From Actinomycetes bacterium (GTDB lineage Bacteria; Actinomycetota; Actinomycetes; Nanopelagicales; Nanopelagicaceae): 57,568 nt of DNA. The first letter of the stretch is position 1; every line of letters starts with the position of its first letter. The notes beneath the pieces were generated by a model. It was not told where the DNA came from. It saw nothing but the letters and a program-made list of their open reading frames with translations, and searched no databases. The DNA is taken from NCBI GenBank assembly GCA_025355765.1, contig JANXZB010000067.1:1-57568 (forward strand), written 5' to 3'. Shown here piece after piece: positions 1 through 57,568 of this stretch. The position numbers and the translations under genes were made by a program.

Positions 1-249
1 TTCATTCTTTCCTCCGATAAACATCACGGCTGGGTAGTTGCCTCCATGATCATCGTCGGTGCCCTTGCGATAGTCGCTATTGGAATTCTCGAGCCCGCTA
101 ACATCGCGGTCTTATACGAATTAAGAAAGCCGAACCCAAACGGTGAGCGAATTGAAAGACTCATGAAGAGATTTCTCTACACCGCTGGCATTACAGGCGT
201 ATTGCAGGCCGGAATACTCGTGATCATGACAAGGATCGCGACAATATAA
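1..249 (+). CDS. Membrane protein, C-terminal part (5' end outside window)
   Basis: The reading frame is open from base 1, so the gene begins upstream of the window; the first ATG inside the window, at 46, is internal and follows 15 in-frame codons. About 82 residues are visible. They hold two hydrophobic stretches (around IIVGALAIVAIGIL and GVLQAGILVIMT) separated by a charged loop containing KPNPNGERIERLMKR, which fits an integral membrane protein. No family is recognised. The next gene starts 11 bases downstream on the same strand and also encodes a membrane protein, so the two may be co-transcribed. Confidence 0.6.
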   Translation, partial: FILSSDKHHGWVVASMIIVGALAIVAIGILEPANIAVLYELRKPNPNGERIERLMKRFLYTAGITGVLQAGILVIMTRIATI

Positions 250-260
250 GCACTGCAACG

Positions 261-611
261 ATGACCCACGGAGCGCATTCGGTGGAGCGCAAATATCCGC
301 CGATCGCGCAGATCTGCGTACTAGTACTCGTATCGATGGTCATTGGTGGGGTTCTATTAGCTGCCAACGCTGTACTGTTGTCGCGAATTCCCGACTTCGC
401 CTGGGCATCTTTTTTCAAGGTTTTCCGATGGACGATTCTGGCAGAGGGAATAGTTGCAGGAGTGCTCGAGTTCGTATTCATCTTTGACGGTACCCGCGGA
501 GCCGTTCTAGTACTTATGAGTTCGACACTCGTCATTTTTGTACTGGATCTTGCAGTACTTTTTGGATTCAGCGTCGCTCAATTCCAAGAGGAATCAGGCA
601 TTAGCACCTAG
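261..611 (+). CDS. Small integral membrane protein, unknown function
   Basis: A 116-residue protein with an ATG start at 261. It shows three hydrophobic segments (around residues 16-40, 58-75 and 82-104) and a short soluble tail, so it is most likely an inner-membrane protein. It follows another membrane-protein gene closely and converges on the TetR gene, overlapping its stop codon by four bases. The minus-strand frame over the same DNA is rich in Ser, Thr and Arg and looks like a shadow. No family is recognised, and function cannot be inferred beyond membrane location. Confidence 0.6.
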   Translation: MTHGAHSVERKYPPIAQICVLVLVSMVIGGVLLAANAVLLSRIPDFAWASFFKVFRWTILAEGIVAGVLEFVFIFDGTRGAVLVLMSSTLVIFVLDLAVLFGFSVAQFQEESGIST

Positions 612-1111
612 ATCATCGCAACGGCGCGCTTCCACGTCAGATCAAGATCGGCATCTTTGGGAAAACGCCCTGCGATCTCAAGATCAACGAGGCCATGCAT
701 CAAGGCCCAGACTGCTCGTGCGTGCTCATGATCCTTGCCCGTAATTTCAATGATCAGGTTGGTGACTCCATCCTCTAAACCCGCGGGGATCCGATCGCGC
801 AACAAAGGGATGGACACAGTTATTTCATATAGATGCGGGTTTGCCAAAGCCCATCCTCTGTAGGCCAGTGCCTTGGCCCGCCTGCTCTTGCCGGCTCGCC
901 TGATAGCAATCCCAAACTCTTGCAGCCCGCGCGCCTGCAAGTCGGCGATGATCTCGTCTTTGTCTTCAATGTGTTTGTAGAGGCTTGGAGCTTTTATGTG
1001 AAGTCGATCGGCAAGGGCACGCATGGACAGACCTGCCAGGCCCTTCTCGTTGAGCAATTCGTAGGATGCAGCGCGAATTCGCTCCCTAGTTGGGCCGTCG
1101 GTGTTAGCCAT
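608..1111 (-). CDS. TetR-family transcriptional regulator with WHG-type C-terminal domain
   Basis: A 167-residue protein. Residues 8-55 form a TetR helix-turn-helix: RERIRAASYELLNEKG, then LSMRALADRL and the recognition helix around APSLYKHIEDKDE. The C-terminal part (around RGWALANPHLYEI and AVWALMHGLVDLE) matches the WHG ligand-binding domain found in many small TetR proteins. The gene is divergent from the DUF4260 gene at 1152, and the 40-base gap holds a near-perfect palindrome. It probably represses itself and that neighbour (inference). The ligand is unknown. Family assignment is secure. Confidence 0.9.
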   Translation of the reverse strand: MANTDGPTRERIRAASYELLNEKGLAGLSMRALADRLHIKAPSLYKHIEDKDEIIADLQARGLQEFGIAIRRAGKSRRAKALAYRGWALANPHLYEITVSIPLLRDRIPAGLEDGVTNLIIEITGKDHEHARAVWALMHGLVDLEIAGRFPKDADLDLTWKRAVAMI

Positions 1112-1122
1112 GATAACTTCAG

Positions 1123-1137
1123 GCTAACACTGTTAGC
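1123..1137. promoter_or_regulatory. Palindromic operator, likely for the adjacent TetR repressor
   Basis: GCTAACA-C-TGTTAGC is a perfect inverted repeat with 7-base arms around one central base. It lies between the divergent TetR gene (start 1111) and the DUF4260 gene (start 1152). A further half-site, TGTTAGC at 1102-1108, overlaps the first codons of the TetR gene. Position and symmetry fit an autoregulatory TetR operator. Binding itself is inferred. Confidence 0.7.
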
Positions 1138-1151
1138 GAAGGAGAGGCAAG

Positions 1152-1523
1152 ATGTATGTAGTCGGTAGACCGAAGTTGTTCCTGAAATTCGAAGGCGCCG
1201 TGCTTTTCGCCTCATCACTGTTTCTCTTTAATTCGACGCATCAGCACTGGTGGTGGGTACCTGCACTCCTGTTCGTGCCAGATATCTTTATGATCGGCTA
1301 TGCGCGATCAACCAAACATGGCGCGTTGATCTACAACATCGGCCACAGTTATCTTCTGCCGGTTTCTTTGACTCTCTACGGGTTGCACAGCCATCGACCG
1401 TTTGTAATTGGTATCGGTTTGATCTGGCTGGCCCATATTGGAATGGATCGGGTTCTCGGTTACGGCCTCAAATACGATGACGATTTTAAACATACCCATT
1501 TAGGCGATTTAGGTAGGAAATAG
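1152..1523 (+). CDS. DUF4260 family membrane protein
   Basis: A 123-residue protein preceded by a good ribosome site (GGAGAG at 1141-1146) before ATG 1152. It has about four hydrophobic segments and the conserved tail of the DUF4260 family: a NIGHSYLLP stretch, IWLAHIGMDRVLGYGLKY, then HTHLG near the end. Members are small membrane proteins of unknown function, often next to TetR genes. Here it sits opposite a TetR gene with a shared operator, so it is probably the regulated target. Confidence 0.85.
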   Translation: MYVVGRPKLFLKFEGAVLFASSLFLFNSTHQHWWWVPALLFVPDIFMIGYARSTKHGALIYNIGHSYLLPVSLTLYGLHSHRPFVIGIGLIWLAHIGMDRVLGYGLKYDDDFKHTHLGDLGRK

Positions 1524-1554
1524 GTGGGATTGAACGCGCCAGTAGACTGCCCGA

Positions 1555-1920
1555 ATGGAAATGGCGAACCTCTTAGGAATTAGATCCGTGATTTATCCGG
1601 TCGAAAATGTGCAGACATCTAAAGACTGGTGGACGAGGGCCCTAGGAATCGAGCCCTACTTTGATGAACCTTTCTATAAGGGCTACAACATTGCCGGTTT
1701 CGAACTCGGACTTTTCCCGGCGGGTATCAAGGAAAATGGCCCTGTCACGTACTGGGGCGTCGCCGATATCGACTCGGCCTTCCTCCATTTCACTCAGAAT
1801 GGCGCAGTTGTAGTCCGCGGAATCGAAGAGGTGGGCGGAGATATTAAAGTCGCAATCCTTCGCTCTGCAGCTGGCGAAATATTCGGCTTAATCTTTAATC
1901 CGCATTTCAAAAGCGCCTAA
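1555..1920 (+). CDS. VOC (glyoxalase/bleomycin-resistance fold) family protein
   Basis: A 121-residue protein with one vicinal-oxygen-chelate domain. It opens with a strand and then NVQTSKDWWTRALGIEP, the typical first beta-alpha element. A central strand (NIAGFELGLFP) follows, then a second module (YWGVADIDSAFLHFTQNGA) ending with GEIFGLIFNPHF. The final module places Glu before the last strand, as in metal-binding VOC proteins. Substrate cannot be predicted. It precedes the HAD and EamA genes on the same strand with short gaps. Confidence 0.85.
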   Translation: MEMANLLGIRSVIYPVENVQTSKDWWTRALGIEPYFDEPFYKGYNIAGFELGLFPAGIKENGPVTYWGVADIDSAFLHFTQNGAVVVRGIEEVGGDIKVAILRSAAGEIFGLIFNPHFKSA

Positions 1921-1932
1921 TCGAGTCCGACC

Positions 1933-2601
1933 TTGACTCTGCATGGCGTTGAAAAACTTTTGGTGATCTTCGACTGCGACGGAGTGCTGGTCGACAGCGA
2001 GGTCATCGCGATTGCTGTGGATCAAAAGGTTCTTGCAGATCTCGGTTGGTCACTTTCACTCGATGAGATCATTGACCGTTTCGTCGGAGGATCGCACGCC
2101 TATTTTGTAGAAGTCGTCGAAGACCATTTAGGTCACAAACTCCCCCAGAATTGGGAGGATGCCTACCAGCTTCTCTATCGGGAGGCCCTCGCTCGCGACT
2201 TGAGGTTGGTCGAAGGAATCGTCGATGCTCTGGCCATACTGGATCTGCCTATGTGCGTGGCCTCCAATGGAAGCCGTAGCAAAATGGAATTCACTCTGAA
2301 GCAAGTAAACCTTTGGCAGAGATTTGAGGGACGAATATTCAGCGCGGAAGATGTCCCTCTCGGCAAGCCGGCACCGGATCTGTTTTTGTTTGCCGCTTCC
2401 ACCTTGGGTTATGAACCATCCAATTGCATAGTTGTCGAGGACAGCCCCACTGGCGTAAAGGCAGCAATCGCGGCAAAGATGAAGATCGTTGCATATGCAG
2501 GTGGAATCACTTCAGAGAACAAACTCGTTGGCGAAGGTGTAGTAGTTATCGATCATATGAATCAACTTGTGGGGGCTATAAATGGCATCATCGGCAATTA
2601 G
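1933..2601 (+). CDS. HAD-superfamily phosphatase / beta-phosphoglucomutase-like hydrolase
   Basis: A 222-residue HAD subfamily IA protein. Motif I is FDCDGVLVDSE with the nucleophilic Asp and acid/base Asp near residues 14-16. Motif II Ser/Thr is in CVASNGSRSKM. The conserved Lys is in PLGKPAPDLF, and motif III-IV is VVEDSPTGVKAAIAA. A helical cap lies between motifs I and II. Such proteins dephosphorylate sugar phosphates or similar small molecules; the exact substrate is unclear. The start used is TTG 1933, because no in-frame ATG lies before motif I; the ribosome site is weak, so the start is uncertain. Confidence 0.85.
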   Translation: MTLHGVEKLLVIFDCDGVLVDSEVIAIAVDQKVLADLGWSLSLDEIIDRFVGGSHAYFVEVVEDHLGHKLPQNWEDAYQLLYREALARDLRLVEGIVDALAILDLPMCVASNGSRSKMEFTLKQVNLWQRFEGRIFSAEDVPLGKPAPDLFLFAASTLGYEPSNCIVVEDSPTGVKAAIAAKMKIVAYAGGITSENKLVGEGVVVIDHMNQLVGAINGIIGN

Positions 2602-2610
2602 ACTTCTGTC

Positions 2611-3465
2611 GTGTCGAACCTGCGAAAACGCAATGCGTCACTAATCCTGGCTGGAATTTGCTTTGGCACCACAGGTACGGCACAAGCACTTGGACCAATG
2701 GATATCTCCCCTCTTGCCGTTGGCAGCGGTCGACTCATCATCGGTGCAATGCTTCTCTATCTCTTTCATCGCTGTGCTACAGATTCGAGTGCAAGGATTG
2801 CAAGCAGAGATCTTTGGTTAAGTGCCATCGGAGTCGTGCTCTACCAAATCACGTTCTTCTCAGCAGTTAAAAGCACGGGCGTGGCAATCGGCACGGTTAC
2901 GGCCCTTGGTTCTGCCCCGGCGTTGACGGGGGTGGTTGCCTATCTTATTAATAGGGAGAAACCTACTAAACGCTGGTTCTTTGCCACGGTGGTTACGAGC
3001 GTTGGAATCATTCTCCTGAGCACGTCGAAAGGTTTAACGGATTTCAATATACGAGGTTTCCTTCTCGCAATTGGTGCAGGTGCCTCTTACTCCATTTTTG
3101 CAGTGGCAAGCAAACGGGCGCTCAGCGATGGAGTCAGTATCACCGACGCCATGTTTCGAATCTTTGCGTTGGGCGCAATAATCTCCACGCCGTTGCTTTT
3201 CGTTGGAAATATACATTGGCTCATAACACCTAAGGGTTTGCTTATGATTTTCTGGTTAGGGCTCATTCCGACCGCGGTGGCCTACATCGCATATGCGTAC
3301 GGTCTTGCCAAGGTCCGCGCAAGCACGGCATCTACCCTGATATTGGCAGAACCTGCCACAGCGACATTGCTGGCAGCCATTGTGCTCGGAGAAGCTATCA
3401 ATGCGCGTGGCTGGTCTGGCATCGTGGTAGTTATCATTGGGCTTATCTATCTATCTCTTGGTTAA
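2611..3465 (+). CDS. EamA/DMT-family transporter
   Basis: A 284-residue protein with about ten hydrophobic helices arranged as two EamA repeats (roughly residues 8-140 and 150-282), the pattern of drug/metabolite transporters of the inner membrane. The second repeat carries the typical end LILAEPATATLLAAIVLGE. Exported or imported substrate is unknown. The start is GTG at 2611, nine bases after the HAD gene, suggesting co-transcription. Confidence 0.88.
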   Translation: MSNLRKRNASLILAGICFGTTGTAQALGPMDISPLAVGSGRLIIGAMLLYLFHRCATDSSARIASRDLWLSAIGVVLYQITFFSAVKSTGVAIGTVTALGSAPALTGVVAYLINREKPTKRWFFATVVTSVGIILLSTSKGLTDFNIRGFLLAIGAGASYSIFAVASKRALSDGVSITDAMFRIFALGAIISTPLLFVGNIHWLITPKGLLMIFWLGLIPTAVAYIAYAYGLAKVRASTASTLILAEPATATLLAAIVLGEAINARGWSGIVVVIIGLIYLSLG

Positions 3466-3481
3466 GGAATGGGGCTTTCTG

Positions 3482-3787
3482 ATGGTTACCGAAATTGCAG
3501 TGGTGGAGGTTCTTTCCGAGCGCGTCTTAGAATTCGAAGCGGCCATTGAAATTGCGGTCGAAACAGTCCTCTCTAAATCCCCCGGATTCCAAGATTACGA
3601 ACTTCTCAGAGGCGTCGAGCGATCAAACGTCTACACGTTCATCGTTCACTGGGACACACTCGAAGACCACACTGAGACTTTCCGAAAATCCGATTCTTTT
3701 GCAAAATGGCGCGAAATAATCGGCCCATTCTTCGCTCATCCGCCAGTGGTCGAACACTGGGGTCATATTTTCAGCTTCAATGCCTGA
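3482..3787 (+). CDS. Antibiotic biosynthesis monooxygenase (ABM) domain protein
   Basis: A protein of about 101 residues with a single ABM/dimeric alpha-beta barrel domain. An opening strand (EIAVVEV) is followed by a helix (EFEAAIEIAVETVLSKSPGF), then YELLRGVE, TFIVHWDTLEDHTETFRKSDSFAKW, and a closing PPVVEHWGHIF. Members are often small oxygenases or heme/quinol-related proteins, but many are uncharacterised. The reading frame extends upstream to 3437 inside the EamA gene; ATG 3482 is preferred because the domain starts there and a purine-rich AAGGA lies 5' of it. It overlaps the following GNAT gene by eight bases. Confidence 0.8.
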   Translation: MVTEIAVVEVLSERVLEFEAAIEIAVETVLSKSPGFQDYELLRGVERSNVYTFIVHWDTLEDHTETFRKSDSFAKWREIIGPFFAHPPVVEHWGHIFSFNA

Positions 3788-4319
3788 TTCTTTTCCATTA
3801 CGGCCCGCGGAGTACTCCGATTCCGAAGGTATTTCCCGTGTGCACACACGTTCCTGGCAAAGTGCCTACCGCGGGCTACTGCCGGATGAATGGCTAGACG
3901 CTCTTCGGTGGCAAGATCGAAAGGTTCGGTGGGATGCAATTCTCACCTCAGAGAAGAAGCGACACGTCTATGTGGCGACAAACTCTCAGAGGGAGATCGT
4001 GGGCTTTGCCAGCAGCGGTCCCTCGCGGGATGAGGACATAGATCAAGAGAGAGTCCACGAGCTCTATGCAATCTACCTATCCCCCGAGTCTTGGGGAAAA
4101 GGAATCGGCACCGCGTTGTTGAATGTAATTATGAAAGAGGTTCCGAAAACTGCAACGAGGCTTGAACTTTGGGTGCTGGAAGAGAACTTCTCTGGCAGGC
4201 GGTTCTATGAGAGCAAAGGTTTCATCTTGGACGGTGCGACAAAACTGGCTGAAATTGACGGCCACCAACTTGAAGAGGTTCGCTATCGAATTCAACTTCC
4301 GGTGGTACTAGAGAAATAA
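3780..4319 (+). CDS. GNAT-family N-acetyltransferase
   Basis: A 179-residue protein with a full GNAT fold. The N-terminal helix around SWQSAYRGLLPDEWLDAL is typical of the YjaB/PhnO-like group. The acetyl-CoA site is LYAIYLSPESWGKGIGTALL, with Q/R-x-x-G-x-G/A replaced by WGKGIG, and the C-terminal part is LWVLEENFSGRRFYESKGF. It transfers acetyl groups to an amine of unknown identity. It overlaps the ABM gene, so the two are probably translated together. Confidence 0.88.
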   Translation: MPDSFPLRPAEYSDSEGISRVHTRSWQSAYRGLLPDEWLDALRWQDRKVRWDAILTSEKKRHVYVATNSQREIVGFASSGPSRDEDIDQERVHELYAIYLSPESWGKGIGTALLNVIMKEVPKTATRLELWVLEENFSGRRFYESKGFILDGATKLAEIDGHQLEEVRYRIQLPVVLEK

Positions 4320-4325
4320 TCTCAA

Positions 4326-5645
4326 CTACCTGGCCGCGGCAAAACCCAATTCAAGGTCAGCTTTGATGTCCTTGATGTTCTCAAGACCGATACTCAACCG
4401 AACCATGCCCGGCGTGATGCCGGCGTGGAGTTGTTCGTCGGGGTGCAATTGCGAATGAGTAGTTGAGGCTGGATGTATAACCAGTGATCGAACGTCACCG
4501 ATGTTGGCTACGTGACTGAACATCTTGAGCCCCTCGACGAACTTTCGTCCAGCTTCAAGGCCGCCTTTGAGTTCGAAGGACATGACAGCACCCGGCCCCT
4601 TCGGGGTGTATTTCTTTGCCAAGTAATGTAGCGGCGAAGAGAGCAAACCTGGATAACTCACACTATCCACTTGCGGGTGCTTCTCGAGCCATTCTGCGAC
4701 GGCTTGCGAATTCTCAACATGGTGATCCATCCGGAAACTCAACGTCTCCAAACCCTGGGCCAGAAGCCAGGCATTGAATGGCGAAACCGATGGACCCATA
4801 TCCCTGAGCAGCTGGAGTCGGGCCTTATAGATAAATGCAACATTGGCGCCCATTGCAGAATCAACACCCAAGGTCTTGGCATACACAAGACCGTTATAAC
4901 TCTCATCCGGTTTGTTGAATCCCGGAAAGCGATCCGGGAATTTTGCGTAATCGAAATTTCCCGAATCAACGATTGCGCCAACCATCGCTGTGCCGTGACC
5001 AGAGAGGAACTTAGTGGCCGCGTGTGTGACGACATCTGCGCCATAATCAATCGGTCTTGTCATATACGGGGTTGCGATCGTGTTATCTATCATCAGCGGA
5101 ACACCCGCAGCATGGGCGACTTTGGCGATGGCTTCAATGTCGATCATGATGGCCTGTGGATTTGAAATGCCCTCACCAAAGAAGGCCTTCGTATTTGGTC
5201 GAATCGCTCTGCGCCATGCTTCCATGTCTTGGGCATCATCGACAAAGGTCACTTCGATTCCGTACTTGGGAAGAGTGAAATTAAATAGATTGTAAGTGCC
5301 GCCATAGACATGCGGGCTGGCCACAATATGATCACCGGCTTGCGCCACGTTCATAATCGCAATGGCAGTAGCAGCCATGCCCGAGGCGACAAGAAGTGCC
5401 CCGACGCCACCTTCAAGTGCGGCGATGCGTTGTTCTACAACATCTTGTGTCGGGTTATTGATGCGGGTGTAAACGTATCCGGCTTCTGCAATGCCAAATA
5501 CGTCGGCAGCATGTTGTGTGTCGCGAAATTGATATGCAGTTGTTTGATAGATGGGGAGCGCACGAGAGCCGGTAACCGGATCGGGTGTCTGACCTGCATG
5601 TATTTGTAGTGTCTCAAAGGCCCAATCATTCGAACCAGTTGTCAC
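4326..5645 (-). CDS. metY: O-acetylhomoserine sulfhydrylase / aminocarboxypropyltransferase (MetY), copy 1
   Basis: A 439-residue Cys/Met-metabolism PLP enzyme of full length. Conserved features are the N-terminal ETLQIHAGQ, YQTTAYQFRDT, TRINNPTQDVVEQRIAALEGG, the phosphate-binding ASGMAAT, and the PLP lysine in HAATKFLSGHG. The C-terminal VRSLVIHPASTTHSQL is the MetY hallmark. It condenses O-acetylhomoserine with sulfide to form homocysteine. The start is GTG 5645, overlapping the stop of the upstream dehydrogenase as GTGA, so the two are translationally coupled. A close paralogue lies at 13632-14954 in this window. Confidence 0.93.
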   Translation of the reverse strand: MTTGSNDWAFETLQIHAGQTPDPVTGSRALPIYQTTAYQFRDTQHAADVFGIAEAGYVYTRINNPTQDVVEQRIAALEGGVGALLVASGMAATAIAIMNVAQAGDHIVASPHVYGGTYNLFNFTLPKYGIEVTFVDDAQDMEAWRRAIRPNTKAFFGEGISNPQAIMIDIEAIAKVAHAAGVPLMIDNTIATPYMTRPIDYGADVVTHAATKFLSGHGTAMVGAIVDSGNFDYAKFPDRFPGFNKPDESYNGLVYAKTLGVDSAMGANVAFIYKARLQLLRDMGPSVSPFNAWLLAQGLETLSFRMDHHVENSQAVAEWLEKHPQVDSVSYPGLLSSPLHYLAKKYTPKGPGAVMSFELKGGLEAGRKFVEGLKMFSHVANIGDVRSLVIHPASTTHSQLHPDEQLHAGITPGMVRLSIGLENIKDIKADLELGFAAAR

Positions 5646-6883
5646 GGATATAGTCCTCTCAATCGATGCGCTTCTGCCACCCGCGCTACCCCTAACATGT
5701 GCGCCGCCTCACGCCATGTGACCTTCTTCTCTTTTGCCAAATCCTCAACTTCGACAATAGATTTCATAAGTATCTTGTTGAGATTTTCGCGGACATCTTC
5801 TGCACTCCAGAAGTAATTCTGCTTATCCTGAACCCACTCAAAGTAGGAGACGATAACTCCACCGGAGTTGGCCAAGATATCTGGCACCACCAAGATGCCG
5901 TTCTCGTTCATGATGGCATCTCCTTCTGGAGTAGTCGGAGCGTTCGCGCCCTCGACAACCACCTTGGCCTTGATGTTGGGTGCGGTCGAATGAGTAATTG
6001 AATCAGCAAGCGCTGCCGGGATCAGTACATCGACGTCAAGGCCAAGGAGCTCTTGATTTGTAAGGTGGTCAGTGCCGGGGGCACCAATCACCGTCCCGTT
6101 AGTCTGCGAATACTCAAAGACTTCTTCGACTGACTTGAAGCCTGTCACAGCTCCACTGACATCGCTGACAGCCACAACGCGCAATCCCATTTTTTCCAAG
6201 GCAACTGCCGCCCAGTACCCAACTTTGCCAAAACCTTGAATGGCAACTGTGGCACCCTGCGGATTTATGCCTCTCATTTTCAAAGCTTCGCGAGTGGAGA
6301 TGGCAACTCCGTCACCCGTGGCGGAATTTCTTCCGAGGGAACCGCCGAGGACAATCGGCTTTCCAGTCACAACGCTCGGGACCGCAAATCCCTCGTTTAC
6401 CGAATATGTGTCCATCATCCAGGCCATATTGCGCTCGTCTGTCCCGACATCAGGTGCTGGAATGTCGCGCTCCGGTCCGATGATGGGCAAAATCTCAGAT
6501 GTGTATCTTCTGGTTAGTCTTTCGTTTTCCTCGAGTGACAATGTTCGAGCATCTACTGCCACCCCACCCTTGGCGCCGCCAAAAGGCAGATTGGTCAGTG
6601 CGCACTTCCACGTCATCAACATGGCAAGAGCGACAGTCTCATCCAGATCAATATCCTGGTGGAAGCGAACTCCTCCCTTAGAGGGGCCCCGCGTAGTGGA
6701 ATATTGAACTCGATAGCCCTTATAGATTTCGACTCTGCCGTCATCTCGCCGAAGCGGGACCGCTACTTCCAGGATTCGCCTCGGTGTAGAGAGGGTTTTC
6801 CAGTCATTTTCTGAGAGTTGTAATTGATCTACTGCTCGCCGTAATTGGGCAAGGGCGGTTGCCATTGGTGACTCCATTGTCAT
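5642..6883 (-). CDS. Glu/Leu/Phe/Val dehydrogenase (glutamate dehydrogenase family)
   Basis: A protein of about 413 residues. The catalytic lysine motif is PFGGAKGGV, preceded by KGYRVQYSTTRGPSKGGVRF. A Rossmann NAD(P) site follows (VAIQGFGKVGYWAAVALEKMG). The PAPDVGT loop and the NANAP-like VVEGANAPTTPEGD near the end are typical of glutamate dehydrogenases. It interconverts glutamate and 2-oxoglutarate plus ammonia. Start choice is open: the frame begins at GTG 6907, with ATGs at 6883 and 6877; 6883 is used because GGTGG precedes it. It is coupled to metY downstream. Confidence 0.9.
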   Translation of the reverse strand: MTMESPMATALAQLRRAVDQLQLSENDWKTLSTPRRILEVAVPLRRDDGRVEIYKGYRVQYSTTRGPSKGGVRFHQDIDLDETVALAMLMTWKCALTNLPFGGAKGGVAVDARTLSLEENERLTRRYTSEILPIIGPERDIPAPDVGTDERNMAWMMDTYSVNEGFAVPSVVTGKPIVLGGSLGRNSATGDGVAISTREALKMRGINPQGATVAIQGFGKVGYWAAVALEKMGLRVVAVSDVSGAVTGFKSVEEVFEYSQTNGTVIGAPGTDHLTNQELLGLDVDVLIPAALADSITHSTAPNIKAKVVVEGANAPTTPEGDAIMNENGILVVPDILANSGGVIVSYFEWVQDKQNYFWSAEDVRENLNKILMKSIVEVEDLAKEKKVTWREAAHMLGVARVAEAHRLRGLYP

Positions 6884-6951
6884 GACGCCACCGTAGTACA
6901 GAGTCACGGGAAAATGAAGACAGGATCATCGCGCGCCGTTAATATCCAACA

Positions 6952-7734
6952 ATGCCTTCACAAGACACGCTCGCACGTTTCATAAAGTATTCGGAATCAC
7001 TCATTGATTCCTGCGAAAAGAACCCGAAAATAATCGGTTTAGTCCTCGTTGGATCAACTGCAGAGACCGAGCGGGTTGACGAGTGGAGCGATCATGACTT
7101 TTTCGTTATTACCGAATCCAATGATCAGGAGCCGCTGCGAAGCGACTTATCGTGGTTGCCCAATTTCGAGGAGATCGCATTCTGGTTCCGAGAGACGCAA
7201 CATGGTTTGAAAGTCGTTTACAACTCAGGTGAAGTCTTGGAGTTCGCGATCTTTGACTGTGACGAACTTCGCGGGTGCACGGTCAACCATCACCGCCTTG
7301 CTTGCGGTAACGAAGAGGTGGAGCGGGCACTCTCGACCGCGAAAAACCGGTTGCCCGAGGTGGTCGTCGGTGATGATCTTGCGGACTTTCGGCATTTCCT
7401 GTCGGTGTTGGTTATACAGGTTGGGCGCGCTAGAAGAGGCGAGTTGCTCACGGCCGGACAAGGGATTCAAGGAGCCGCGACGACGGCGTTGTTGAAAGTT
7501 CTTACGCGACAACTTCCCTACGATCGGCAATTGGATACATTGGACGTCTCAAGGCGCTTTGAATTTGCCCATCCAGATATCGGAAAAGTCATCGCCGACG
7601 CGCTCGCTCAGCAACCGGAGCAGGCCGCGATCGATTTGCTGGAGATTTCGGAGAAATACTTGGCTCCTCTGTGGAGTGATTATCCGCATCGCGAAGTTCA
7701 AACGGTCAAAGAGATCCTTTCGTGGACCTCTTGA
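6952..7734 (+). CDS. Nucleotidyltransferase-domain protein (Pol beta superfamily)
   Basis: A 260-residue protein. The N-terminal part carries the nucleotidyltransferase signature: VGSTAETERVDEWSDHDFFVI, corresponding to G-S-x(9)-S-D-x-D, with a third acidic strand around VLEFAIFD. The C-terminal half is helical, with ARRGELLTAGQGIQGAATTALL reminiscent of antibiotic-nucleotidyltransferase C-terminal bundles. It may adenylylate a small molecule such as an aminoglycoside or act on another substrate; the target is unknown. It stands alone, with a 44-base gap to the divergent dehydrogenase gene. Confidence 0.75.
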   Translation: MPSQDTLARFIKYSESLIDSCEKNPKIIGLVLVGSTAETERVDEWSDHDFFVITESNDQEPLRSDLSWLPNFEEIAFWFRETQHGLKVVYNSGEVLEFAIFDCDELRGCTVNHHRLACGNEEVERALSTAKNRLPEVVVGDDLADFRHFLSVLVIQVGRARRGELLTAGQGIQGAATTALLKVLTRQLPYDRQLDTLDVSRRFEFAHPDIGKVIADALAQQPEQAAIDLLEISEKYLAPLWSDYPHREVQTVKEILSWTS

Positions 7735-7773
7735 GGTAAGTTCTTCAATGCCCATCACGAGAATCGGAATGCC

Positions 7774-8172
7774 ATGAAAAAGAAGATCGTCCTTGTCCTC
7801 TCTCTCCTCTCCCTGGTCTGGACGCTCTATTTGACCACGTCTGTGGCCTTCAATTCCCTAGCCGTTGCTCCACGAGTTGCCGGCGGTGAGCTTCACTCGT
7901 TCTCTGCGGCGCTTCGGTTTACCTATGCAGTGCAGGCTCTGGTTGTCCTCTTCCAACTCTTTTTTGTGGTTCAACTCTTCCAACGCAGTGGCGTGTGGTC
8001 CAACACGAGTTACCTCTTAGCACGCATCTTCTTGATTCTCTCCGGGCTAAGTGCTGCGGTAAACCTAATGTCTAGAAATCCCCTAGAGCGTTGGAATGCA
8101 ATCCCTGCCCTCACTATCGCCTACGCCTACTTTTTTCTAGGCGCTTTGAATTTCCGTCCGAGACGAAAGTAA
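7774..8172 (+). CDS. Small integral membrane protein, unknown function
   Basis: A 132-residue protein with four hydrophobic segments: a signal-anchor-like start (IVLVLSLLSLVWTLYL), ALVVLFQLFFVVQLF, ARIFLILSGLSAAVNL, and TIAYAYFFLGAL. A basic tail (RPRRK) follows. No family is recognised. It precedes the ABC exporter operon by 37 bases on the same strand, so it might belong to that transcript. Confidence 0.65.
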   Translation: MKKKIVLVLSLLSLVWTLYLTTSVAFNSLAVAPRVAGGELHSFSAALRFTYAVQALVVLFQLFFVVQLFQRSGVWSNTSYLLARIFLILSGLSAAVNLMSRNPLERWNAIPALTIAYAYFFLGALNFRPRRK

Positions 8173-8209
8173 CTCAATAAAGCTGACCTGAAGGACTAGC
8201 GTAGATGCC

Positions 8210-9130
8210 ATGAGCGGAGCAGCGCCTCTTGTTGAAATCGAACATTTTGGAATGGATTTTGGCAAGAAGAACGTAATTCGCGACCTGTCCTTTGAAATCC
8301 GAGCAGGCGAGACCTTTGGACTTCTCGGGAGCAACGGATCCGGGAAGACGACCACGATTCGCGCTCTGCTCGGAATCTATCTGCCTACACGAGGAACTCT
8401 AAAGATCAATGGACGCGCCTTCCAGCCCGAAAACGGAATCAGACTTGGCTATCTCCCGGAGGAACGTGGACTCTACAAGAAGGAATCCGTCATCGATGTT
8501 ATGGTCTATTTCGGAAAACTAAAAGGGCTCAGTCGTGATGCGGCCTATAAATGGTCCGTTAATTATCTCGAACAAGTGGATCTTAGTGATAAGGAAAAGA
8601 TCTCAGTCGACAAATTATCCAGCGGTGAACAACAGAAGATTCAACTCGGTGTAACCATAATGAACAACCCTGATCTACTCATACTGGATGAGCCGACAAA
8701 AGGTTTCGACCCAGTCAACCGGCGCCTATTGATGAATCTCGTTGATGCCCAGAAGAAACTTGGCTCGACAGTTCTCATGGTGACTCATCAGATGGAGGAA
8801 GTCGAGCGCCTCTGTGATCGAATCATCCTTCTAAGAGATGGTGTCAGCCGCGCATACGGCACGGTCGAGGAAGTTCAAGATGAATTTGGAAGCGTTCTGA
8901 TCCATTTAGAACACCAGGGGCGGATCCCCCATTCGGACAAGTACATGATCATCGAAGACGGTGAATCCGACTCCAAACTCGAAGTAGTTGGCGGAGCGAA
9001 TTCGGCCGACATTTTGCGAGATCTCATCGAATCGGGAATGAGCATAAGTAAATTCACCCCAATGCGTAAATCGCTCGACGACATCTTTGTTGAAATCTAC
9101 GGCCGTGAAGAACTGCAGAAGGAGGGATGA
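8210..9130 (+). CDS. ABC transporter ATP-binding protein (NatA-like exporter)
   Basis: A 306-residue ATPase. Walker A is GLLGSNGSGKTTTIRALLG, the signature is KLSSGEQQKIQLGV, and Walker B is LLILDEPTKGFDPVNR with the switch His in VTHQMEE. A C-terminal extension of about 90 residues (DUF4162-like) is typical of NatA/YhaQ exporters. It energises the permease encoded immediately downstream, with which it overlaps by ATGA. The transported substrate is unknown; NatAB systems export sodium ions or peptides. Confidence 0.92.
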   Translation: MSGAAPLVEIEHFGMDFGKKNVIRDLSFEIRAGETFGLLGSNGSGKTTTIRALLGIYLPTRGTLKINGRAFQPENGIRLGYLPEERGLYKKESVIDVMVYFGKLKGLSRDAAYKWSVNYLEQVDLSDKEKISVDKLSSGEQQKIQLGVTIMNNPDLLILDEPTKGFDPVNRRLLMNLVDAQKKLGSTVLMVTHQMEEVERLCDRIILLRDGVSRAYGTVEEVQDEFGSVLIHLEHQGRIPHSDKYMIIEDGESDSKLEVVGGANSADILRDLIESGMSISKFTPMRKSLDDIFVEIYGREELQKEG

Positions 9131-10347
9131 AGGTGGCCCAACATAATCTCTCCAATGTGGTCGCTTTTGAAATCATGCGGACCGTCAAGAAGAAAAGGTT
9201 CTGGATAGGCATGCTTGCGATGCCGCTGATGATTGTCGTGATCTTCGCCCTAGTCATTTTCGACAACAGCCACGCAAAATCTACTCAAAGGGCCCAGAAG
9301 AATGCCCATTTCACCTTTGAATATTTCGATCAATCGAACTTAATCGACACCAACATTGTCGCCAAACTAAAAGGCCACACGGCCGCGAGCATCCAAGACG
9401 GAATCGCATCCGTGAAGTCAGGAAAGGTGGATGCCTTCTTCTCGTATCCGGCGCATCCTTCAAAAACGGCCACCACCATTTATGGAAAGGACAAAGGCGT
9501 CTTTGAAAACGGGAAATACTCCTCGGTTGCGATCGTGATCCTGCAGACAAGCGTGCAAGAGAAGATTGGCTCGGCAGAACTCAGCGCCATTGAGCGAGGC
9601 GGTATCAAGTCGACCACGATCACTTATAAGGAGGGAGTAGTTGCAGGGGGGATAAATGCCCTGATTCCGTCAATGCTTTTCTTGGTCGTCTTCTACATCA
9701 TCATTATTCTTCTTGGAAACCAGATGCTCACGTCAACTCTCGATGAGAAGGAAAATCGCGTGACGGAGATGATACTGACGACGATAAACCCGACAAATCT
9801 CATTCTTGGGAAAGTCGTGTCGCTCTTTACTCTGGGCGTTCTGCAAATGGTGATCTTTGCCCTGCCATTTATCGTGGGGTACTCGTTCTTCAAGAGCGAG
9901 CTTCACTTGCCGAACATTGATTTCTCACACCTCGTCTTTGACCCCCAACAAATGACGTTGGGCGCCCTCATGCTTCTTGGTGGCTTCGCCCTCTTCACCG
10001 GAACCCTCGTTGCCCTCGGGGCGGCAATGCCGACCGCAAAGGATGCGGGGCCGATTTTCGGCGGACTCATCACCATGATCTTCATTCCCTTCTACGCCTT
10101 CTCCCTTATCGCCAGTTCTCCAAATGCGCTGATTGTTCGGATCTTCTCCTACTTCCCTTATTCGGCCCCTGTCACTGGAATGCTCCGCAACGGTTTTGGC
10201 ACCCTTCCACTTTGGCAAGGCATTATTGTGATCATCGAACTATGGGTTCTCTCGGCAATAGTCCTTCGCCTGGCCGTGCGCCTATTCCGCTACGGTTCCA
10301 TTGAATATTCTCGAAAATTATCCATCCGGGAGATATTCTCTGCGTGA
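9127..10347 (+). CDS. ABC-2 type permease (NatB-like)
   Basis: A 406-residue membrane protein. It has one N-terminal membrane helix (residues ~20-40), a long extracytoplasmic region (~45-175), and then five to six helices from about residue 180. The motif LDEKENRVTEMILTTINP after the second helix is characteristic of NatB/YhaP permeases. It is the membrane partner of the upstream ATPase. Its start overlaps that gene's stop (ATGA) and its stop overlaps the following GNAT start (GTGA), so translation is coupled. Confidence 0.92.
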   Translation: MKVAQHNLSNVVAFEIMRTVKKKRFWIGMLAMPLMIVVIFALVIFDNSHAKSTQRAQKNAHFTFEYFDQSNLIDTNIVAKLKGHTAASIQDGIASVKSGKVDAFFSYPAHPSKTATTIYGKDKGVFENGKYSSVAIVILQTSVQEKIGSAELSAIERGGIKSTTITYKEGVVAGGINALIPSMLFLVVFYIIIILLGNQMLTSTLDEKENRVTEMILTTINPTNLILGKVVSLFTLGVLQMVIFALPFIVGYSFFKSELHLPNIDFSHLVFDPQQMTLGALMLLGGFALFTGTLVALGAAMPTAKDAGPIFGGLITMIFIPFYAFSLIASSPNALIVRIFSYFPYSAPVTGMLRNGFGTLPLWQGIIVIIELWVLSAIVLRLAVRLFRYGSIEYSRKLSIREIFSA

Positions 10348-11222
10348 CACAATTGCCCATGCGAATTGAACTCCTGACTTCGGCCAAAGAATTCCTAGTT
10401 CGCACTCAATCGCTGCGGGCTGCTGATCCTTTCAGGACAAACATTTTAGGCAGCGTCGCTACCGCGGTCGCAGATGGATCGCTCACCTACGACGAATACC
10501 GTTGGTGGGTTCTGATCGATAACCAAGGACAGACGATTGGGGCGGCTATGCGTACTGCTCCGCACGGAATGGTCCTCTCGCCGATGCCGATGGATGTAAT
10601 TGCTGATTTGGCCCGCGCCGTTTCTCTCGGAGACGATGAACTTCCCAGTGTCTCAGGGCCAATTGCAGTGGTTGAGAAATTCGTTGACGTGTATCGAAGC
10701 ACTGGAAGCCTCGGCTCTCATCGCCGCGCAGAACTTGATGATCTATCACTGCTATACGCCCTCAATGAATTGACTATGCCGTCCGTCAAAGGCGAAATGT
10801 CGGTTGCATCGTCCGAGGACTTCGAACTCATTCTCGAGTGGTATATGAAATTCGGAAAAGACGCGGGTGTTTTCATGCCCAATCCGCAAGGATCGATCAA
10901 GGCGGGTTTAGGACGCAACTCCTATCGTTTCTGGTCGGTTGACGGTGAGAAAGTCTGCTTGGCGGGACACGCCCCGCTGGTTGATACGCCGGATGGAACC
11001 GTTGCCAGAATTGGTCCTGTTTACACCCCTCCAGGGCGGCGTCGAAATGGATATGCAGGTGCACTGACCGCCAGGTTGTCGCAGGAATTGGTCGAACAAG
11101 GTGCCAAGGCCATGCTGTACACCGATGCCGCAAACCCTACGAGCAACAGTGTCTATCAGAGGATTGGGTACGAGCTCATCGATAAGAATGCGATGTACAA
11201 GTTCGTGACAGAGAATGCTTAA
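10344..11222 (+). CDS. GNAT-family N-acetyltransferase
   Basis: A 292-residue protein whose C-terminal third is a GNAT domain: ARIGPVYTPPGRRRNGYAG is the acetyl-CoA loop, followed by LYTDAANPTSNSVYQRIGY. The N-terminal part is a divergent region seen in larger GNATs of the FR47/Eis-like kind. Substrate is unknown. It sits between an exporter and an MFS transporter with overlapping stop/start codons on both sides, so it may modify a compound handled by those transporters (inference). Confidence 0.88.
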   Translation: MTQLPMRIELLTSAKEFLVRTQSLRAADPFRTNILGSVATAVADGSLTYDEYRWWVLIDNQGQTIGAAMRTAPHGMVLSPMPMDVIADLARAVSLGDDELPSVSGPIAVVEKFVDVYRSTGSLGSHRRAELDDLSLLYALNELTMPSVKGEMSVASSEDFELILEWYMKFGKDAGVFMPNPQGSIKAGLGRNSYRFWSVDGEKVCLAGHAPLVDTPDGTVARIGPVYTPPGRRRNGYAGALTARLSQELVEQGAKAMLYTDAANPTSNSVYQRIGYELIDKNAMYKFVTENA

Positions 11223-12435
11223 CGACCTGCGCGAGCTCTCCCGATTCCCTGGCTTCCTCCCTTTGATCTTCTCGCGATTTATCTCCAATGTGGGAAACGG
11301 ACTCTCCCCCATTGCCCTTGCGTACGGAGTTTTGAGTTTGAAGGGCGCAACTGGTACCGACCTAAGTCTGGTTATGGCAGCGCGAATTGCGCCAATGATT
11401 ATCTTCATGCTCCTTGGTGGAGTGATCGGTGATCGATTCACGAGAAATCGCATTGTCGGAGGAAGTGATGTGATTGGAAGCCTTCTCGCTGGAACGAGCG
11501 CAATTTCATTCATCGCGGGATTCGCCAGTGTGCCTCTCCTCTGCCTTATGGGTGGCTTATTTGGAATCCTGAACGCCCTGTGGTGGCCAGCCATGTCTGG
11601 TGTCCTTCCAGAAATACTTCCCAAGGAATCTCTTCAAAAAGGAAATGCTGTTGTCGGCCTCCTGAGCAATTTTGGCTTTGTATTCGGCGCACTCGTGGGC
11701 GGAACCGTGGTGACGCTCTTCGGTTCTGGGTGGGCGTTGCTTGTCGATGCAATCACTTTCATGATTGCCGGATTGCTGGTGTGGAATATCAACTTGCCGC
11801 CGATGCCAGAGCGTGAGAAGAATTCGATGCTTCATGATCTCAAAATCGGATGGTTCGAATTTATCTCGCGATCTTGGGTAGTGGCTATCGTCATTGGTTT
11901 CACTTTTATGAACCTCTGCTTCGAAGCAACGCTTTCAGTTTTGGGACCCTTGGCATATAACTCTGGAGGACATGGTCCCCGTAACTGGTCCTTCAATCTT
12001 GCTGCCATTACAGCCGGGATGATCGCCGGTGGCATCGCCTCATTCAAGATTCACTTCTCCCGGCCCCTTGTACTCGGGATGCTGTCAATCGCCCTTGTCC
12101 CCATTTGGATTTATTCGATGGGGTTCCAACTCTTCCTACCCATCGTCTTACTTGGTGCATTTGTCGCAGGGGTCGCAGTGGAGATCTTCTCCGTCGTCTG
12201 GGGAACATCCATGCAGACCCATATCCCCGAGGAGTCATACTCTCGCGTCGTTTCCTATGACGCGTTCGGCTCATATGCGCTAGCCCCAATGGGTATCGCC
12301 TTCGCCGGTCCGATCGCCAGCTGGATTGGAACGCCACATACCCTCGTCATCGCGGCGAGTATCACTCTGGTGGCGGCGTTACTACCTTTGACATTGAAAT
12401 CCGTCAGAGGTTTGAAATATCAAGCAGTAAATTGA
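11215..12435 (+). CDS. MFS transporter (MFS_3/EntS-like)
   Basis: A 406-residue protein with about twelve hydrophobic helices. The first MFS loop is GGVIGDRFTRNRIVGGSD, matching the G-x-x-x-D-R-x-x-R motif A. The second half opens around IVIGFTFMNLCFEATL. It resembles the MFS_3 group of exporters, to which the enterobactin exporter EntS and macrolide efflux proteins belong. It is the last gene of the coupled run 8210-12435, its ATG lying inside the end of the GNAT gene. Confidence 0.9.
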   Translation: MLNDLRELSRFPGFLPLIFSRFISNVGNGLSPIALAYGVLSLKGATGTDLSLVMAARIAPMIIFMLLGGVIGDRFTRNRIVGGSDVIGSLLAGTSAISFIAGFASVPLLCLMGGLFGILNALWWPAMSGVLPEILPKESLQKGNAVVGLLSNFGFVFGALVGGTVVTLFGSGWALLVDAITFMIAGLLVWNINLPPMPEREKNSMLHDLKIGWFEFISRSWVVAIVIGFTFMNLCFEATLSVLGPLAYNSGGHGPRNWSFNLAAITAGMIAGGIASFKIHFSRPLVLGMLSIALVPIWIYSMGFQLFLPIVLLGAFVAGVAVEIFSVVWGTSMQTHIPEESYSRVVSYDAFGSYALAPMGIAFAGPIASWIGTPHTLVIAASITLVAALLPLTLKSVRGLKYQAVN

Positions 12436-12437
12436 TT

Positions 12438-12950
12438 TTATTCAGCATCGGTAGTGCCTGAATATATGTGAGACCAGACCTGGATGTCGTGAAGACCGTC
12501 TTTTCTTGCCTGTGCCTTGCGAAGCGTGCCTTCGTATTTAAAGCCAGCACTCTCCAATGCTTTCTGCTCTGCGAAATTTTCAATATCAGTCTGAGCTTCG
12601 ACTCGGACGATTCCTTGCCTGTGTAATTCTTCAGCTAGCAAGCGCTGTGCAATCGACCCGATGCCTTTGCCACGATACTCGTTCACTACGCTGATTCCGA
12701 TATTCAAAGATCTTGAGCCTGGGGTTGGGCCATACCAGACCGCATGCGCTGATAGATCACCGACCGCGATATCAGATTGATCCGCTCGTGTAAGCACTAT
12801 CAGCCAACGAGTGATAGCCAGATCCCGAACTTCCGGAGCCATCTCGCCCCATTCATCGTAAATACTTTTGCTCACTGGCCTTGGGTAGTCACCGTCAATT
12901 GCTCGGACGGAAATTGTTCCCAAACCTTCTAGAGAATTGTCATTATCCAC
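12438..12950 (-). CDS. GNAT-family N-acetyltransferase (RimJ/RimL-like)
   Basis: A 170-residue protein with the Acetyltransf_3 pattern: ISVVNEYRGKGIGSIAQRLL as the CoA loop, then RVEAQTDIENFAEQKALESAGFKYEG, the typical RimJ/RimL end. It acetylates an unknown amine. The start is GTG 12950. It converges on the MFS gene with only two bases between the stop codons and is transcribed away from the carbonic anhydrase gene. Confidence 0.87.
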   Translation of the reverse strand: MDNDNSLEGLGTISVRAIDGDYPRPVSKSIYDEWGEMAPEVRDLAITRWLIVLTRADQSDIAVGDLSAHAVWYGPTPGSRSLNIGISVVNEYRGKGIGSIAQRLLAEELHRQGIVRVEAQTDIENFAEQKALESAGFKYEGTLRKAQARKDGLHDIQVWSHIYSGTTDAE

Positions 12951-13099
12951 GGGTTCATCATAATCCAGTCTTTTACCGTTAGCACTTGCATCTGCTCTCT
13001 ATTCGCAACTAAGAAGTGCTTGTGAGAACTTTCATTCATATCTCGCTAATGTCGCGCCATTCCAAATTGGAAATCCAAAACATAGGAGAGGCATTTCCC

Positions 13100-13591
13100 A
13101 TGACGGTCACGAATGAATACTTAACAAATAACGTGGATTACGCGAAGAGTTTCACAGGGCCACTTCCTATGCCGCCTTCACGGCAGATCGCCATTGTGGC
13201 CTGCATGGATGCGCGGCTTAACGTCTACAAGCTACTTGGCATCAATGACGGCGAAGCGCACGTGATCCGCAATGCCGGAGGCGTCATTACAGACGACGAA
13301 ATTCGCTCACTTGCAATTAGCCAAAGGCTCCTTGGCACCAAGGAAATTGTGCTCATCCACCACACCGACTGCGGGATGTTGACTTTCACTGATGATGAGT
13401 TCAAGCGGGCGATCCATGAAGAAACCGGGATCAAGCCTGAATGGTCGCCGGAATCCTTTAGCGACATTACCGTCGACGTTAAGCAGTCTCTAAAGCGCGT
13501 GAAACGCAATCCCTTCCTTCCTCATCGCGATCAGGTCCGAGGTTTTATTTTCGATGTAGCGACGGGACTTCTTGAGGAAGTTCATGAGTAA
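13100..13591 (+). CDS. Beta-class carbonic anhydrase
   Basis: A 163-residue protein. It interconverts CO2 and bicarbonate. Zinc ligands are visible: Cys in IVACMDARL (with the Asp-Arg dyad) and the His/Cys pair in IHHTDCGM. The sequence HVIRNAGG is also conserved. The short form matches the Rv1284-type beta-CA of actinobacteria. The frame extends upstream to 13016, but ATG 13100 follows AGGAG at 13084-13088 and fits family length. It lies 40 bases upstream of a metY gene on the same strand and is probably co-transcribed with it. Confidence 0.92.
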   Translation: MTVTNEYLTNNVDYAKSFTGPLPMPPSRQIAIVACMDARLNVYKLLGINDGEAHVIRNAGGVITDDEIRSLAISQRLLGTKEIVLIHHTDCGMLTFTDDEFKRAIHEETGIKPEWSPESFSDITVDVKQSLKRVKRNPFLPHRDQVRGFIFDVATGLLEEVHE

Positions 13592-13631
13592 CCCTGTAGT
13601 CCAAATCAACTCTCTAGGAATGTGAGAAAAA

Positions 13632-14954
13632 ATGTCTGACGTCAAAGAATGGTCCTTCGAAACCCTCCAAATTCATGCAGGTCAAAGCGCCGACCCAACC
13701 ACCGGTGCCAGAGCACTTCCCCTTTACCAAACAACGGCATATCAATTCCGCGATACGACGCACGCTGCGAATCTTTTCGGTCTTGCAGAGCTCGGCAATA
13801 TCTATACCCGAATAAACAATCCCACTCAAGACGTCGTTGAACAGAGGCTCGCCGCCCTTGAAGGCGGAGTGGCTGCGCTGCTTCTGGCATCAGGATCGGC
13901 CGCCACAACTTTTTCGATACTCAATCTGGCCGAAGCGGGCGATCACATTGTTTCGAGCCCAAGTCTTTACGGGGGAACTTACAATCTCTTCCACTACACT
14001 TTTCCGAAATTCGGCATTGAGGTGACATTTGTTGAAGACCCCAATGATCTCGAATCGTGGCGGAAAGCAATTCGCCCTAACACAAAGGCATTTTTCGGCG
14101 AGACCATTGCCAACCCTAAGAATGAAATTCTCGATATTGATGGCGTTGCCAAAGTGGCACATGATTTCGGCGTTCCTCTCATCGTCGACAACACTGTGGC
14201 GACGCCCTACATCCTCCGCCCTATCGAACATGGTGCAGATGTTGTGGTCCATTCGGCAACGAAATTCCTCTCGGGTCATGGAAATACTGTGGTGGGGGCG
14301 ATCGTCGACGCCGGCAGATTTGATTACGCGAAATATCCTGAGCGTTTCAAGAACTTCAACGAGCCTGATGAGAGTTATCACGGCTTGGTCTATGCCCAAG
14401 CCTTAGGGGTGGGATCCGCGTTCGGGGCGAACCTTTCCTACATCTTCAAAATACGCCTGCAGTTGCTTAGAGATATTGGAGCCGCCGTCAGTCCGTTTAA
14501 TGCATGGCTCCTTGCTCAAGGCCTGGAAACTCTTAGCCTTCGGATTGATCGTCATTTGGAGAACGCGAAGGCCATTGCCGATTGGTTGGAGGCGCACGAG
14601 GATGTCGAGAAAGTAAACTACGCCTCTCTTGCGTCATCGCCATGGCATGAACTCGCCACCAAGTACACGCCAAAGGGTTCCGGCGCTGTCGTATCTTTCG
14701 AACTCAAGGGCGGAATTCAGTCAGGCAGGCGATTTGTTGAATCCCTCAAACTCTTCAGCCATGTCGCAAACATTGGCGATGTTAGATCCCTCGTCATTCA
14801 CCCAGCGACGACAACTCATTCGCAACTCAGCGCCCAAGAGCAATTGGATGCTGGAGTCACTCCCGGCCTTGTAAGACTAAGTCTGGGACTTGAAAACATC
14901 GCTGACATCAAGGCGGATCTCGAGAGTGGATTCACCGCTGCGCGGTCTTCTTGA
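13632..14954 (+). CDS. metY: O-acetylhomoserine sulfhydrylase (MetY), copy 2
   Basis: A 440-residue PLP enzyme colinear with the product of 4326-5645. Both share WSFETLQIHAGQ or WAFETLQIHAGQ, the TTAYQFRDT block, TRINNPTQDVVEQR, the PLP lysine motif ATKFLSGHG, and VRSLVIHPA-TTHSQL. Differences are spread over the whole length, as in an old duplication or separate acquisition rather than a recent copy. The expected role is homocysteine synthesis from O-acetylhomoserine. It follows the carbonic anhydrase and ends at a strong terminator. One copy may have shifted substrate (inference). Confidence 0.92.
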   Translation: MSDVKEWSFETLQIHAGQSADPTTGARALPLYQTTAYQFRDTTHAANLFGLAELGNIYTRINNPTQDVVEQRLAALEGGVAALLLASGSAATTFSILNLAEAGDHIVSSPSLYGGTYNLFHYTFPKFGIEVTFVEDPNDLESWRKAIRPNTKAFFGETIANPKNEILDIDGVAKVAHDFGVPLIVDNTVATPYILRPIEHGADVVVHSATKFLSGHGNTVVGAIVDAGRFDYAKYPERFKNFNEPDESYHGLVYAQALGVGSAFGANLSYIFKIRLQLLRDIGAAVSPFNAWLLAQGLETLSLRIDRHLENAKAIADWLEAHEDVEKVNYASLASSPWHELATKYTPKGSGAVVSFELKGGIQSGRRFVESLKLFSHVANIGDVRSLVIHPATTTHSQLSAQEQLDAGVTPGLVRLSLGLENIADIKADLESGFTAARSS

Positions 14955-14959
14955 CAGCG

Positions 14960-14998
14960 ACGCAGGCGCCCTTCGTATTCGAACGGCGCCTGCGTTTT
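14960..14998 (+). terminator. Rho-independent terminator after metY copy 2
   Basis: A perfect 11-base stem (ACGCAGGCGCC at 14960-14970 with its complement at 14985-14995), a 14-base loop, and TTTT at 14995-14998. It lies six bases after the metY stop codon, so it ends the carbonic anhydrase-metY transcript. Confidence 0.9.
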
Positions 14999-15026
14999 CA
15001 AACAATCGGGCGTAGACTTCCCAGAT

Positions 15027-15689
15027 ATGAAGGCCGTAAAGGAAGCGCCACCTGAGGTACCGCCACCGAGATTGCGTGGTTGGTTTCATTTAGGCGCAGC
15101 ACCTGTTGTCTTCGTGGCCTCGCTCGTGCTTTTCATATTGAGCAAGGACTCACTTAAGTTTGCTGTCGCCCTTTACTCTCTCACCGCAATCACGCTCTTC
15201 ACGGTCTCGGCCCTTTACCACCGCGTAAAATGGAGCCCTGCGAAAAAGAGAATATGGCGCCGATGGGATCATGCCAACATCAATTTGCTCATTGCCGGTT
15301 CGGTCACTCCATTTGCCGTGACTCTCCTTGATGGTCGCGACCGGACAATCTTGCTTTCTGTCATGTGGGCTGGCGCCATTATTGGAGTCGGTCTTCGGGT
15401 CTTCTGGCTGAATGCTCCTCGCTGGCTCTACGTCGCAAACTACCTCTTGTTGGGGTGGGGTGCCATCGTCTTTGCTCCAGCCATGTATCGCACGGGCGGC
15501 CTCTGGATTCTTATTCCAATCCTTTTGGGAGGCCTTTTCTATTCCCTCGGCGCCGTCTTCTACGCCCTCAAGCGCCCTGGACGATACGCGCGATATTTCG
15601 GCTTCCACGAGCTTTTCCATATATTTGTGATTGCGGCATGGATTTCCCAGTACATAGGGATCTCTATCGCCATCTATCGGCAGAATTAA
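15027..15689 (+). CDS. Hemolysin III family (PAQR/YqfA-like) membrane protein
   Basis: A 220-residue protein with seven hydrophobic helices. The conserved PAQR signature residues are present: SALYHR in helix 2, DHANINLLIAGS, and the C-terminal HELFHIFVI with paired His. These residues form a putative metal site in the PAQR superfamily. The bacterial function remains unclear despite the hemolysin III name. The N-terminus is proline-rich (residues 7-14). Confidence 0.9.
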   Translation: MKAVKEAPPEVPPPRLRGWFHLGAAPVVFVASLVLFILSKDSLKFAVALYSLTAITLFTVSALYHRVKWSPAKKRIWRRWDHANINLLIAGSVTPFAVTLLDGRDRTILLSVMWAGAIIGVGLRVFWLNAPRWLYVANYLLLGWGAIVFAPAMYRTGGLWILIPILLGGLFYSLGAVFYALKRPGRYARYFGFHELFHIFVIAAWISQYIGISIAIYRQN

Positions 15690-15787
15690 GGCTATTTCGC
15701 AATTCGGAGATCAGGCACTTTTGACGCCTTCCCATGTTGCTCTAACCTGTCCTCCTGTAGGTAATTAGCGACAAGGGGCCTGTGGCA

Positions 15788-16582
15788 ATGAGTGAGAAGA
15801 GTTCCTTCCTTAACTGGGTCGGATTTAAAGGCGAAGAAACAAACGCTCCCGGATCAGTTGACCGAATCAGAGAACTCGAAGCACAGTTATCCGACCTGCG
15901 CGCGCGGCGCGACATTACGGCCTTGTCAAAGGAAGAGTTCGAAATCCTGGCAACAGAGACGGCGATGACGATCATCAAGTCCGCCCAGTTGCGCGAGGCA
16001 AAAGCACAGGCATTGGCCGATCGCGTTCAGAACGAGACGGCGCGCGCCGCCAAGGACGCACTTGAAAGCGCCGAGCAGAAGGCTAAGTCCCTGCTCACCG
16101 GCGCCGAAACTCGCGGGCGCAAATATTTGCAAGCCGCTGAAACCGAAGCACAAGAATTGCGCGAGAAGATCGAACTTGAAGCCGAGACACTTCTGGAGAA
16201 CAAGAAGCGCGAGGCCCTCCATCTCACCACGACCGCACGACGTGAAGGCGATCGCCTCATAGGAGAGGCAACCCACGAGATCCGGGAATATCGCCAGTGG
16301 CTATCCGGGGTGATCTCTGAGGCAGAGCGGCTCTACAAAGTTCAAACCCAATCTTTAGACGCCGCCGAAAGCGCCATCCACCAATCTCGCTCCAGATTGG
16401 AATCAGCATTTCAACACTTGGCCCAACTTCAAAAGAGCGTCATCGAAAGTCTCAATGCCGATGACACGGTGGTAAAGAACGGGCCAATAAAAGTTGTCAG
16501 TGAGCGAACCAAGCCTGCCCTCGAAGCGCCTCACCGACCAGCAAAGAAAGCGACCAAGAAAACCGCCGTTAAGCGGAAGTAG
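15788..16582 (+). CDS. Coiled-coil protein with Lys-rich C-terminal tail (DivIVA/Scy-like)
   Basis: A protein of about 264 residues, dominated by a long heptad-like, Glu/Ala/Arg/Lys-rich coiled coil from about residue 25 to 225. Segments such as EQKAKSLLTGAETRGRKYL recall the repeats of actinobacterial DivIVA/Wag31 and Scy polar-growth proteins, but the N-terminal DivIVA domain is not seen. The last ~15 residues are a basic KKATKK-type tail, like the N-terminal tail of the protein encoded at 18398-19282. ATG 15788 is chosen over GTG 15782 because AAGGGG at 15773-15778 is then well spaced. No exact family is recognised. Confidence 0.6.
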   Translation: MSEKSSFLNWVGFKGEETNAPGSVDRIRELEAQLSDLRARRDITALSKEEFEILATETAMTIIKSAQLREAKAQALADRVQNETARAAKDALESAEQKAKSLLTGAETRGRKYLQAAETEAQELREKIELEAETLLENKKREALHLTTTARREGDRLIGEATHEIREYRQWLSGVISEAERLYKVQTQSLDAAESAIHQSRSRLESAFQHLAQLQKSVIESLNADDTVVKNGPIKVVSERTKPALEAPHRPAKKATKKTAVKRK

Positions 16583-16587
16583 TTAGC

Positions 16588-18354
16588 GTGGCCGCAAAAC
16601 GAAGTATCCGCCACATTCCCGCAATCGATGGCTTGCGAGCCGTTGCCGTTATTGCGGTCCTTCTGTATCACTTGGGTTTTGGTTGGATTCCTGGCGGGTT
16701 TCTCGGCGTTGACCTCTTCTTTGTTATCTCCGGTTATGTAATCACTCGGCTGCTTCTTGACTCCATCCAACGAAGTGGAGGCCTAGATCTACGAGGCTTC
16801 TATGCCGCTCGAATGCGTAGATTGCTGCCCGCTCTGCTTTTCATGATTGTCTCCACCGCCCTATTCGTGGGTGTTTGGGCACCTGAAGCAATCAAGCGAT
16901 TCCTCACCGATATCCCCTTTGTGCTCACGGGAACAATGAATTGGGCCCTGGTCTACCGCCATCAGGATTATTTCGAGGCAATCGGCCGGCCTCCCTTGCT
17001 CCAGCACACATGGTCGCTGGCAGTTGAGAGTCAGTTCTATCTGGTCTGGCCGTTGATACTTCTCTTGGTACTCAAGCAATATGGCAAGAAGATGATCCCT
17101 GGTGCAGCAATTGCCATCGCGACAATTTCTGGTTCGGCTCTTCTCATTCTTTCGATGCGCCTGGATTCAACCAACACTCAGAGCGTTAGCCACGTTTACT
17201 TTGGAACCGATACACACAGCATTGGTCTTTTTCTTGGTGCCGCCCTCGCCGTGAGTTGGGTCCCGCAAAATCTGAGTACCAAGATTTCAAAGCGAGCACA
17301 GGATTTTGTCGATGGAATAGGTGTCGTCGGACTGCTTGGGATTGTCGCCTGTTTTCTCTTCATCAATGAAAGCGATGCGACGCTCTATCGAATCGCCTTC
17401 CCACTAGCGGGTCTTTTTGGCTGCGCGATTATTACTTCTCTCGTTCACCCCGCTTCGCGATTTGCCCCGCTCTTGAGCACGAAACCAATCCTCTGGATCG
17501 GAGAACGCTCATACGCAATTTATCTTTGGCACTGGATTATCTTCCAAGTAACGAGGCCATCCGTCGACCTTGCCGGTGCGACATGGGCCCTCTATGCACT
17601 TCGCTTACTTATCGTTTTTGCCCTTGCCGATATTTCACTTCGTTGGATTGAACTGCCCATCCGATCAGGCGCCGTTGAATCCTGGTTTAAAGGAATGAAG
17701 TATCGAACTAAGAAAGTGCGCGTCCGACAGAAAAGTTCTGTGATCGCCGGGCTACTTGCAATCACCATTGCAACATCATTGGTAAGTGCCAATGCCCTCA
17801 GTTATGACTCCCGCACACGTGCAGCGCTCAGGTCGAGCCTCGTCTCGCCGATAACCGAAATTCAAATACCAAGTCCAACCAAGACTTCAGTCTGGTTGAC
17901 CGGTGATTCAGTGATCCTCGGGATTCGTTACGACCTCAGTCAGCACGTTCCAATCGGATTGGTCAATGCACGAGTTGGTCGCCAGGCGGGAGAGCTCATA
18001 ACTGTGCTCCATCACGACAAAGTGAGCATGACAAACTCACCCGTGATCTTGGATCTAGGCAACAACAACCGACTCACCCGCGAAGAAGTCGCATCAGTAT
18101 TTGAGGAAATCAAGGATCAACCGCAAATTATCTTGGTAAATACTGCTGTTCCGCGGCCTTGGCGAGATGCTAATGACTCACTGATCGAAGAGTACGCCAA
18201 GCTCTATCCTCAAACCGCAGTCATAGATTGGCGAAAAATTTCATCAGGTCATCCTGAATATTTCGGACCAGATGGTGTTCACCTAGTACCCGATGGCATC
18301 ACCGCATACGTCGGGGCGATCATGTCGGTACTCAAGACCGACTTAATAAAATAG
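16588..18354 (+). CDS. Acyltransferase 3 (OafA/YrhL-like) with C-terminal SGNH domain
   Basis: A 588-residue membrane protein. Residues ~10-350 form the AT3 domain: IPAIDGLRAVAVIAVLLYHL with the catalytic-type His, then GGFLGVDLFFVISGYVIT and about ten helices. After a basic linker and a further helix near residue 390, a periplasmic SGNH hydrolase-like domain follows. Its Ser block is WLTGDSVILGIRYD (~430) and its Asp/His pair is in FGPDGVHLVPDG (~560). Such proteins O-acetylate cell-surface glycans or peptidoglycan. The start is GTG 16588, five bases after the coiled-coil gene. Confidence 0.9.
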   Translation: MAAKRSIRHIPAIDGLRAVAVIAVLLYHLGFGWIPGGFLGVDLFFVISGYVITRLLLDSIQRSGGLDLRGFYAARMRRLLPALLFMIVSTALFVGVWAPEAIKRFLTDIPFVLTGTMNWALVYRHQDYFEAIGRPPLLQHTWSLAVESQFYLVWPLILLLVLKQYGKKMIPGAAIAIATISGSALLILSMRLDSTNTQSVSHVYFGTDTHSIGLFLGAALAVSWVPQNLSTKISKRAQDFVDGIGVVGLLGIVACFLFINESDATLYRIAFPLAGLFGCAIITSLVHPASRFAPLLSTKPILWIGERSYAIYLWHWIIFQVTRPSVDLAGATWALYALRLLIVFALADISLRWIELPIRSGAVESWFKGMKYRTKKVRVRQKSSVIAGLLAITIATSLVSANALSYDSRTRAALRSSLVSPITEIQIPSPTKTSVWLTGDSVILGIRYDLSQHVPIGLVNARVGRQAGELITVLHHDKVSMTNSPVILDLGNNNRLTREEVASVFEEIKDQPQIILVNTAVPRPWRDANDSLIEEYAKLYPQTAVIDWRKISSGHPEYFGPDGVHLVPDGITAYVGAIMSVLKTDLIK

Positions 18355-18384
18355 CCCTCGCATATTTCTAGGCGAGGGCTATTT
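18349..18384. terminator. Bidirectional rho-independent terminator
   Basis: A perfect 13-base inverted repeat (AAATAGCCCTCGC at 18349-18361, complement at 18372-18384) with a 10-base loop, flanked by A/T runs on both sides. It contains the stop codon of the acyltransferase gene and lies 14 bases beyond the stop of the convergent gene, so it can serve both strands. Confidence 0.85.
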
Positions 18385-18397
18385 CTTAGAATGTGAT

Positions 18398-19282
18398 CTA
18401 CGAATAGGTACCCGGAAGTCCGAATGCCTTCGCCGCCGCCGTCTGGGAATCTGAGTAAACACTTGAGACCTTAAATGATGTCCATCCTGCGGTGTTTGCC
18501 TTCTTCACATCAAGTGAGAGTTGTGCGGCCGGAACAGTCGAAATCAACTTCCAAGGACTATTGCTCACGGAAATCTCGACGTTGTAACCAGTGAGACCGT
18601 CTACGGCAGTCGGTGCCTTCCAGAAAATCGTCGCGCCAGTTGAGGTGTAATGCGCAACTACTCCTTGAGGTGCTTCGTGGGCGGCAATGGTCGCCGCAGT
18701 TTCAGTCGCACTTGGGGTTGGAGAAGCCGAATCCGTTGGGGTCGCAGATGCCGTGGCAGTAGGTGTTGGGTTGGCCTTGACGTCTTTATTTGAGTTATTT
18801 CCCTTTGCCCAGACGATCAGACCGAGCAAAATGATTCCAACAACAACTGCGAATATCACGCGACCGGAGGCGCCAGGCTTCTTCTGTGCCACTGGTCGTA
18901 TCTCTGCACCTACTGGCGGCGGCGTGGTTGGAGGCGTTGACGCAACTGAGATGGGCGCTGGAGTGCTGACAATCTCTACTCGTGCGCTTCTTTGAGCCGC
19001 AATTGGCGCCTCAGGAATAATGATTGTTTCTACGCTCTTATTAGATGCAACTCTTTTCGCTGCCTTCTTGGCCGGGCGCTTGACCGCAACTTTTTTCGCT
19101 ACTGCTTTCTTAGCGCTCTTTTTCACCACACTCTTTTTCACCACACTTTTTTTGGCCGTAGTCTTCTTAACGGTGGCTTTCTTGGTTGTAGTTGCCCTAG
19201 AAGCCGCCTTTTTCGGCGCCGATTTCTTCGCGGTAGCTTTTTTAGCTACTGACTTCTTAGCGGTTGCTTTCTTTACAGCCAC
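18398..19282 (-). CDS. Membrane-anchored protein with histone-H1-like tail and C-terminal FnIII-like domain
   Basis: A 294-residue protein with three unlike parts. Residues 1-80 are an almost pure Lys/Ala/Thr/Val tail (repeats of KKATAKK, KKSVVKK) like histone H1 or the C-termini of actinobacterial HupB/Lsr2-associated proteins. After a Pro-rich stretch, one membrane helix lies at about 142-160 (VIFAVVVGIILLGLIVW). A Thr/Pro/Ser/Ala linker leads to a fibronectin type III-like domain (~204-288: VTGY-type core GLTGYNVEIS, FKVSSVYS). The start is GTG 19282, which puts AAGGAG five bases upstream. Topology suggests a DNA- or polyanion-binding tail inside and an adhesin-like domain outside (inference). 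Confidence 0.75.
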   Translation of the reverse strand: MAVKKATAKKSVAKKATAKKSAPKKAASRATTTKKATVKKTTAKKSVVKKSVVKKSAKKAVAKKVAVKRPAKKAAKRVASNKSVETIIIPEAPIAAQRSARVEIVSTPAPISVASTPPTTPPPVGAEIRPVAQKKPGASGRVIFAVVVGIILLGLIVWAKGNNSNKDVKANPTPTATASATPTDSASPTPSATETAATIAAHEAPQGVVAHYTSTGATIFWKAPTAVDGLTGYNVEISVSNSPWKLISTVPAAQLSLDVKKANTAGWTSFKVSSVYSDSQTAAAKAFGLPGTYS

Positions 19283-19338
19283 AGTCACTCCTTGGGTAGC
19301 AGAACGTACGCTAGGAAACGCACACTTATGGGAGAAGG

Positions 19339-19953
19339 TTACCCCAGGGCTCCAAGCATTACGGCTACCCGTGGCGCAATTGCTCGAAGAGATTGTCCTC
19401 GGTGGCTGATCAAGTCCTTCTTCTGCGCATCTAATTCGGCAAGCGAGAGTTCACTTCCGGTGGGACGAAAGATCGGGTCGTAGCCGAATCCGTGGGTGCC
19501 AATCGGTTTGCGCAAAACCTCCCCCGCCAAAATCCCTTCGGCCGTGCTCTCTCGCCCATCGGGCATCACAAATGCAGTGACGCAGGTGAAATGAGCCCCC
19601 CGATCTTGAACCGCGGCTAATTGCCCGAGGACTTTCTCAATATTTGCCGCATCATTTCCGTGAACACCAGACCATCGGGCCGAAAGGACGCCGGGGGCCC
19701 CTTCGAGAGCGTCAATGCAGAGGCCGCTGTCGTCGGCAATTGATGGCAGGCCAGTTTCAAGGCATACCGCCCGCGCCTTGAGGAGTGCGTTCTCAAAAAA
19801 GGTGGCGCCCGTTTCCTCGACATCGTGCAACTCTGGAAAGTGCTCGAGTCCAACGAGGTCAATGGCGCCAGGGTGCAACTCCTCAAGGATGCGTCGAAAC
19901 TCGACGATCTTTCCAGGATTTCGAGTAGCCAGAACCAATTTGATGGAACTCAT
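19339..19953 (-). CDS. rdgB: XTP/dITP diphosphatase (RdgB/HAM1 family)
   Basis: A 204-residue protein. It hydrolyses non-canonical purine nucleoside triphosphates (ITP, dITP, XTP) to monophosphates, protecting DNA and RNA. Conserved motifs are LATRNPGKIVEF at the N-terminus, ADDSGLCIDALEGAPGVLSARWSG in the middle, and GFGYDPIFRPTG with SHRGQSLRA near the end. It lies nine bases downstream of rph, in the order known from mycobacteria (rphA-Rv1341), and is probably co-transcribed. Confidence 0.95.
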   Translation of the reverse strand: MSSIKLVLATRNPGKIVEFRRILEELHPGAIDLVGLEHFPELHDVEETGATFFENALLKARAVCLETGLPSIADDSGLCIDALEGAPGVLSARWSGVHGNDAANIEKVLGQLAAVQDRGAHFTCVTAFVMPDGRESTAEGILAGEVLRKPIGTHGFGYDPIFRPTGSELSLAELDAQKKDLISHRGQSLRAIAPRVAVMLGALG

Positions 19954-19962
19954 TGTCCGAAT

Positions 19963-20688
19963 CTACTTTGCTAGAACGGCTGCCTGAAGGGCAGTGAGGT
20001 CCCTGCACCCGGCCACCGCAAGGTCTAGCAACCCATCGAGCAATGCACGATCAAAGGGTTGGCCTTCGGCTGTTCCCTGGACTTCGATAAATCGCCCATC
20101 GCCACTACAAATCACATTCATATCCGTGTCGGCGCGAACATCTTCCTCGTAGCAAAGATCCAGCATCGGAACTCCATCGATGATGCCGACGCTGATCGCT
20201 GCAACCGAATCCGACAACGGGTTGGCCTTAGCGGAAATGAAGCCCTTCGCCTTTGCCCACGCGATTGCATCGACTAATGCAACGTACGCGCCAGTAATAG
20301 CAGCCGTGCGGGTGCCACCATCTGCCTGCAGCACGTCACAATCGATCACGATCGTGTTCTCACCCAGTTCCTTCATATTGACTATCGAACGAAGGGATCG
20401 GCCAACAAGTCGGGAAATTTCCTGCGTGCGCCCGCCAAGTTTGCCCTTCACGCTCTCGCGATCAGAGCGAGTGTGGGTAGCGCGCGGCAACATGGCGTAT
20501 TCAGACGTCACCCATCCCTTGCCGCTGTCTCTTAACCAGCGCGGAACTCCGGGGGTGAATGAGGCAACGCAGAGAACGCGCGTCTTTCCGAATTCCACCA
20601 GAACCGATCCTTCGGCGTGGTCTAGCCAGTTGCGCGTGAAAGTGATCTGACGTAGGTCGGAGTTCTCTCTTCCATCGATACGGGACAT
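19963..20688 (-). CDS. rph: Ribonuclease PH
   Basis: A 241-residue phosphorolytic 3'-5' exoribonuclease that trims tRNA 3' ends. It has the family opening RIDGREN-LR-I-F, the phosphate-site segment [25 protein letters not shown] (basic helix), and [23 protein letters not shown] with the catalytic Asp region. Length is normal for the family. A strong ribosome site (AGGAGAGG) precedes ATG 20688. It lies between murI and rdgB. Confidence 0.96.
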
Positions 20689-20700
20689 CTTTTTCCTCTC

Positions 20701-21501
20701 CTAGGACAATTCTTGATGTTCAACTTGTCCCACTTCAGGACCAAGAAATCTGCGGGCCAATCTTTCAAAGGATGCTGCGTCGCCGGTGGCAAGGAAGCGA
20801 TGGGTGGCAGGGCGATCTTGCTCAGTGCGGAGCAATGAATTCTCAACCAGCACCCTGTATAGATCCTTGGCCGTCTCCTCAGCACTTGAAACGAGGGAGA
20901 CTGAATTGCCCATGACGTATGAAATCACGCCTGTGAGCAATGGATAGTGCGTGCATCCAAGAACAAGGGTGTCGACATCGGCAGCCATCACCGGCGCTAG
21001 ATACTTCCGTGCAATTTCGGTGATCTCCGGGCCAGATGTTTTGCCGCCCTCGACGAATTCCACAAAGAGCGGACACGCCACAGAGGTGATCACCAATTGC
21101 GGAGCCGCTGCAAATGCGTCCAGGTAAGCCTTGGAATCGATGGTCGCCTGTGTGCCGATGACGCCGATGCGTCCGCTTCGAGTTGCTGCCACAGCCCGTC
21201 GAACGGCGGGTTGAATGACTTCAATGACGGGCACCGAATAACGCTCGCGTGCATCTCGTAGCATCGCCGCACTTGCGGTATTGCAGGCGATGACAATTGC
21301 CTTGACGCCCTGCTCGACGAGGAAATCAAGAGACTCAAGAGCGAAGGTTCGGACCTGCGCCAACGGCCGTGGGCCGTATGGACCACGCGCGGTGTCGCCA
21401 ATGTACAGAGTTGATTCGTTGGGAAGTTGATCAAGTATTGCTCGCGCAACGGTCAATCCCCCTACCCCGGAATCGAATATTCCTATGGGGGCATCGCTCA
21501 C
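20701..21501 (-). CDS. murI: Glutamate racemase
   Basis: A 266-residue enzyme making D-glutamate for peptidoglycan. It carries the N-terminal [14 protein letters not shown], the first catalytic Cys in [12 protein letters not shown], and the second in [11 protein letters not shown]. The start is GTG 21501; no better ATG exists before the conserved N-terminus. It is followed by rph 12 bases downstream. In mycobacteria a rhomboid and cysM gene lie just upstream; here cysO is directly upstream instead. Confidence 0.95.
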
Positions 21502-21526
21502 AGTGGTCAGCCTACCTTGGACGAAT

Positions 21527-21799
21527 TCAGCCGCCTGCGACTGCAGGAAGAATCGTTATTGAGTCGCCCGGTTTCAGCGCGCTTTCAAGGGCGCCTGAAA
21601 ATCGAACGTCCTCATCGTTGACGTAGACATTAATGAACCTTCGCAATGCCCCGTTCTCGAGGAGCCGCTCGGCAATTCCTGGATATTGGACGCCGAGGTT
21701 GGCGATCGCCTCGGAAAGCGTCGAGCCGGTGGTGGAGACAACTTTTTGATCTTTGGTAAACGGGCGCAAGATCGTCGGAATTCGTACTTCGATTGACAT
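21527..21799 (-). CDS. cysO: CysO-like ubiquitin-fold sulfur carrier protein (ThiS/MoaD family)
   Basis: A 90-residue beta-grasp protein ending in the Gly-Gly tail (PAVAGG) needed for C-terminal thiocarboxylation. It matches mycobacterial CysO in length, in its opening ([11 protein letters not shown]), and in position next to a Mec-type JAMM protease. In Mycobacterium the CysO thiocarboxylate donates sulfur to CysM for cysteine synthesis. CysM is absent from its usual place here. The diglycine is terminal, so no C-terminal trimming is needed before activation. Confidence 0.9.
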
Positions 21800-21849
21800 G
21801 GCGTAATTATTGCTGCCTTTTACCTCAATCGGTAATCGGTAGCCAACGT

Positions 21850-22266
21850 TTAATCTGTAATCACCACTGATTCCTCGGTCGCCACGCCGTCGATGATCCG
21901 ATACGAGCGGAATTCGGTCTGCGGGGCGATATCCGTGCGGGTGGAGACGAGCACGTAGTGGGCGCCCGGTTCTCCTGCATAGGCGATATCCGTGCGGGAT
22001 GGATGCGCCTCGGTATCGGTATGGGAGTGGTAGATGACGACGATTTCCTCATCCAGATCATCGATTTCGCGGTACAGGGCAAGCAGGTCCTTGGGATCAA
22101 ACTCGTAAAACGTCGGTGAGTGCGCCGCGTTGATCATCGCCTTGATGCGCAAAGCTTTGCCCGAGCCAACCGGTCCCAGAATGACGCCACAGGCTTCATC
22201 AGGATATTCAGCTCGCGACTGCTCCAAAATCGCATCCACAAAATTGCGTGAGATCTCAATGCTCAA
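21850..22266 (-). CDS. mec: Mec-like JAMM metalloprotease (CysO-cysteine hydrolase)
   Basis: A 138-residue MPN+/JAMM domain protein. The zinc motif is YHSHTDTEAHPSRTD, matching H-x-H-x(10)-D, with an upstream Glu in DEACGVILG. In mycobacteria Mec releases cysteine from the CysO-Cys adduct. The start is TTG 22266, overlapping the DUF2017 stop codon; no in-frame ATG exists near the domain start. It is followed by cysO after 50 bases. Confidence 0.9.
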   Translation of the reverse strand: MSIEISRNFVDAILEQSRAEYPDEACGVILGPVGSGKALRIKAMINAAHSPTFYEFDPKDLLALYREIDDLDEEIVVIYHSHTDTEAHPSRTDIAYAGEPGAHYVLVSTRTDIAPQTEFRSYRIIDGVATEESVVITD

Positions 22267-22835
22267 TTTTCGTCCTCTTCATATTCTTCCATCAAGGCCA
22301 GGACCAGACTCTCCTGCAACCATCCGAGCCATGAGTACACGGCAAAGACTGCATTCATAGGGTCATCGGGCGAGAGCAATTCTAAGCGTTCCTGTGAATT
22401 CTCATCGACGTCTAGTCTCACACCAAGAGCCAAGCGAATGTCATTAAATGCACCGAGCCAAGCAAGGGCGCTCTCTGAGTCGAGCATGACTCTTCCGTTT
22501 TCCATCTCCATCAAGTGAGAGCGAAGCAACATCGAATGTTGGGCTTTCTTCCGCCGCAAATCTGACTCTGTGTACCGTCGAAATTCTGAAGAGTCCACCG
22601 GATCGGCATACGCATTGGGAAGAAGACGCAACAGCACTTCATCATCCGGCGGTGTGTCATAACCGGTTATTCCAACCATTTTCGCCAACGGATCCGAATG
22701 CGTTTCATCTACTCGTTCAGCCAAAATCTCTATGAGCTGTCCCGAAAGATTTATCAAGACGTCCTTCTCGCTCTCGGAAATCTCCAAGATGTACGAGTCC
22801 TCGCTGAATTTGAGAAAGCCTTTGAAGGCGGTCAT
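22263..22835 (-). CDS. DUF2017 family protein
   Basis: A 190-residue soluble protein of the actinobacterial DUF2017 family. It shows the family start (a short strand followed by SEKDVLINLSGQLIEIL), a DPLAKMVGI block, LLPNAYADP, and the C-terminal YSWLGWLQESLVLAL. The function is unknown. The family is almost always found between clpS and mec, as here, with a four-base stop/start overlap to mec. Assignment rests mainly on that context plus the recognisable blocks. Confidence 0.85.
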   Translation of the reverse strand: MTAFKGFLKFSEDSYILEISESEKDVLINLSGQLIEILAERVDETHSDPLAKMVGITGYDTPPDDEVLLRLLPNAYADPVDSSEFRRYTESDLRRKKAQHSMLLRSHLMEMENGRVMLDSESALAWLGAFNDIRLALGVRLDVDENSQERLELLSPDDPMNAVFAVYSWLGWLQESLVLALMEEYEEDEN

Positions 22836-22862
22836 CGACGCACCTGCGATATAGGTGGAACG

Positions 22863-23153
22863 CTAATTATCATCGCGTGCCAAAGTCGCCCATAAACCAA
22901 ATTCATGAAGCCGGGCAACATCTCTTTCCATTTCTTCGCGTCTTCCGCTGGAGACAACGGCTCGTCCCTCGTTATGCACCAGGAGCATTAATTCGGTGGC
23001 ACGCTCTTTCGAATAATTGAATAAGGACATGAAGACGTAGGTCACGTAACTCATCAGGTTGACTGGATCGTCCCAGACAATTGTTACCCATGGACGATCA
23101 ACGAAGAACAACGGGTCGGTAAGTTCTTCAACCTTGCCCTCCGCCTGCGCCAT
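22863..23153 (-). CDS. clpS: ATP-dependent Clp protease adaptor ClpS
   Basis: A protein of about 96 residues that delivers N-degron substrates to ClpAP or ClpCP. The core is [20 protein letters not shown], with the conserved D-D/N-x-x-N segment and hydrophobic pocket residues, then the helix [18 protein letters not shown]. The start used is ATG 23153, with GAGGGG upstream; TTG 23165 is a weaker alternative. It is followed by DUF2017 and mec, as in most actinobacteria. Confidence 0.93.
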
Positions 23154-23174
23154 GGAACCCCTCAAGTAGTACGT

Positions 23175-24935
23175 CTAGTAAATGACAACAGCAAATATAG
23201 GGCTTGTCACTCCCTGCACATTCGCGTTGCCAGCAACGTTGATGCGGTAGCGGGTGATCCCTCGCGCAGTCTCAGTAGTCCCCAATGTGAATTGACCGGT
23301 CGCATCTGTCGCGACGGGTTTGCCGACGCTGCGCCACTTGCCCGCGACGTTTGTCTCAAGGGAGACAAGAACCCCGGCTTCGTGAGGCTGCACAACGCCA
23401 CTGAAGGAATAAGGCAGCTCAACAAATGCAGAGGCCGGCGGTGAAACGTTGAGAAGCCGAACTACGACAAGGTTCTTTTCGGCACTCTGCGAAGCCAAAC
23501 GTTCCCATGTGGCGTCCGTTGAGAATCTCAGAGACGCTCCCTTGCCAACTATCAAAGGAGTGGAGACCTGGCCATCAGTCCCTGTCGTTGCATCGAGAAT
23601 GTCACGCCATGTGCTCTCACCGGATTCCTTCAACTCGAGTCGAACCGCCAGACCGGCAACCGGCGTCTTATCTGGAAGTAGGAAGAGGCCGGTGACGTTC
23701 ACTGGATTGCCATAAGCAACGCTGGCGTGATCAGTGGTAATTGTGCTTAGAACTTCATCGGGGGCGATGGCTTGGGCAACCTGGCGCACGGCATCTGTTG
23801 CGGTCGGATCTTCCATTCCAAAGGTCCACTCAGTAATTCCACCGAGGCGATACTTTGCAACAAGTTGAGCGCGTGCGGCGAAACTCTGCGCATTTTGAAA
23901 CCAGACCGTTCGAGTTGCAGTGCACGATGTCTGCAATCCGTTACTTGAGGCTCCGGAATAAATCTTCGGATACGTGAAGGTCGCCTCAGCGAATGAATTG
24001 TTGTACGTCGGCGTCGCGCCGTAACTTGCCGCCAGGTTTGCGATGTCTCGCATTACTGGAGTCGCTTTCCCACCGATAACGATGGCGCTGGCAACCGAAC
24101 TCGGACACACGCCGTCGACCTTCGTTATCCAATCACGACCGTAGCCCGGCACACCTACGTACACCTTGGAGGCCGCTACAACAGAGGCTGCGTACGACAC
24201 TGCTTGTTCAGCCCACGTAATGGGGCCGAGGGGACCTGGTGCACTTGTTGAATAGTCATATGTCATGATCCGTAGGCGATCGATCAATGGTGAAATCGTT
24301 GCCCAGTCATATACGTAATAACCTTTCTTGCCGGTGGCCGGGTCAAAGAGAACTGGCGTTGTCACCGAGAGCAATTTGTCGAGAGCATGGAGGGACTTAC
24401 TCAATTCCAGAATGAAGGCATCCCAGGCGACTTTCGTTGCCGGCCACGAAGACGTGCCATCAGAGAATGCAAAGCCTTCGAAATCCAGGTCAATACCATC
24501 GAAATTATTGGCAACGACAAGATTGGTGATGGTGTTAACGACTTGAGTGCGCGTTTTTGGCACCGAGAGCAACGTTGCCAAGACCAACTTATTTGTTCCA
24601 TCAGTGATGGTCGGAATGATTGCAAAACCTGAATCCCTCATAGTGGTCAGCGGGGTCGAAATAGGCACACCTGGATTTGAGGGCGTATAGAGATCGGTGA
24701 TCTTTGTTTCGCTCTTGAGCGTGTACCAGAAGGGCATCACCTCTTTAATGAGATCCCCGTTGGCAACCGCGGCGGGCAAGGCTGTTTTCATCCCGTAATA
24801 GGGGATCCAGCCGGTGAGGATCTTGCGCGGAGGCGATTGCGCCAATGCGGGTGAAATCGGAGAGAGGCTCGCAATGGCAATCATGAGGGCAGCCGAGACC
24901 GCGCCGAGGCGGCTAAGACGCTTGGATGATTGCAT
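23175..24935 (-). CDS. Secreted glycoside hydrolase family 18-like protein with Ig-like C-terminal region
   Basis: A protein of about 586 residues with a signal peptide (basic start, hydrophobic ~11-30, likely cleavage after ALAQ). A GH18 TIM barrel spans ~36-360. Its catalytic D-x-x-D-x-D-x-E motif is intact as DGIDLDFEG (~146-154), followed by MTYDYSTSAPGPLGPI and a terminal ITEWTFGMED strand. Two beta-rich Ig-like or bacterial surface modules follow (~390-586). It probably acts on chitin or peptidoglycan-like glycans outside the cell. The frame extends upstream to 25130, but ATG 24935 starts exactly at the signal peptide. The usual pncB gene at this position is absent. Confidence 0.88.
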   Translation of the reverse strand: MQSSKRLSRLGAVSAALMIAIASLSPISPALAQSPPRKILTGWIPYYGMKTALPAAVANGDLIKEVMPFWYTLKSETKITDLYTPSNPGVPISTPLTTMRDSGFAIIPTITDGTNKLVLATLLSVPKTRTQVVNTITNLVVANNFDGIDLDFEGFAFSDGTSSWPATKVAWDAFILELSKSLHALDKLLSVTTPVLFDPATGKKGYYVYDWATISPLIDRLRIMTYDYSTSAPGPLGPITWAEQAVSYAASVVAASKVYVGVPGYGRDWITKVDGVCPSSVASAIVIGGKATPVMRDIANLAASYGATPTYNNSFAEATFTYPKIYSGASSNGLQTSCTATRTVWFQNAQSFAARAQLVAKYRLGGITEWTFGMEDPTATDAVRQVAQAIAPDEVLSTITTDHASVAYGNPVNVTGLFLLPDKTPVAGLAVRLELKESGESTWRDILDATTGTDGQVSTPLIVGKGASLRFSTDATWERLASQSAEKNLVVVRLLNVSPPASAFVELPYSFSGVVQPHEAGVLVSLETNVAGKWRSVGKPVATDATGQFTLGTTETARGITRYRINVAGNANVQGVTSPIFAVVIY

Positions 24936-25036
24936 AGGGTTTTTAGGGTATCGGGTGAGGTTGCGAAATCCTTCCCAGATGCGCGAAGCGAGCCTTATTC
25001 GCACAGATTTCCCAGAGCGTTTCCCTGCGAGCTGAC

Positions 25037-25306
25037 CTAATTGTCCTCTGGGGCCGGTCGCAACCCTGAATAGATCTCTTTGCACACAGGGCAGATTGGA
25101 AATTTCTCTGGATCCCTCGTGGGTACCCATTTCTTCCCACAGAGCGCGCGCACGGCTTTGCCGCTCACCGCAGATTCAACGATCTTTCCCTTCTTCACAT
25201 AATGGGCAAATCGATCATGATCCCCATCGTCATCAATCTTGAGTTCTGGCTTTGTGAGTATGTCGGTATTGCTCTCTTGCGCTGGTGAGCGTGGAAATAT
25301 TGCCAT
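25037..25306 (-). CDS. DUF3039 family protein
   Basis: A protein of about 89 residues, starting at ATG 25306. The central block DHDRFAHYVKKGKIVESAVSGKAVRALCGKKW and the C-terminal FPICPVCKEIY match the actinobacterial DUF3039 family. Three Cys (ALCGKKW and CPVC) and a His suggest a zinc site. Function is unknown. The longer upstream frame to 25471 runs over argF and is not supported. It is divergent from argF across 46 bases. Confidence 0.85.
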   Translation of the reverse strand: MAIFPRSPAQESNTDILTKPELKIDDDGDHDRFAHYVKKGKIVESAVSGKAVRALCGKKWVPTRDPEKFPICPVCKEIYSGLRPAPEDN

Positions 25307-25352
25307 GCCGCAAAGAATACTTGCCTCAACACGGAAAAGGTAAGATGAGGAA

Positions 25353-26294
25353 ATGAAGGACCTACTTCGCACAGCAGATCTCTCCCGAGCCGACGTTGAA
25401 CTCCTCCTTGCCACGGCTACCGATTTCGCCAAGGATCCGATGGGGGCCCATACCGCGCTAGCCAACCGCACCGTGGCGATCTACATGACCAAGCCATCCA
25501 CGCGGACGCGTCTTGCATCAGAGTCCGCTGTTGCTCACCTTGGTGGCACACCCATCTTCATCCGCGGAGATGATCTGCAATTGGGTCGAGGCGAGACGAT
25601 TTCAGATACTGCAAAAGTCATCAGCCAATTTGCGAGCGCAATGATCATCCGCACCTTTGCCCAAGCCGATGTTGACGAACTAGGTAAATCCTCGACGATT
25701 CCGATCATCAATGCACTCACCGATGACGATCATCCGACACAGCTTCTGGCCGACTGGCTGACCATCCGTGAAAATTTCGGTGAAGATATTTCGGGAAGAA
25801 AATTCACCTACCTTGGCGACGGAAACAACATGTCACATGCCTGGCTGATCATGGGAGCTATCATGGGCGCTCATGTTGTTGCTGCGACGCCTGAGGGCAA
25901 ATGGGCGCCGGATGCTGCGCTGGTGGCACAAGCCAAGAAGATCGCAGAAACCAGCGGCGGCAAAATTGAAGTCGTGCACGACCCCGAACTTGCCGCGAAA
26001 GATGCGAGCGTTCTTTATACGGATGTATGGATGTCAATGGGTGATCCCGAATCCGAGCGGGCTGAAAAATCCGCTGTCTTGGCCCCCTTTGCAGTCACCT
26101 CTCATCTGATGGACCTGACTGCCAGCGATGCAATATTCATGCACTGCTTGCCGGCCCATCGAGGCGAGGAAGTCAGTGCAGAGGTGATTGACGGGCCGCG
26201 TTCTGTTATCTGGCGTGAGGCCTTTCACAGAAGGACGACGATCCAGGCCCTTCTCTACCACCTGGTAAAGGGTGAGATAAAGGGGAACAAGTAG
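25353..26294 (+). CDS. argF: Ornithine carbamoyltransferase
   Basis: A 313-residue enzyme forming citrulline from ornithine and carbamoyl phosphate in arginine synthesis. The carbamoyl-phosphate site is KPSTRTRLASE, the conserved H-P-T/C-Q is DDHPTQLLADWLT, and the ornithine site includes VWMSMGDPESE and the catalytic Cys block FMHCLPAHRG. It has GATGAGGA before ATG 25353. It stands apart from other arg genes in this window, which is unusual because argF is commonly in an arg operon. Confidence 0.95.
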   Translation: MKDLLRTADLSRADVELLLATATDFAKDPMGAHTALANRTVAIYMTKPSTRTRLASESAVAHLGGTPIFIRGDDLQLGRGETISDTAKVISQFASAMIIRTFAQADVDELGKSSTIPIINALTDDDHPTQLLADWLTIRENFGEDISGRKFTYLGDGNNMSHAWLIMGAIMGAHVVAATPEGKWAPDAALVAQAKKIAETSGGKIEVVHDPELAAKDASVLYTDVWMSMGDPESERAEKSAVLAPFAVTSHLMDLTASDAIFMHCLPAHRGEEVSAEVIDGPRSVIWREAFHRRTTIQALLYHLVKGEIKGNK

Positions 26295-26391
26295 TTCAAG
26301 AAGTCATTGCAGGTCACTACCAATCGAGCATGTGACCCGTAAGACACGAAATGGCATGACTTTGAAATTGCCAACCACTACGGTTATCCCC

Positions 26392-27501
26392 ATGCGTGTA
26401 GTGGTACCAAAGGAAATTCGGAACGGCGAGAAGCGTGTAGCCCTAGTTCCCGACATCATCAATAAACTCACCCGGCTTGGCCTCGATGTAAGTATCGAGT
26501 CCGGTGCGGGTCTCAATGCTCAAGCTTCAGATGCAGCATATGAAGAAGCCGGAGCCACCGTTGTAAAAGGAGATGTACTCAAAGACGCAGATGTCGTTCT
26601 TTCAGTAACAGCCCTAACGCCGGCACAGATGAAAACCCTGAAAAAGGGCGCCATCACCATCTCATTCCTCTCGACATCGAAGGAACAAGACACTATCGAC
26701 GCGGCAATCGCGGCGAAAGTAACGGCTTTCTCACTCGAGCTGGTTCCAAGAATTTCGCGAGCGCAGTCCATGGACGGCCTTACATCCCAAGCGCTCTGTG
26801 CTGGTTATCGCGCAGTCATTGTCGGTGCCGAACTCTCTCCGAGATTCTTCCCGCTTCTGATGACTGCTGCAGGAACCGTAACTCCCGCCCAGGTGCTGGT
26901 GCTTGGCGCTGGTGTTGCTGGCCTGCAGGCAATCGCAACAGCTCGTCGACTCGGCGCAGTTGTTTCGGCGTACGACGTTCGTCCATCCTCTGCAGATGAA
27001 GTGAAGTCGATGGGTGCAACATTCATCGAGCTCGAACTTGAATCACTTGAAGGCACTGGCGGTTACGCCCGCGAAATGACCGAAGAGCGTGCGGCCAAGC
27101 AGCGTGAGCTGCTAACCCCGTACATCGCCAAGTCACATGTTCTGATTACAACCGCCGCAGTTCCGGGACGGGCAGCGCCACGGTTGGTCACGCAGGCAAT
27201 GGTTGATGCGATGTCACCCGGTGCAGTAATCGTGGATCTCGCCGCAGAAACAGGCGGAAACGTCGAAGGCTCAAAGCCTGGCGAAACCATCACCAACTCC
27301 AACGGCGTTGTTATCTGGGGCGGCAAAGATGTTCCTAGCCAACTCCCCTTCCACGCTTCAATGCTCTACTCACGAAACGTCGTCAACTTGCTATCGCTGA
27401 TGACCAAAGAGGGCGTAGTTACCCCGGATTTCGACGATGAAATCATCATCGGTTCGGTTGTTGCCCACAACGGCGAAGGGAAAGAGGCCATCAAGAAATG
27501 A
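26392..27501 (+). CDS. pntAA: NAD(P) transhydrogenase subunit alpha part 1 (PntAA)
   Basis: A protein of about 369 residues holding the NAD(H)-binding domain I. The start MRVVVPKEIRNGEKRVALVPD is the AlaDH/PNT N-terminal block. The nucleotide fold is VLVLGAGVAGLQAIATARRLG. The loop ITTAAVPGRAAPRLVT is also conserved. With PntAB and PntB it forms the membrane proton-translocating transhydrogenase that makes NADPH. The frame is open from GTG 26332, but the domain begins at ATG 26392, which is preferred. Its stop overlaps pntAB. Confidence 0.93.
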   Translation: MRVVVPKEIRNGEKRVALVPDIINKLTRLGLDVSIESGAGLNAQASDAAYEEAGATVVKGDVLKDADVVLSVTALTPAQMKTLKKGAITISFLSTSKEQDTIDAAIAAKVTAFSLELVPRISRAQSMDGLTSQALCAGYRAVIVGAELSPRFFPLLMTAAGTVTPAQVLVLGAGVAGLQAIATARRLGAVVSAYDVRPSSADEVKSMGATFIELELESLEGTGGYAREMTEERAAKQRELLTPYIAKSHVLITTAAVPGRAAPRLVTQAMVDAMSPGAVIVDLAAETGGNVEGSKPGETITNSNGVVIWGGKDVPSQLPFHASMLYSRNVVNLLSLMTKEGVVTPDFDDEIIIGSVVAHNGEGKEAIKK

Positions 27502-27785
27502 TGAGTAACGGCTTGGCTCTACTTTCAATATTTACTCTTTCGATATTCGTAGGGTTCGAGGTGGTCTCTAAGGTCAGCTCAACTCTGCACACTCCGCTCA
27601 TGAGCGGTGCTAACGCAATCCACGGCGTCATTTTGGTAGGCGCAATCGTGGTTGCGGATCACTCTTCCAATAATGTGGAACTTTCACTGGCACTCGTCGC
27701 CATTGTTCTTGCAACAATTAATATGGTCGGCGGATTCGTAGTAACTGACCGCATGCTCGAGATGTTTAAGGCGAAGAAAAAATGA
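27498..27785 (+). CDS. pntAB: NAD(P) transhydrogenase subunit alpha part 2 (PntAB)
   Basis: A 95-residue membrane protein with three hydrophobic helices, the size and hydropathy of PntAB. It carries FVGFEVVSKVSSTLHTPLMSGANAIHG, the conserved segment preceding the second helix, and TDRMLEMFKAKKK at the C-terminus. It forms part of the proton channel domain II. ATGA overlaps couple it to pntAA upstream and pntB downstream. Confidence 0.93.
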   Translation: MMSNGLALLSIFTLSIFVGFEVVSKVSSTLHTPLMSGANAIHGVILVGAIVVADHSSNNVELSLALVAIVLATINMVGGFVVTDRMLEMFKAKKK

Positions 27786-29188
27786 GCCGCAACTTATACG
27801 ACCTAATCGGTCTAGCCGCAGCAGTTTGCTTCATTCTCGCCCTTAAGGGTCTCTCTCATCCAAAGACTGCTCGTCGCGGAAACTTGATCGGTGCCTTCGG
27901 TGCCACTGTCGCGACCATCCTGGTCTTTTTCTTCACGGGCAATAAGGGCGAGGCCGAATGGCACACGCTCCCGTTGCACCACTTAGGACTCATTCTTGTT
28001 GCTCTGCTCATCGGTCTTCTCGTCGGCGTACCTGCCGCGCGTAAGGTGCAGATGACGCAGATGCCACAGCTTGTTGCTCTCTTCAACGGCGTTGGTGGCG
28101 GTGCGGCAGCACTCGTTGCAATCGTTGAATATCTGAAACTAGGCAAGGGTGCGAGTTCAGCGGCTGTTATCGCCACAGTCTTCACGGTAATCGTCGGAAG
28201 CGTTTCCTTCTCCGGCTCGTGCATCACCTTCGCCAAGCTGCAAGAGCTCATGACAACCCGTCCAGTGGTATTTCCTGGTGGACGTTTCGTCATCGCTGCG
28301 AACCTTGCAGGTGTTCTTGCTGCAGGCGGATGGGTAATTCACTCAGGTGGAAATACCTCCCTTGCAGTTCTCGGCGGACTTTCATTGCTCTTCGGAGTTC
28401 TTTTCGTGCTTCCAGTTGGCGGTGCCGATGTTCCCATCGTCATCTCCCTCTTGAACGCCTTCACTGGTCTGACGGTGGCCGCTAGCGGTTATGTCCTCCA
28501 GACAACACTGCTGATCGTTGCTGGAACACTGGTTGGAGCAAGCGGAACGATTCTGACCCGCAAGATGGCAGAGGCCATGGGGCGTTCGCTCTTCAAGACA
28601 CTCTTTGGTGCGTTCACGGCCAAGCCCACGGCAGCTGCCGGTGAAGCAGAGACGCGTTCGGTCAAGTCAGGTTCGCCTGAGGACATCGCAATTCTTCTCA
28701 ACTACGCACGCCGTGTTGTCATCGTTCCTGGATTCGGCTTGGCTGTCGCACAAGCACAGCACACCGTTCGCGAGTTGGCCGATATCTTGGCCGCTAAGGG
28801 AATCGACGTTGCTTACGGCATTCACGCCGTTGCAGGTCGCATGCCTGGGCACATGAACGTTCTTCTGGCCGAGGCCAATGTTCCTTATGAGCAGTTGCAG
28901 GAGATGGATGAGGTCAACCCGACCTTCGCCCAGACCGATGTCGCACTTGTCATCGGCGCCAACGACGTAGTCAATCCAGCCGCCAAGAATACGCCAGGCT
29001 GCCCGATCTACGGAATGCCCATTCTGGAAGTTGCCGACGCCGCAAACGTCGTCTTCTTGAAGCGCTCAATGCGCCCCGGATTCGCTGGCATCGAGAACGA
29101 GCTCCTTTACGATCCAAAGACGACGTTGCTCTTCGGAGACGCCAAGGACACCCTCACTAAGGTTGTCAGCGCCCTGAAGAACCTCTAG
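27782..29188 (+). CDS. pntB: NAD(P) transhydrogenase subunit beta (PntB)
   Basis: A 468-residue protein. The first ~270 residues hold about nine membrane helices (with GRFVIAANLAG and LPVGGADVPIVISLLNAFTG). The soluble C-terminal domain III binds NADP(H): VVIVPGFGLAVAQAQH, GIHAVAGRMPGHMNVLLAEA, and VIGANDVVNPAAKNTPGCPI. It completes the three-gene pnt operon and is followed by a strong terminator. Confidence 0.95.
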   Translation: MSRNLYDLIGLAAAVCFILALKGLSHPKTARRGNLIGAFGATVATILVFFFTGNKGEAEWHTLPLHHLGLILVALLIGLLVGVPAARKVQMTQMPQLVALFNGVGGGAAALVAIVEYLKLGKGASSAAVIATVFTVIVGSVSFSGSCITFAKLQELMTTRPVVFPGGRFVIAANLAGVLAAGGWVIHSGGNTSLAVLGGLSLLFGVLFVLPVGGADVPIVISLLNAFTGLTVAASGYVLQTTLLIVAGTLVGASGTILTRKMAEAMGRSLFKTLFGAFTAKPTAAAGEAETRSVKSGSPEDIAILLNYARRVVIVPGFGLAVAQAQHTVRELADILAAKGIDVAYGIHAVAGRMPGHMNVLLAEANVPYEQLQEMDEVNPTFAQTDVALVIGANDVVNPAAKNTPGCPIYGMPILEVADAANVVFLKRSMRPGFAGIENELLYDPKTTLLFGDAKDTLTKVVSALKNL

Positions 29189-29216
29189 ACCTTCCCCCGC
29201 GGCCGCAAGGTCGCTA

Positions 29217-29270
29217 AGCAAAGGTGCGACGCCGACTGAAAAGATTACGTCGGCTTTCGCACCTTTTGCT
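29217..29270 (+). terminator. Rho-independent terminator after pntB
   Basis: A long hairpin of about 20 base pairs with a small internal bulge: AGCAAAGGTGCGA then GCCGAC on the left (29217-29236), GTCGGC then TCGCACCTTTTGCT on the right (29249-29270). It has a 12-base loop and a T run within the right arm. It lies 28 bases after the pntB stop codon. Confidence 0.85.
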
Positions 29271-29307
29271 TTGCCGGAATACACCGACTCGTTCATAAGG
29301 AGCGAAG

Positions 29308-29476
29308 ATGAGAGCTGACGATCGGAAGCGGGTTAGCAAAGCTCAGCAAAAGGGCCCGCAAGGACAGGATCCAAGAAGAGAGAATTCGCCAGAAAAATGA
29401 AAGGCAAACCCCGCTGATTCTGGATACACCTGCCCCCGTTGTTGAGGAATCCTCAGAGACAGAGGGCGAGCATTAG
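29308..29476 (+). pseudogene. Small charged protein gene with an apparent single-base frameshift
   Basis: ATG 29308 follows a perfect AAGGAG at optimal spacing. Its frame encodes a basic peptide and closes after 30 codons at 29400. The +1 frame then continues, without a start codon of its own, as a charged helix (RIQEERIRQKNERQ) with an acidic Pro-Val-Glu tail ending at TAG 29474-29476. Removing one G from the GGG near 29352 would join both halves into a coherent 55-residue protein rich in Arg, Lys, Gln and Glu. It may be a sequencing indel, a real pseudogene, or a short ORF. No family is recognised. Confidence 0.5.
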
Positions 29477-29480
29477 GGAG

Positions 29481-29509
29481 TTGCAGATAGTTGAACTTTC
29501 AACTATTAT
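29481..29509 (+). promoter_or_regulatory. Sigma-70-type promoter of the pirin gene with a palindromic operator in its spacer
   Basis: TTGCAG (29481-29486) and TATTAT (29504-29509) are separated by exactly 17 bases. A perfect inverted repeat, ATAGTTGAA-CT-TTCAACTAT (29487-29506), fills the spacer and runs into the -10 box. This layout fits repression by a dimeric regulator of MarR/HxlR type, which often control pirin genes. The regulator itself is not in the window. Confidence 0.65.
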
Positions 29510-29539
29510 CGGGCCAGTACCAGCCGAAGGAGAGCCACC

Positions 29540-30562
29540 ATGCCAGCCGTAACCGTTAAGGACATCACCGTTCTGCCAAGAGTGAGCGTGGATCCAACCC
29601 TTCGTGCCCGCAACGTAAAGAGCATCACCACCGCCCCTTCTGGCTTCGAGGGTGAGGGCTTTCCTGTCCGCCGCGCATTTGCCGGCGTCGACATGGCAGA
29701 ACTCGATCCGTTCGTTCACTTGGATCAAATGGGCGAGGTTGAGTACGCACCGGGTGAACCAAAAGGAACACCCTGGCATCCCCATCGTGGATTTGAAACC
29801 GTCACCTACATCATCGATGGAATTTTCGATCACCGCGATAACAACGGCGGCGGCGGCAGAATTTCAAACGGCGATACACAGTGGATGACAGCAGGTGCTG
29901 GAATCTTGCACATTGAAACTCCACCGGAGTCGTTGGTAATCAGCGGTGGTTTGTTCCACGGCTTCCAACTCTGGGTTAACCTACCCGCTGCCAAGAAGTG
30001 GTCTCCGCCTGCCTATCAAGATCTGCGAGCCAGCGAAGTTGCCCTCCTCGCCTCACACGACGGCGGAGCACTAATTCGCGTCATCGCGGGAAGCGTCGAT
30101 GGGCATAGCGGCCCGGGTTCCACGCAGACACCAATTTCATTGGTGCATGCGACATTGCAGCCAGGAGCCGAACTTCGACTTCCATGGCGCAAGGATTACA
30201 ACGCTCTGGTCTACACACTCGCCGGTGCAGGTTACGTCGGAGAAGAGGCACGTCCGGTGAGGATGGGCCAACTTACGGTTTTCGGCGAGGGCGACAGCAT
30301 CGTTGTGCGCGCTGCCGATGTTCAAGAGAGCCGCTCTCCAGAAATGGAACTCTTCATTCTCGGCGGCCAGCCGATCAAAGAACCGGTTGCGTGGATGGGG
30401 CCGTTCGTGATGAACACCAAGGCCGAAGTAATGCAAGCTTTTGAGGACTATCAAAAGGGATTGCTCGGAACGATTCCTGCGATCCACAAGGAGTCTTTGC
30501 CGACGAGCGAATCTGATGTCCTCAACGTGCATGGGGCACCGCAGACAATCATCGAGAAGTAG
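29540..30562 (+). CDS. Pirin family protein
   Basis: A 340-residue bicupin. The N-terminal cupin has the pirin signature PWHPHRGFETVTYIIDG with metal-binding His, and NGDTQWMTAGAGILHIE with the fourth ligand region. Pirins are iron-binding proteins; bacterial ones may have quercetinase activity or modulate metabolic enzymes. AAGGAGAG precedes ATG 29540. At 340 residues it is longer than typical 230-300-residue pirins, with a C-terminal extension of about 50 residues. Confidence 0.92.
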   Translation: MPAVTVKDITVLPRVSVDPTLRARNVKSITTAPSGFEGEGFPVRRAFAGVDMAELDPFVHLDQMGEVEYAPGEPKGTPWHPHRGFETVTYIIDGIFDHRDNNGGGGRISNGDTQWMTAGAGILHIETPPESLVISGGLFHGFQLWVNLPAAKKWSPPAYQDLRASEVALLASHDGGALIRVIAGSVDGHSGPGSTQTPISLVHATLQPGAELRLPWRKDYNALVYTLAGAGYVGEEARPVRMGQLTVFGEGDSIVVRAADVQESRSPEMELFILGGQPIKEPVAWMGPFVMNTKAEVMQAFEDYQKGLLGTIPAIHKESLPTSESDVLNVHGAPQTIIEK

Positions 30563-30578
30563 TCAGTAGGCGACTTCG

Positions 30579-30836
30579 CTAGCAAAGCACCAACAAATAA
30601 CGGGTTCGTCGAAGCGTTCTGAGTAGTCGGCTCCACAACAAAGCGAACCCAGTCGGTGGCATGTGGTCAACGGCGCCATCCTCTGGGGCATTCTCTAGTT
30701 TTCTCGTCATGAAATCAGCGTGACTCCAAGCAGTAAATTCCTTAGCTGGGCGATCGAACGCAGATGGCCCAGCTAGCAAACCCATCGGGTTAAGTCGCCA
30801 ATATCCCTTTTCTTTATCACCAGATGTATTGCCCAT
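30579..30836 (-). CDS. Hypothetical protein of 85 residues
   Basis: An ATG-initiated frame on the minus strand in the ~470-base space between the pirin gene and the first mini membrane protein. Its composition is protein-like (several Trp, Asp, His and Pro; AFDRPAKEFTAWSHADF), with a basic C-terminus (RLLRTLRRTR). No Shine-Dalgarno is seen upstream, and no family is recognised. It converges on the pirin gene. The rest of this interval (30837-31036) holds nothing else recognised. Confidence 0.4.
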   Translation of the reverse strand: MGNTSGDKEKGYWRLNPMGLLAGPSAFDRPAKEFTAWSHADFMTRKLENAPEDGAVDHMPPTGFALLWSRLLRTLRRTRYLLVLC

Positions 30837-31036
30837 ATCAAGAAGGTAAGACCGGTTGGCTCACAGGGCAAGGATTTCTCGCAACTTAACTGATCATGCT
30901 TTTCGGACGGGGCTTACAGGCTTGGGATTCTGTGAACATTCTGTGGTCAGGGCTTCGGGTGTAACAGAGCTCTCAGGCAGGACGTTTAGGCAGGTATACC
31001 CCACGAATATGTGTGGGCCCCACGAAAGGACGAGCC

Positions 31037-31162
31037 ATGATCGTGTTCATTTTATTGCCACTGATTATCTTGGTCAGTGCCGTCGGTATCTTCTCCCTGT
31101 CCTTCCAAGACCCCGACCGCGTGGCAAGCAACTACTCCCCGTATGCCGAAATCGAGAATTGA
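31037..31162 (+). CDS. Mini membrane protein (41 residues), first of a homologous pair
   Basis: ATG 31037 follows GAAAGGA at 31024-31030. The 41-residue product has one N-terminal membrane helix (MIVFILLPLIILVSAVGIF) and a short polar tail with PDRVASNYSPYAEIEN. The same pattern (ILLP-x3-LVS-x2-G, then P-D-x-V, then PY-x-EI-x) recurs in the gene at 31301, so two independent short frames preserve one protein design. This supports both as real genes. Probably a single-pass inner-membrane protein with a short outside or inside tail; function unknown. Confidence 0.65.
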   Translation: MIVFILLPLIILVSAVGIFSLSFQDPDRVASNYSPYAEIEN

Positions 31163-31300
31163 GGCAACTCTAAACAGGGCCGGAGTAACCCCCATTCACT
31201 CTTGAGAATTCACCCGCTGGCTTGACGTTGGAAATGCGCGGGACATCATCGCGACACTATCAATTGGGACTATTTGGTGCGCCTGATGAAAGGAATTCCA

Positions 31301-31456
31301 ATGTATCTATTGATCCTTCTCCCCTCTCTTGTGCTTGTGTCCGTGGGTGGAGTTATTGCCCTCATGCACGAGCACCCAGATAGCGTTGTAAACAAACATG
31401 ATCCCTACGGCGAGATCAACAGATCTTATGAAATCGAGTTGCGGCGTGTTGCCTGA
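31301..31456 (+). CDS. Mini membrane protein (51 residues), second of a homologous pair
   Basis: ATG 31301 follows GAAAGGAA at 31288-31295 with good spacing; the longer frame from 31274 has no such site. The 51-residue product has one membrane helix (MYLLILLPSLVLVSVGGVIAL) and a polar tail with PDSVVNKHDPYGEINR plus a ten-residue extension. It is homologous to the product of 31037-31162 along the shared 41 positions. The 138-base spacer between the two has no other gene seen. Confidence 0.65.
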   Translation: MYLLILLPSLVLVSVGGVIALMHEHPDSVVNKHDPYGEINRSYEIELRRVA

Positions 31457-31570
31457 ATTGGGTGCACCCCTCGACGAGGCTCTGTCCAAACGACGACCAA
31501 CACTTGTCGATACGTATCGCGAAGTGGATAACTCCGAAAAATTGTCAGCAGCGTCGACGAACATTCATAC

Positions 31571-32872
31571 ATGGCTGATGCGAACAACATATGCTCACAG
31601 GAGATTGATTTAGCGCAGGAAGTCTCTGCCCTCCTGCGCGCCACTCCAGGAATCACGTCGCTGACCGCGCTGTTGGAAATTGATCCCTTCTGTTTGGTCC
31701 AATCGGCACGAATTGACTACCTCGCGGCGTTGGAGCGCCAATCGAGTTGGTTACAAGCTGCGATGCAGCGCGCAATTGTCGCGGTTGCTGGCCAAGAACC
31801 GTCCCAGAACAATGACATTTGGGGTGGAGTGGACGATGCCGAACGAGAGGACATTGCCGCCGCACTTCGACTCTCTGGATCAAATGCGCAGATGCGCATC
31901 GACGTCGCGCGCACGCTCGTAAACCACCTGCCAAATACTTGTTCGGCCCTCGCTAGTGGCGAGATCTCGCCTTCGCATGCGACGACAATTGCCCGAGAGA
32001 CAGCATCTGCAATTCGGGATGGGTTGTCACCCATCGCAATTTACACAGTCGAAGTAAAAGCTCTCGCGCACTGTGAGTTCCACACTCCATCGCAAGTTGC
32101 CAACAAGGTCCGATCCACTCTTGCAAAGATCGCGCCAGAGGAATTCGAAGATAGCGTCGCCGCCGCCCGGGATACACGGCGAGTCTCCTGCTATCGCGAG
32201 AGCGATGGACTCTCCACAATCGTGGCAATCTTGCCTGCCGAGGATGCGCAGATCGTCATGTCGGCGATCGAGAGTTTTGTATTGAAGGGTGAAGACGATG
32301 ACCGGAGCATGGACATGAAAAGAGCGGATGCATTAAGCGCGCTTGCTTCTTGGGCAGTGACGCAGAAGGGCGCGGCTGTGCGTCCTCATCGTCGCCCCAT
32401 TACCGTCAATGTCACCGTGGATCTGCCCACCCTCTTGGGTTTAGCCGAGAATCCCGGCCAGTTGGCAGGTTATGGGGCGATTCCCGCCTCCCTTGCTCGC
32501 TCACTCGCGTCAGACTCCAAGTGGAGGAGGTTCATTACCGAGCCCACCACTGGCGCCCTTCTAGATTTTGGAAGAGAGAGTTACGAGCCACCCCAGCCCT
32601 TGGTGGATTTTCTTCTCGCTCGGGATCGCACCTGTCGTTTCCCCGGGTGTCGGGCTCCGGCGTATCTGTCAGATCTCGACCACGCGAAGAGTTGGGAAAG
32701 CGGAGGCACGACTTCGGCAGAGAATCTCGGAGCCCTCTGCCGTCGACACCACCGACTGAAAACTCATGGTGGTTGGAAATTAGAGAGTGCAAGCGATGGG
32801 TCATGTGTCTGGACCTCTCCCCACGGAAAGCGCTATCCCGTACCAGCTAGAGACATCCAAGAGGCAGTCTAG
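31571..32872 (+). CDS. DUF222/HNH endonuclease-domain protein (13E12 repeat family)
   Basis: A 433-residue protein of the 13E12-type family widespread in actinobacteria. The N-terminal ~310 residues are DUF222 (SGEISPSHATTIARET, DARIVMSAIESF-like core, RADALSALASWAV). The C-terminal HNH domain is complete: RDRTCRFPGCRAP with the zinc Cys pair, LDHAKSWESGG, and LCRRHHRLKTH. It probably nicks or cuts DNA, but cellular roles are undefined; many copies appear mobile or repeated in genomes. A 12-base palindrome (31508-31519) lies upstream. Confidence 0.9.
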   Translation: MADANNICSQEIDLAQEVSALLRATPGITSLTALLEIDPFCLVQSARIDYLAALERQSSWLQAAMQRAIVAVAGQEPSQNNDIWGGVDDAEREDIAAALRLSGSNAQMRIDVARTLVNHLPNTCSALASGEISPSHATTIARETASAIRDGLSPIAIYTVEVKALAHCEFHTPSQVANKVRSTLAKIAPEEFEDSVAAARDTRRVSCYRESDGLSTIVAILPAEDAQIVMSAIESFVLKGEDDDRSMDMKRADALSALASWAVTQKGAAVRPHRRPITVNVTVDLPTLLGLAENPGQLAGYGAIPASLARSLASDSKWRRFITEPTTGALLDFGRESYEPPQPLVDFLLARDRTCRFPGCRAPAYLSDLDHAKSWESGGTTSAENLGALCRRHHRLKTHGGWKLESASDGSCVWTSPHGKRYPVPARDIQEAV

Positions 32873-32904
32873 GTAATACTTCTCCTCATGAACCGGTCAT
32901 CCTT

Positions 32905-33462
32905 ATGATTTGGTGGCCAACGCAGGTACCGACTCTGAGACATGGGCTCATCACCTTGCGTCCCGTTCGCGAAAGTGACATCGAGGAGATCTATAAGGCC
33001 TGTCAGGATCCACTCATCCCCCGATTTACGACGGTTCCCTCGCCGTACACGATGACACACGCGCAGTTCTTTGTTCGGGAGCAAGAGCCTACGCGTTTCG
33101 CTTCGAAATCAGAATTGCTCTTCGTCATTACCAGTGGATACGAAGATGAAGAGAAATTCTCTGGACTTATTTCCTTTCACAGTGTGAGCCTGGGCAATCA
33201 TGCAGCCGAACTCGGATACTGGATTGAAGTCTCTGCGCGCCTAAGGGGGATTGGTAGCACGGCCGCGAGGTTGATCACCGAATATGGATTTCAGACCATG
33301 GGATTCAAACGGCTCGAAGCACTCGTCGACATAGATAATGAAGGTTCAAAGGCCCTGTTGCGATCTGCTGGTTACGTGCTCGAGGGAGTCATGCGGCAAA
33401 AGGTGACGCGAGACGATGGCGAGCAGATAGACATGGCGCTTTTTTCCAAAGTCGACGTTTAG
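32905..33462 (+). CDS. GNAT-family N-acetyltransferase (RimJ/RimL-like)
   Basis: A 185-residue protein of the Acetyltransf_3 group: opening LRHGLITLRPVRESDIEEIY, CoA loop YWIEVSARLRGIGSTAARL, and RLEALVDIDNEGSKALLRSAGY. It could acetylate protein N-termini or small amines. The start at ATG 32905 fits the family N-terminus. It stands alone downstream of the HNH gene. Confidence 0.9.
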   Translation: MIWWPTQVPTLRHGLITLRPVRESDIEEIYKACQDPLIPRFTTVPSPYTMTHAQFFVREQEPTRFASKSELLFVITSGYEDEEKFSGLISFHSVSLGNHAAELGYWIEVSARLRGIGSTAARLITEYGFQTMGFKRLEALVDIDNEGSKALLRSAGYVLEGVMRQKVTRDDGEQIDMALFSKVDV

Positions 33463-33530
33463 AAACCTAGCCATTCCTTAAAACCTAGCCCGTCTTTTAG
33501 TTGAGGGGCTAATCGCTCCGGAATAACAGA

Positions 33531-33578
33531 AATCTCCGGCACAGAGGTGAGGATGAAGGCGCCTCCGTGCCAGAGATT
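33531..33578 (-). terminator. Long hairpin downstream of the acidic secreted-protein gene
   Basis: Two 17-base arms (33531-33547 and 33562-33578) are complementary except at two positions. In minus-strand RNA both exceptions become G-U pairs, while in plus-strand RNA they would be C-A mismatches. This favours function on the minus strand, 28 bases beyond the stop at 33607. There is no clear U tract, so it may be a rho-independent terminator without a tail or an RNA-stabilising stem. Confidence 0.55.
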
Positions 33579-33606
33579 GTTCTGCTTTGTCAGTTAAAAC
33601 GTGAAA

Positions 33607-34047
33607 CTAGTCGTCAGAGCCTGAGCCATCTTGGCCACCATTGCTCTGTTGTGAATCTCCACCATTGTCCTCTGATGGCGAAACCGAGACTCCAACTGAT
33701 GTCGAATTACCGCCATCGTCATCACCGTTGTCATCGCCACTGAGGGAAACACCTGCGGACAGGCCAGCGGACTGATCATCTGCGTCGTCGTCACCAGAAG
33801 TGGGCATTGTCGAAAGTGAGGAATTTGCTAGCCCTGAAGGCGCTTGAATTCCTGCGGCCGCAGAAATATCCGTGGAAATTGAAGGAACCGCTGGTGGTGT
33901 TATCGCGGCTGTGGCTGTAGCTGGAGCGGAAACTGCAGGGACTGGCGCAACTACGGAGGTGTCCGCAAATGCGTTCGTACTGACCACTGCGTACCCGAGT
34001 GCTACTACACCGGCCGTGGCAATCACCATAAGGTTCTTCTTCATCAT
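33607..34047 (-). CDS. Secreted Ala/Ser/Asp-rich acidic protein
   Basis: A 146-residue protein with a classic signal peptide (MMKKN start, hydrophobic ~6-22, likely cleavage after NAFA). The mature part is low-complexity: Ala/Pro/Thr-rich first, then clusters of Asp and Gly (SGDDDADD, GDDNGDDDGG) and a Ser/Gly/Asp tail. The Asp clusters resemble calcium-binding repeats of RTX- or thrombospondin-like proteins, but no regular repeat is visible. GAAAGGGA precedes the start. Function unknown. Confidence 0.7.
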   Translation of the reverse strand: MMKKNLMVIATAGVVALGYAVVSTNAFADTSVVAPVPAVSAPATATAAITPPAVPSISTDISAAAGIQAPSGLANSSLSTMPTSGDDDADDQSAGLSAGVSLSGDDNGDDDGGNSTSVGVSVSPSEDNGGDSQQSNGGQDGSGSDD

Positions 34048-34135
34048 TTTTCCCTTTCGTAAGGTCTGAGTACCAGAACGCTACGAAAGGGGGGTCCGTT
34101 ACAACGATCTTCCTGAGAATTCACCTCATTTCCAA

Positions 34136-34203
34136 GCCTGAGTGTTTGCGTGGAAGGTGAAGGTGGAGAAGAGATCCGTGCCTGAGTGTTTGCGTGGAAG
34201 GTG
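34136..34203. repeat. Pair of 24-base direct repeats next to ssrA
   Basis: The 24-base sequence starting GCCTGAGTGTTTGCG occurs at 34136-34159 and identically at 34180-34203 (44-base period). The pair lies 68-135 bases beyond the 3' end of ssrA, a common integration site for mobile elements, but no integrase gene is near. Origin unknown. Confidence 0.75.
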
Positions 34204-34270
34204 TCGTGAAATGCGGATTGGGCGGCAGAAGGGGTCAGGTTTCACCTTCAGCCTGAATGATTCTGGTGCA

Positions 34271-34643
34271 TGGTGGAGGTGCCGGGAATCGAACCCGGGT
34301 CCTTCGGTATCAATACAGGGCTTCTACGGGCGTAGTGTGTTTAACGCTTTCTCAGTCCCGGATCTCTTACACACGAGTATCCGACAGACTCATTCACGAA
34401 ACTGTTCTCTGATGCCGTCCGTGACGCCAACATCATGAAAAGCCTTCTTGCGACGTTAGACCCCGAATCGAAGGCTCACTCGGGCTAACGGACTAGGGAG
34501 CTCGCTTAGGCAGCGAGATCGAAGTCAGCGACAGTGTTTTTGGCGCTTATTTTTTTGCACAGGTTATTGGTTAACGAGATCATCCTGGCTTCCTCGGCCC
34601 GCTTCCCCTGACTCAACATCCAAAGTCGAGACCGTTCACCCCC
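34271..34643 (-). ncRNA. ssrA: Transfer-messenger RNA (tmRNA)
   Basis: The 3' end carries a tRNA-like T arm (CCGGG-TTCGATT-CCCGG) and an encoded CCA (TGGTGG at 34271 on the plus strand). The 5' GGGGGTG pairs with CACCTCC of the 3' acceptor strand. The tag reading frame runs from GCC at 34544 to TAA at 34506, giving the peptide AKNTVADFDLAA, whose LAA end is the ClpXP degron. Length is about 373 nt. The partner gene smpB lies just upstream. The exact 5' end is set from acceptor pairing. Confidence 0.93.
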
Positions 34644-34759
34644 ATGATTGGAGATTGAAGCGTTACTACATCGCTATGTAATTGTCTTTGGTGGTTACGG
34701 GATCTCTCCCGCGTTCTCATTGTAGAAGATGATTGCCCTATCGCGTAATGAGTTCTTTT

Positions 34760-35245
34760 CTACCGTTCGCCCGACTTTCCGGAACGACGTCGAGAGACCT
34801 CGCGCTCAGCTTCTCGACCCATTTCACGCTCAAGTAGCGCGGCCCGCTTGTCGTGCGACTTCTTTCCACGAGCAACCGCCAGTTCAATCTTGGCTTTTCC
34901 ATCCTTAAAGTAAAGAGTCAGAGGGACCAAGGTCAGGCCGCCCTCTTTCATCTTTGCGGTCAGTCGATCCAATTCATCTCGGTGAACCAAGAGCTTCCGA
35001 TCTCGCCTTGGCGGGTGATTGGTCCATGTTCCTTCGGTGTATTCGGGAATGTGCACGCCGCTCAACCAGAGTTCCCCGTCTTGCACCACGGCAAAACCAT
35101 CGATGAGGGATGCACGGCCTAAACGAAGGGACTTCACTTCTGTGCCGGTGAGGACAAGTCCGCACTCGTAGACATCTTCTATGGAGTAATCGTGACGCGC
35201 TTTCTTGTTCTGCGCGATGAGTTTGCGACCGACCTCTTTAACCAT
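34760..35245 (-). CDS. smpB: SsrA-binding protein SmpB
   Basis: A 161-residue protein that binds tmRNA and directs it to stalled ribosomes. It contains the beta-barrel motifs [29 protein letters not shown] and [29 protein letters not shown], with the basic C-terminal tail that probes the mRNA channel. It is transcribed towards ssrA, 116 bases away, and follows ftsX by 16 bases. Confidence 0.96.
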
Positions 35246-35261
35246 TGTGGATCACGAAAAA

Positions 35262-36164
35262 TCAAACTTTGAGATAGCGACGTAGTGTAAATACCGATGC
35301 AATAATTGAAACGAACAGTCCTGTTCCAAGGAGATAGGCCGAGGCAACCCAGACTTCTCCCCACCCAAAGAATTTCGTGAAGGTCAGAAGTGGAGCAACA
35401 CGAGTGTCAATGACTTGCTTCAATCCTGCTAACAATCCCGTCGCAACCGCCCAACCGATAATGGCCGAGATGATTCCTTCCATCAAGAACGGAAGTTGAA
35501 TCGACAAAGAAGTAGCACCGACTAATTTCATAACACCGGTCTCACGACGTCGGTTGAACGCGGCAATGCGCAAAGTGTTGCTAATAAGAAGCGCAGCGGT
35601 GAGTACCGATGCAAGCCCCACAAGCAATGCGCCATTTCGGAGAACGCCAAGCAGTCTGAAGAACTTCTCAAGGATTGCGCGTTGATCTTGCACTACGTCA
35701 ACACCTGGTCGCCCGGAGAATGCACTAACAACAACTTGATACTGCGTTGGGTCCTTCAATTTCACGCGGAACGATTCAGGCAACTGATCAACGGTGACGT
35801 TCTGAGCGATTGCAGAATCCTTAAATCGTTCCTCGAAGCGTTGAAAAGCCTCTGATTGGGACTCGTAATAGACATCTTGCACGACGGGCAACGCTTGAAT
35901 ATCTTGCTGGATCTGTAATCTCTGGGCCGGTGTGACAACACCGCCGGAGCACGAAGGGGAATCCGAAAGCGAGCCGCAGAGATAGACCGAGACCTCGATC
36001 TTGTTATACCAATAGTCCTTCATGGCACTCACTTGCGAATTGGAAAGCAGGCCGATGCCAAGGAGCGAAAGTGAAATCGCAACCGTGATAACAACGGCGA
36101 AGGTCATCGTGAGGTTGCGGCGAAGCCCTATTCGGACTTCGCTTAGTAGAAACCGTGCGCGCAT
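35262..36164 (-). CDS. ftsX: Cell division protein FtsX
   Basis: A 300-residue membrane protein with an N-terminal helix (~20-42), an extracellular domain (~45-165) that in mycobacteria activates the hydrolase RipC, and three C-terminal helices from about residue 175. The conserved RRETGVMKLVGATSLSIQLPFLMEG loop precedes the third helix. It pairs with FtsE to couple division to septal peptidoglycan hydrolysis. It lies 12 bases downstream of ftsE. Confidence 0.95.
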   Translation of the reverse strand: MRARFLLSEVRIGLRRNLTMTFAVVITVAISLSLLGIGLLSNSQVSAMKDYWYNKIEVSVYLCGSLSDSPSCSGGVVTPAQRLQIQQDIQALPVVQDVYYESQSEAFQRFEERFKDSAIAQNVTVDQLPESFRVKLKDPTQYQVVVSAFSGRPGVDVVQDQRAILEKFFRLLGVLRNGALLVGLASVLTAALLISNTLRIAAFNRRRETGVMKLVGATSLSIQLPFLMEGIISAIIGWAVATGLLAGLKQVIDTRVAPLLTFTKFFGWGEVWVASAYLLGTGLFVSIIASVFTLRRYLKV

Positions 36165-36176
36165 GTAACTTCTCCC

Positions 36177-36866
36177 TTAACCGGTGTATCCATAGACGCC
36201 GCGAACTTGATCGCGAATGACATGTCCTGCATCGAGTTCGATGACTCGCTTTCGCATCTGGTCCACGATTCCTGAATCGTGGGTGGCCATAACAACGGTT
36301 GTGCCTTCTCGGTTGATCCGGTCGAGCAATTTCATGATTCCCACGCTGGTGGCGGGGTCGAGGTTTCCGGTTGGCTCATCGGCAATCAGGATGGCCGGGC
36401 GGCTGACGTATGCCCGAGCGATTGCCACGCGCTGCTGCTCGCCACCTGAAATCTCACTTGGACGGCGATCTCCCTTGTCCTCAAGGCCCACGAGTTCAAG
36501 GACCTCGGGAACTTCGCGGGCGATCTCCTTCTTGGAGTAGCCAAGGACGTGAAGGGTGAAAGCCACGTTCTCAAAGATGGTCTTGTTTGGCAGAAGGCGG
36601 AAATCCTGAAAGACGGTTCCGACCTGGCGACGCAACTCTGGGACTTTGTGGGTAGCCAGGGTGTTCAAATTCTTACCAGCCACGTGGATCGTGCCCGTTG
36701 TAGGGCGCTCCTCGCGAAGGACCAGGCGAAGGAAGGTGGACTTGCCAGAACCGGAAAGGCCGACGAGAAAGACAAACTCACCTTTGACCACTTCGAGGTT
36801 GACGCTATCCAGCGCCGCCTTCTCTTGGCCAGGGTAAAGCTTGCTTACATTCTCAAAACGAATCAC
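36177..36866 (-). CDS. ftsE: Cell division ATP-binding protein FtsE
   Basis: A 229-residue ABC ATPase. Walker A is GLSGSGKSTFLRLVLRE, the signature EISGGEQQRVAIARA, and Walker B ILIADEPTGNLDP with switch His in MATHDSGIV. The N-terminal MIRFENVSKLYPGQ is the FtsE block. The start is GTG 36866. The 201 bases upstream to prfB hold no other gene seen and should contain its promoter. Confidence 0.96.
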   Translation of the reverse strand: MIRFENVSKLYPGQEKAALDSVNLEVVKGEFVFLVGLSGSGKSTFLRLVLREERPTTGTIHVAGKNLNTLATHKVPELRRQVGTVFQDFRLLPNKTIFENVAFTLHVLGYSKKEIAREVPEVLELVGLEDKGDRRPSEISGGEQQRVAIARAYVSRPAILIADEPTGNLDPATSVGIMKLLDRINREGTTVVMATHDSGIVDQMRKRVIELDAGHVIRDQVRGVYGYTG

Positions 36867-37067
36867 AAAGACTCCAAATGGGTCGACAACAATCTATGAC
36901 CCTAGTTTAGGCAAAGGGGCTTTACGAAATGGCCCAAAAGGGTGCCATTCCCCCCTCAATTTTCACTCAGATTCCGCTCCGCACACTCAGAAACCCTCAT
37001 TTAACGGGCTATGCCCTCAATGTGATGTGCAGCATCAGGTCAACTCGCGAATATCTGGGACCATCAA

Positions 37068-38183
37068 TTAGTCTGCGCGCCCCATCGAACTTCTACGCCA
37101 ACGGATTCCTGCCTCGATGAAATCATCGATCTCACCGTTGAGGACTGCGGCAGTGTTGCCGGTCTCGTGATTGGTCCGGAGATCTTTCACCATTTGATAC
37201 GGATGCAGAACATAGGAGCGCATCTGGTTTCCCCACGAACCGGAGTTATCGCCTTTGAGTGCGTTCATCTTGGCTTGTTCTTCTTGGCGACGGCGATCCA
37301 AAAGTTTCGATTGCAGAACTGCCATCGCGGTTGCCCTGTTCTGAATCTGCGACCGTTCGTTCTGGCATGAGACAACAATCCCGGTCGGAATGTGCGTGAT
37401 GCGCACGGCGGAGTCAGTTGTATTGACTCCCTGTCCGCCCGGGCCAGATGAGCGAAAAACATCCACGCGAATTTCCTTCTCGTCGATTTCGATGCGATCA
37501 CTCTGCTCAACAACCGGAACCACTTCCACGCCAGCAAATGAAGTGTGGCGACGGCTCTGGCTATCAAAGGGTGAGATGCGCACCAGGCGATGAGTTCCCT
37601 GTTCCACCGAGAGGGTGCCGTAGGCATATGGTGCCTCGACTCGAAAGGTCGTGGATTTGATTCCCGCTTCTTCGGCGTAGGAGGTTTCAAGGACATCGAC
37701 CTTGTAATTGTGCCGCTCGCAGTAGCGCAGATACATCCGCATCAGCGCCTCAGCCCAATCCGCCGCCTCGACTCCCCCTGCCTCAGACCGAATCGTGATC
37801 AGAGCGTCGCGGTCGTCATATTCACCGTTGAGAAGAGTCTGCACTTCTAATTCGCTGACCGCTTTCTTAACCGATTCCAACTCACGTTCTGCATCCTTCA
37901 AAGCTGCTTCATCGGATTCGTTCTGAGCCAACTCAATAAGAATAGGTAGGTCCTCAACGCGCTGGCGCAGGTCAACCAATCGCTTGATTTCACTCTGAAC
38001 ACGGGAGAGCTTGCTTGTCACTCTTTGGGCCGCCTCTGGATCGTCCCAAAGATTGGGGACGCCGGCTGCTTCTTCCAAGACCTTGGCCTCTTGGCGCAGT
38101 TTAGGAAGGTTGAGTACTTTCTCAATGGAAACGAGGGTGGCGTCTATCTCGGCTATCTCAAGATCATATTCACGCTCGGCCAC
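37068..38183 (-). CDS. prfB: Peptide chain release factor 2
   Basis: A 371-residue RF2 that terminates at UGA and UAA. The tripeptide anticodon SPF is present ([12 protein letters not shown]), the GGQ catalytic motif is [17 protein letters not shown], and the long N-terminal coiled coil is intact. The whole gene is a single frame from GTG 38183, so it lacks the programmed +1 frameshift that regulates prfB in many other bacteria. That absence is usual in actinobacteria. Confidence 0.96.
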
Positions 38184-38217
38184 GGGGTAAGAGTACCCAG
38201 TTTCCTATCACCTAGGA

Positions 38218-38706
38218 TTACCGCGCTCGATCGCTCTCCGCCTCGACAGTGGCATTAATTTCGACAGAAGTGGCCGATTGCGGTAACCGAAACGGAAGAA
38301 CGGCACGAGCCGACGTTGATAATTGCACACGATTTCCAGTGCACGAGAAATCCGTAATCCATGCCTGCTGCAGTTCGGGTCGGTGAATACCGCCATCACT
38401 TTGCAGCCACAAATTGATCTCCTCAATTGCTTTTTGATATGCCACCTGACAATCAATGGGGATAGCGACGCCAGTGTCTCCCCGGTAGTACGAACCTAAA
38501 TCCACGCTTTGGGAAGCACGGATTGCCGCCGCCTCACTTACGTGAACGAGTGACTCTCTTGCAACGGAGATGGATGCAATATCGGTGATCAAGATCAACA
38601 AGACAACAGAGACCAGAAAGAGACCCATCGTGAGAACAGAAATCGACCCGTTCTCCTCTTTCAATCGATGAAAGCTCCTTCGCACTTCCTTGATGTTCAT
38701 TGCCAT
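38218..38706 (-). CDS. Tad pilus-associated protein, TadG/Rv3654c-like
   Basis: A 162-residue protein with one N-terminal membrane helix after a charged start (ENGSISVLTMGLFLVSVVLLILITD), typical of TadE/TadG-like pseudopilins or helicase-linked Flp proteins, followed by a beta-rich outside domain with several Cys. It is the last gene of the Tad run and overlaps the upstream tadE-like gene by ten bases. Starts at 38706 or 38700 are equally possible. Assigned by topology and context. Confidence 0.7.
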   Translation of the reverse strand: MAMNIKEVRRSFHRLKEENGSISVLTMGLFLVSVVLLILITDIASISVARESLVHVSEAAAIRASQSVDLGSYYRGDTGVAIPIDCQVAYQKAIEEINLWLQSDGGIHRPELQQAWITDFSCTGNRVQLSTSARAVLPFRLPQSATSVEINATVEAESDRAR

Positions 38707-39125
38707 GGCGAAACATATTCCTGAGCCGAAACCTGCACCGTTCGATGCGAGTTCGGTGCATCAAGAGTTAGCGTTCCGCGAACTCTTGCTCCAGGCGTCA
38801 AGCAAGGATTCGCCGAGCAGGTGAAAGTCAGGCGCATTGAGGCAATCTCTGGCCCTCGAAATCCAAGTCGCTCCCCACCATAGTTCAAAACCAGATTGGC
38901 GCGATATTGCGCATCCTCTATCGAATCAGTTGCCACATAAGCACGGACAACTTGGCGTACCAATGACCTGGCATTGATCTCAGAATTGCTCAGCTCTGCA
39001 AATTGGATGAGATAGATGAAAATCGGCAGGAAGAGGGGAATCGCAAGAATCACAAACTCCACTGAGGCGCTGCCAAAATCAGCGCGCAGACTTGAGCGAA
39101 GCTTTTCAATATATAAGTTGAGCAT
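38697..39125 (-). CDS. TadE-like minor pseudopilin, second copy
   Basis: A 142-residue protein with the TadE signature: SASVEFVILAIPLFLPIFIYLIQF, with Glu after a short hydrophilic leader inside a membrane helix, and then an outside domain of ~100 residues with a Cys pair. TadE proteins are minor pseudopilins of Flp pili. ATG 39125 lies two bases after the stop of the upstream tadE-like gene. Assigned by the helix motif and context. Confidence 0.75.
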   Translation of the reverse strand: MLNLYIEKLRSSLRADFGSASVEFVILAIPLFLPIFIYLIQFAELSNSEINARSLVRQVVRAYVATDSIEDAQYRANLVLNYGGERLGFRGPEIASMRLTFTCSANPCLTPGARVRGTLTLDAPNSHRTVQVSAQEYVSPWQ

Positions 39126-39127
39126 CG

Positions 39128-39490
39128 CTACGGTAGACGTTCCATGACGGCCATTCCTGACACCTCAGTGGAAGGAGTTGCTAGGCCGTTGAGAAAAGGC
39201 AGAGCAGGGAGCAGTCGCGGAAGGATCCGGCTGCGATGTGTCACCACGAGGCGCAATTCATCGAAAGAATTTGGTGAGGAAAATGAAATTACTTCATCAG
39301 AGTCGGGTACGACAGATGAGATTGCCTCAGCTGCAGCCGCACTTTGAGCGTATGTGAGGTCAAGGTTTCTGAAATTCACGGCAACAATCAATTCAGCGGT
39401 GATGAGAAAGAGCGCCATCAAGGGAATAACTACGAGCGCGCTCTCAACAACGCCTTCTTGATCGCGCCGAAGCTTCTTAGCGAATTCCAT
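39128..39490 (-). CDS. TadE-like minor pseudopilin, first copy
   Basis: A 120-residue protein with DQEGVVESALVVIPLMALFLITAE, the TadE-type N-terminal helix containing the conserved Glu after VVE, followed by a small soluble domain. It overlaps the pilin-like gene upstream by 14 bases and abuts the second tadE-like gene. The two TadE-like proteins differ enough not to be a recent duplication. Confidence 0.75.
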   Translation of the reverse strand: MEFAKKLRRDQEGVVESALVVIPLMALFLITAELIVAVNFRNLDLTYAQSAAAAEAISSVVPDSDEVISFSSPNSFDELRLVVTHRSRILPRLLPALPFLNGLATPSTEVSGMAVMERLP

Positions 39491-39758
39491 TCATCGAGTC
39501 CAAAGCATTTCGAAGAATCGCGGTGAGTCGAGGGGCAGCAATAGTCCATATTGCTGTTACCAATCCAGTTGTCATGAGAACAACTAGAACCCATCCGGGA
39601 ACATCTCCTCTTTCATTGCTCTGCGAATTGCATAGAACATAACGGTCCTGCATTCTGACTCTAATACCTTGGATGCGCATCTGCGCGTTGATAAAACTTC
39701 GAGCTACAAATCTCTGATTACGCTTTAAAATACTGCGAAATGCCTTTGCGATTTTCAC
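39477..39758 (-). CDS. Flp pilin-like protein
   Basis: A 93-residue protein. The C-terminal half carries NERGDVPGWVLVVLMTTGLVTAIWTI, a Gly-Asp processing-like site before one hydrophobic helix, as in actinobacterial Flp/DUF4244-type pilins; the N-terminal ~50 residues form an unusually long basic leader. GTG 39758 follows AGGAGA at good spacing, which supports the long form; internal ATGs would give shorter leaders. It lies between tadC and the tadE-like genes, the usual pilin position. Confidence 0.65.
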   Translation of the reverse strand: MKIAKAFRSILKRNQRFVARSFINAQMRIQGIRVRMQDRYVLCNSQSNERGDVPGWVLVVLMTTGLVTAIWTIAAPRLTAILRNALDSMNGIR

Positions 39759-39862
39759 GGACGGTCTCCTACTTTAAATGGTAAGTGCACAGTGCTCTCA
39801 CAGATGAATTCTTGACTTCTGATCACATGTGAAAATCGAACCTTGTCGAATTGTGTAAATCC

Positions 39863-40672
39863 TCAGGAGGCGAAGAGGTTGAGGTGCGTCAATGAGGGCC
39901 AGAGGGCAAAGAGCACAGAAATTGGAAGGATAAGGAAAACAACCGGAACCATCATGGATAGCTCGGCCTTACCTGCCTTATCCATCAATATGTTGCGTTG
40001 ATTTTGCCGGGCCTCCGCTGCGTGGCGTTGTAGTACCTCTATGAGAGGAGCACCACGCGACATCGCCGTCACGAGGGAGTCTACAAACCGGCGAATTACG
40101 ACCGAGTCAATTCGCCTGCCAAAACTATCCAGGGAATCCTGAAAGGAATTCCCGCGGCGTACTGACTCGATGACTTTCCTGAATTCAGAGCCCAATAGTC
40201 CTTTCGATCGAAGGGAAATTCGCGTAATTGCACCTAGCGGGGTTTCTCCGGCAGAGAGCGACAAGGTAAGCATTTCAATGACTGAGGCGAACTCGGCTTC
40301 AATGGAGCGACGATATGCGATCACTTCTTGGCTCAATTGGTGATCTACGAGAAAGAAGATTCCACTTCCAACCAGGCCGCTCACAATTATCGCGAAAGTT
40401 GGCGCCTTTATCGCGAAGAGGGTGATAGCGAAGATGGCAGTTGCCCCGATTGCAGCTTTTAGGAATTGCTTCATTCGGAACTCTTCATATCCATTCTCTC
40501 GACCGATTTGGGCCAGTCTGGATCGGACTCGACTTTTATCCGGAAACTCTCGAGCACGTTTGCGTGAGTTTCGAAGGAAGCGATCGGAGCTCTCCGAATA
40601 TGAATCATCCCTCCATACCAAGATCGCCAGAGCGCAGAGTAAGGGCGGGATAACTAGAACTTCGATCGACAT
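39863..40672 (-). CDS. tadC: Tad pilus assembly platform protein TadC
   Basis: A protein of about 269 residues of the T2SF/GspF type. It has an N-terminal membrane helix, a pair of helices around 90-125, a helical cytoplasmic domain with EFASVIEMLTLSLSAGETPLGAI and VDSLVTAMSRGAPLIEVL, and a final hydrophobic helix (MVPVVFLILPISVLFALWP). With TadB it forms the inner-membrane platform of Flp pili. ATG 40672 is chosen, five bases upstream of the tadB stop; the frame extends to 40741 inside tadB. Confidence 0.85.
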   Translation of the reverse strand: MSIEVLVIPPLLCALAILVWRDDSYSESSDRFLRNSRKRAREFPDKSRVRSRLAQIGRENGYEEFRMKQFLKAAIGATAIFAITLFAIKAPTFAIIVSGLVGSGIFFLVDHQLSQEVIAYRRSIEAEFASVIEMLTLSLSAGETPLGAITRISLRSKGLLGSEFRKVIESVRRGNSFQDSLDSFGRRIDSVVIRRFVDSLVTAMSRGAPLIEVLQRHAAEARQNQRNILMDKAGKAELSMMVPVVFLILPISVLFALWPSLTHLNLFAS

Positions 40673-40676
40673 ATGA

Positions 40677-41570
40677 CTACCCGAAAACCCGTGGAGGATT
40701 GGGTAATTGGCCGAGTTTTCCCATCCACAAGTAGGCCACACTGGTGAGAATCAGTCCTATCAGCAGAATCATTATTCCTCCCGGTTGAGCGAAGGATTGG
40801 GCCGTTCCAGGCTGACTCGAAAGGAGAAGGAGTAACAACCAGGGAGCCGCTGAAGACAGGTGAGCTGAGTTCTTGATCCAGCCGTGCTTGATCTCAATCT
40901 CCTTTCGCAGGGCAAGATCTTGTCGTAGAAAATCTCCCAAAGTTCTAAAAATTTGCAGTAACTCAGAGCCGCCCAGAGATTTGGCGAGCAAGATGGCTTC
41001 CAGAATTTGATCACTTCCTTGACTATCCAGCTTTGCTTTCAATCTCTCCGTGGCACCGACAAAATCACCACTGACAAGCAATTCCTGATGAAATGCGTGA
41101 ATATGCGGGCGAATCAGTTCAGGTCCGCGAGTGCTTAGCCCGACAAGGGCTTCAGATAACGAGAGCCCCGAATGGATTGCCGATATGAGGTGGTCAGTCA
41201 CCTCAGGCCAAATTTGAAGCATGGCGGCAGCAGCGCGGCGTCCCTTGTTTCGCATGAAGACCCAGGTAATAACAAAAGAGAAAATGGAGAATGGCATCGA
41301 GATGATCAAGGAATTTGTCCACGCCATTACTACAACGGTCACGGCCGCCGAACTCATCGCACAATTGATGAGTGTTCTGCTTTTTCCCGTCAGTGCCGTC
41401 AGGTGAGTTAACCCCGAACGGTTCCCTCCTTTCCATGCGCAAGAATTTCCTGGCTCCTTTGCCAGCAAGGCAATGCCCAGCGAACAGAGCGAACATGCCA
41501 ACAAGCCAACGAAGAAGGGCTGATTCATCAAGGGTGCCAATGGATTTAGAGAAGTTGCAGTCAATTTCAT
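40677..41570 (-). CDS. tadB: Tad pilus assembly platform protein TadB
   Basis: A protein of about 297 residues with the T2SF fold. Hydrophobic helices are near the N-terminus (~17-36 and ~70-100). The conserved region is VTDHLISAIHSGLSLSEALVGLS, then LLAKSLGGSELLQIFRTLGDFLRQD. Two terminal helices follow. ATG 41570 overlaps the tadA stop as ATGA, so it is preferred over TTG 41582. Confidence 0.85.
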   Translation of the reverse strand: MKLTATSLNPLAPLMNQPFFVGLLACSLCSLGIALLAKEPGNSCAWKGGNRSGLTHLTALTGKSRTLINCAMSSAAVTVVVMAWTNSLIISMPFSIFSFVITWVFMRNKGRRAAAAMLQIWPEVTDHLISAIHSGLSLSEALVGLSTRGPELIRPHIHAFHQELLVSGDFVGATERLKAKLDSQGSDQILEAILLAKSLGGSELLQIFRTLGDFLRQDLALRKEIEIKHGWIKNSAHLSSAAPWLLLLLLSSQPGTAQSFAQPGGIMILLIGLILTSVAYLWMGKLGQLPNPPRVFG

Positions 41571-42610
41571 CCATTCCACCAACTGGCAATGGGAAGGCCC
41601 ACCTTGGCAAATTTCTGGGGATGCGGCGGTGATCCAAGCCCGCGTTCATACGTGTCGTTGTTCCATAGCCAGAGAGTCTCGACTTCAATTCGATCATTTT
41701 CCATTCGACCCGTTACGGAGGCGACTTCAACGATACGCCGAGCCCCAGCGCTATCCAGGGAAACCTGAACGACTAGATCAATGGCAGCTGCAACAGTCGG
41801 GCCGATGAATTTCTGCGAGATATTTTCGCCGGCAAGAAGTGGAAGCGTCTGCAATTTAACAATGGCATCCCGAGCAGAATTGGCGTGAATCGTCCCCATT
41901 CCAGGGAGACCAGAATTGAGTGCAATAAGAAGATCGAGGGCTTCTGCTTCGCGAACCTCTCCGACGATTATGCGCGAGGGTCTCATGCGCAGTGATTCCT
42001 TAATCAGCCGGCGTAGTGGAATCTCTCCTTCCCCTTGCAGATTGGCGCTCCTTGTCTGCAAACTAATGATGTCGGGCAAATTAGGTTTTAACTCAAATAC
42101 TTCCTCAATTGTTATTACCCGCTCCTGCACGGGAATCGCTGATACAAGGGCGTTTAGCATGGTGGTTTTCCCAGCTTGAGTTCCGCCGCTAACAAGGATG
42201 TTTACTCCCGCTCGCACGCTATTTGCTAACAAAGTCGCGATTGATGGAGACATTGCCTCGCGTGTTGCCAGATCTCGTAGAGAGAGATTGCGCAGAAGAT
42301 GCTTGCGAATATTCACCGCCCAATGCTCTGGAGTGATTTCAGGGATCGCCACGTGAAGACGACTCCCATCGGGAAGCCGGGCATCAACAAATGGGTGAGA
42401 CAGATCAAGACGGCGCCCGCTCCACATCAAAGCTCTTTCAACTATGTTCCTGACATCTTCGCCAGAGAGAAGGAGATTGGTAAGTTCATTTTTACCAGCT
42501 CGGGCAATAAAGATTCGTTCTGGTGAATTGATCCAGACTTCTTCCACCTCGTTATCCGACATGAAGGAAGCAAGGGGGCCGAACGTCATTGCAAAATCTT
42601 GAACTGGCAT
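41567..42610 (-). CDS. tadA: Flp pilus assembly ATPase TadA (CpaF-like)
   Basis: A 347-residue secretion ATPase. Walker A is SGGTQAGKTTMLNAL (~141-155), the Asp box is RVITIEEVFELKP, and Walker B/His box are RIIVGEVREAEALDLLIALNSG with GMGTIHANSARDAI. It powers Flp pilus polymerisation. The N-terminal domain (VWINSPERIFIARAGK) is of the short TadA kind. No TadZ-like partner gene is beside it. A palindrome sits directly before its start. Confidence 0.92.
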   Translation of the reverse strand: MPVQDFAMTFGPLASFMSDNEVEEVWINSPERIFIARAGKNELTNLLLSGEDVRNIVERALMWSGRRLDLSHPFVDARLPDGSRLHVAIPEITPEHWAVNIRKHLLRNLSLRDLATREAMSPSIATLLANSVRAGVNILVSGGTQAGKTTMLNALVSAIPVQERVITIEEVFELKPNLPDIISLQTRSANLQGEGEIPLRRLIKESLRMRPSRIIVGEVREAEALDLLIALNSGLPGMGTIHANSARDAIVKLQTLPLLAGENISQKFIGPTVAAAIDLVVQVSLDSAGARRIVEVASVTGRMENDRIEVETLWLWNNDTYERGLGSPPHPQKFAKVGLPIASWWNG

Positions 42611-42611
42611 A

Positions 42612-42633
42612 GGCCGACATTAAATGTACGGCC
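42612..42633. promoter_or_regulatory. Inverted repeat immediately upstream of tadA
   Basis: GGCCGACATT (42612-42621) and AATGTACGGCC (42623-42633) are complementary apart from one bulged base. The element lies one base upstream of the tadA start codon, where a ribosome site would be; no Shine-Dalgarno is seen. It could be an operator or an RNA stem limiting tadA translation (inference). Confidence 0.45.
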
Positions 42634-42726
42634 CCAGAGTTGGGGTGGATGAACCCGCGTAAGTGCATGACTTTGGATGTGGATCGTTGAGGGCCGACGC
42701 GATCCTTCACATAGAAATCTCGCTAG

Positions 42727-43209
42727 TCACCGCGCGATTGTTGGCTCAAGGTCCAACCTATTGAGAAAGTCCAGGGCGCTCTCACTTGGCTTAGATTCCA
42801 AGGAGGCAACCTCAAGAGAGAGATTGCTGCCTCCATGCGTGAGAGTGCGCAGGGACTGCCCCTCGCGCCACTTCAAAGAAATTCGAGAGATGAAACATCC
42901 GCTGGCCACTTCCAGGCCGTTAAGGACGCAAACGAATTCAAGCTCGCCCATCCGCGCGCAAATATCCTCTCCTCGCGAAAGTTGAGTGAGGGTTTGCGCG
43001 AAATGTATGACCTGCTCTTCAAATTCTGAGTAGGTGGGACTCATGGAATCATCGCGGTGCACACTGTTGGGAATGAGAAGAAAACGAATCAGGGAAATCT
43101 TTTGATCCTCTCTATTCGCCCTCGCCAACTCTCTACGAAGTTCTTCGTACAGAAGTGTTGGAGCGGCAAGTTGAGTCAGTGAATCGCGAATGCCGTCGTG
43201 GGAATACAT
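42727..43209 (-). CDS. Degenerate GGDEF-domain protein upstream of the Tad genes
   Basis: A 160-residue protein laid out like a diguanylate cyclase domain: DSLTQLAAPTLLYEELRRELAR at the start, a strand (KISLIRFLLIP), a helix (EEQVIHFAQTLTQL), and RGEDICARMGELEFVCVLNGLE. The last segment aligns with R-x-x-D-x-x-A-R-x-G-G-D-E-F-x-x-L, but the active loop reads MGELEF, so GGDEF is lost. It is probably catalytically dead and may bind a nucleotide or a protein partner. It is transcribed towards tadA across 116 bases; no promoter motif is certain. Confidence 0.65.
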   Translation of the reverse strand: MYSHDGIRDSLTQLAAPTLLYEELRRELARANREDQKISLIRFLLIPNSVHRDDSMSPTYSEFEEQVIHFAQTLTQLSRGEDICARMGELEFVCVLNGLEVASGCFISRISLKWREGQSLRTLTHGGSNLSLEVASLESKPSESALDFLNRLDLEPTIAR

Positions 43210-43295
43210 GACCCTCTAGTTCCTAGCAGGCGCTGGGTTCTTATGAGACGCCTGGTTCTTGGGAGACTCTTGGTTGACTTGCTACTCTTGCCAAC

Positions 43296-43667
43296 ATGAG
43301 CACCGATCATGCCAAAATGGCATCGCGCAGGAATATCGTGGCAACCCTCCTCCAGATCGAGGCCGCCGGCCTGATAGCCCTAGCCGCCTTCATGTTGATC
43401 AAGAGCATCGGCAACCACCTTGAGGCACCACTGGCGCTAGCCGGCGTCGTCATATTTGCCATCCTTGGCGCGCTCGCCCTCCTTCTATCGGCTCGTGGAT
43501 TCCGAGCTGGCAGAAACTACGGCCGCTCCCCTGCAATCTTGCTCAACCTCATCGCCCTGGGCGTCTCCTATTTCCAGGTACAGGCTCACCTCTGGATTGC
43601 CGCGATCCCGATAGGCGTGATCTCTTTCATCACCTTGGCTTTCGCGCTCGCGATTGTTCCTCAATAG
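43296..43667 (+). CDS. Small four-helix membrane protein
   Basis: A 123-residue protein with four hydrophobic segments (around 20-36, 46-64, 76-94 and 98-118), basic residues before the first helix (MASRRN), and RAGRNYGRSP in the middle loop. It resembles small actinobacterial integral membrane proteins with no assigned function. It is divergent from the GGDEF-like gene across 86 bases. A tandem 26-base duplication begins at its stop codon. Confidence 0.65.
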   Translation: MSTDHAKMASRRNIVATLLQIEAAGLIALAAFMLIKSIGNHLEAPLALAGVVIFAILGALALLLSARGFRAGRNYGRSPAILLNLIALGVSYFQVQAHLWIAAIPIGVISFITLAFALAIVPQ

Positions 43668-43711
43668 CCAATCGCGCCAGATGGGCTCAATAGCCAATCT
43701 CGCCAAATGGG
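43661..43711. repeat. Tandem duplication of 25 bases
   Basis: A 25-base unit beginning TCAATAGCCAATC at 43661-43685 is repeated at 43687-43711 with two substitutions. The first copy includes the last sense codon and the stop codon of the upstream membrane-protein gene. The remaining space to the kgd start at 43881 holds nothing recognised beyond its ribosome site. Confidence 0.8.
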
Positions 43712-43880
43712 AATGTGCGAAGTCTCTAATCGTGAGATTATTAGTCCCAGCTAGTGAATGTGGTCTAAATCGTTTTCGGTGCCCAAATTTGGAATTAGTC
43801 CTGAAACATTGAGTCGGTAGGCTTTGTCCGCTTTCGAAAGTGCAAAAACGGAGAACTTTTACTTAAGAAGGAGCTCGCCA

Positions 43881-46800
43881 GTGTCGGCACATGAGCCTTT
43901 GGATCCATCGCTCGGCAATTCCTCATTCGCCGGAAAATTCGGCGAGGAGGCTGCAGAACAATTCGGTGCCAACGAATGGCTCGTTGACGAAATGTATGAG
44001 CGCTACCTCAAAGACGCCTCCTCCCTCGATCAGACTTGGTCGGATTTCTTCGCCAAGTTCGCACCCTCATCACAATCCGAATCGGCAGAGGTCCCAACAC
44101 AAGCAGCCCAGGGCGCAGAAGCACCGCGCGCATCCATGCCGCCGATTCCAAAGGGTGCGACCACTCAACCCGTCGTGCCAGAACGCACCTTGATTCAGGG
44201 CACCTCGCCGAAAACGGAGAGCGCCCCGCAAATTACAGAGGGCACCCCGACCCAACCGGTTGTCCGCCAGTCAGATTTAGTCACACCAACCCCGGCAGAT
44301 CCAGTTGTTAAGCCGGCACCAGTCCTAGCCACGCCAGAGGCGGCAAATATCGTGCCGCTGCGTGGAGTCGCAGGGCGCGTTGTACAGAGCATGGAAGCTT
44401 CCCTTTCCGTCCCGACCGCAACCAGCGTTCGTGCGGTTCCCGCCAAACTTCTCATTGATAACCGCATTGTCATCAACAACCATTTGAAGCGCGCCCGTGG
44501 TGGCAAAGTCTCCTTCACGCACATCATCGCCTTCGCCATGATCAAGGCACTGGATGCAATGCCGGAGATGAACGCCTTCTTCACCCTGCTCGATGGCAAA
44601 CCGGCGATCGGCCACCCCGAACACATCAACCTCGGAATCGCCATCGACTTCACTAAACCCGATGGAACTCGCCAATTACTTGTTCCCTCCATTAAGGGTT
44701 GCGAAGGTTTGGATTTCGCGCAGTTCTGGCGCGCATATGAGGCAACAGTTGCGAAAGCGCGCAGTGGTTCTTTAACCGTTGAAGATTTTGCGGGCACCAC
44801 AGTTTCACTGACAAATCCTGGAACCCTTGGCACCGTCCATTCCGTGCCGCGACTCGTACAAGGCCAGGCAATGATCCTTGGAGTTGGCGCGCTTGACTAT
44901 CCATCTGAATTCCAGGGCTCCAGCGAGGAAACTTTGGCGCGGCTTGCAGTCAGCAAGATCGTCACGCTGACAAGCACATACGACCATCGCATTATTCAAG
45001 GCGCACAATCAGGTGACTTCTTACGCCGAATTCACGAGTACCTGCTTGGCGCCGAGAACTTCTACGACGACATTTTTGCAGCCCTGCGCGTTCCATACGA
45101 GCCAATTCGCTGGGTTGCCGATATCGAATTCGCCCGCGATGAAGAGATCAACAAGACCGCCCGCGTTCAGCAACTTATTCATGCCTACCGCACATATGGC
45201 CACCTCATGGCTGATATTGATCCACTGGAATACAAGCAGCGTTCTCATCCTGACCTTGATGTGGTCACCCACGGATTGACTCTCTGGGATTTGGATCGCG
45301 AATTCGCCACGGGTGGATTCGGCGGTAAGAGCTTTATGCCCCTTCGCAAAATACTCGGAATTCTGCGCGACTCGTACTGCCGCCAAGTTGGCGTCGAGTA
45401 CATGTACATCGAGGATCCGGTAGAACGCAACTGGATTCAAGAGCGAGTCGAACTCGGCGCACCCAAATTGCCGCGCGAGGAACAACTGCGCATCCTGCGC
45501 AAACTCAACGGCGCCGAAGCCTTCGAATCCTTCTTGCAGACAAAATATGTCGGCCAGAAGCGTTTCTCACTAGAAGGCGGCGAGACCGTAATTCCATTGC
45601 TGGATGCCATTATTTCATCAGCTGCAGAGGCCGAACTTGATGAGGTCTGCGTCGGCATGCCCCACCGCGGCCGCCTCAACGTCCTTGCCAACATTGCCGG
45701 CAAGTCTTACGGCCAGATTTTCCAAGAGTTTGAAGGCCACTACACAAAGAATGCCGTCCACGGCACCGGAGATGTGAAGTACCACCTCGGAACCGAAGGC
45801 GTCTTCACTGCCGAATCTGGGGCCAAGACGAAGATCTACCTAGCCGCCAACCCATCACACCTCGAGGCGGTAAACCCCGTTCTAGAAGGTGTCGTTCGCG
45901 CAAAGCAGGACCGCCTCAACGTCAAAGGCACTTTCTCCGTCCTGCCAATTCTTATTCACGGAGATGCCGCATTCGCTGGGCAAGGAGTCGTCTTTGAGAC
46001 ATTGAACCTCTCTCAACTTCGCGGATACCGCACGGGCGGAACAATTCACGTCGTCATCAACAACCAAGTTGGATTTACAACGGCACCTGAGATGTCGCGT
46101 TCTTCCACGTATGCAACCGATGTTGCAAAGGGAATCCAGGCGCCGATATTCCACGTGAATGGAGATGATCCAGAGGCATGCGTACGTGTTGCGCGGATCG
46201 CCTTTGATTACCGACAGAAATTCAACAAGGACATCGTCATTGACATGCTCTGCTACCGCCGCCGCGGACATAACGAGGGTGACGAGCCAAGTTTCACTCA
46301 GCCCTTGATGTACAAGCTCATCGACGCCAAGCGTTCGACTAGAACCCTCTACACCGAGGCACTCGTCGGTCGTGGAGATATCACCGAAGAAGAGGCGAAG
46401 GAAGTCGCCCAGGATTATCAGGCTCAAATCGAGGCGGTTTTTGCTGCTGTCCATAACCTCACCCCCGATACCGATCTCACCTTTGCGGTTCCTGAAGCAC
46501 CTGCGCCGCACGAGATCACGACGGCAATTGACGAATCAACTGCGCGCGCGATTGCCCAGACGCAGATCACAGTTCCTGAAGGATTTAGCGTTCATCCAAA
46601 GCTCTTGCCGCAATTGAACAAGCGGGTCGAGATGCTCAACGACGGCACAATCGACTGGTCCATGGGTGAAACCCTTGCCTTTGGCTCTTTGCTCCTTGAT
46701 GGAACACCTATCCGCCTTGCCGGTCAGGATTCACGGCGCGGAACCTTTAGTAACCGTCACGCAGTGATCATCGATAAAGAGAACGGCAACGAGTGGACGC

Positions 46801-47666
46801 CACTTCGCGGTCTCATCTCAGAAGAGAATCAGTTCTTTGTCATCGATTCCCTGCTCTCTGAATTTGCGTCAATGGGCTTTGAATACGGTTACTCCGTTGT
46901 CCGAAGCGAAGCATTAGTCATGTGGGAGGGCCAGTTCGGCGATTTCAGCAACGGGGCACAGACCATCATTGATGAATTCATCTCCTCTTCGTTGCAGAAA
47001 TGGGGCGAGCGCTCGGGCGTTGTCCTCCTTCTGCCACACGGATACGAAGGCCAAGGCCCGGATCATTCATCTGCGCGTATCGAGCGTTTCCTCTCCCTCT
47101 GCGCTGAGTCGAATATGACCGTTGCTCAACCATCAACACCTGCCTCGTATTTCCACTTACTTCGCTGGCACGCAAAGAATCCGACCCCGCGTCCTCTCAT
47201 CGTTTTCACTCCCAAGTCCATGCTCCGTCTGCGTGCGGCTGCATCTGCCTTGACCGAATTTACGCAAGGACATTTCCAACCGGTGATCACTGATCCAACC
47301 GTTACGAATGCAACGCGTCTTATCTTCTGCTCAGGACGCATTTACTATGACTTGATTGCAGAACGGGCCAAACTTGGCGAGGAGAGCACCGCAATCGTGC
47401 GCGTCGAGCAGTTCTATCCGTTGCCTATGAATGAATTAGCAGCAGAGGCTGCAAAGCACCCAGGCGCAAACCTTCTTTGGGTGCAAGATGAGCCAGCAAA
47501 CCAAGGTCCATGGCCATTCATTGCCTTGAACACACTTGGGGTCTTCGGAGATCGCGCCCCACTGCGTCGCGTCTCACGTAGAGCCACCGCCAGCCCTGCC
47601 ACCGGAAACCACTACGTACATGAAGAAGAGGCCAAAGCCTTGATGATTGAAGCCTTCAACCGCTAG
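43881..47666 (+). CDS. kgd: Multifunctional 2-oxoglutarate metabolism enzyme (Kgd/SucA, E1-E2 fusion)
   Basis: A protein of about 1261 residues. It acts as thiamine-dependent 2-oxoglutarate decarboxylase/dehydrogenase E1 with a fused succinyltransferase-like domain, as in mycobacteria and corynebacteria. After a short E1 N-terminal peptide and a Pro/Ala/Thr linker, the E2-like domain (no lipoyl domain) has TVSLTNPGTLGTVHSVPRL and TYDHRIIQGA. The E1 part has VGMPHRGRLNVL, HGTGDVKYHLG, and the TPP-binding GDAAFAGQGV...INNQVGFTT. AAGAAGGAG directly before GTG 43881 fixes this start; the upstream TTG at 43824 lacks a site. Confidence 0.96.
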   Translation: MSAHEPLDPSLGNSSFAGKFGEEAAEQFGANEWLVDEMYERYLKDASSLDQTWSDFFAKFAPSSQSESAEVPTQAAQGAEAPRASMPPIPKGATTQPVVPERTLIQGTSPKTESAPQITEGTPTQPVVRQSDLVTPTPADPVVKPAPVLATPEAANIVPLRGVAGRVVQSMEASLSVPTATSVRAVPAKLLIDNRIVINNHLKRARGGKVSFTHIIAFAMIKALDAMPEMNAFFTLLDGKPAIGHPEHINLGIAIDFTKPDGTRQLLVPSIKGCEGLDFAQFWRAYEATVAKARSGSLTVEDFAGTTVSLTNPGTLGTVHSVPRLVQGQAMILGVGALDYPSEFQGSSEETLARLAVSKIVTLTSTYDHRIIQGAQSGDFLRRIHEYLLGAENFYDDIFAALRVPYEPIRWVADIEFARDEEINKTARVQQLIHAYRTYGHLMADIDPLEYKQRSHPDLDVVTHGLTLWDLDREFATGGFGGKSFMPLRKILGILRDSYCRQVGVEYMYIEDPVERNWIQERVELGAPKLPREEQLRILRKLNGAEAFESFLQTKYVGQKRFSLEGGETVIPLLDAIISSAAEAELDEVCVGMPHRGRLNVLANIAGKSYGQIFQEFEGHYTKNAVHGTGDVKYHLGTEGVFTAESGAKTKIYLAANPSHLEAVNPVLEGVVRAKQDRLNVKGTFSVLPILIHGDAAFAGQGVVFETLNLSQLRGYRTGGTIHVVINNQVGFTTAPEMSRSSTYATDVAKGIQAPIFHVNGDDPEACVRVARIAFDYRQKFNKDIVIDMLCYRRRGHNEGDEPSFTQPLMYKLIDAKRSTRTLYTEALVGRGDITEEEAKEVAQDYQAQIEAVFAAVHNLTPDTDLTFAVPEAPAPHEITTAIDESTARAIAQTQITVPEGFSVHPKLLPQLNKRVEMLNDGTIDWSMGETLAFGSLLLDGTPIRLAGQDSRRGTFSNRHAVIIDKENGNEWTPLRGLISEENQFFVIDSLLSEFASMGFEYGYSVVRSEALVMWEGQFGDFSNGAQTIIDEFISSSLQKWGERSGVVLLLPHGYEGQGPDHSSARIERFLSLCAESNMTVAQPSTPASYFHLLRWHAKNPTPRPLIVFTPKSMLRLRAAASALTEFTQGHFQPVITDPTVTNATRLIFCSGRIYYDLIAERAKLGEESTAIVRVEQFYPLPMNELAAEAAKHPGANLLWVQDEPANQGPWPFIALNTLGVFGDRAPLRRVSRRATASPATGNHYVHEEEAKALMIEAFNR

Positions 47667-48052
47667 ATCTTCTTTCTCCGTCTGGCTCTAGGTGATCCTG
47701 CTTTCATAAATCGAAAGAGGACGGCGGCAACAATTTCGTCCTGACTGATGGCTCCCCAATGCCGCGAATCGGTGCTGGCCTCCTTATTGTCTCCCTCAAC
47801 CCAAATCTTCTCCTCCATCGGCCCAACCACCCTCTTGAGCAGGAAGACGCCAGGCTGATTTTCTCGCTCCACGAGGACAACCTGGCCCCGACGAAAAGGG
47901 CCACCCCAAACGACAACGAGCCAATCCCCGGCCATATATGCCGGCGCCATCGAGTCACCTGCAACGGCCACGGTGCCGAGTCTTCGCTTCTTTCTGGGTG
48001 TGTCCTGGGGCGCCATGAGGGGTAGTCTCACACCAGAAGAGTTTTTACGCAC
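47663..48052 (-). CDS. sodX: NiSOD maturation protease (SodX-like, S24/S26 family)
   Basis: A protein of up to 129 residues with the signal-peptidase-like dyad: Ser in VAGDSMAPAY (~34) and Lys in FLLKRVVG (~73), but no membrane anchor. Proteins of this kind next to sodN remove the short SodN leader so that His1 can bind nickel. It is divergent from sodN, and its stop overlaps the kgd stop by four bases. The start is GTG 48052 or ATG 48016; the sequence does not decide between them. Confidence 0.85.
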   Translation of the reverse strand: MRKNSSGVRLPLMAPQDTPRKKRRLGTVAVAGDSMAPAYMAGDWLVVVWGGPFRRGQVVLVERENQPGVFLLKRVVGPMEEKIWVEGDNKEASTDSRHWGAISQDEIVAAVLFRFMKAGSPRARRRKKI

Positions 48053-48101
48053 GTTGAAAAAAGCGGCGTGCCCTCATCGAGAGACATATTGGAGAATGAA
48101 G

Positions 48102-48488
48102 ATGTTTACCCCAAAAATCACCGTTTACGCCCACTGCGACCTCCCATGCGGAATCTATGATCCAGCACAGGCCAAGATCGAAGCCCAATCAGTTAAAGCC
48201 TGCATGCAGAAGTACGCAGCAAGCACTGACCCGGACTTCAAAGCGCGTGCTGTAGCAATCAAGGAAGAGCGTTCGAACATGGTCAAGGAGCACCTATGGG
48301 TTCTCTGGACTGACTACTTCAAGCCAAACCACTTTGAGGCCTATCCAAACTTGAACTCGCTATTCAATGAGGCCACCAAGCTCGCTGGCGCCGGCGGAAC
48401 CAAGGGAACCAATGACGTCGCAGTTGCTGACCAATTGTTGGCCAAAATCGATGAGATCTCAGAGATCTTCTTTGCAACAAAGAAATAA
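48102..48488 (+). CDS. sodN: Nickel superoxide dismutase
   Basis: A precursor of 128 residues. After a ten-residue leader (MFTPKITVYA) comes the nickel hook HCDLPCGIYDP, whose His1, Cys2 and Cys6 bind Ni once the leader is removed. The rest forms the four-helix bundle typical of NiSOD (VKEHLWVLWTDYFKPNHFE). It converts superoxide to oxygen and hydrogen peroxide in the cytoplasm. GGAGA at 48091-48095 is well spaced for ATG 48102; the nearer ATG 48096 is too close to it. Confidence 0.95.
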   Translation: MFTPKITVYAHCDLPCGIYDPAQAKIEAQSVKACMQKYAASTDPDFKARAVAIKEERSNMVKEHLWVLWTDYFKPNHFEAYPNLNSLFNEATKLAGAGGTKGTNDVAVADQLLAKIDEISEIFFATKK

Positions 48489-48499
48489 GAGCACTACCT

Positions 48500-48532
48500 A
48501 AAAAAACTATCTAGTTGGTGGATTACCAACTA
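48500..48532 (-). terminator. Rho-independent terminator overlapping the end of the thioesterase gene
   Basis: TAGTTGGT (48512-48519) and ACCAACTA (48525-48532) form a perfect eight-base stem with a five-base loop. On the minus strand it is followed by T7 (48500-48506). The stem lies inside the last codons of the thioesterase gene, and the stop codon falls between stem and T tract, so the terminator is embedded in the coding end. Confidence 0.8.
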
Positions 48533-48926
48533 TGGATTGGGCGGCGGTTCGGGCGAGGAATGAAACTCGCTCGACCACCGCTCTTTTCATTGTTGCGTGA
48601 CTAACTAAGCGTTCTCCATCATGAATCTCGCAATCAAAAACTATTTCACGCCCACTGAACTCGGTGCAGGTCGCAGTCGCATGTATCTCGGCTCCGATTC
48701 CAACTGCTTCAGGTGCATCCAGATCGATCTTAACCAGCCGGGTTGTTTCGCCAAGTTCAAGAAATTCGGCAATGGCTGTCAGGGCGGCACTTTCCATCAC
48801 ATTAACAAAGTGAGAAGTGGCAGCGATCGGCAAGTCTCCCAGCCCCATTGTCACTGAACAATCACCTGGGCGGATCAGCATCGAGGAAAAGCCGACGGCT
48901 CCGATGATTTCGTTGGTGCGGCGCAT
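48507..48926 (-). CDS. FlK-like hotdog-fold thioesterase
   Basis: A 139-residue hotdog protein resembling the fluoroacetyl-CoA thioesterase (FlK) family: SHFVNVMESAALTAIAEFL (helix with conserved Glu), then ETTRLVKIDLDAPEAVGIGAEI, where FlK has H-x-A-P-T-x-V-G. The catalytic His of that motif is replaced by Asp here, so activity may differ. It follows rsrA closely on the same strand and probably belongs to the sigR operon. Substrate unknown. Confidence 0.75.
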   Translation of the reverse strand: MRRTNEIIGAVGFSSMLIRPGDCSVTMGLGDLPIAATSHFVNVMESAALTAIAEFLELGETTRLVKIDLDAPEAVGIGAEIHATATCTEFSGREIVFDCEIHDGERLVSHATMKRAVVERVSFLARTAAQSIVGNPPTR

Positions 48927-48929
48927 TGC

Positions 48930-49349
48930 TTAGCCTTCGCTTGAACCCTCGGGTGCCTGCGGATCAATTCTTTCGTGAACCCAGTTTGTTTCGAAGGTAA
49001 TCTCATGATGCTCGACGTTTCCAAATTCATCCATTTGTATGGATATCTCGGTTCTGCGATATTCGGCCACAAAATCGGGCGGGCCTTGCCGCAATACAGC
49101 GAGCTGGTAAGCAATTTGATCATGCAATTCTTGTGGTGCGCTCTCATGACAAGAACGCGTCAGCATTTCGTGGAGCATCTGGTGCATGATGCGCTCGTGT
49201 TCCATCTCCTCGCGACACGGCGAGCACTCCTCGAAGTGGACTTCGATTGAATGGATCTGCGACATCTCGTGGATCTCACCATCGATGAGAAGGCCAACAG
49301 AGTTGAGTACCTCGTTGCAAGGTGTCTCGTGCGCTCCACCACAACTCAT
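48930..49349 (-). CDS. rsrA: Zinc-binding anti-sigma factor (RsrA/RshA-like)
   Basis: A 139-residue ZAS-type anti-sigma factor. The redox zinc motif H-x3-C-x2-C is HFEECSPC, preceded by a Cys near the N-terminus (CGGAHETPC). The C-terminal part is longer and acidic. In related bacteria disulfide stress releases zinc and frees SigR. It overlaps sigR as ATGA, the usual sigma/anti-sigma coupling. Confidence 0.9.
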
Positions 49350-49945
49350 GAACTCACCTCCTTCACGTAGCCACGCTCTTTCGCGTAATCGGTGAGAAGC
49401 AAGCGCAATGCCTTACGCCCACGGTGGAGCCGGGACATAACGGTACCGGTGGGAACGCCGACGATCTCGGCGATCTCCTTGTACGAAAAGCCCTCTACGT
49501 CAGCCAAATAAACAGCGATGCGGAATTCCTCAGGGATTTCTTGCAGCGCCCTTTTCACATCGCTATCTGGCATTTTCTCCAACGCTTGAATCTCGGCAGA
49601 CTTTCCTTGATCGCTCGTATGGGAGGCGGACTCGGCCAATTGCCAATCTTCGATTTCGGCGTTGTTGGAAATCATTGGCTGGCGCTGCGCCTTGCGATAC
49701 GAATTGATGAACGTTGTTGTTAAAACTCGGTAAAGCCAGGCCTTGAGGTTGGTTCCTGGCTCGAACTGATGGAAGGAAGAGAAAGCTTTCAAGTAGGTGT
49801 CTTGCACCAAGTCTTTGGCATCGTGCGGATTCTTCGTATAGCGAAGGGCAGCCGAATAGAGCTGATCGGTGAAGGCAAGCGCATCGCGTTCGAAACGAAG
49901 GTTGCGCTCAGCCGCGCTCTCTTTTACTAACTCCGTGGATGTCAT
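49346..49945 (-). CDS. sigR: ECF RNA polymerase sigma factor SigR (SigH-like)
   Basis: A protein of about 199 residues with sigma region 2 ([31 protein letters not shown], then [21 protein letters not shown]) and region 4 ([44 protein letters not shown]). The region-2 pattern is that of SigR/SigH, the disulfide-stress sigma factors of actinobacteria. ATG 49945 is used; TTG 49954 is also possible. Coupled to rsrA. No clear SigR-type promoter was found upstream. Confidence 0.92.
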
Positions 49946-49962
49946 CGTCGTCAAGGTTACCG

Positions 49963-50691
49963 CTAGAACAGGGTCTGGGGCTCGCCCAGGGTTACGGGCT
50001 TGATCAATTCAGGTCCATTATGAGCGACGGAATTGACGGAATTTGAGACGGCATACACGCTTAAACCCACATAGAGGTCAGAATATTCCATCAGTTTTCG
50101 CAAATGATCCGCATCAGCAAGAGATGGGTCCATCCAAGGTTCCCAGCGATCTTTGGGCAAGATAACCGGCATCCGACTATGGATAGTTGCCAATTGCCCG
50201 ATTGAATCGCAGGTGATGATTGCCACGCTCTCAACCAATTGGCCATTTGGCCAGACCCACTCGTTCCAGATTCCAGCTAGAGAAAGTGAATTTTCATCAG
50301 GACTGGATATGTAGAAAGGTTGCTTAGGACGGTAGGGGCCAAGGGCCGTGGCCCATTCGTAATATCCATCAGCTGGAACCAGACAACGACGTTTGCGCAC
50401 TACATCCCGGAAAGTTGGTTTTTCAAATACGGATTCGCTCCGTGCATTGATTGCATGTGATTGCGAAGCACGAGCTGCGCCCAGATCCTTATGCCACGAC
50501 CCAATCAATCCCCACGATGCAATGCCGAGCTCCTTCGCATGTGATTTCTCATCCTCGCGAATTATGTAGATGTCTTTTGTCGGTGCGATATTCCAACTCG
50601 CAGGCAGAGGCGACGTCGGAACCGCCCCCGTTATTCCATATTCTTCTACGAGGGCGTCCTCCATTTTTGACTGCGCAAATCTCCCGCACAT
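49963..50691 (-). CDS. SRAP-domain protein (HMCES/YedK-like)
   Basis: A protein of about 242 residues. The catalytic Cys must be residue 2, which fixes ATG 50691: the mature start is [19 protein letters not shown]. Other SRAP motifs are NIAPT near residue 38, [26 protein letters not shown], and the C-terminal IHSRMPVIL with the conserved His. SRAP proteins form a stable DNA-protein crosslink at abasic sites in single-stranded DNA. It is divergent from aroA; the longer upstream frame is not needed. Confidence 0.93.
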
Positions 50692-50763
50692 AAGCCTTAG
50701 CCTATGAGAGATGCAACGAAATTGAGGCATCAAGAAGCACAATGCCAACGGTAGGCTCGTGCC

Positions 50764-52068
50764 ATGAGCAGCGCGCATATCTCTCAAGGTCCACTCTGGC
50801 CCGCCCCTTTCCGTGGAAGCAATCCTGTGGCGTCGACGGTAGTCATTCCTGGCTCAAAGTCGGTGACCAATCGAGCTTTGGTCTTGGCCGCTCTTGCTGA
50901 TTCACCTTCCATTCTTCGAAGGCCGCTTATTTCGCGCGACACTACTTTGATGAAGAAGGGCCTCATCGCGATGGGTACCGTCATCGCAGATGCTTATGAA
51001 GATGGCGAACATCAGTGGCGAGTATCCCCACAAGCCCTTGAAGGCCCTGCCTTGGTGGATGTGGGAAATGCTGGCACTGTCATGCGCTTTCTGCCCCCTG
51101 TTGCGGCTTTGGCAAATGGGGCAATCTCCTTCGATGGAGATGCCAGGTCTCATGAACGCCCATTGGCCCCCGTTATTCGTGCCCTAGAAGAACTCGGTGT
51201 ACGAGTTGAGCATGAGGGTCGATACACACTTCCAATGCTCGTTAACGGAACCGGTGAATTACGAGGCGGGGAGATTGATATTGATGCATCGGCTTCTAGC
51301 CAATTCCTCTCGGCTCTACTGATGATCGGACCGGAAACATTGAAGGGAATCACGGCTCGCCATATTGGTACCGCACTTCCCTCTATGCCGCATATTGAAA
51401 TGACCGTTGCGATGTTGCGCGATTTTGGCGCAAAGATAGATATCGACCACGAACGCAATATCTGGCGGGTGCACCCATCGCGCCTTCACGGACAAGAACT
51501 CGTGATTGAGCCGGATCTTTCAAACGCGGCGCCGTTCCTCTCTATTGCAATGGTCTGCGGTGGAAGTATCACGATTGCAGATTGGCCCACCAGTACCACT
51601 CAGCCCGGGGATCAACTCCGAACGATTCTGGCGCGCATGGGTGCAGATATTTCGATAAACGATGACGGACTGACCCTGAAGGGAACCGGAACGATTCACG
51701 GCATCGACATCGACCTCCATGACGTCGGGGAATTAACGCCAGCTATTGCGGCCCTGGCAGCCCTTGCCGATTCGCCATCGTCCTTGCGAGGCATCGGCCA
51801 CTTGCGTCTTCACGAGACTGATCGCTTGGCAGCACTAACCCGCGAGATCAACGCCTTTGGTGGCAATGTGAGAGAGGAAGAAACTTCCATTCACATAACC
51901 CCAGCACCTCTGCACGGGGGTATCTTTCATACATATGAGGATCACCGACTGGCGATGGCAGGGGCAGTTATTGGCCTGGTCGTGCCGGGCGTGGAAATCG
52001 AAAATGTCTCAACCACAACTAAAACCTTGCCCGATTTTCCCGGGCTCTGGTCAAGCCTGATTGGATAA
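50764..52068 (+). CDS. aroA: 3-phosphoshikimate 1-carboxyvinyltransferase (EPSP synthase)
   Basis: A 434-residue shikimate-pathway enzyme joining phosphoenolpyruvate to shikimate-3-phosphate. Conserved segments are IPGSKSVTNRALVLAAL, VGNAGTVMRFLPPVAAL, DGDARSHERPLAPVI, and EDHRLAMAGAVIGL near the end. Sequence around residue 95 (GNAGTVMR) is of the standard type with Thr, not obviously altered. It starts a run with rsgA, hisN and copA on the same strand. Confidence 0.96.
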   Translation: MSSAHISQGPLWPAPFRGSNPVASTVVIPGSKSVTNRALVLAALADSPSILRRPLISRDTTLMKKGLIAMGTVIADAYEDGEHQWRVSPQALEGPALVDVGNAGTVMRFLPPVAALANGAISFDGDARSHERPLAPVIRALEELGVRVEHEGRYTLPMLVNGTGELRGGEIDIDASASSQFLSALLMIGPETLKGITARHIGTALPSMPHIEMTVAMLRDFGAKIDIDHERNIWRVHPSRLHGQELVIEPDLSNAAPFLSIAMVCGGSITIADWPTSTTQPGDQLRTILARMGADISINDDGLTLKGTGTIHGIDIDLHDVGELTPAIAALAALADSPSSLRGIGHLRLHETDRLAALTREINAFGGNVREEETSIHITPAPLHGGIFHTYEDHRLAMAGAVIGLVVPGVEIENVSTTTKTLPDFPGLWSSLIG

Positions 52069-52079
52069 AGACAGAATCT

Positions 52080-53075
52080 ATGGCGCGAAAATTTGACGAG
52101 TCAGATGTCAGAATTCGACCGAGTCGTAGTACCCGTCCAAGAAGCAAAGACAGACCTTCGCATTCCAACGCCGTAGATGCCTTTGTTACGACCGTTGATC
52201 GGGGAAGAACGACTTGTATTACCGATGACGGAGTGATCGTCACCGCGATGAAGGCCCGAGAATTGGGTCCAAAATCTGTCGTCGTCGGAGACCGCGTCGG
52301 AATCGTTGGCGACACCTCTGGCACTATCGGATCGTTGGCTCGGATCGTCACGGTCAAGGAGCGGAAAAATTCCCTTAGCCGCACCGTCGATGACATCGCG
52401 AAGGTGGAACGAATCATCGTTGCCAACATCGATCAACTAGTTATCGTAGTCGCGGCAACTAACCCAGAACCAAGACGGGGACTCATTGATCGTTTTCTTG
52501 TAAGTGCCTTCCACGAGGGAATCACTCCCGTAATTCTGGTTACGAAAATTGACCTTGGTCCGGAGCCCACATTCCTGCACGAGTACGAAACCCTCAATGT
52601 GAAAGTCCTAACAACTGCCAAAGGCGCAGACCTCGCTCCGATTCGCGAAATGCTGCACGGCAAGACGTCGGTCCTCGTGGGGCACTCTGGCGTCGGAAAA
52701 TCCACACTCATCAACGCCCTTCTCCCCCATGCAGAACGCGTCATCGGCGAAGTAAATGAAGTGACAGGACGTGGCCGACACACTTCCTCGAGTGCAATCG
52801 CCATCCCTCTCTCCTCGCATTTGAAATCCAGCGACGGGTGGGTCATCGATACACCTGGCATTCGGGCCTTTGGACTAGCTCACATCGACCCCGACAGAAT
52901 CATCGCCTCCTTCAGCGACCTGGCCGAGGCGGCAACCAATTGCATGCCGAACTGCTCACATTCTGAGGAGAGCTGCGCCCTTACTCAGTGGGCAGCTCCC
53001 AATGGTGTCGTAGATCCCGAGCGGGCCGCCCGAGTTCAATCTTTGAGAAACCTGCTAGATATCAAGCTGGACTAG
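52080..53075 (+). CDS. rsgA: Ribosome small-subunit GTPase RsgA
   Basis: A 331-residue circularly permuted GTPase assisting 30S maturation. An N-terminal OB-fold (~30-105) precedes G4 (VTKIDLG), G5-like TTAKG, then G1 VGHSGVGKSTLINAL, G2 region GRGRHTSS, and G3 DTPGIRAFG. The C-terminal zinc motif is CMPNCSHSEESC. It follows aroA after 11 bases and precedes hisN after 10. Confidence 0.96.
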   Translation: MARKFDESDVRIRPSRSTRPRSKDRPSHSNAVDAFVTTVDRGRTTCITDDGVIVTAMKARELGPKSVVVGDRVGIVGDTSGTIGSLARIVTVKERKNSLSRTVDDIAKVERIIVANIDQLVIVVAATNPEPRRGLIDRFLVSAFHEGITPVILVTKIDLGPEPTFLHEYETLNVKVLTTAKGADLAPIREMLHGKTSVLVGHSGVGKSTLINALLPHAERVIGEVNEVTGRGRHTSSSAIAIPLSSHLKSSDGWVIDTPGIRAFGLAHIDPDRIIASFSDLAEAATNCMPNCSHSEESCALTQWAAPNGVVDPERAARVQSLRNLLDIKLD

Positions 53076-53085
53076 GCTACGACAG

Positions 53086-53886
53086 ATGTCTACTCAAACA
53101 TTTTCACTCGCAGAGGATCTGGCCCTGGCATTAAAGATCGCTGACGCGGCCGATCTCATCACGCAATCGCGCTACCAATCACTGGATTTGGTTATCACGA
53201 CAAAGCCCGACAACACCCCCGTCACCGATGCCGACAAGGCAACCGAATCGGCGATCCGGGCCATTCTTATGAAGGAACGACCAGATGATGGCGTCCTCGG
53301 CGAAGAATTCGGCGAGTCGGAAAACTTGGGCTCGCGCTACTGGGTACTTGATCCAATTGATGGCACAAAGAACTTCATGCGCGCGGTTCCAACGTGGTCA
53401 ACGCTGATCGCACTAGTGCAAGACGGAGAAGTCATCGTTGGAGTGGTGAGTGCGCCGGCCGTTACTCGCCGTTGGCACGCTTCGAAAGGACATGGCGCGT
53501 TCGTCTCCTTTAATGACGGCACCCCGCGAAAAATCGCCGTTTCCAAAGTTTCGGAAATTAAAGATGCATCAGTGACATATTCGGACTTCCACGGTTTTGG
53601 TCATCGACGAGAGGCATTCATGTCTCTGATCGATCAGAGTTGGAGATCCCGCGGGTTCGGAGATTTCTGGTCGCACATGCTTGTGGCAGAGGGGTCGGCA
53701 GACATTGCAGTCGAACCAGTACTGGCCGTGTGGGACATGGCGGCCTTGGACATCATCGTTCGCGAAGCAGGTGGCTCTTTCACATCAATTACCGGCGAAC
53801 CCGGACCACATCACGGTAGCGGCCTTTCCACCAACGGCATCCTTCTTGACCAGGTGGTGAAGCAACTCAATGACACAGACCACTAA
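53086..53886 (+). CDS. hisN: Histidinol-phosphatase of the inositol-monophosphatase family (HisN)
   Basis: A 266-residue metal-dependent phosphatase. Metal-binding motifs are GEEFGE (with Glu), WVLDPIDGTKNFMRAVP, and WDMAALDIIVREAGG. The N-terminal DNTPVTDADKATE loop is present. In actinobacteria this type, located after rsgA, completes histidine synthesis by hydrolysing L-histidinol phosphate; related proteins act on inositol phosphate. The copA start overlaps its last 17 bases. Confidence 0.88.
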   Translation: MSTQTFSLAEDLALALKIADAADLITQSRYQSLDLVITTKPDNTPVTDADKATESAIRAILMKERPDDGVLGEEFGESENLGSRYWVLDPIDGTKNFMRAVPTWSTLIALVQDGEVIVGVVSAPAVTRRWHASKGHGAFVSFNDGTPRKIAVSKVSEIKDASVTYSDFHGFGHRREAFMSLIDQSWRSRGFGDFWSHMLVAEGSADIAVEPVLAVWDMAALDIIVREAGGSFTSITGEPGPHHGSGLSTNGILLDQVVKQLNDTDH

Positions 53887-56158
53887 TATCGCGAAGAACG
53901 TGCCAGCGCCGGCATTCAAAACCGCTCTCGAGCCGATAACACTCAGCGTCGGCGGGATGACCTGTTCTTCGTGCGTGGCAACGATTGAGCGAACCCTCAA
54001 TTCGATTCCTGGGGTAAGCGCGACCGTTAACTTCGCCTCAGAAACTGCCCACGTCATGGCACCTGCCGAGATGAACCCAAAACAATTGATTAGTGCCATC
54101 AAATCAGCCGGCTACTCCGCAACAAAGGTGGCCGATCCAAGCCAGGTCGCATTGCATAGTAAGAAATCTGCCACTGCACTCTTTTTTGCACTGTTGTTCA
54201 CAGCGCCAGTACTGGCTATATCGATGACAGTGAGTTGGCATCCGGCAATTGATCGCTGGATCAACGGACAACTTGAAAATTTCAATTTGTATTACCCAAA
54301 GTACTCGCCAACGGCATGGCTAGTCATCGGCCTTAGCGCACCAGTGGTTCTGATTGTTGCCTGGCCTATCTACCGTGCCGGAATTCGCAACGTCCTGCAT
54401 CCCACCATGGACACCCTCATCACACTCGGTTCGCTGACAGCATTTGGCTGGTCCATCTACGCAAATACCACTGGCAATGGTGAGGTATATGCAGAAGTTT
54501 CCGCGACCATCATCACCTTTGTCGTAGCCGGCCGCTTCCTCGAATCGCGCGCAAAAAGACGGGCAAGCAGCGCTCTTTCGACTCTCCTTGCTCTTGGTAG
54601 CAAAGAAGTCACCGTCATACGTGAGGGCGAACTCGTGCAGATTCCCATCGACCACCTAGATGTCGGCGATCATTTCGTGGCAAAGCCTGGCGAGAGAATT
54701 GCCACAGACGGTGTTGTGATTTCTGGTGAAAGCGCAGTCGACAACTCTCTTCTCACTGGAGAATCCAAACCGATCGACGTGAATCCTGGCGCGCTCGTCA
54801 TCGGTTCCTCGCTCAACAAAAATGGCCGCCTCGAAATTCGGGCAACCCGCGTTGGCTCAGATACCGAACTTGCGCGAATCACCGCCATGGTTGTATCCGC
54901 CCAGGGGACGAAGGCACCGATTCAACGGCTGGCCGATCGCATCAGCGCCATTTTCGTTCCCGTTGTCACCCTTCTGGCAATTGGAACCTTCATCGGTTGG
55001 TACTACACCGACCACTCCCTCACTCAATCGATTTCATCGGCTATCGCCGTTCTTGTCATTGCCTGTCCGTGCGCATTGGGGCTGGCCACACCTGTCGCGC
55101 TTCTCGTGGCCTCCGGGCGCGGGGCACAACGCGGAATTGTCATTCGAGAGCCAAGGGTCCTGGAAGTCGCTGGCAAGATCGACTCTGTCATTCTGGATAA
55201 GACGGGGACCCTTACCAACGCCACGATGTCCCTCTCCAATGCCGCCGTCGTGATTTCGGCTGGGGATGCTCTAGGGCCAGATTTCAAAGAACTGCTCAAC
55301 GCCGAATCTATCCTCTCTTCAGCTCTATCAATAGAACTGCAGAGCGATCACCCCGTCGCGACCTCCATCGCCACATACATTTCTTCAAAGGGCATCTCTC
55401 CCACCGCCGTTACCGAATTTTCTAGTACCCCTGGTTCGGGTTCAGCAGGTCGGGTTAATCTCGGAATGAAATCCCCCGTCGTGCTCATTGGTTCGCCAGT
55501 AGCCATTGCGCATGCAACGACACCTTTCCACCAAGAACTCACGCACGAGATATTCGTGGCACAAGAGAAGGGGCTCACCGTCTCCGTCCTTGCGTGGGAC
55601 GGGGTAGCCATTGCGATGTTCGCTGTCGGGGATGAAATCAAAGCTGATGCCAAAAAGACAATCGCCGAGCTAAGAGAGCACGGCATCGATCCCTGGTTGG
55701 TAACCGGTGATAGCTCTCAAGTAGCACTCTCGGTTGCAAAGGAAGTTGGCATCTCGGCAGACCATGTGATTTCAGGGGCGTTGCCGAAGGACAAAGTTGA
55801 AAAAGTTAAGGCACTGCAGGCAAAGGGCCATCGAGTCCTCATGATCGGTGACGGGGTCAACGACGCCGCCGCCCTTGCCAGTGCCGATCTCAGCATCGCG
55901 ATGGGCACAGGCACCGACACGGCAATGGCAACGGCAGACATTGTTGTGATGCGCCGTGATTTAGGCAGCGTTGTCGATGCTCTGAATCTTTCGTCCAAGA
56001 CGTTGAAAATCATCCGAGGCAACCTCGCCTGGGCATTTCTCTACAACGTCATCGGCATCCCCGTTGCTGCAATGGGGGCTTTGCGACCTATGTATGCAGC
56101 CGGAGCAATGGCTTTTTCAAGCCTTTTTGTTGTAACAAACTCGCTACGGATTAAGTAG
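53870..56158 (+). CDS. copA: Copper-translocating P-type ATPase (CopA-like)
   Basis: A 762-residue P1B-type ATPase. One N-terminal heavy-metal domain has GMTCSSC (~30-36). Eight membrane helices surround the transport motif IACPCALGLATPVALL (CPC ~398), phosphorylation site DKTGT (~442), the nucleotide-domain HP motif DHPVATSIA, and hinge MIGDGVNDAAAL. CPC with a single HMA fits Cu(I) export. ATG 53870 overlaps hisN by 17 bases. No metal-sensing regulator is adjacent. Confidence 0.94.
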   Translation: MTQTTNIAKNVPAPAFKTALEPITLSVGGMTCSSCVATIERTLNSIPGVSATVNFASETAHVMAPAEMNPKQLISAIKSAGYSATKVADPSQVALHSKKSATALFFALLFTAPVLAISMTVSWHPAIDRWINGQLENFNLYYPKYSPTAWLVIGLSAPVVLIVAWPIYRAGIRNVLHPTMDTLITLGSLTAFGWSIYANTTGNGEVYAEVSATIITFVVAGRFLESRAKRRASSALSTLLALGSKEVTVIREGELVQIPIDHLDVGDHFVAKPGERIATDGVVISGESAVDNSLLTGESKPIDVNPGALVIGSSLNKNGRLEIRATRVGSDTELARITAMVVSAQGTKAPIQRLADRISAIFVPVVTLLAIGTFIGWYYTDHSLTQSISSAIAVLVIACPCALGLATPVALLVASGRGAQRGIVIREPRVLEVAGKIDSVILDKTGTLTNATMSLSNAAVVISAGDALGPDFKELLNAESILSSALSIELQSDHPVATSIATYISSKGISPTAVTEFSSTPGSGSAGRVNLGMKSPVVLIGSPVAIAHATTPFHQELTHEIFVAQEKGLTVSVLAWDGVAIAMFAVGDEIKADAKKTIAELREHGIDPWLVTGDSSQVALSVAKEVGISADHVISGALPKDKVEKVKALQAKGHRVLMIGDGVNDAAALASADLSIAMGTGTDTAMATADIVVMRRDLGSVVDALNLSSKTLKIIRGNLAWAFLYNVIGIPVAAMGALRPMYAAGAMAFSSLFVVTNSLRIK

Positions 56159-56162
56159 TCTC

Positions 56163-56738
56163 CTAGTACTTATAGTCATATGACGTGAGCGTGACTGGCT
56201 CAACATAGAAAGCCGTCTTCCTAGCGCCATTTTCCCAATAGATATAGGCGTATGGAGTCTTCGTTTTCAATGAGGCCTTCCCGAAGTAAATGTTGTATCC
56301 CATTCCCGTGATCTTCTCCGTTCTAGTCCGATCGATGAACTTTTGAATCACTTGGCTCATGGACATTTTCCAAGTAAGGAATAAGTTTGCCGGCCCCTTT
56401 GCTTCGCTTACCGCAAATTCAGGTCGAGAGTAGACGTAGAAACTCCATCCTCCTTGCTTCTTCATGTCAGCACTCGTCAAACTCGTATAAGATTCCGAAT
56501 TATTCGCGAGTTTCTTAACCACTTCGTAGCGAATTACCGGAAGTTCGGTATTCTTCTTACTAAATACATCTAGGTCGGCCACGAGTTCAGTTTTAGAGCT
56601 GACCGAGTACAAGATGATCTTCCAGTTGGAATCTGTCTTCAAAGAACAAAGTGAATTGAAATTCTTCGCAGTCCGAACTTCGAAACGAACGCTCGAAATG
56701 TTCGCATCCGGGCGCCAATCTTTCTTTGCCTGGGTCAA
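56163..56738 (-). CDS. Hypothetical protein, 5' end probably missing
   Basis: A protein of at least 191 residues, rich in Lys, Ser, Thr and Tyr, with beta-strand-like segments (WSFYVYSRPEF, TPYAYIYWENGARK). The nominal start is TTG 56738, without a ribosome site. The frame stays open upstream to a stop at 56781-56783 and that extension also looks coding (ACTYFGNVLTQ), so the true N-terminus, perhaps with a secretion signal, is not present. It faces the truncated ROK gene. No family is recognised. Base composition is lower in GC than in the rest of the window. Confidence 0.55.
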   Translation of the reverse strand: MTQAKKDWRPDANISSVRFEVRTAKNFNSLCSLKTDSNWKIILYSVSSKTELVADLDVFSKKNTELPVIRYEVVKKLANNSESYTSLTSADMKKQGGWSFYVYSRPEFAVSEAKGPANLFLTWKMSMSQVIQKFIDRTRTEKITGMGYNIYFGKASLKTKTPYAYIYWENGARKTAFYVEPVTLTSYDYKY

Positions 56739-56765
56739 GACATTGCCGAAATAGGTGCAAGCGGG

Positions 56766-57568
56766 ATGAGCATAGCTATTTCAGACTTACGCGGAGATCT
56801 AACCGAAATCATCGAATTGGAAAGCGATATTGGCCTAGGCCCTGAAAGAGTCCTTCTTGAAGTTGAAAAGGCATTTGACGACATTATCGCAAAAACCAAA
56901 AAGAATATTTGGGGAATTGGTATTGGGCTCCCCGGTCCAGTGGAATTTGCGACCGGAATTCCAATGTCACCACCAATTATGCCTGGTTGGGATCGCTATC
57001 CCGTCCGTCAACGACTTTCAGAAAAATATAACGTACCGGTTTGGGTTGACAATGATGTGAATCTTGTGGCACTTGGTGAAGTAGCAAAAAATCACGACAA
57101 GAAATACAACGAATTGATTTACATCAAAATGGGTAGTGGCATCGGGGCAGGAATGCTCACTCACGGCCATCTGCATCGCGGTGCTCAAGGTTGTGCAGGT
57201 GACATCGGACACATCGCAGTCAGTGAAGCAACTGACATCGTCTGTCGCTGTGGAAATGTTGGCTGTCTTGAAGCGATGGCCGGTGGACTTGCCCTTGGAC
57301 GAGATGCCGTTGACGCCGCGGAAAAAGGCGCAAGCAAATTTCTTAGCGATCGGCTAAAAAGTAATAAAACCGTCGGCGCTCGCGATGTAATCGATGGAGC
57401 CAAGAGTGGCGACAAATGGTGCGTTGACGCCATCACGGGTGCAGATCGACAAGTCGGAAAAATCCTTGCCACGCTTGTAAACTTTCACAACCCTTCGCTT
57501 ATTGTGATTGGCGGGGGGTTTTCGCTGCAGGCGATCAGTTACTTGCATCTATTCGTGAAACCGTATTC
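56766..57568 (+). CDS. ROK-family protein, truncated at both ends and frameshifted
   Basis: The frame carries clear ROK features: IGIGLPGPVEFATG, VDNDVNLVALGE, MGSGIGAGM, and the zinc/ROK signature CRCGNVGCLEAMAGG. ROK proteins are sugar kinases or XylR-like repressors. The N-terminus begins inside the phosphate-1 strand (IGASGMSIAISDL), so any HTH and the first strand are missing; ATG 56766 is merely the first start codon available. At the G6 run 57513-57518 the frame breaks: one more G would continue as the expected GDQLLASIRETV. It runs off the window end. Confidence 0.75.
   Translation, partial: MSIAISDLRGDLTEIIELESDIGLGPERVLLEVEKAFDDIIAKTKKNIWGIGIGLPGPVEFATGIPMSPPIMPGWDRYPVRQRLSEKYNVPVWVDNDVNLVALGEVAKNHDKKYNELIYIKMGSGIGAGMLTHGHLHRGAQGCAGDIGHIAVSEATDIVCRCGNVGCLEAMAGGLALGRDAVDAAEKGASKFLSDRLKSNKTVGARDVIDGAKSGDKWCVDAITGADRQVGKILATLVNFHNPSLIVIGGGFSLQAISYLHLFVKPY

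What the first reader, a model, noticed from the sequence alone, without database searches (positions are those of the whole stretch)
31037..31456. Tandem pair of homologous mini membrane proteins (41 and 51 residues)
Two very short frames on the same strand, each with a good ribosome site, encode the same design: a 19-20-residue membrane helix starting with ILLP and LVS-x2-G, then a polar tail with P-D-x-V and PY-x-EI. Conservation between two short frames is hard to explain by chance and suggests a duplicated small membrane protein family, perhaps a regulator or subunit, that gene callers would miss. I cannot name a family.
Basis: partly seen in the sequence, partly recalled or inferred. Interest (0 to 1): 0.7.

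Follow-up and report, generated by a model that had tools for sequence, protein, structure and literature searches.

The report
Lineage-specific tandem small membrane proteins
Two tiny neighbouring genes in a freshwater actinobacterium really do encode related one-helix membrane proteins that selection has kept, but the family is known from only one other species, its function is unknown, and it is a modest find of a familiar kind.

Summary
Window 31037-31162 (41 aa, cp1) and 31301-31456 (51 aa, cp2) are homologous ORFs. Each has GAAAGGA exactly 6 nt before its ATG, a strongly hydrophobic N-terminal helix and an acidic tail. Similarity far exceeds composition controls, also for the tail alone, and lies at protein level: third codon positions are near random (pN 0.35-0.41, pS 0.65-0.95). 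Codon usage is gene-like. The host is a Ca. Planktophila-like freshwater actinobacterium (Nanopelagicaceae).

One relative was found: a single 44-aa copy in a sister species (JANXZF010000010.1), in the same slot between a pirin gene and a DUF222/HNH gene. No other of the 296 Nanopelagicaceae genomes held, of ~400-genome class and phylum samples, or of the viral, phage and plasmid collections showed one. Pfam, NCBIfam, PHROGs and PDB gave nothing. The family evolves 5-8 times faster at non-synonymous sites than its neighbours. It is a real, duplicated, lineage-restricted microprotein family.

Best guess at function (inferred, not shown): N-in/C-out bitopic accessory or modulator of a membrane complex. 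A membrane-active toxin and a YohP-like stress peptide are the main rivals. The CcoS look-alike failed its profile test. Novelty is modest: a new small family of a known kind.

The parts
31037..31162 (+). small membrane protein gene, copy 1 (41 aa, ATG to TGA)
31024..31030 (+). ribosome-binding site of copy 1, GAAAGGA, 6 nt before ATG
   Evidence: read directly; same motif and spacing before copy 2 and before the homologue in the sister species
31301..31456 (+). small membrane protein gene, copy 2 (51 aa, ATG to TGA)
31288..31294 (+). ribosome-binding site of copy 2, GAAAGGA, 6 nt before ATG
29540..30562 (+). upstream neighbour: pirin-family gene (context only, not part of the small-gene unit)
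   Evidence: Pfam Pirin E 2.7e-30 and Pirin_C 8.3e-28
31571..32872 (+). downstream neighbour: DUF222/HNH protein gene (context only)
   Evidence: Pfam DUF222 E 1.8e-29, HNH just below its cut-off

Best explanation
cp1 and cp2 are two tandemly duplicated genes for single-pass (bitopic) membrane microproteins of a family so far confined to two sister species of Ca. Planktophila-like bacteria. Shown by sequence: homology, coding constraint, a shared ribosome-site design, conserved genomic slot, no match to a described family. Inferred: the uncharged N-terminal helix (about residues 2-24) inserts with the N-terminus inside. The acidic tail (net charge about -3 in cp1, -2 in cp2, -5 in the sister protein), with invariant P-D-x-V and Tyr, lies at the outer face. 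There it docks on a larger membrane protein or on its own kind and modulates it, as other small accessory membrane proteins do. The two copies have diverged enough to have separate partners or to form a hetero-oligomer.
For: Homology and constraint. The polar tail is conserved on its own (P 5e-5, 2e-4, 0 of 20,000 for the three pairs), which a mere hydrophobic filler would not need. Gene-like codon usage: LLR per codon 0.062, 0.057 and 0.050, against a mean of 0.058 for pieces of long genes and -0.010 for spurious ORFs. Hydropathy of the best 19 residues is 2.6-3.0. AlphaFold gives a helix at 2-24 (pLDDT 83-88 over residues 1-20) followed by low-confidence short helices. The same slot is used in the sister species.
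Against: No linked partner gene. The neighbours occur without the small genes in the other genomes examined. Only three sequences exist, so topology and docking are inferences from charge and from two short motifs. The high non-synonymous rate (dN 0.46-0.58 against 0.07-0.10 for the neighbours) is unusual for a subunit of a conserved complex. No ribosome-profiling or mass-spectrometry data.
Confidence: 0.45

Rival explanations
1. Small membrane-active peptide of the type I toxin kind (DinQ, TisB, Ldr): a short hydrophobic peptide that depolarises the membrane, held in check by an antisense RNA.
For: Size, single helix, tandem duplication, patchy presence and fast divergence fit. DinQ is such a single-transmembrane toxic peptide (PMC3567139). 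One weak antisense promoter-like site lies inside copy 1 (31077 to 31049, minus strand).
Against: The promoter-like count in the region is at chance level (2 found, 1.2 expected), with none in the homologous locus. mRNA folds are not more stable than shuffles (z 0.18, 0.65, -0.61, 0.08). No Rfam RNA there. No GAAC-N4-GTTC LexA-like site within 1 mismatch. The acidic tail is conserved.
Confidence: 0.17
2. Envelope-stress or membrane-homeostasis peptides of the YohP kind, which act on membrane composition or fluidity rather than on one partner.
For: Same size class. YohP, 27 aa, alters cardiolipin, fluidity and membrane potential (PMC12719787). No partner gene is linked here.
Against: The conserved polar tail with P-D-x-V and Tyr suggests a specific contact. 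No expression data.
Confidence: 0.25
3. Divergent CcoS/FixS-type or similar respiratory small subunit (CcoS also starts M-x-x-L-x-L-(I/L)-P and has an acidic tail; this likeness is from memory).
For: Resemblance of the N-terminus and of the acidic tail, noted by eye only.
Against: The FixS model PF03597 does not find either ORF in the own genome at E <= 10; its only match is elsewhere and below cut-off. Pfam and NCBIfam scans are empty at E <= 10. No oxidase genes are adjacent.
Confidence: 0.05
4. Chance or decayed ORFs with no product.
For: Very narrow distribution; fast divergence; lengths differ at the C-terminus (41, 51 and 44 aa).
Against: Excess of synonymous over non-synonymous change in all three pairs (P 1e-6, 0.015, 5e-9); tail conservation; identical ribosome-site spacing; gene-like codon usage.
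Confidence: 0.05

Closest known systems
YohP (E. coli, 27 aa stress-induced small membrane protein)
   Same: bitopic microprotein of the same size class with no catalytic domain
   Different: no sequence relation tested or evident; the present family has a longer conserved acidic tail and is a tandem pair
Type I toxins / DinQ, TisB
   Same: short single transmembrane peptide; in toxin families tandem copies are common (own knowledge)
   Different: no antisense RNA, structured leader or SOS box detected here; the tail is acidic and conserved
CcoS / FixS (PF03597), cbb3 oxidase maturation
   Same: N-terminal helix with an early LLP or LIP, acidic tail, 40-50 aa (from memory)
   Different: profile does not match; no oxidase genes next to it

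Membership tests
FixS/CcoS (PF03597) | match to the family profile | tested here: not met
   neither ORF found at E <= 10 in the own genome; no Pfam match
FixS/CcoS (PF03597) | located with cbb3 oxidase or CcoI genes | tested here: not met
   immediate flanks are pirin and DUF222/HNH; oxidase genes elsewhere in the genome were not sought
Type I toxin-antitoxin system | antisense RNA gene opposite or next to the toxin ORF | tested here: inconclusive
   only one weak minus-strand promoter-like site, chance-level count, none in the sister locus; no Rfam match; no transcript data
Type I toxin-antitoxin system | toxic on expression | not testable with these tools
   needs an expression test
Small bitopic membrane proteins (general kind) | one strongly hydrophobic helix in a protein under about 60 aa | tested here: met
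   hydropathy 2.6-3.0 over 19 residues; predicted helix 2-24
Small bitopic membrane proteins (general kind) | conserved coding frame | tested here: met
   pS well above pN in all pairs; codon usage
Small bitopic membrane proteins (general kind) | translated and found in the membrane | not testable with these tools
   no Ribo-seq, proteomics or fractionation data

The most novel reading that the evidence does not exclude
A previously undescribed, rapidly diversifying family of paired membrane microproteins that arose in one small clade of freshwater Planktophila-like bacteria, in the gap between the pirin and DUF222/HNH genes. It would be a case of recent origin and functional divergence of a membrane microprotein in a streamlined genome.
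Probability: 0.35. Interest if true: 0.45.

Novelty: new member of a known kind. Interest (0 to 1): 0.28.

Why it matters
Freshwater acI actinobacteria are abundant and streamlined (own knowledge), and genes this short are usually missed by annotation. The locus shows that such genomes can gain, duplicate and keep membrane microproteins under selection. A family limited to two sister species is also a usable test case for how such proteins arise. It does not change any known mechanism by itself.

Tried and rejected
Family models (Pfam, NCBIfam, PHROGs) and PDB sequences: no match. A relation to CcoS/FixS was tested and not met. Wider homologue searches were empty or gave only chance-level partial matches: family/order 296 genomes, class sample 395, phylum sample 396, GTDB contigs, viral contigs, phages, plasmids. 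The one weak phylum match (G990, E 0.003) lies in a region covered by a 714-aa frame that reads like polynucleotide phosphorylase. A third, decayed copy in the 30563-31036 spacer, or remnants in the gaps of other genomes, was sought with a profile at full sensitivity and not found. A structured leader that would mark a toxin mRNA or riboregulator was not seen. The alternative upstream starts (GTG 31013, TTG 31274) were set aside because homology and the ribosome sites begin at the ATGs. Caution on the genome contigs and viral searches: they use short exact peptide patterns and would miss relatives as diverged as these three are from one another.

Full report
What is there. The two ORFs are at the stated coordinates and read as stated. 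Each ATG is preceded by GAAAGGA with exactly six bases between (31024-31030 and 31288-31294). The sister species has the same seven bases at the same distance, and copy 1 and the sister gene share GAAAGGA(C/A)GAGCCATG. The gap between copy 1 and copy 2 is 138 nt.

Host. The best named matches of the adjacent DUF222/HNH protein are mostly freshwater-type actinobacterial MAGs: Actinomycetes bacterium GL140_4, acI-Phila, Ca. Nanopelagicaceae, Ca. Planktophila limnetica. The window therefore comes from a Ca. Planktophila-like Nanopelagicaceae genome (1.70 Mb in 138 contigs). The genus assignment is inferred from these titles.

More than chance. The two proteins align without gaps at 41% identity. 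Shuffling codons of one copy, even keeping helix and tail residues in their own segments, never reached the observed score in 20,000 trials for any of the three pairs. The tails alone give P = 5e-5 (cp1-cp2), 2e-4 (cp1-sister) and 0 of 20,000 (cp2-sister). Identity by codon position for cp1-cp2 is 0.51, 0.71 and 0.24, so the similarity lives in the protein and not in the DNA. pS/pN is 0.91/0.39, 0.65/0.41 and 0.95/0.34 for the three pairs, with Fisher P of 1e-6, 0.015 and 5e-9. Segment-shuffled controls give pN of about 0.61-0.64 and never fall to the observed values in 1000 trials. Codon usage of all three is at the centre of real genes of the window and above 88-93% of spurious ORFs.

Distribution. 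A 44-aa homologue, MYLLILLPFLLVTTLAAIFSLVFANPDQVLDDHYSYVDMDQQSN, lies in genome G013 (record JANXZF010000010.1), 34% identical to cp1 and 37% to cp2. It sits in the same slot between pirin and DUF222/HNH. G013 is the nearest relative by DUF222 identity: 87%, next best 81%. The gap between the two neighbours is 1008 nt in the window and about 490 nt in G013. In most other genomes with the same gene order it is about 50-300 nt (one has 444) and holds no such ORF. In three more distant records the gap is 1.5-2 kb and holds an ORF of about 300-360 aa on the opposite strand (one record also a second ORF of about 300 aa). No other of the 296 family genomes held has a convincing relative. Samples of the class and phylum gave none either, nor did viral contigs, phages or plasmids.

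Evolution. Neighbouring genes are 87-88% identical between window and G013 (dN 0.07-0.10), while the small proteins show dN 0.46-0.58. They therefore evolve roughly 5-8 times faster at non-synonymous sites and still keep pN well below pS. cp1 and cp2 are as far from each other as from the sister protein. So either the duplication predates the species split and G013 lost a copy, or divergence after a later duplication was very fast. Shared start-region bases and the lowest pS hint that cp1 is the orthologue of the sister gene, but the sister N-terminus MYLLILLP equals that of cp2. This is not settled.

Structure and topology. Best 19-residue hydropathy is 2.6-3.0. AlphaFold, with only three sequences, gives a helix at residues 2-24 that is confident over its first 20 residues, and low-confidence short helices in the tail (mean pLDDT 72, pTM 0.32). 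No charge precedes the helix and the tails are net acidic. By the positive-inside rule this suggests N-in/C-out (inference).

Function. No described family matches. I looked for signs of a type I toxin (antisense promoter, structured mRNA, LexA-like box, Rfam) and found none above chance, which does not exclude it. The visual likeness to CcoS failed its profile test. The most likely reading is a bitopic accessory or modulator protein whose conserved acidic tail makes a specific contact. Known small membrane proteins such as YohP (PMC12719787) and DinQ (PMC3567139) show what such proteins can do, but no membership is claimed. Which partner, if any, is unknown.

Verdict. A real, overlooked, duplicated microprotein family with a very narrow distribution.

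Noticed in passing
window 31526-31548 (L096); also upstream of the orthologous gene in L089, L091-L095, L097: A conserved element GGATAAC-N9-TTGTCRG lies directly upstream of the DUF222/HNH gene. Of 31 genomes, 13 have one match each and none matches the reversed control pattern; in 11 of the 13 (all one genus) it is just before the DUF222/HNH gene. The other two (G007, G043) are elsewhere, probably chance. It could be a promoter, operator or nuclease target; GGATAA also resembles part of a DnaA box.
   Followed up: partly
window 34271-34643, minus strand: tmRNA gene with tag AKNTVADFDLAA, which overlaps several spurious ORFs.
   Followed up: no
window about 4363-5472 (+) and 13826-15001 (-): Three pairs of small ORFs match between these regions in opposite orientation (55-69% identity), which suggests two paralogous genes in inverted order.
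   Followed up: no
L078, L079, L086 (gap between pirin and DUF222/HNH): In these relatives the same gap holds 1.5-2 kb including a minus-strand ORF of about 300-360 aa (looks like a secreted HNH-type nuclease by eye), so the slot appears to take up genes.
   Followed up: no
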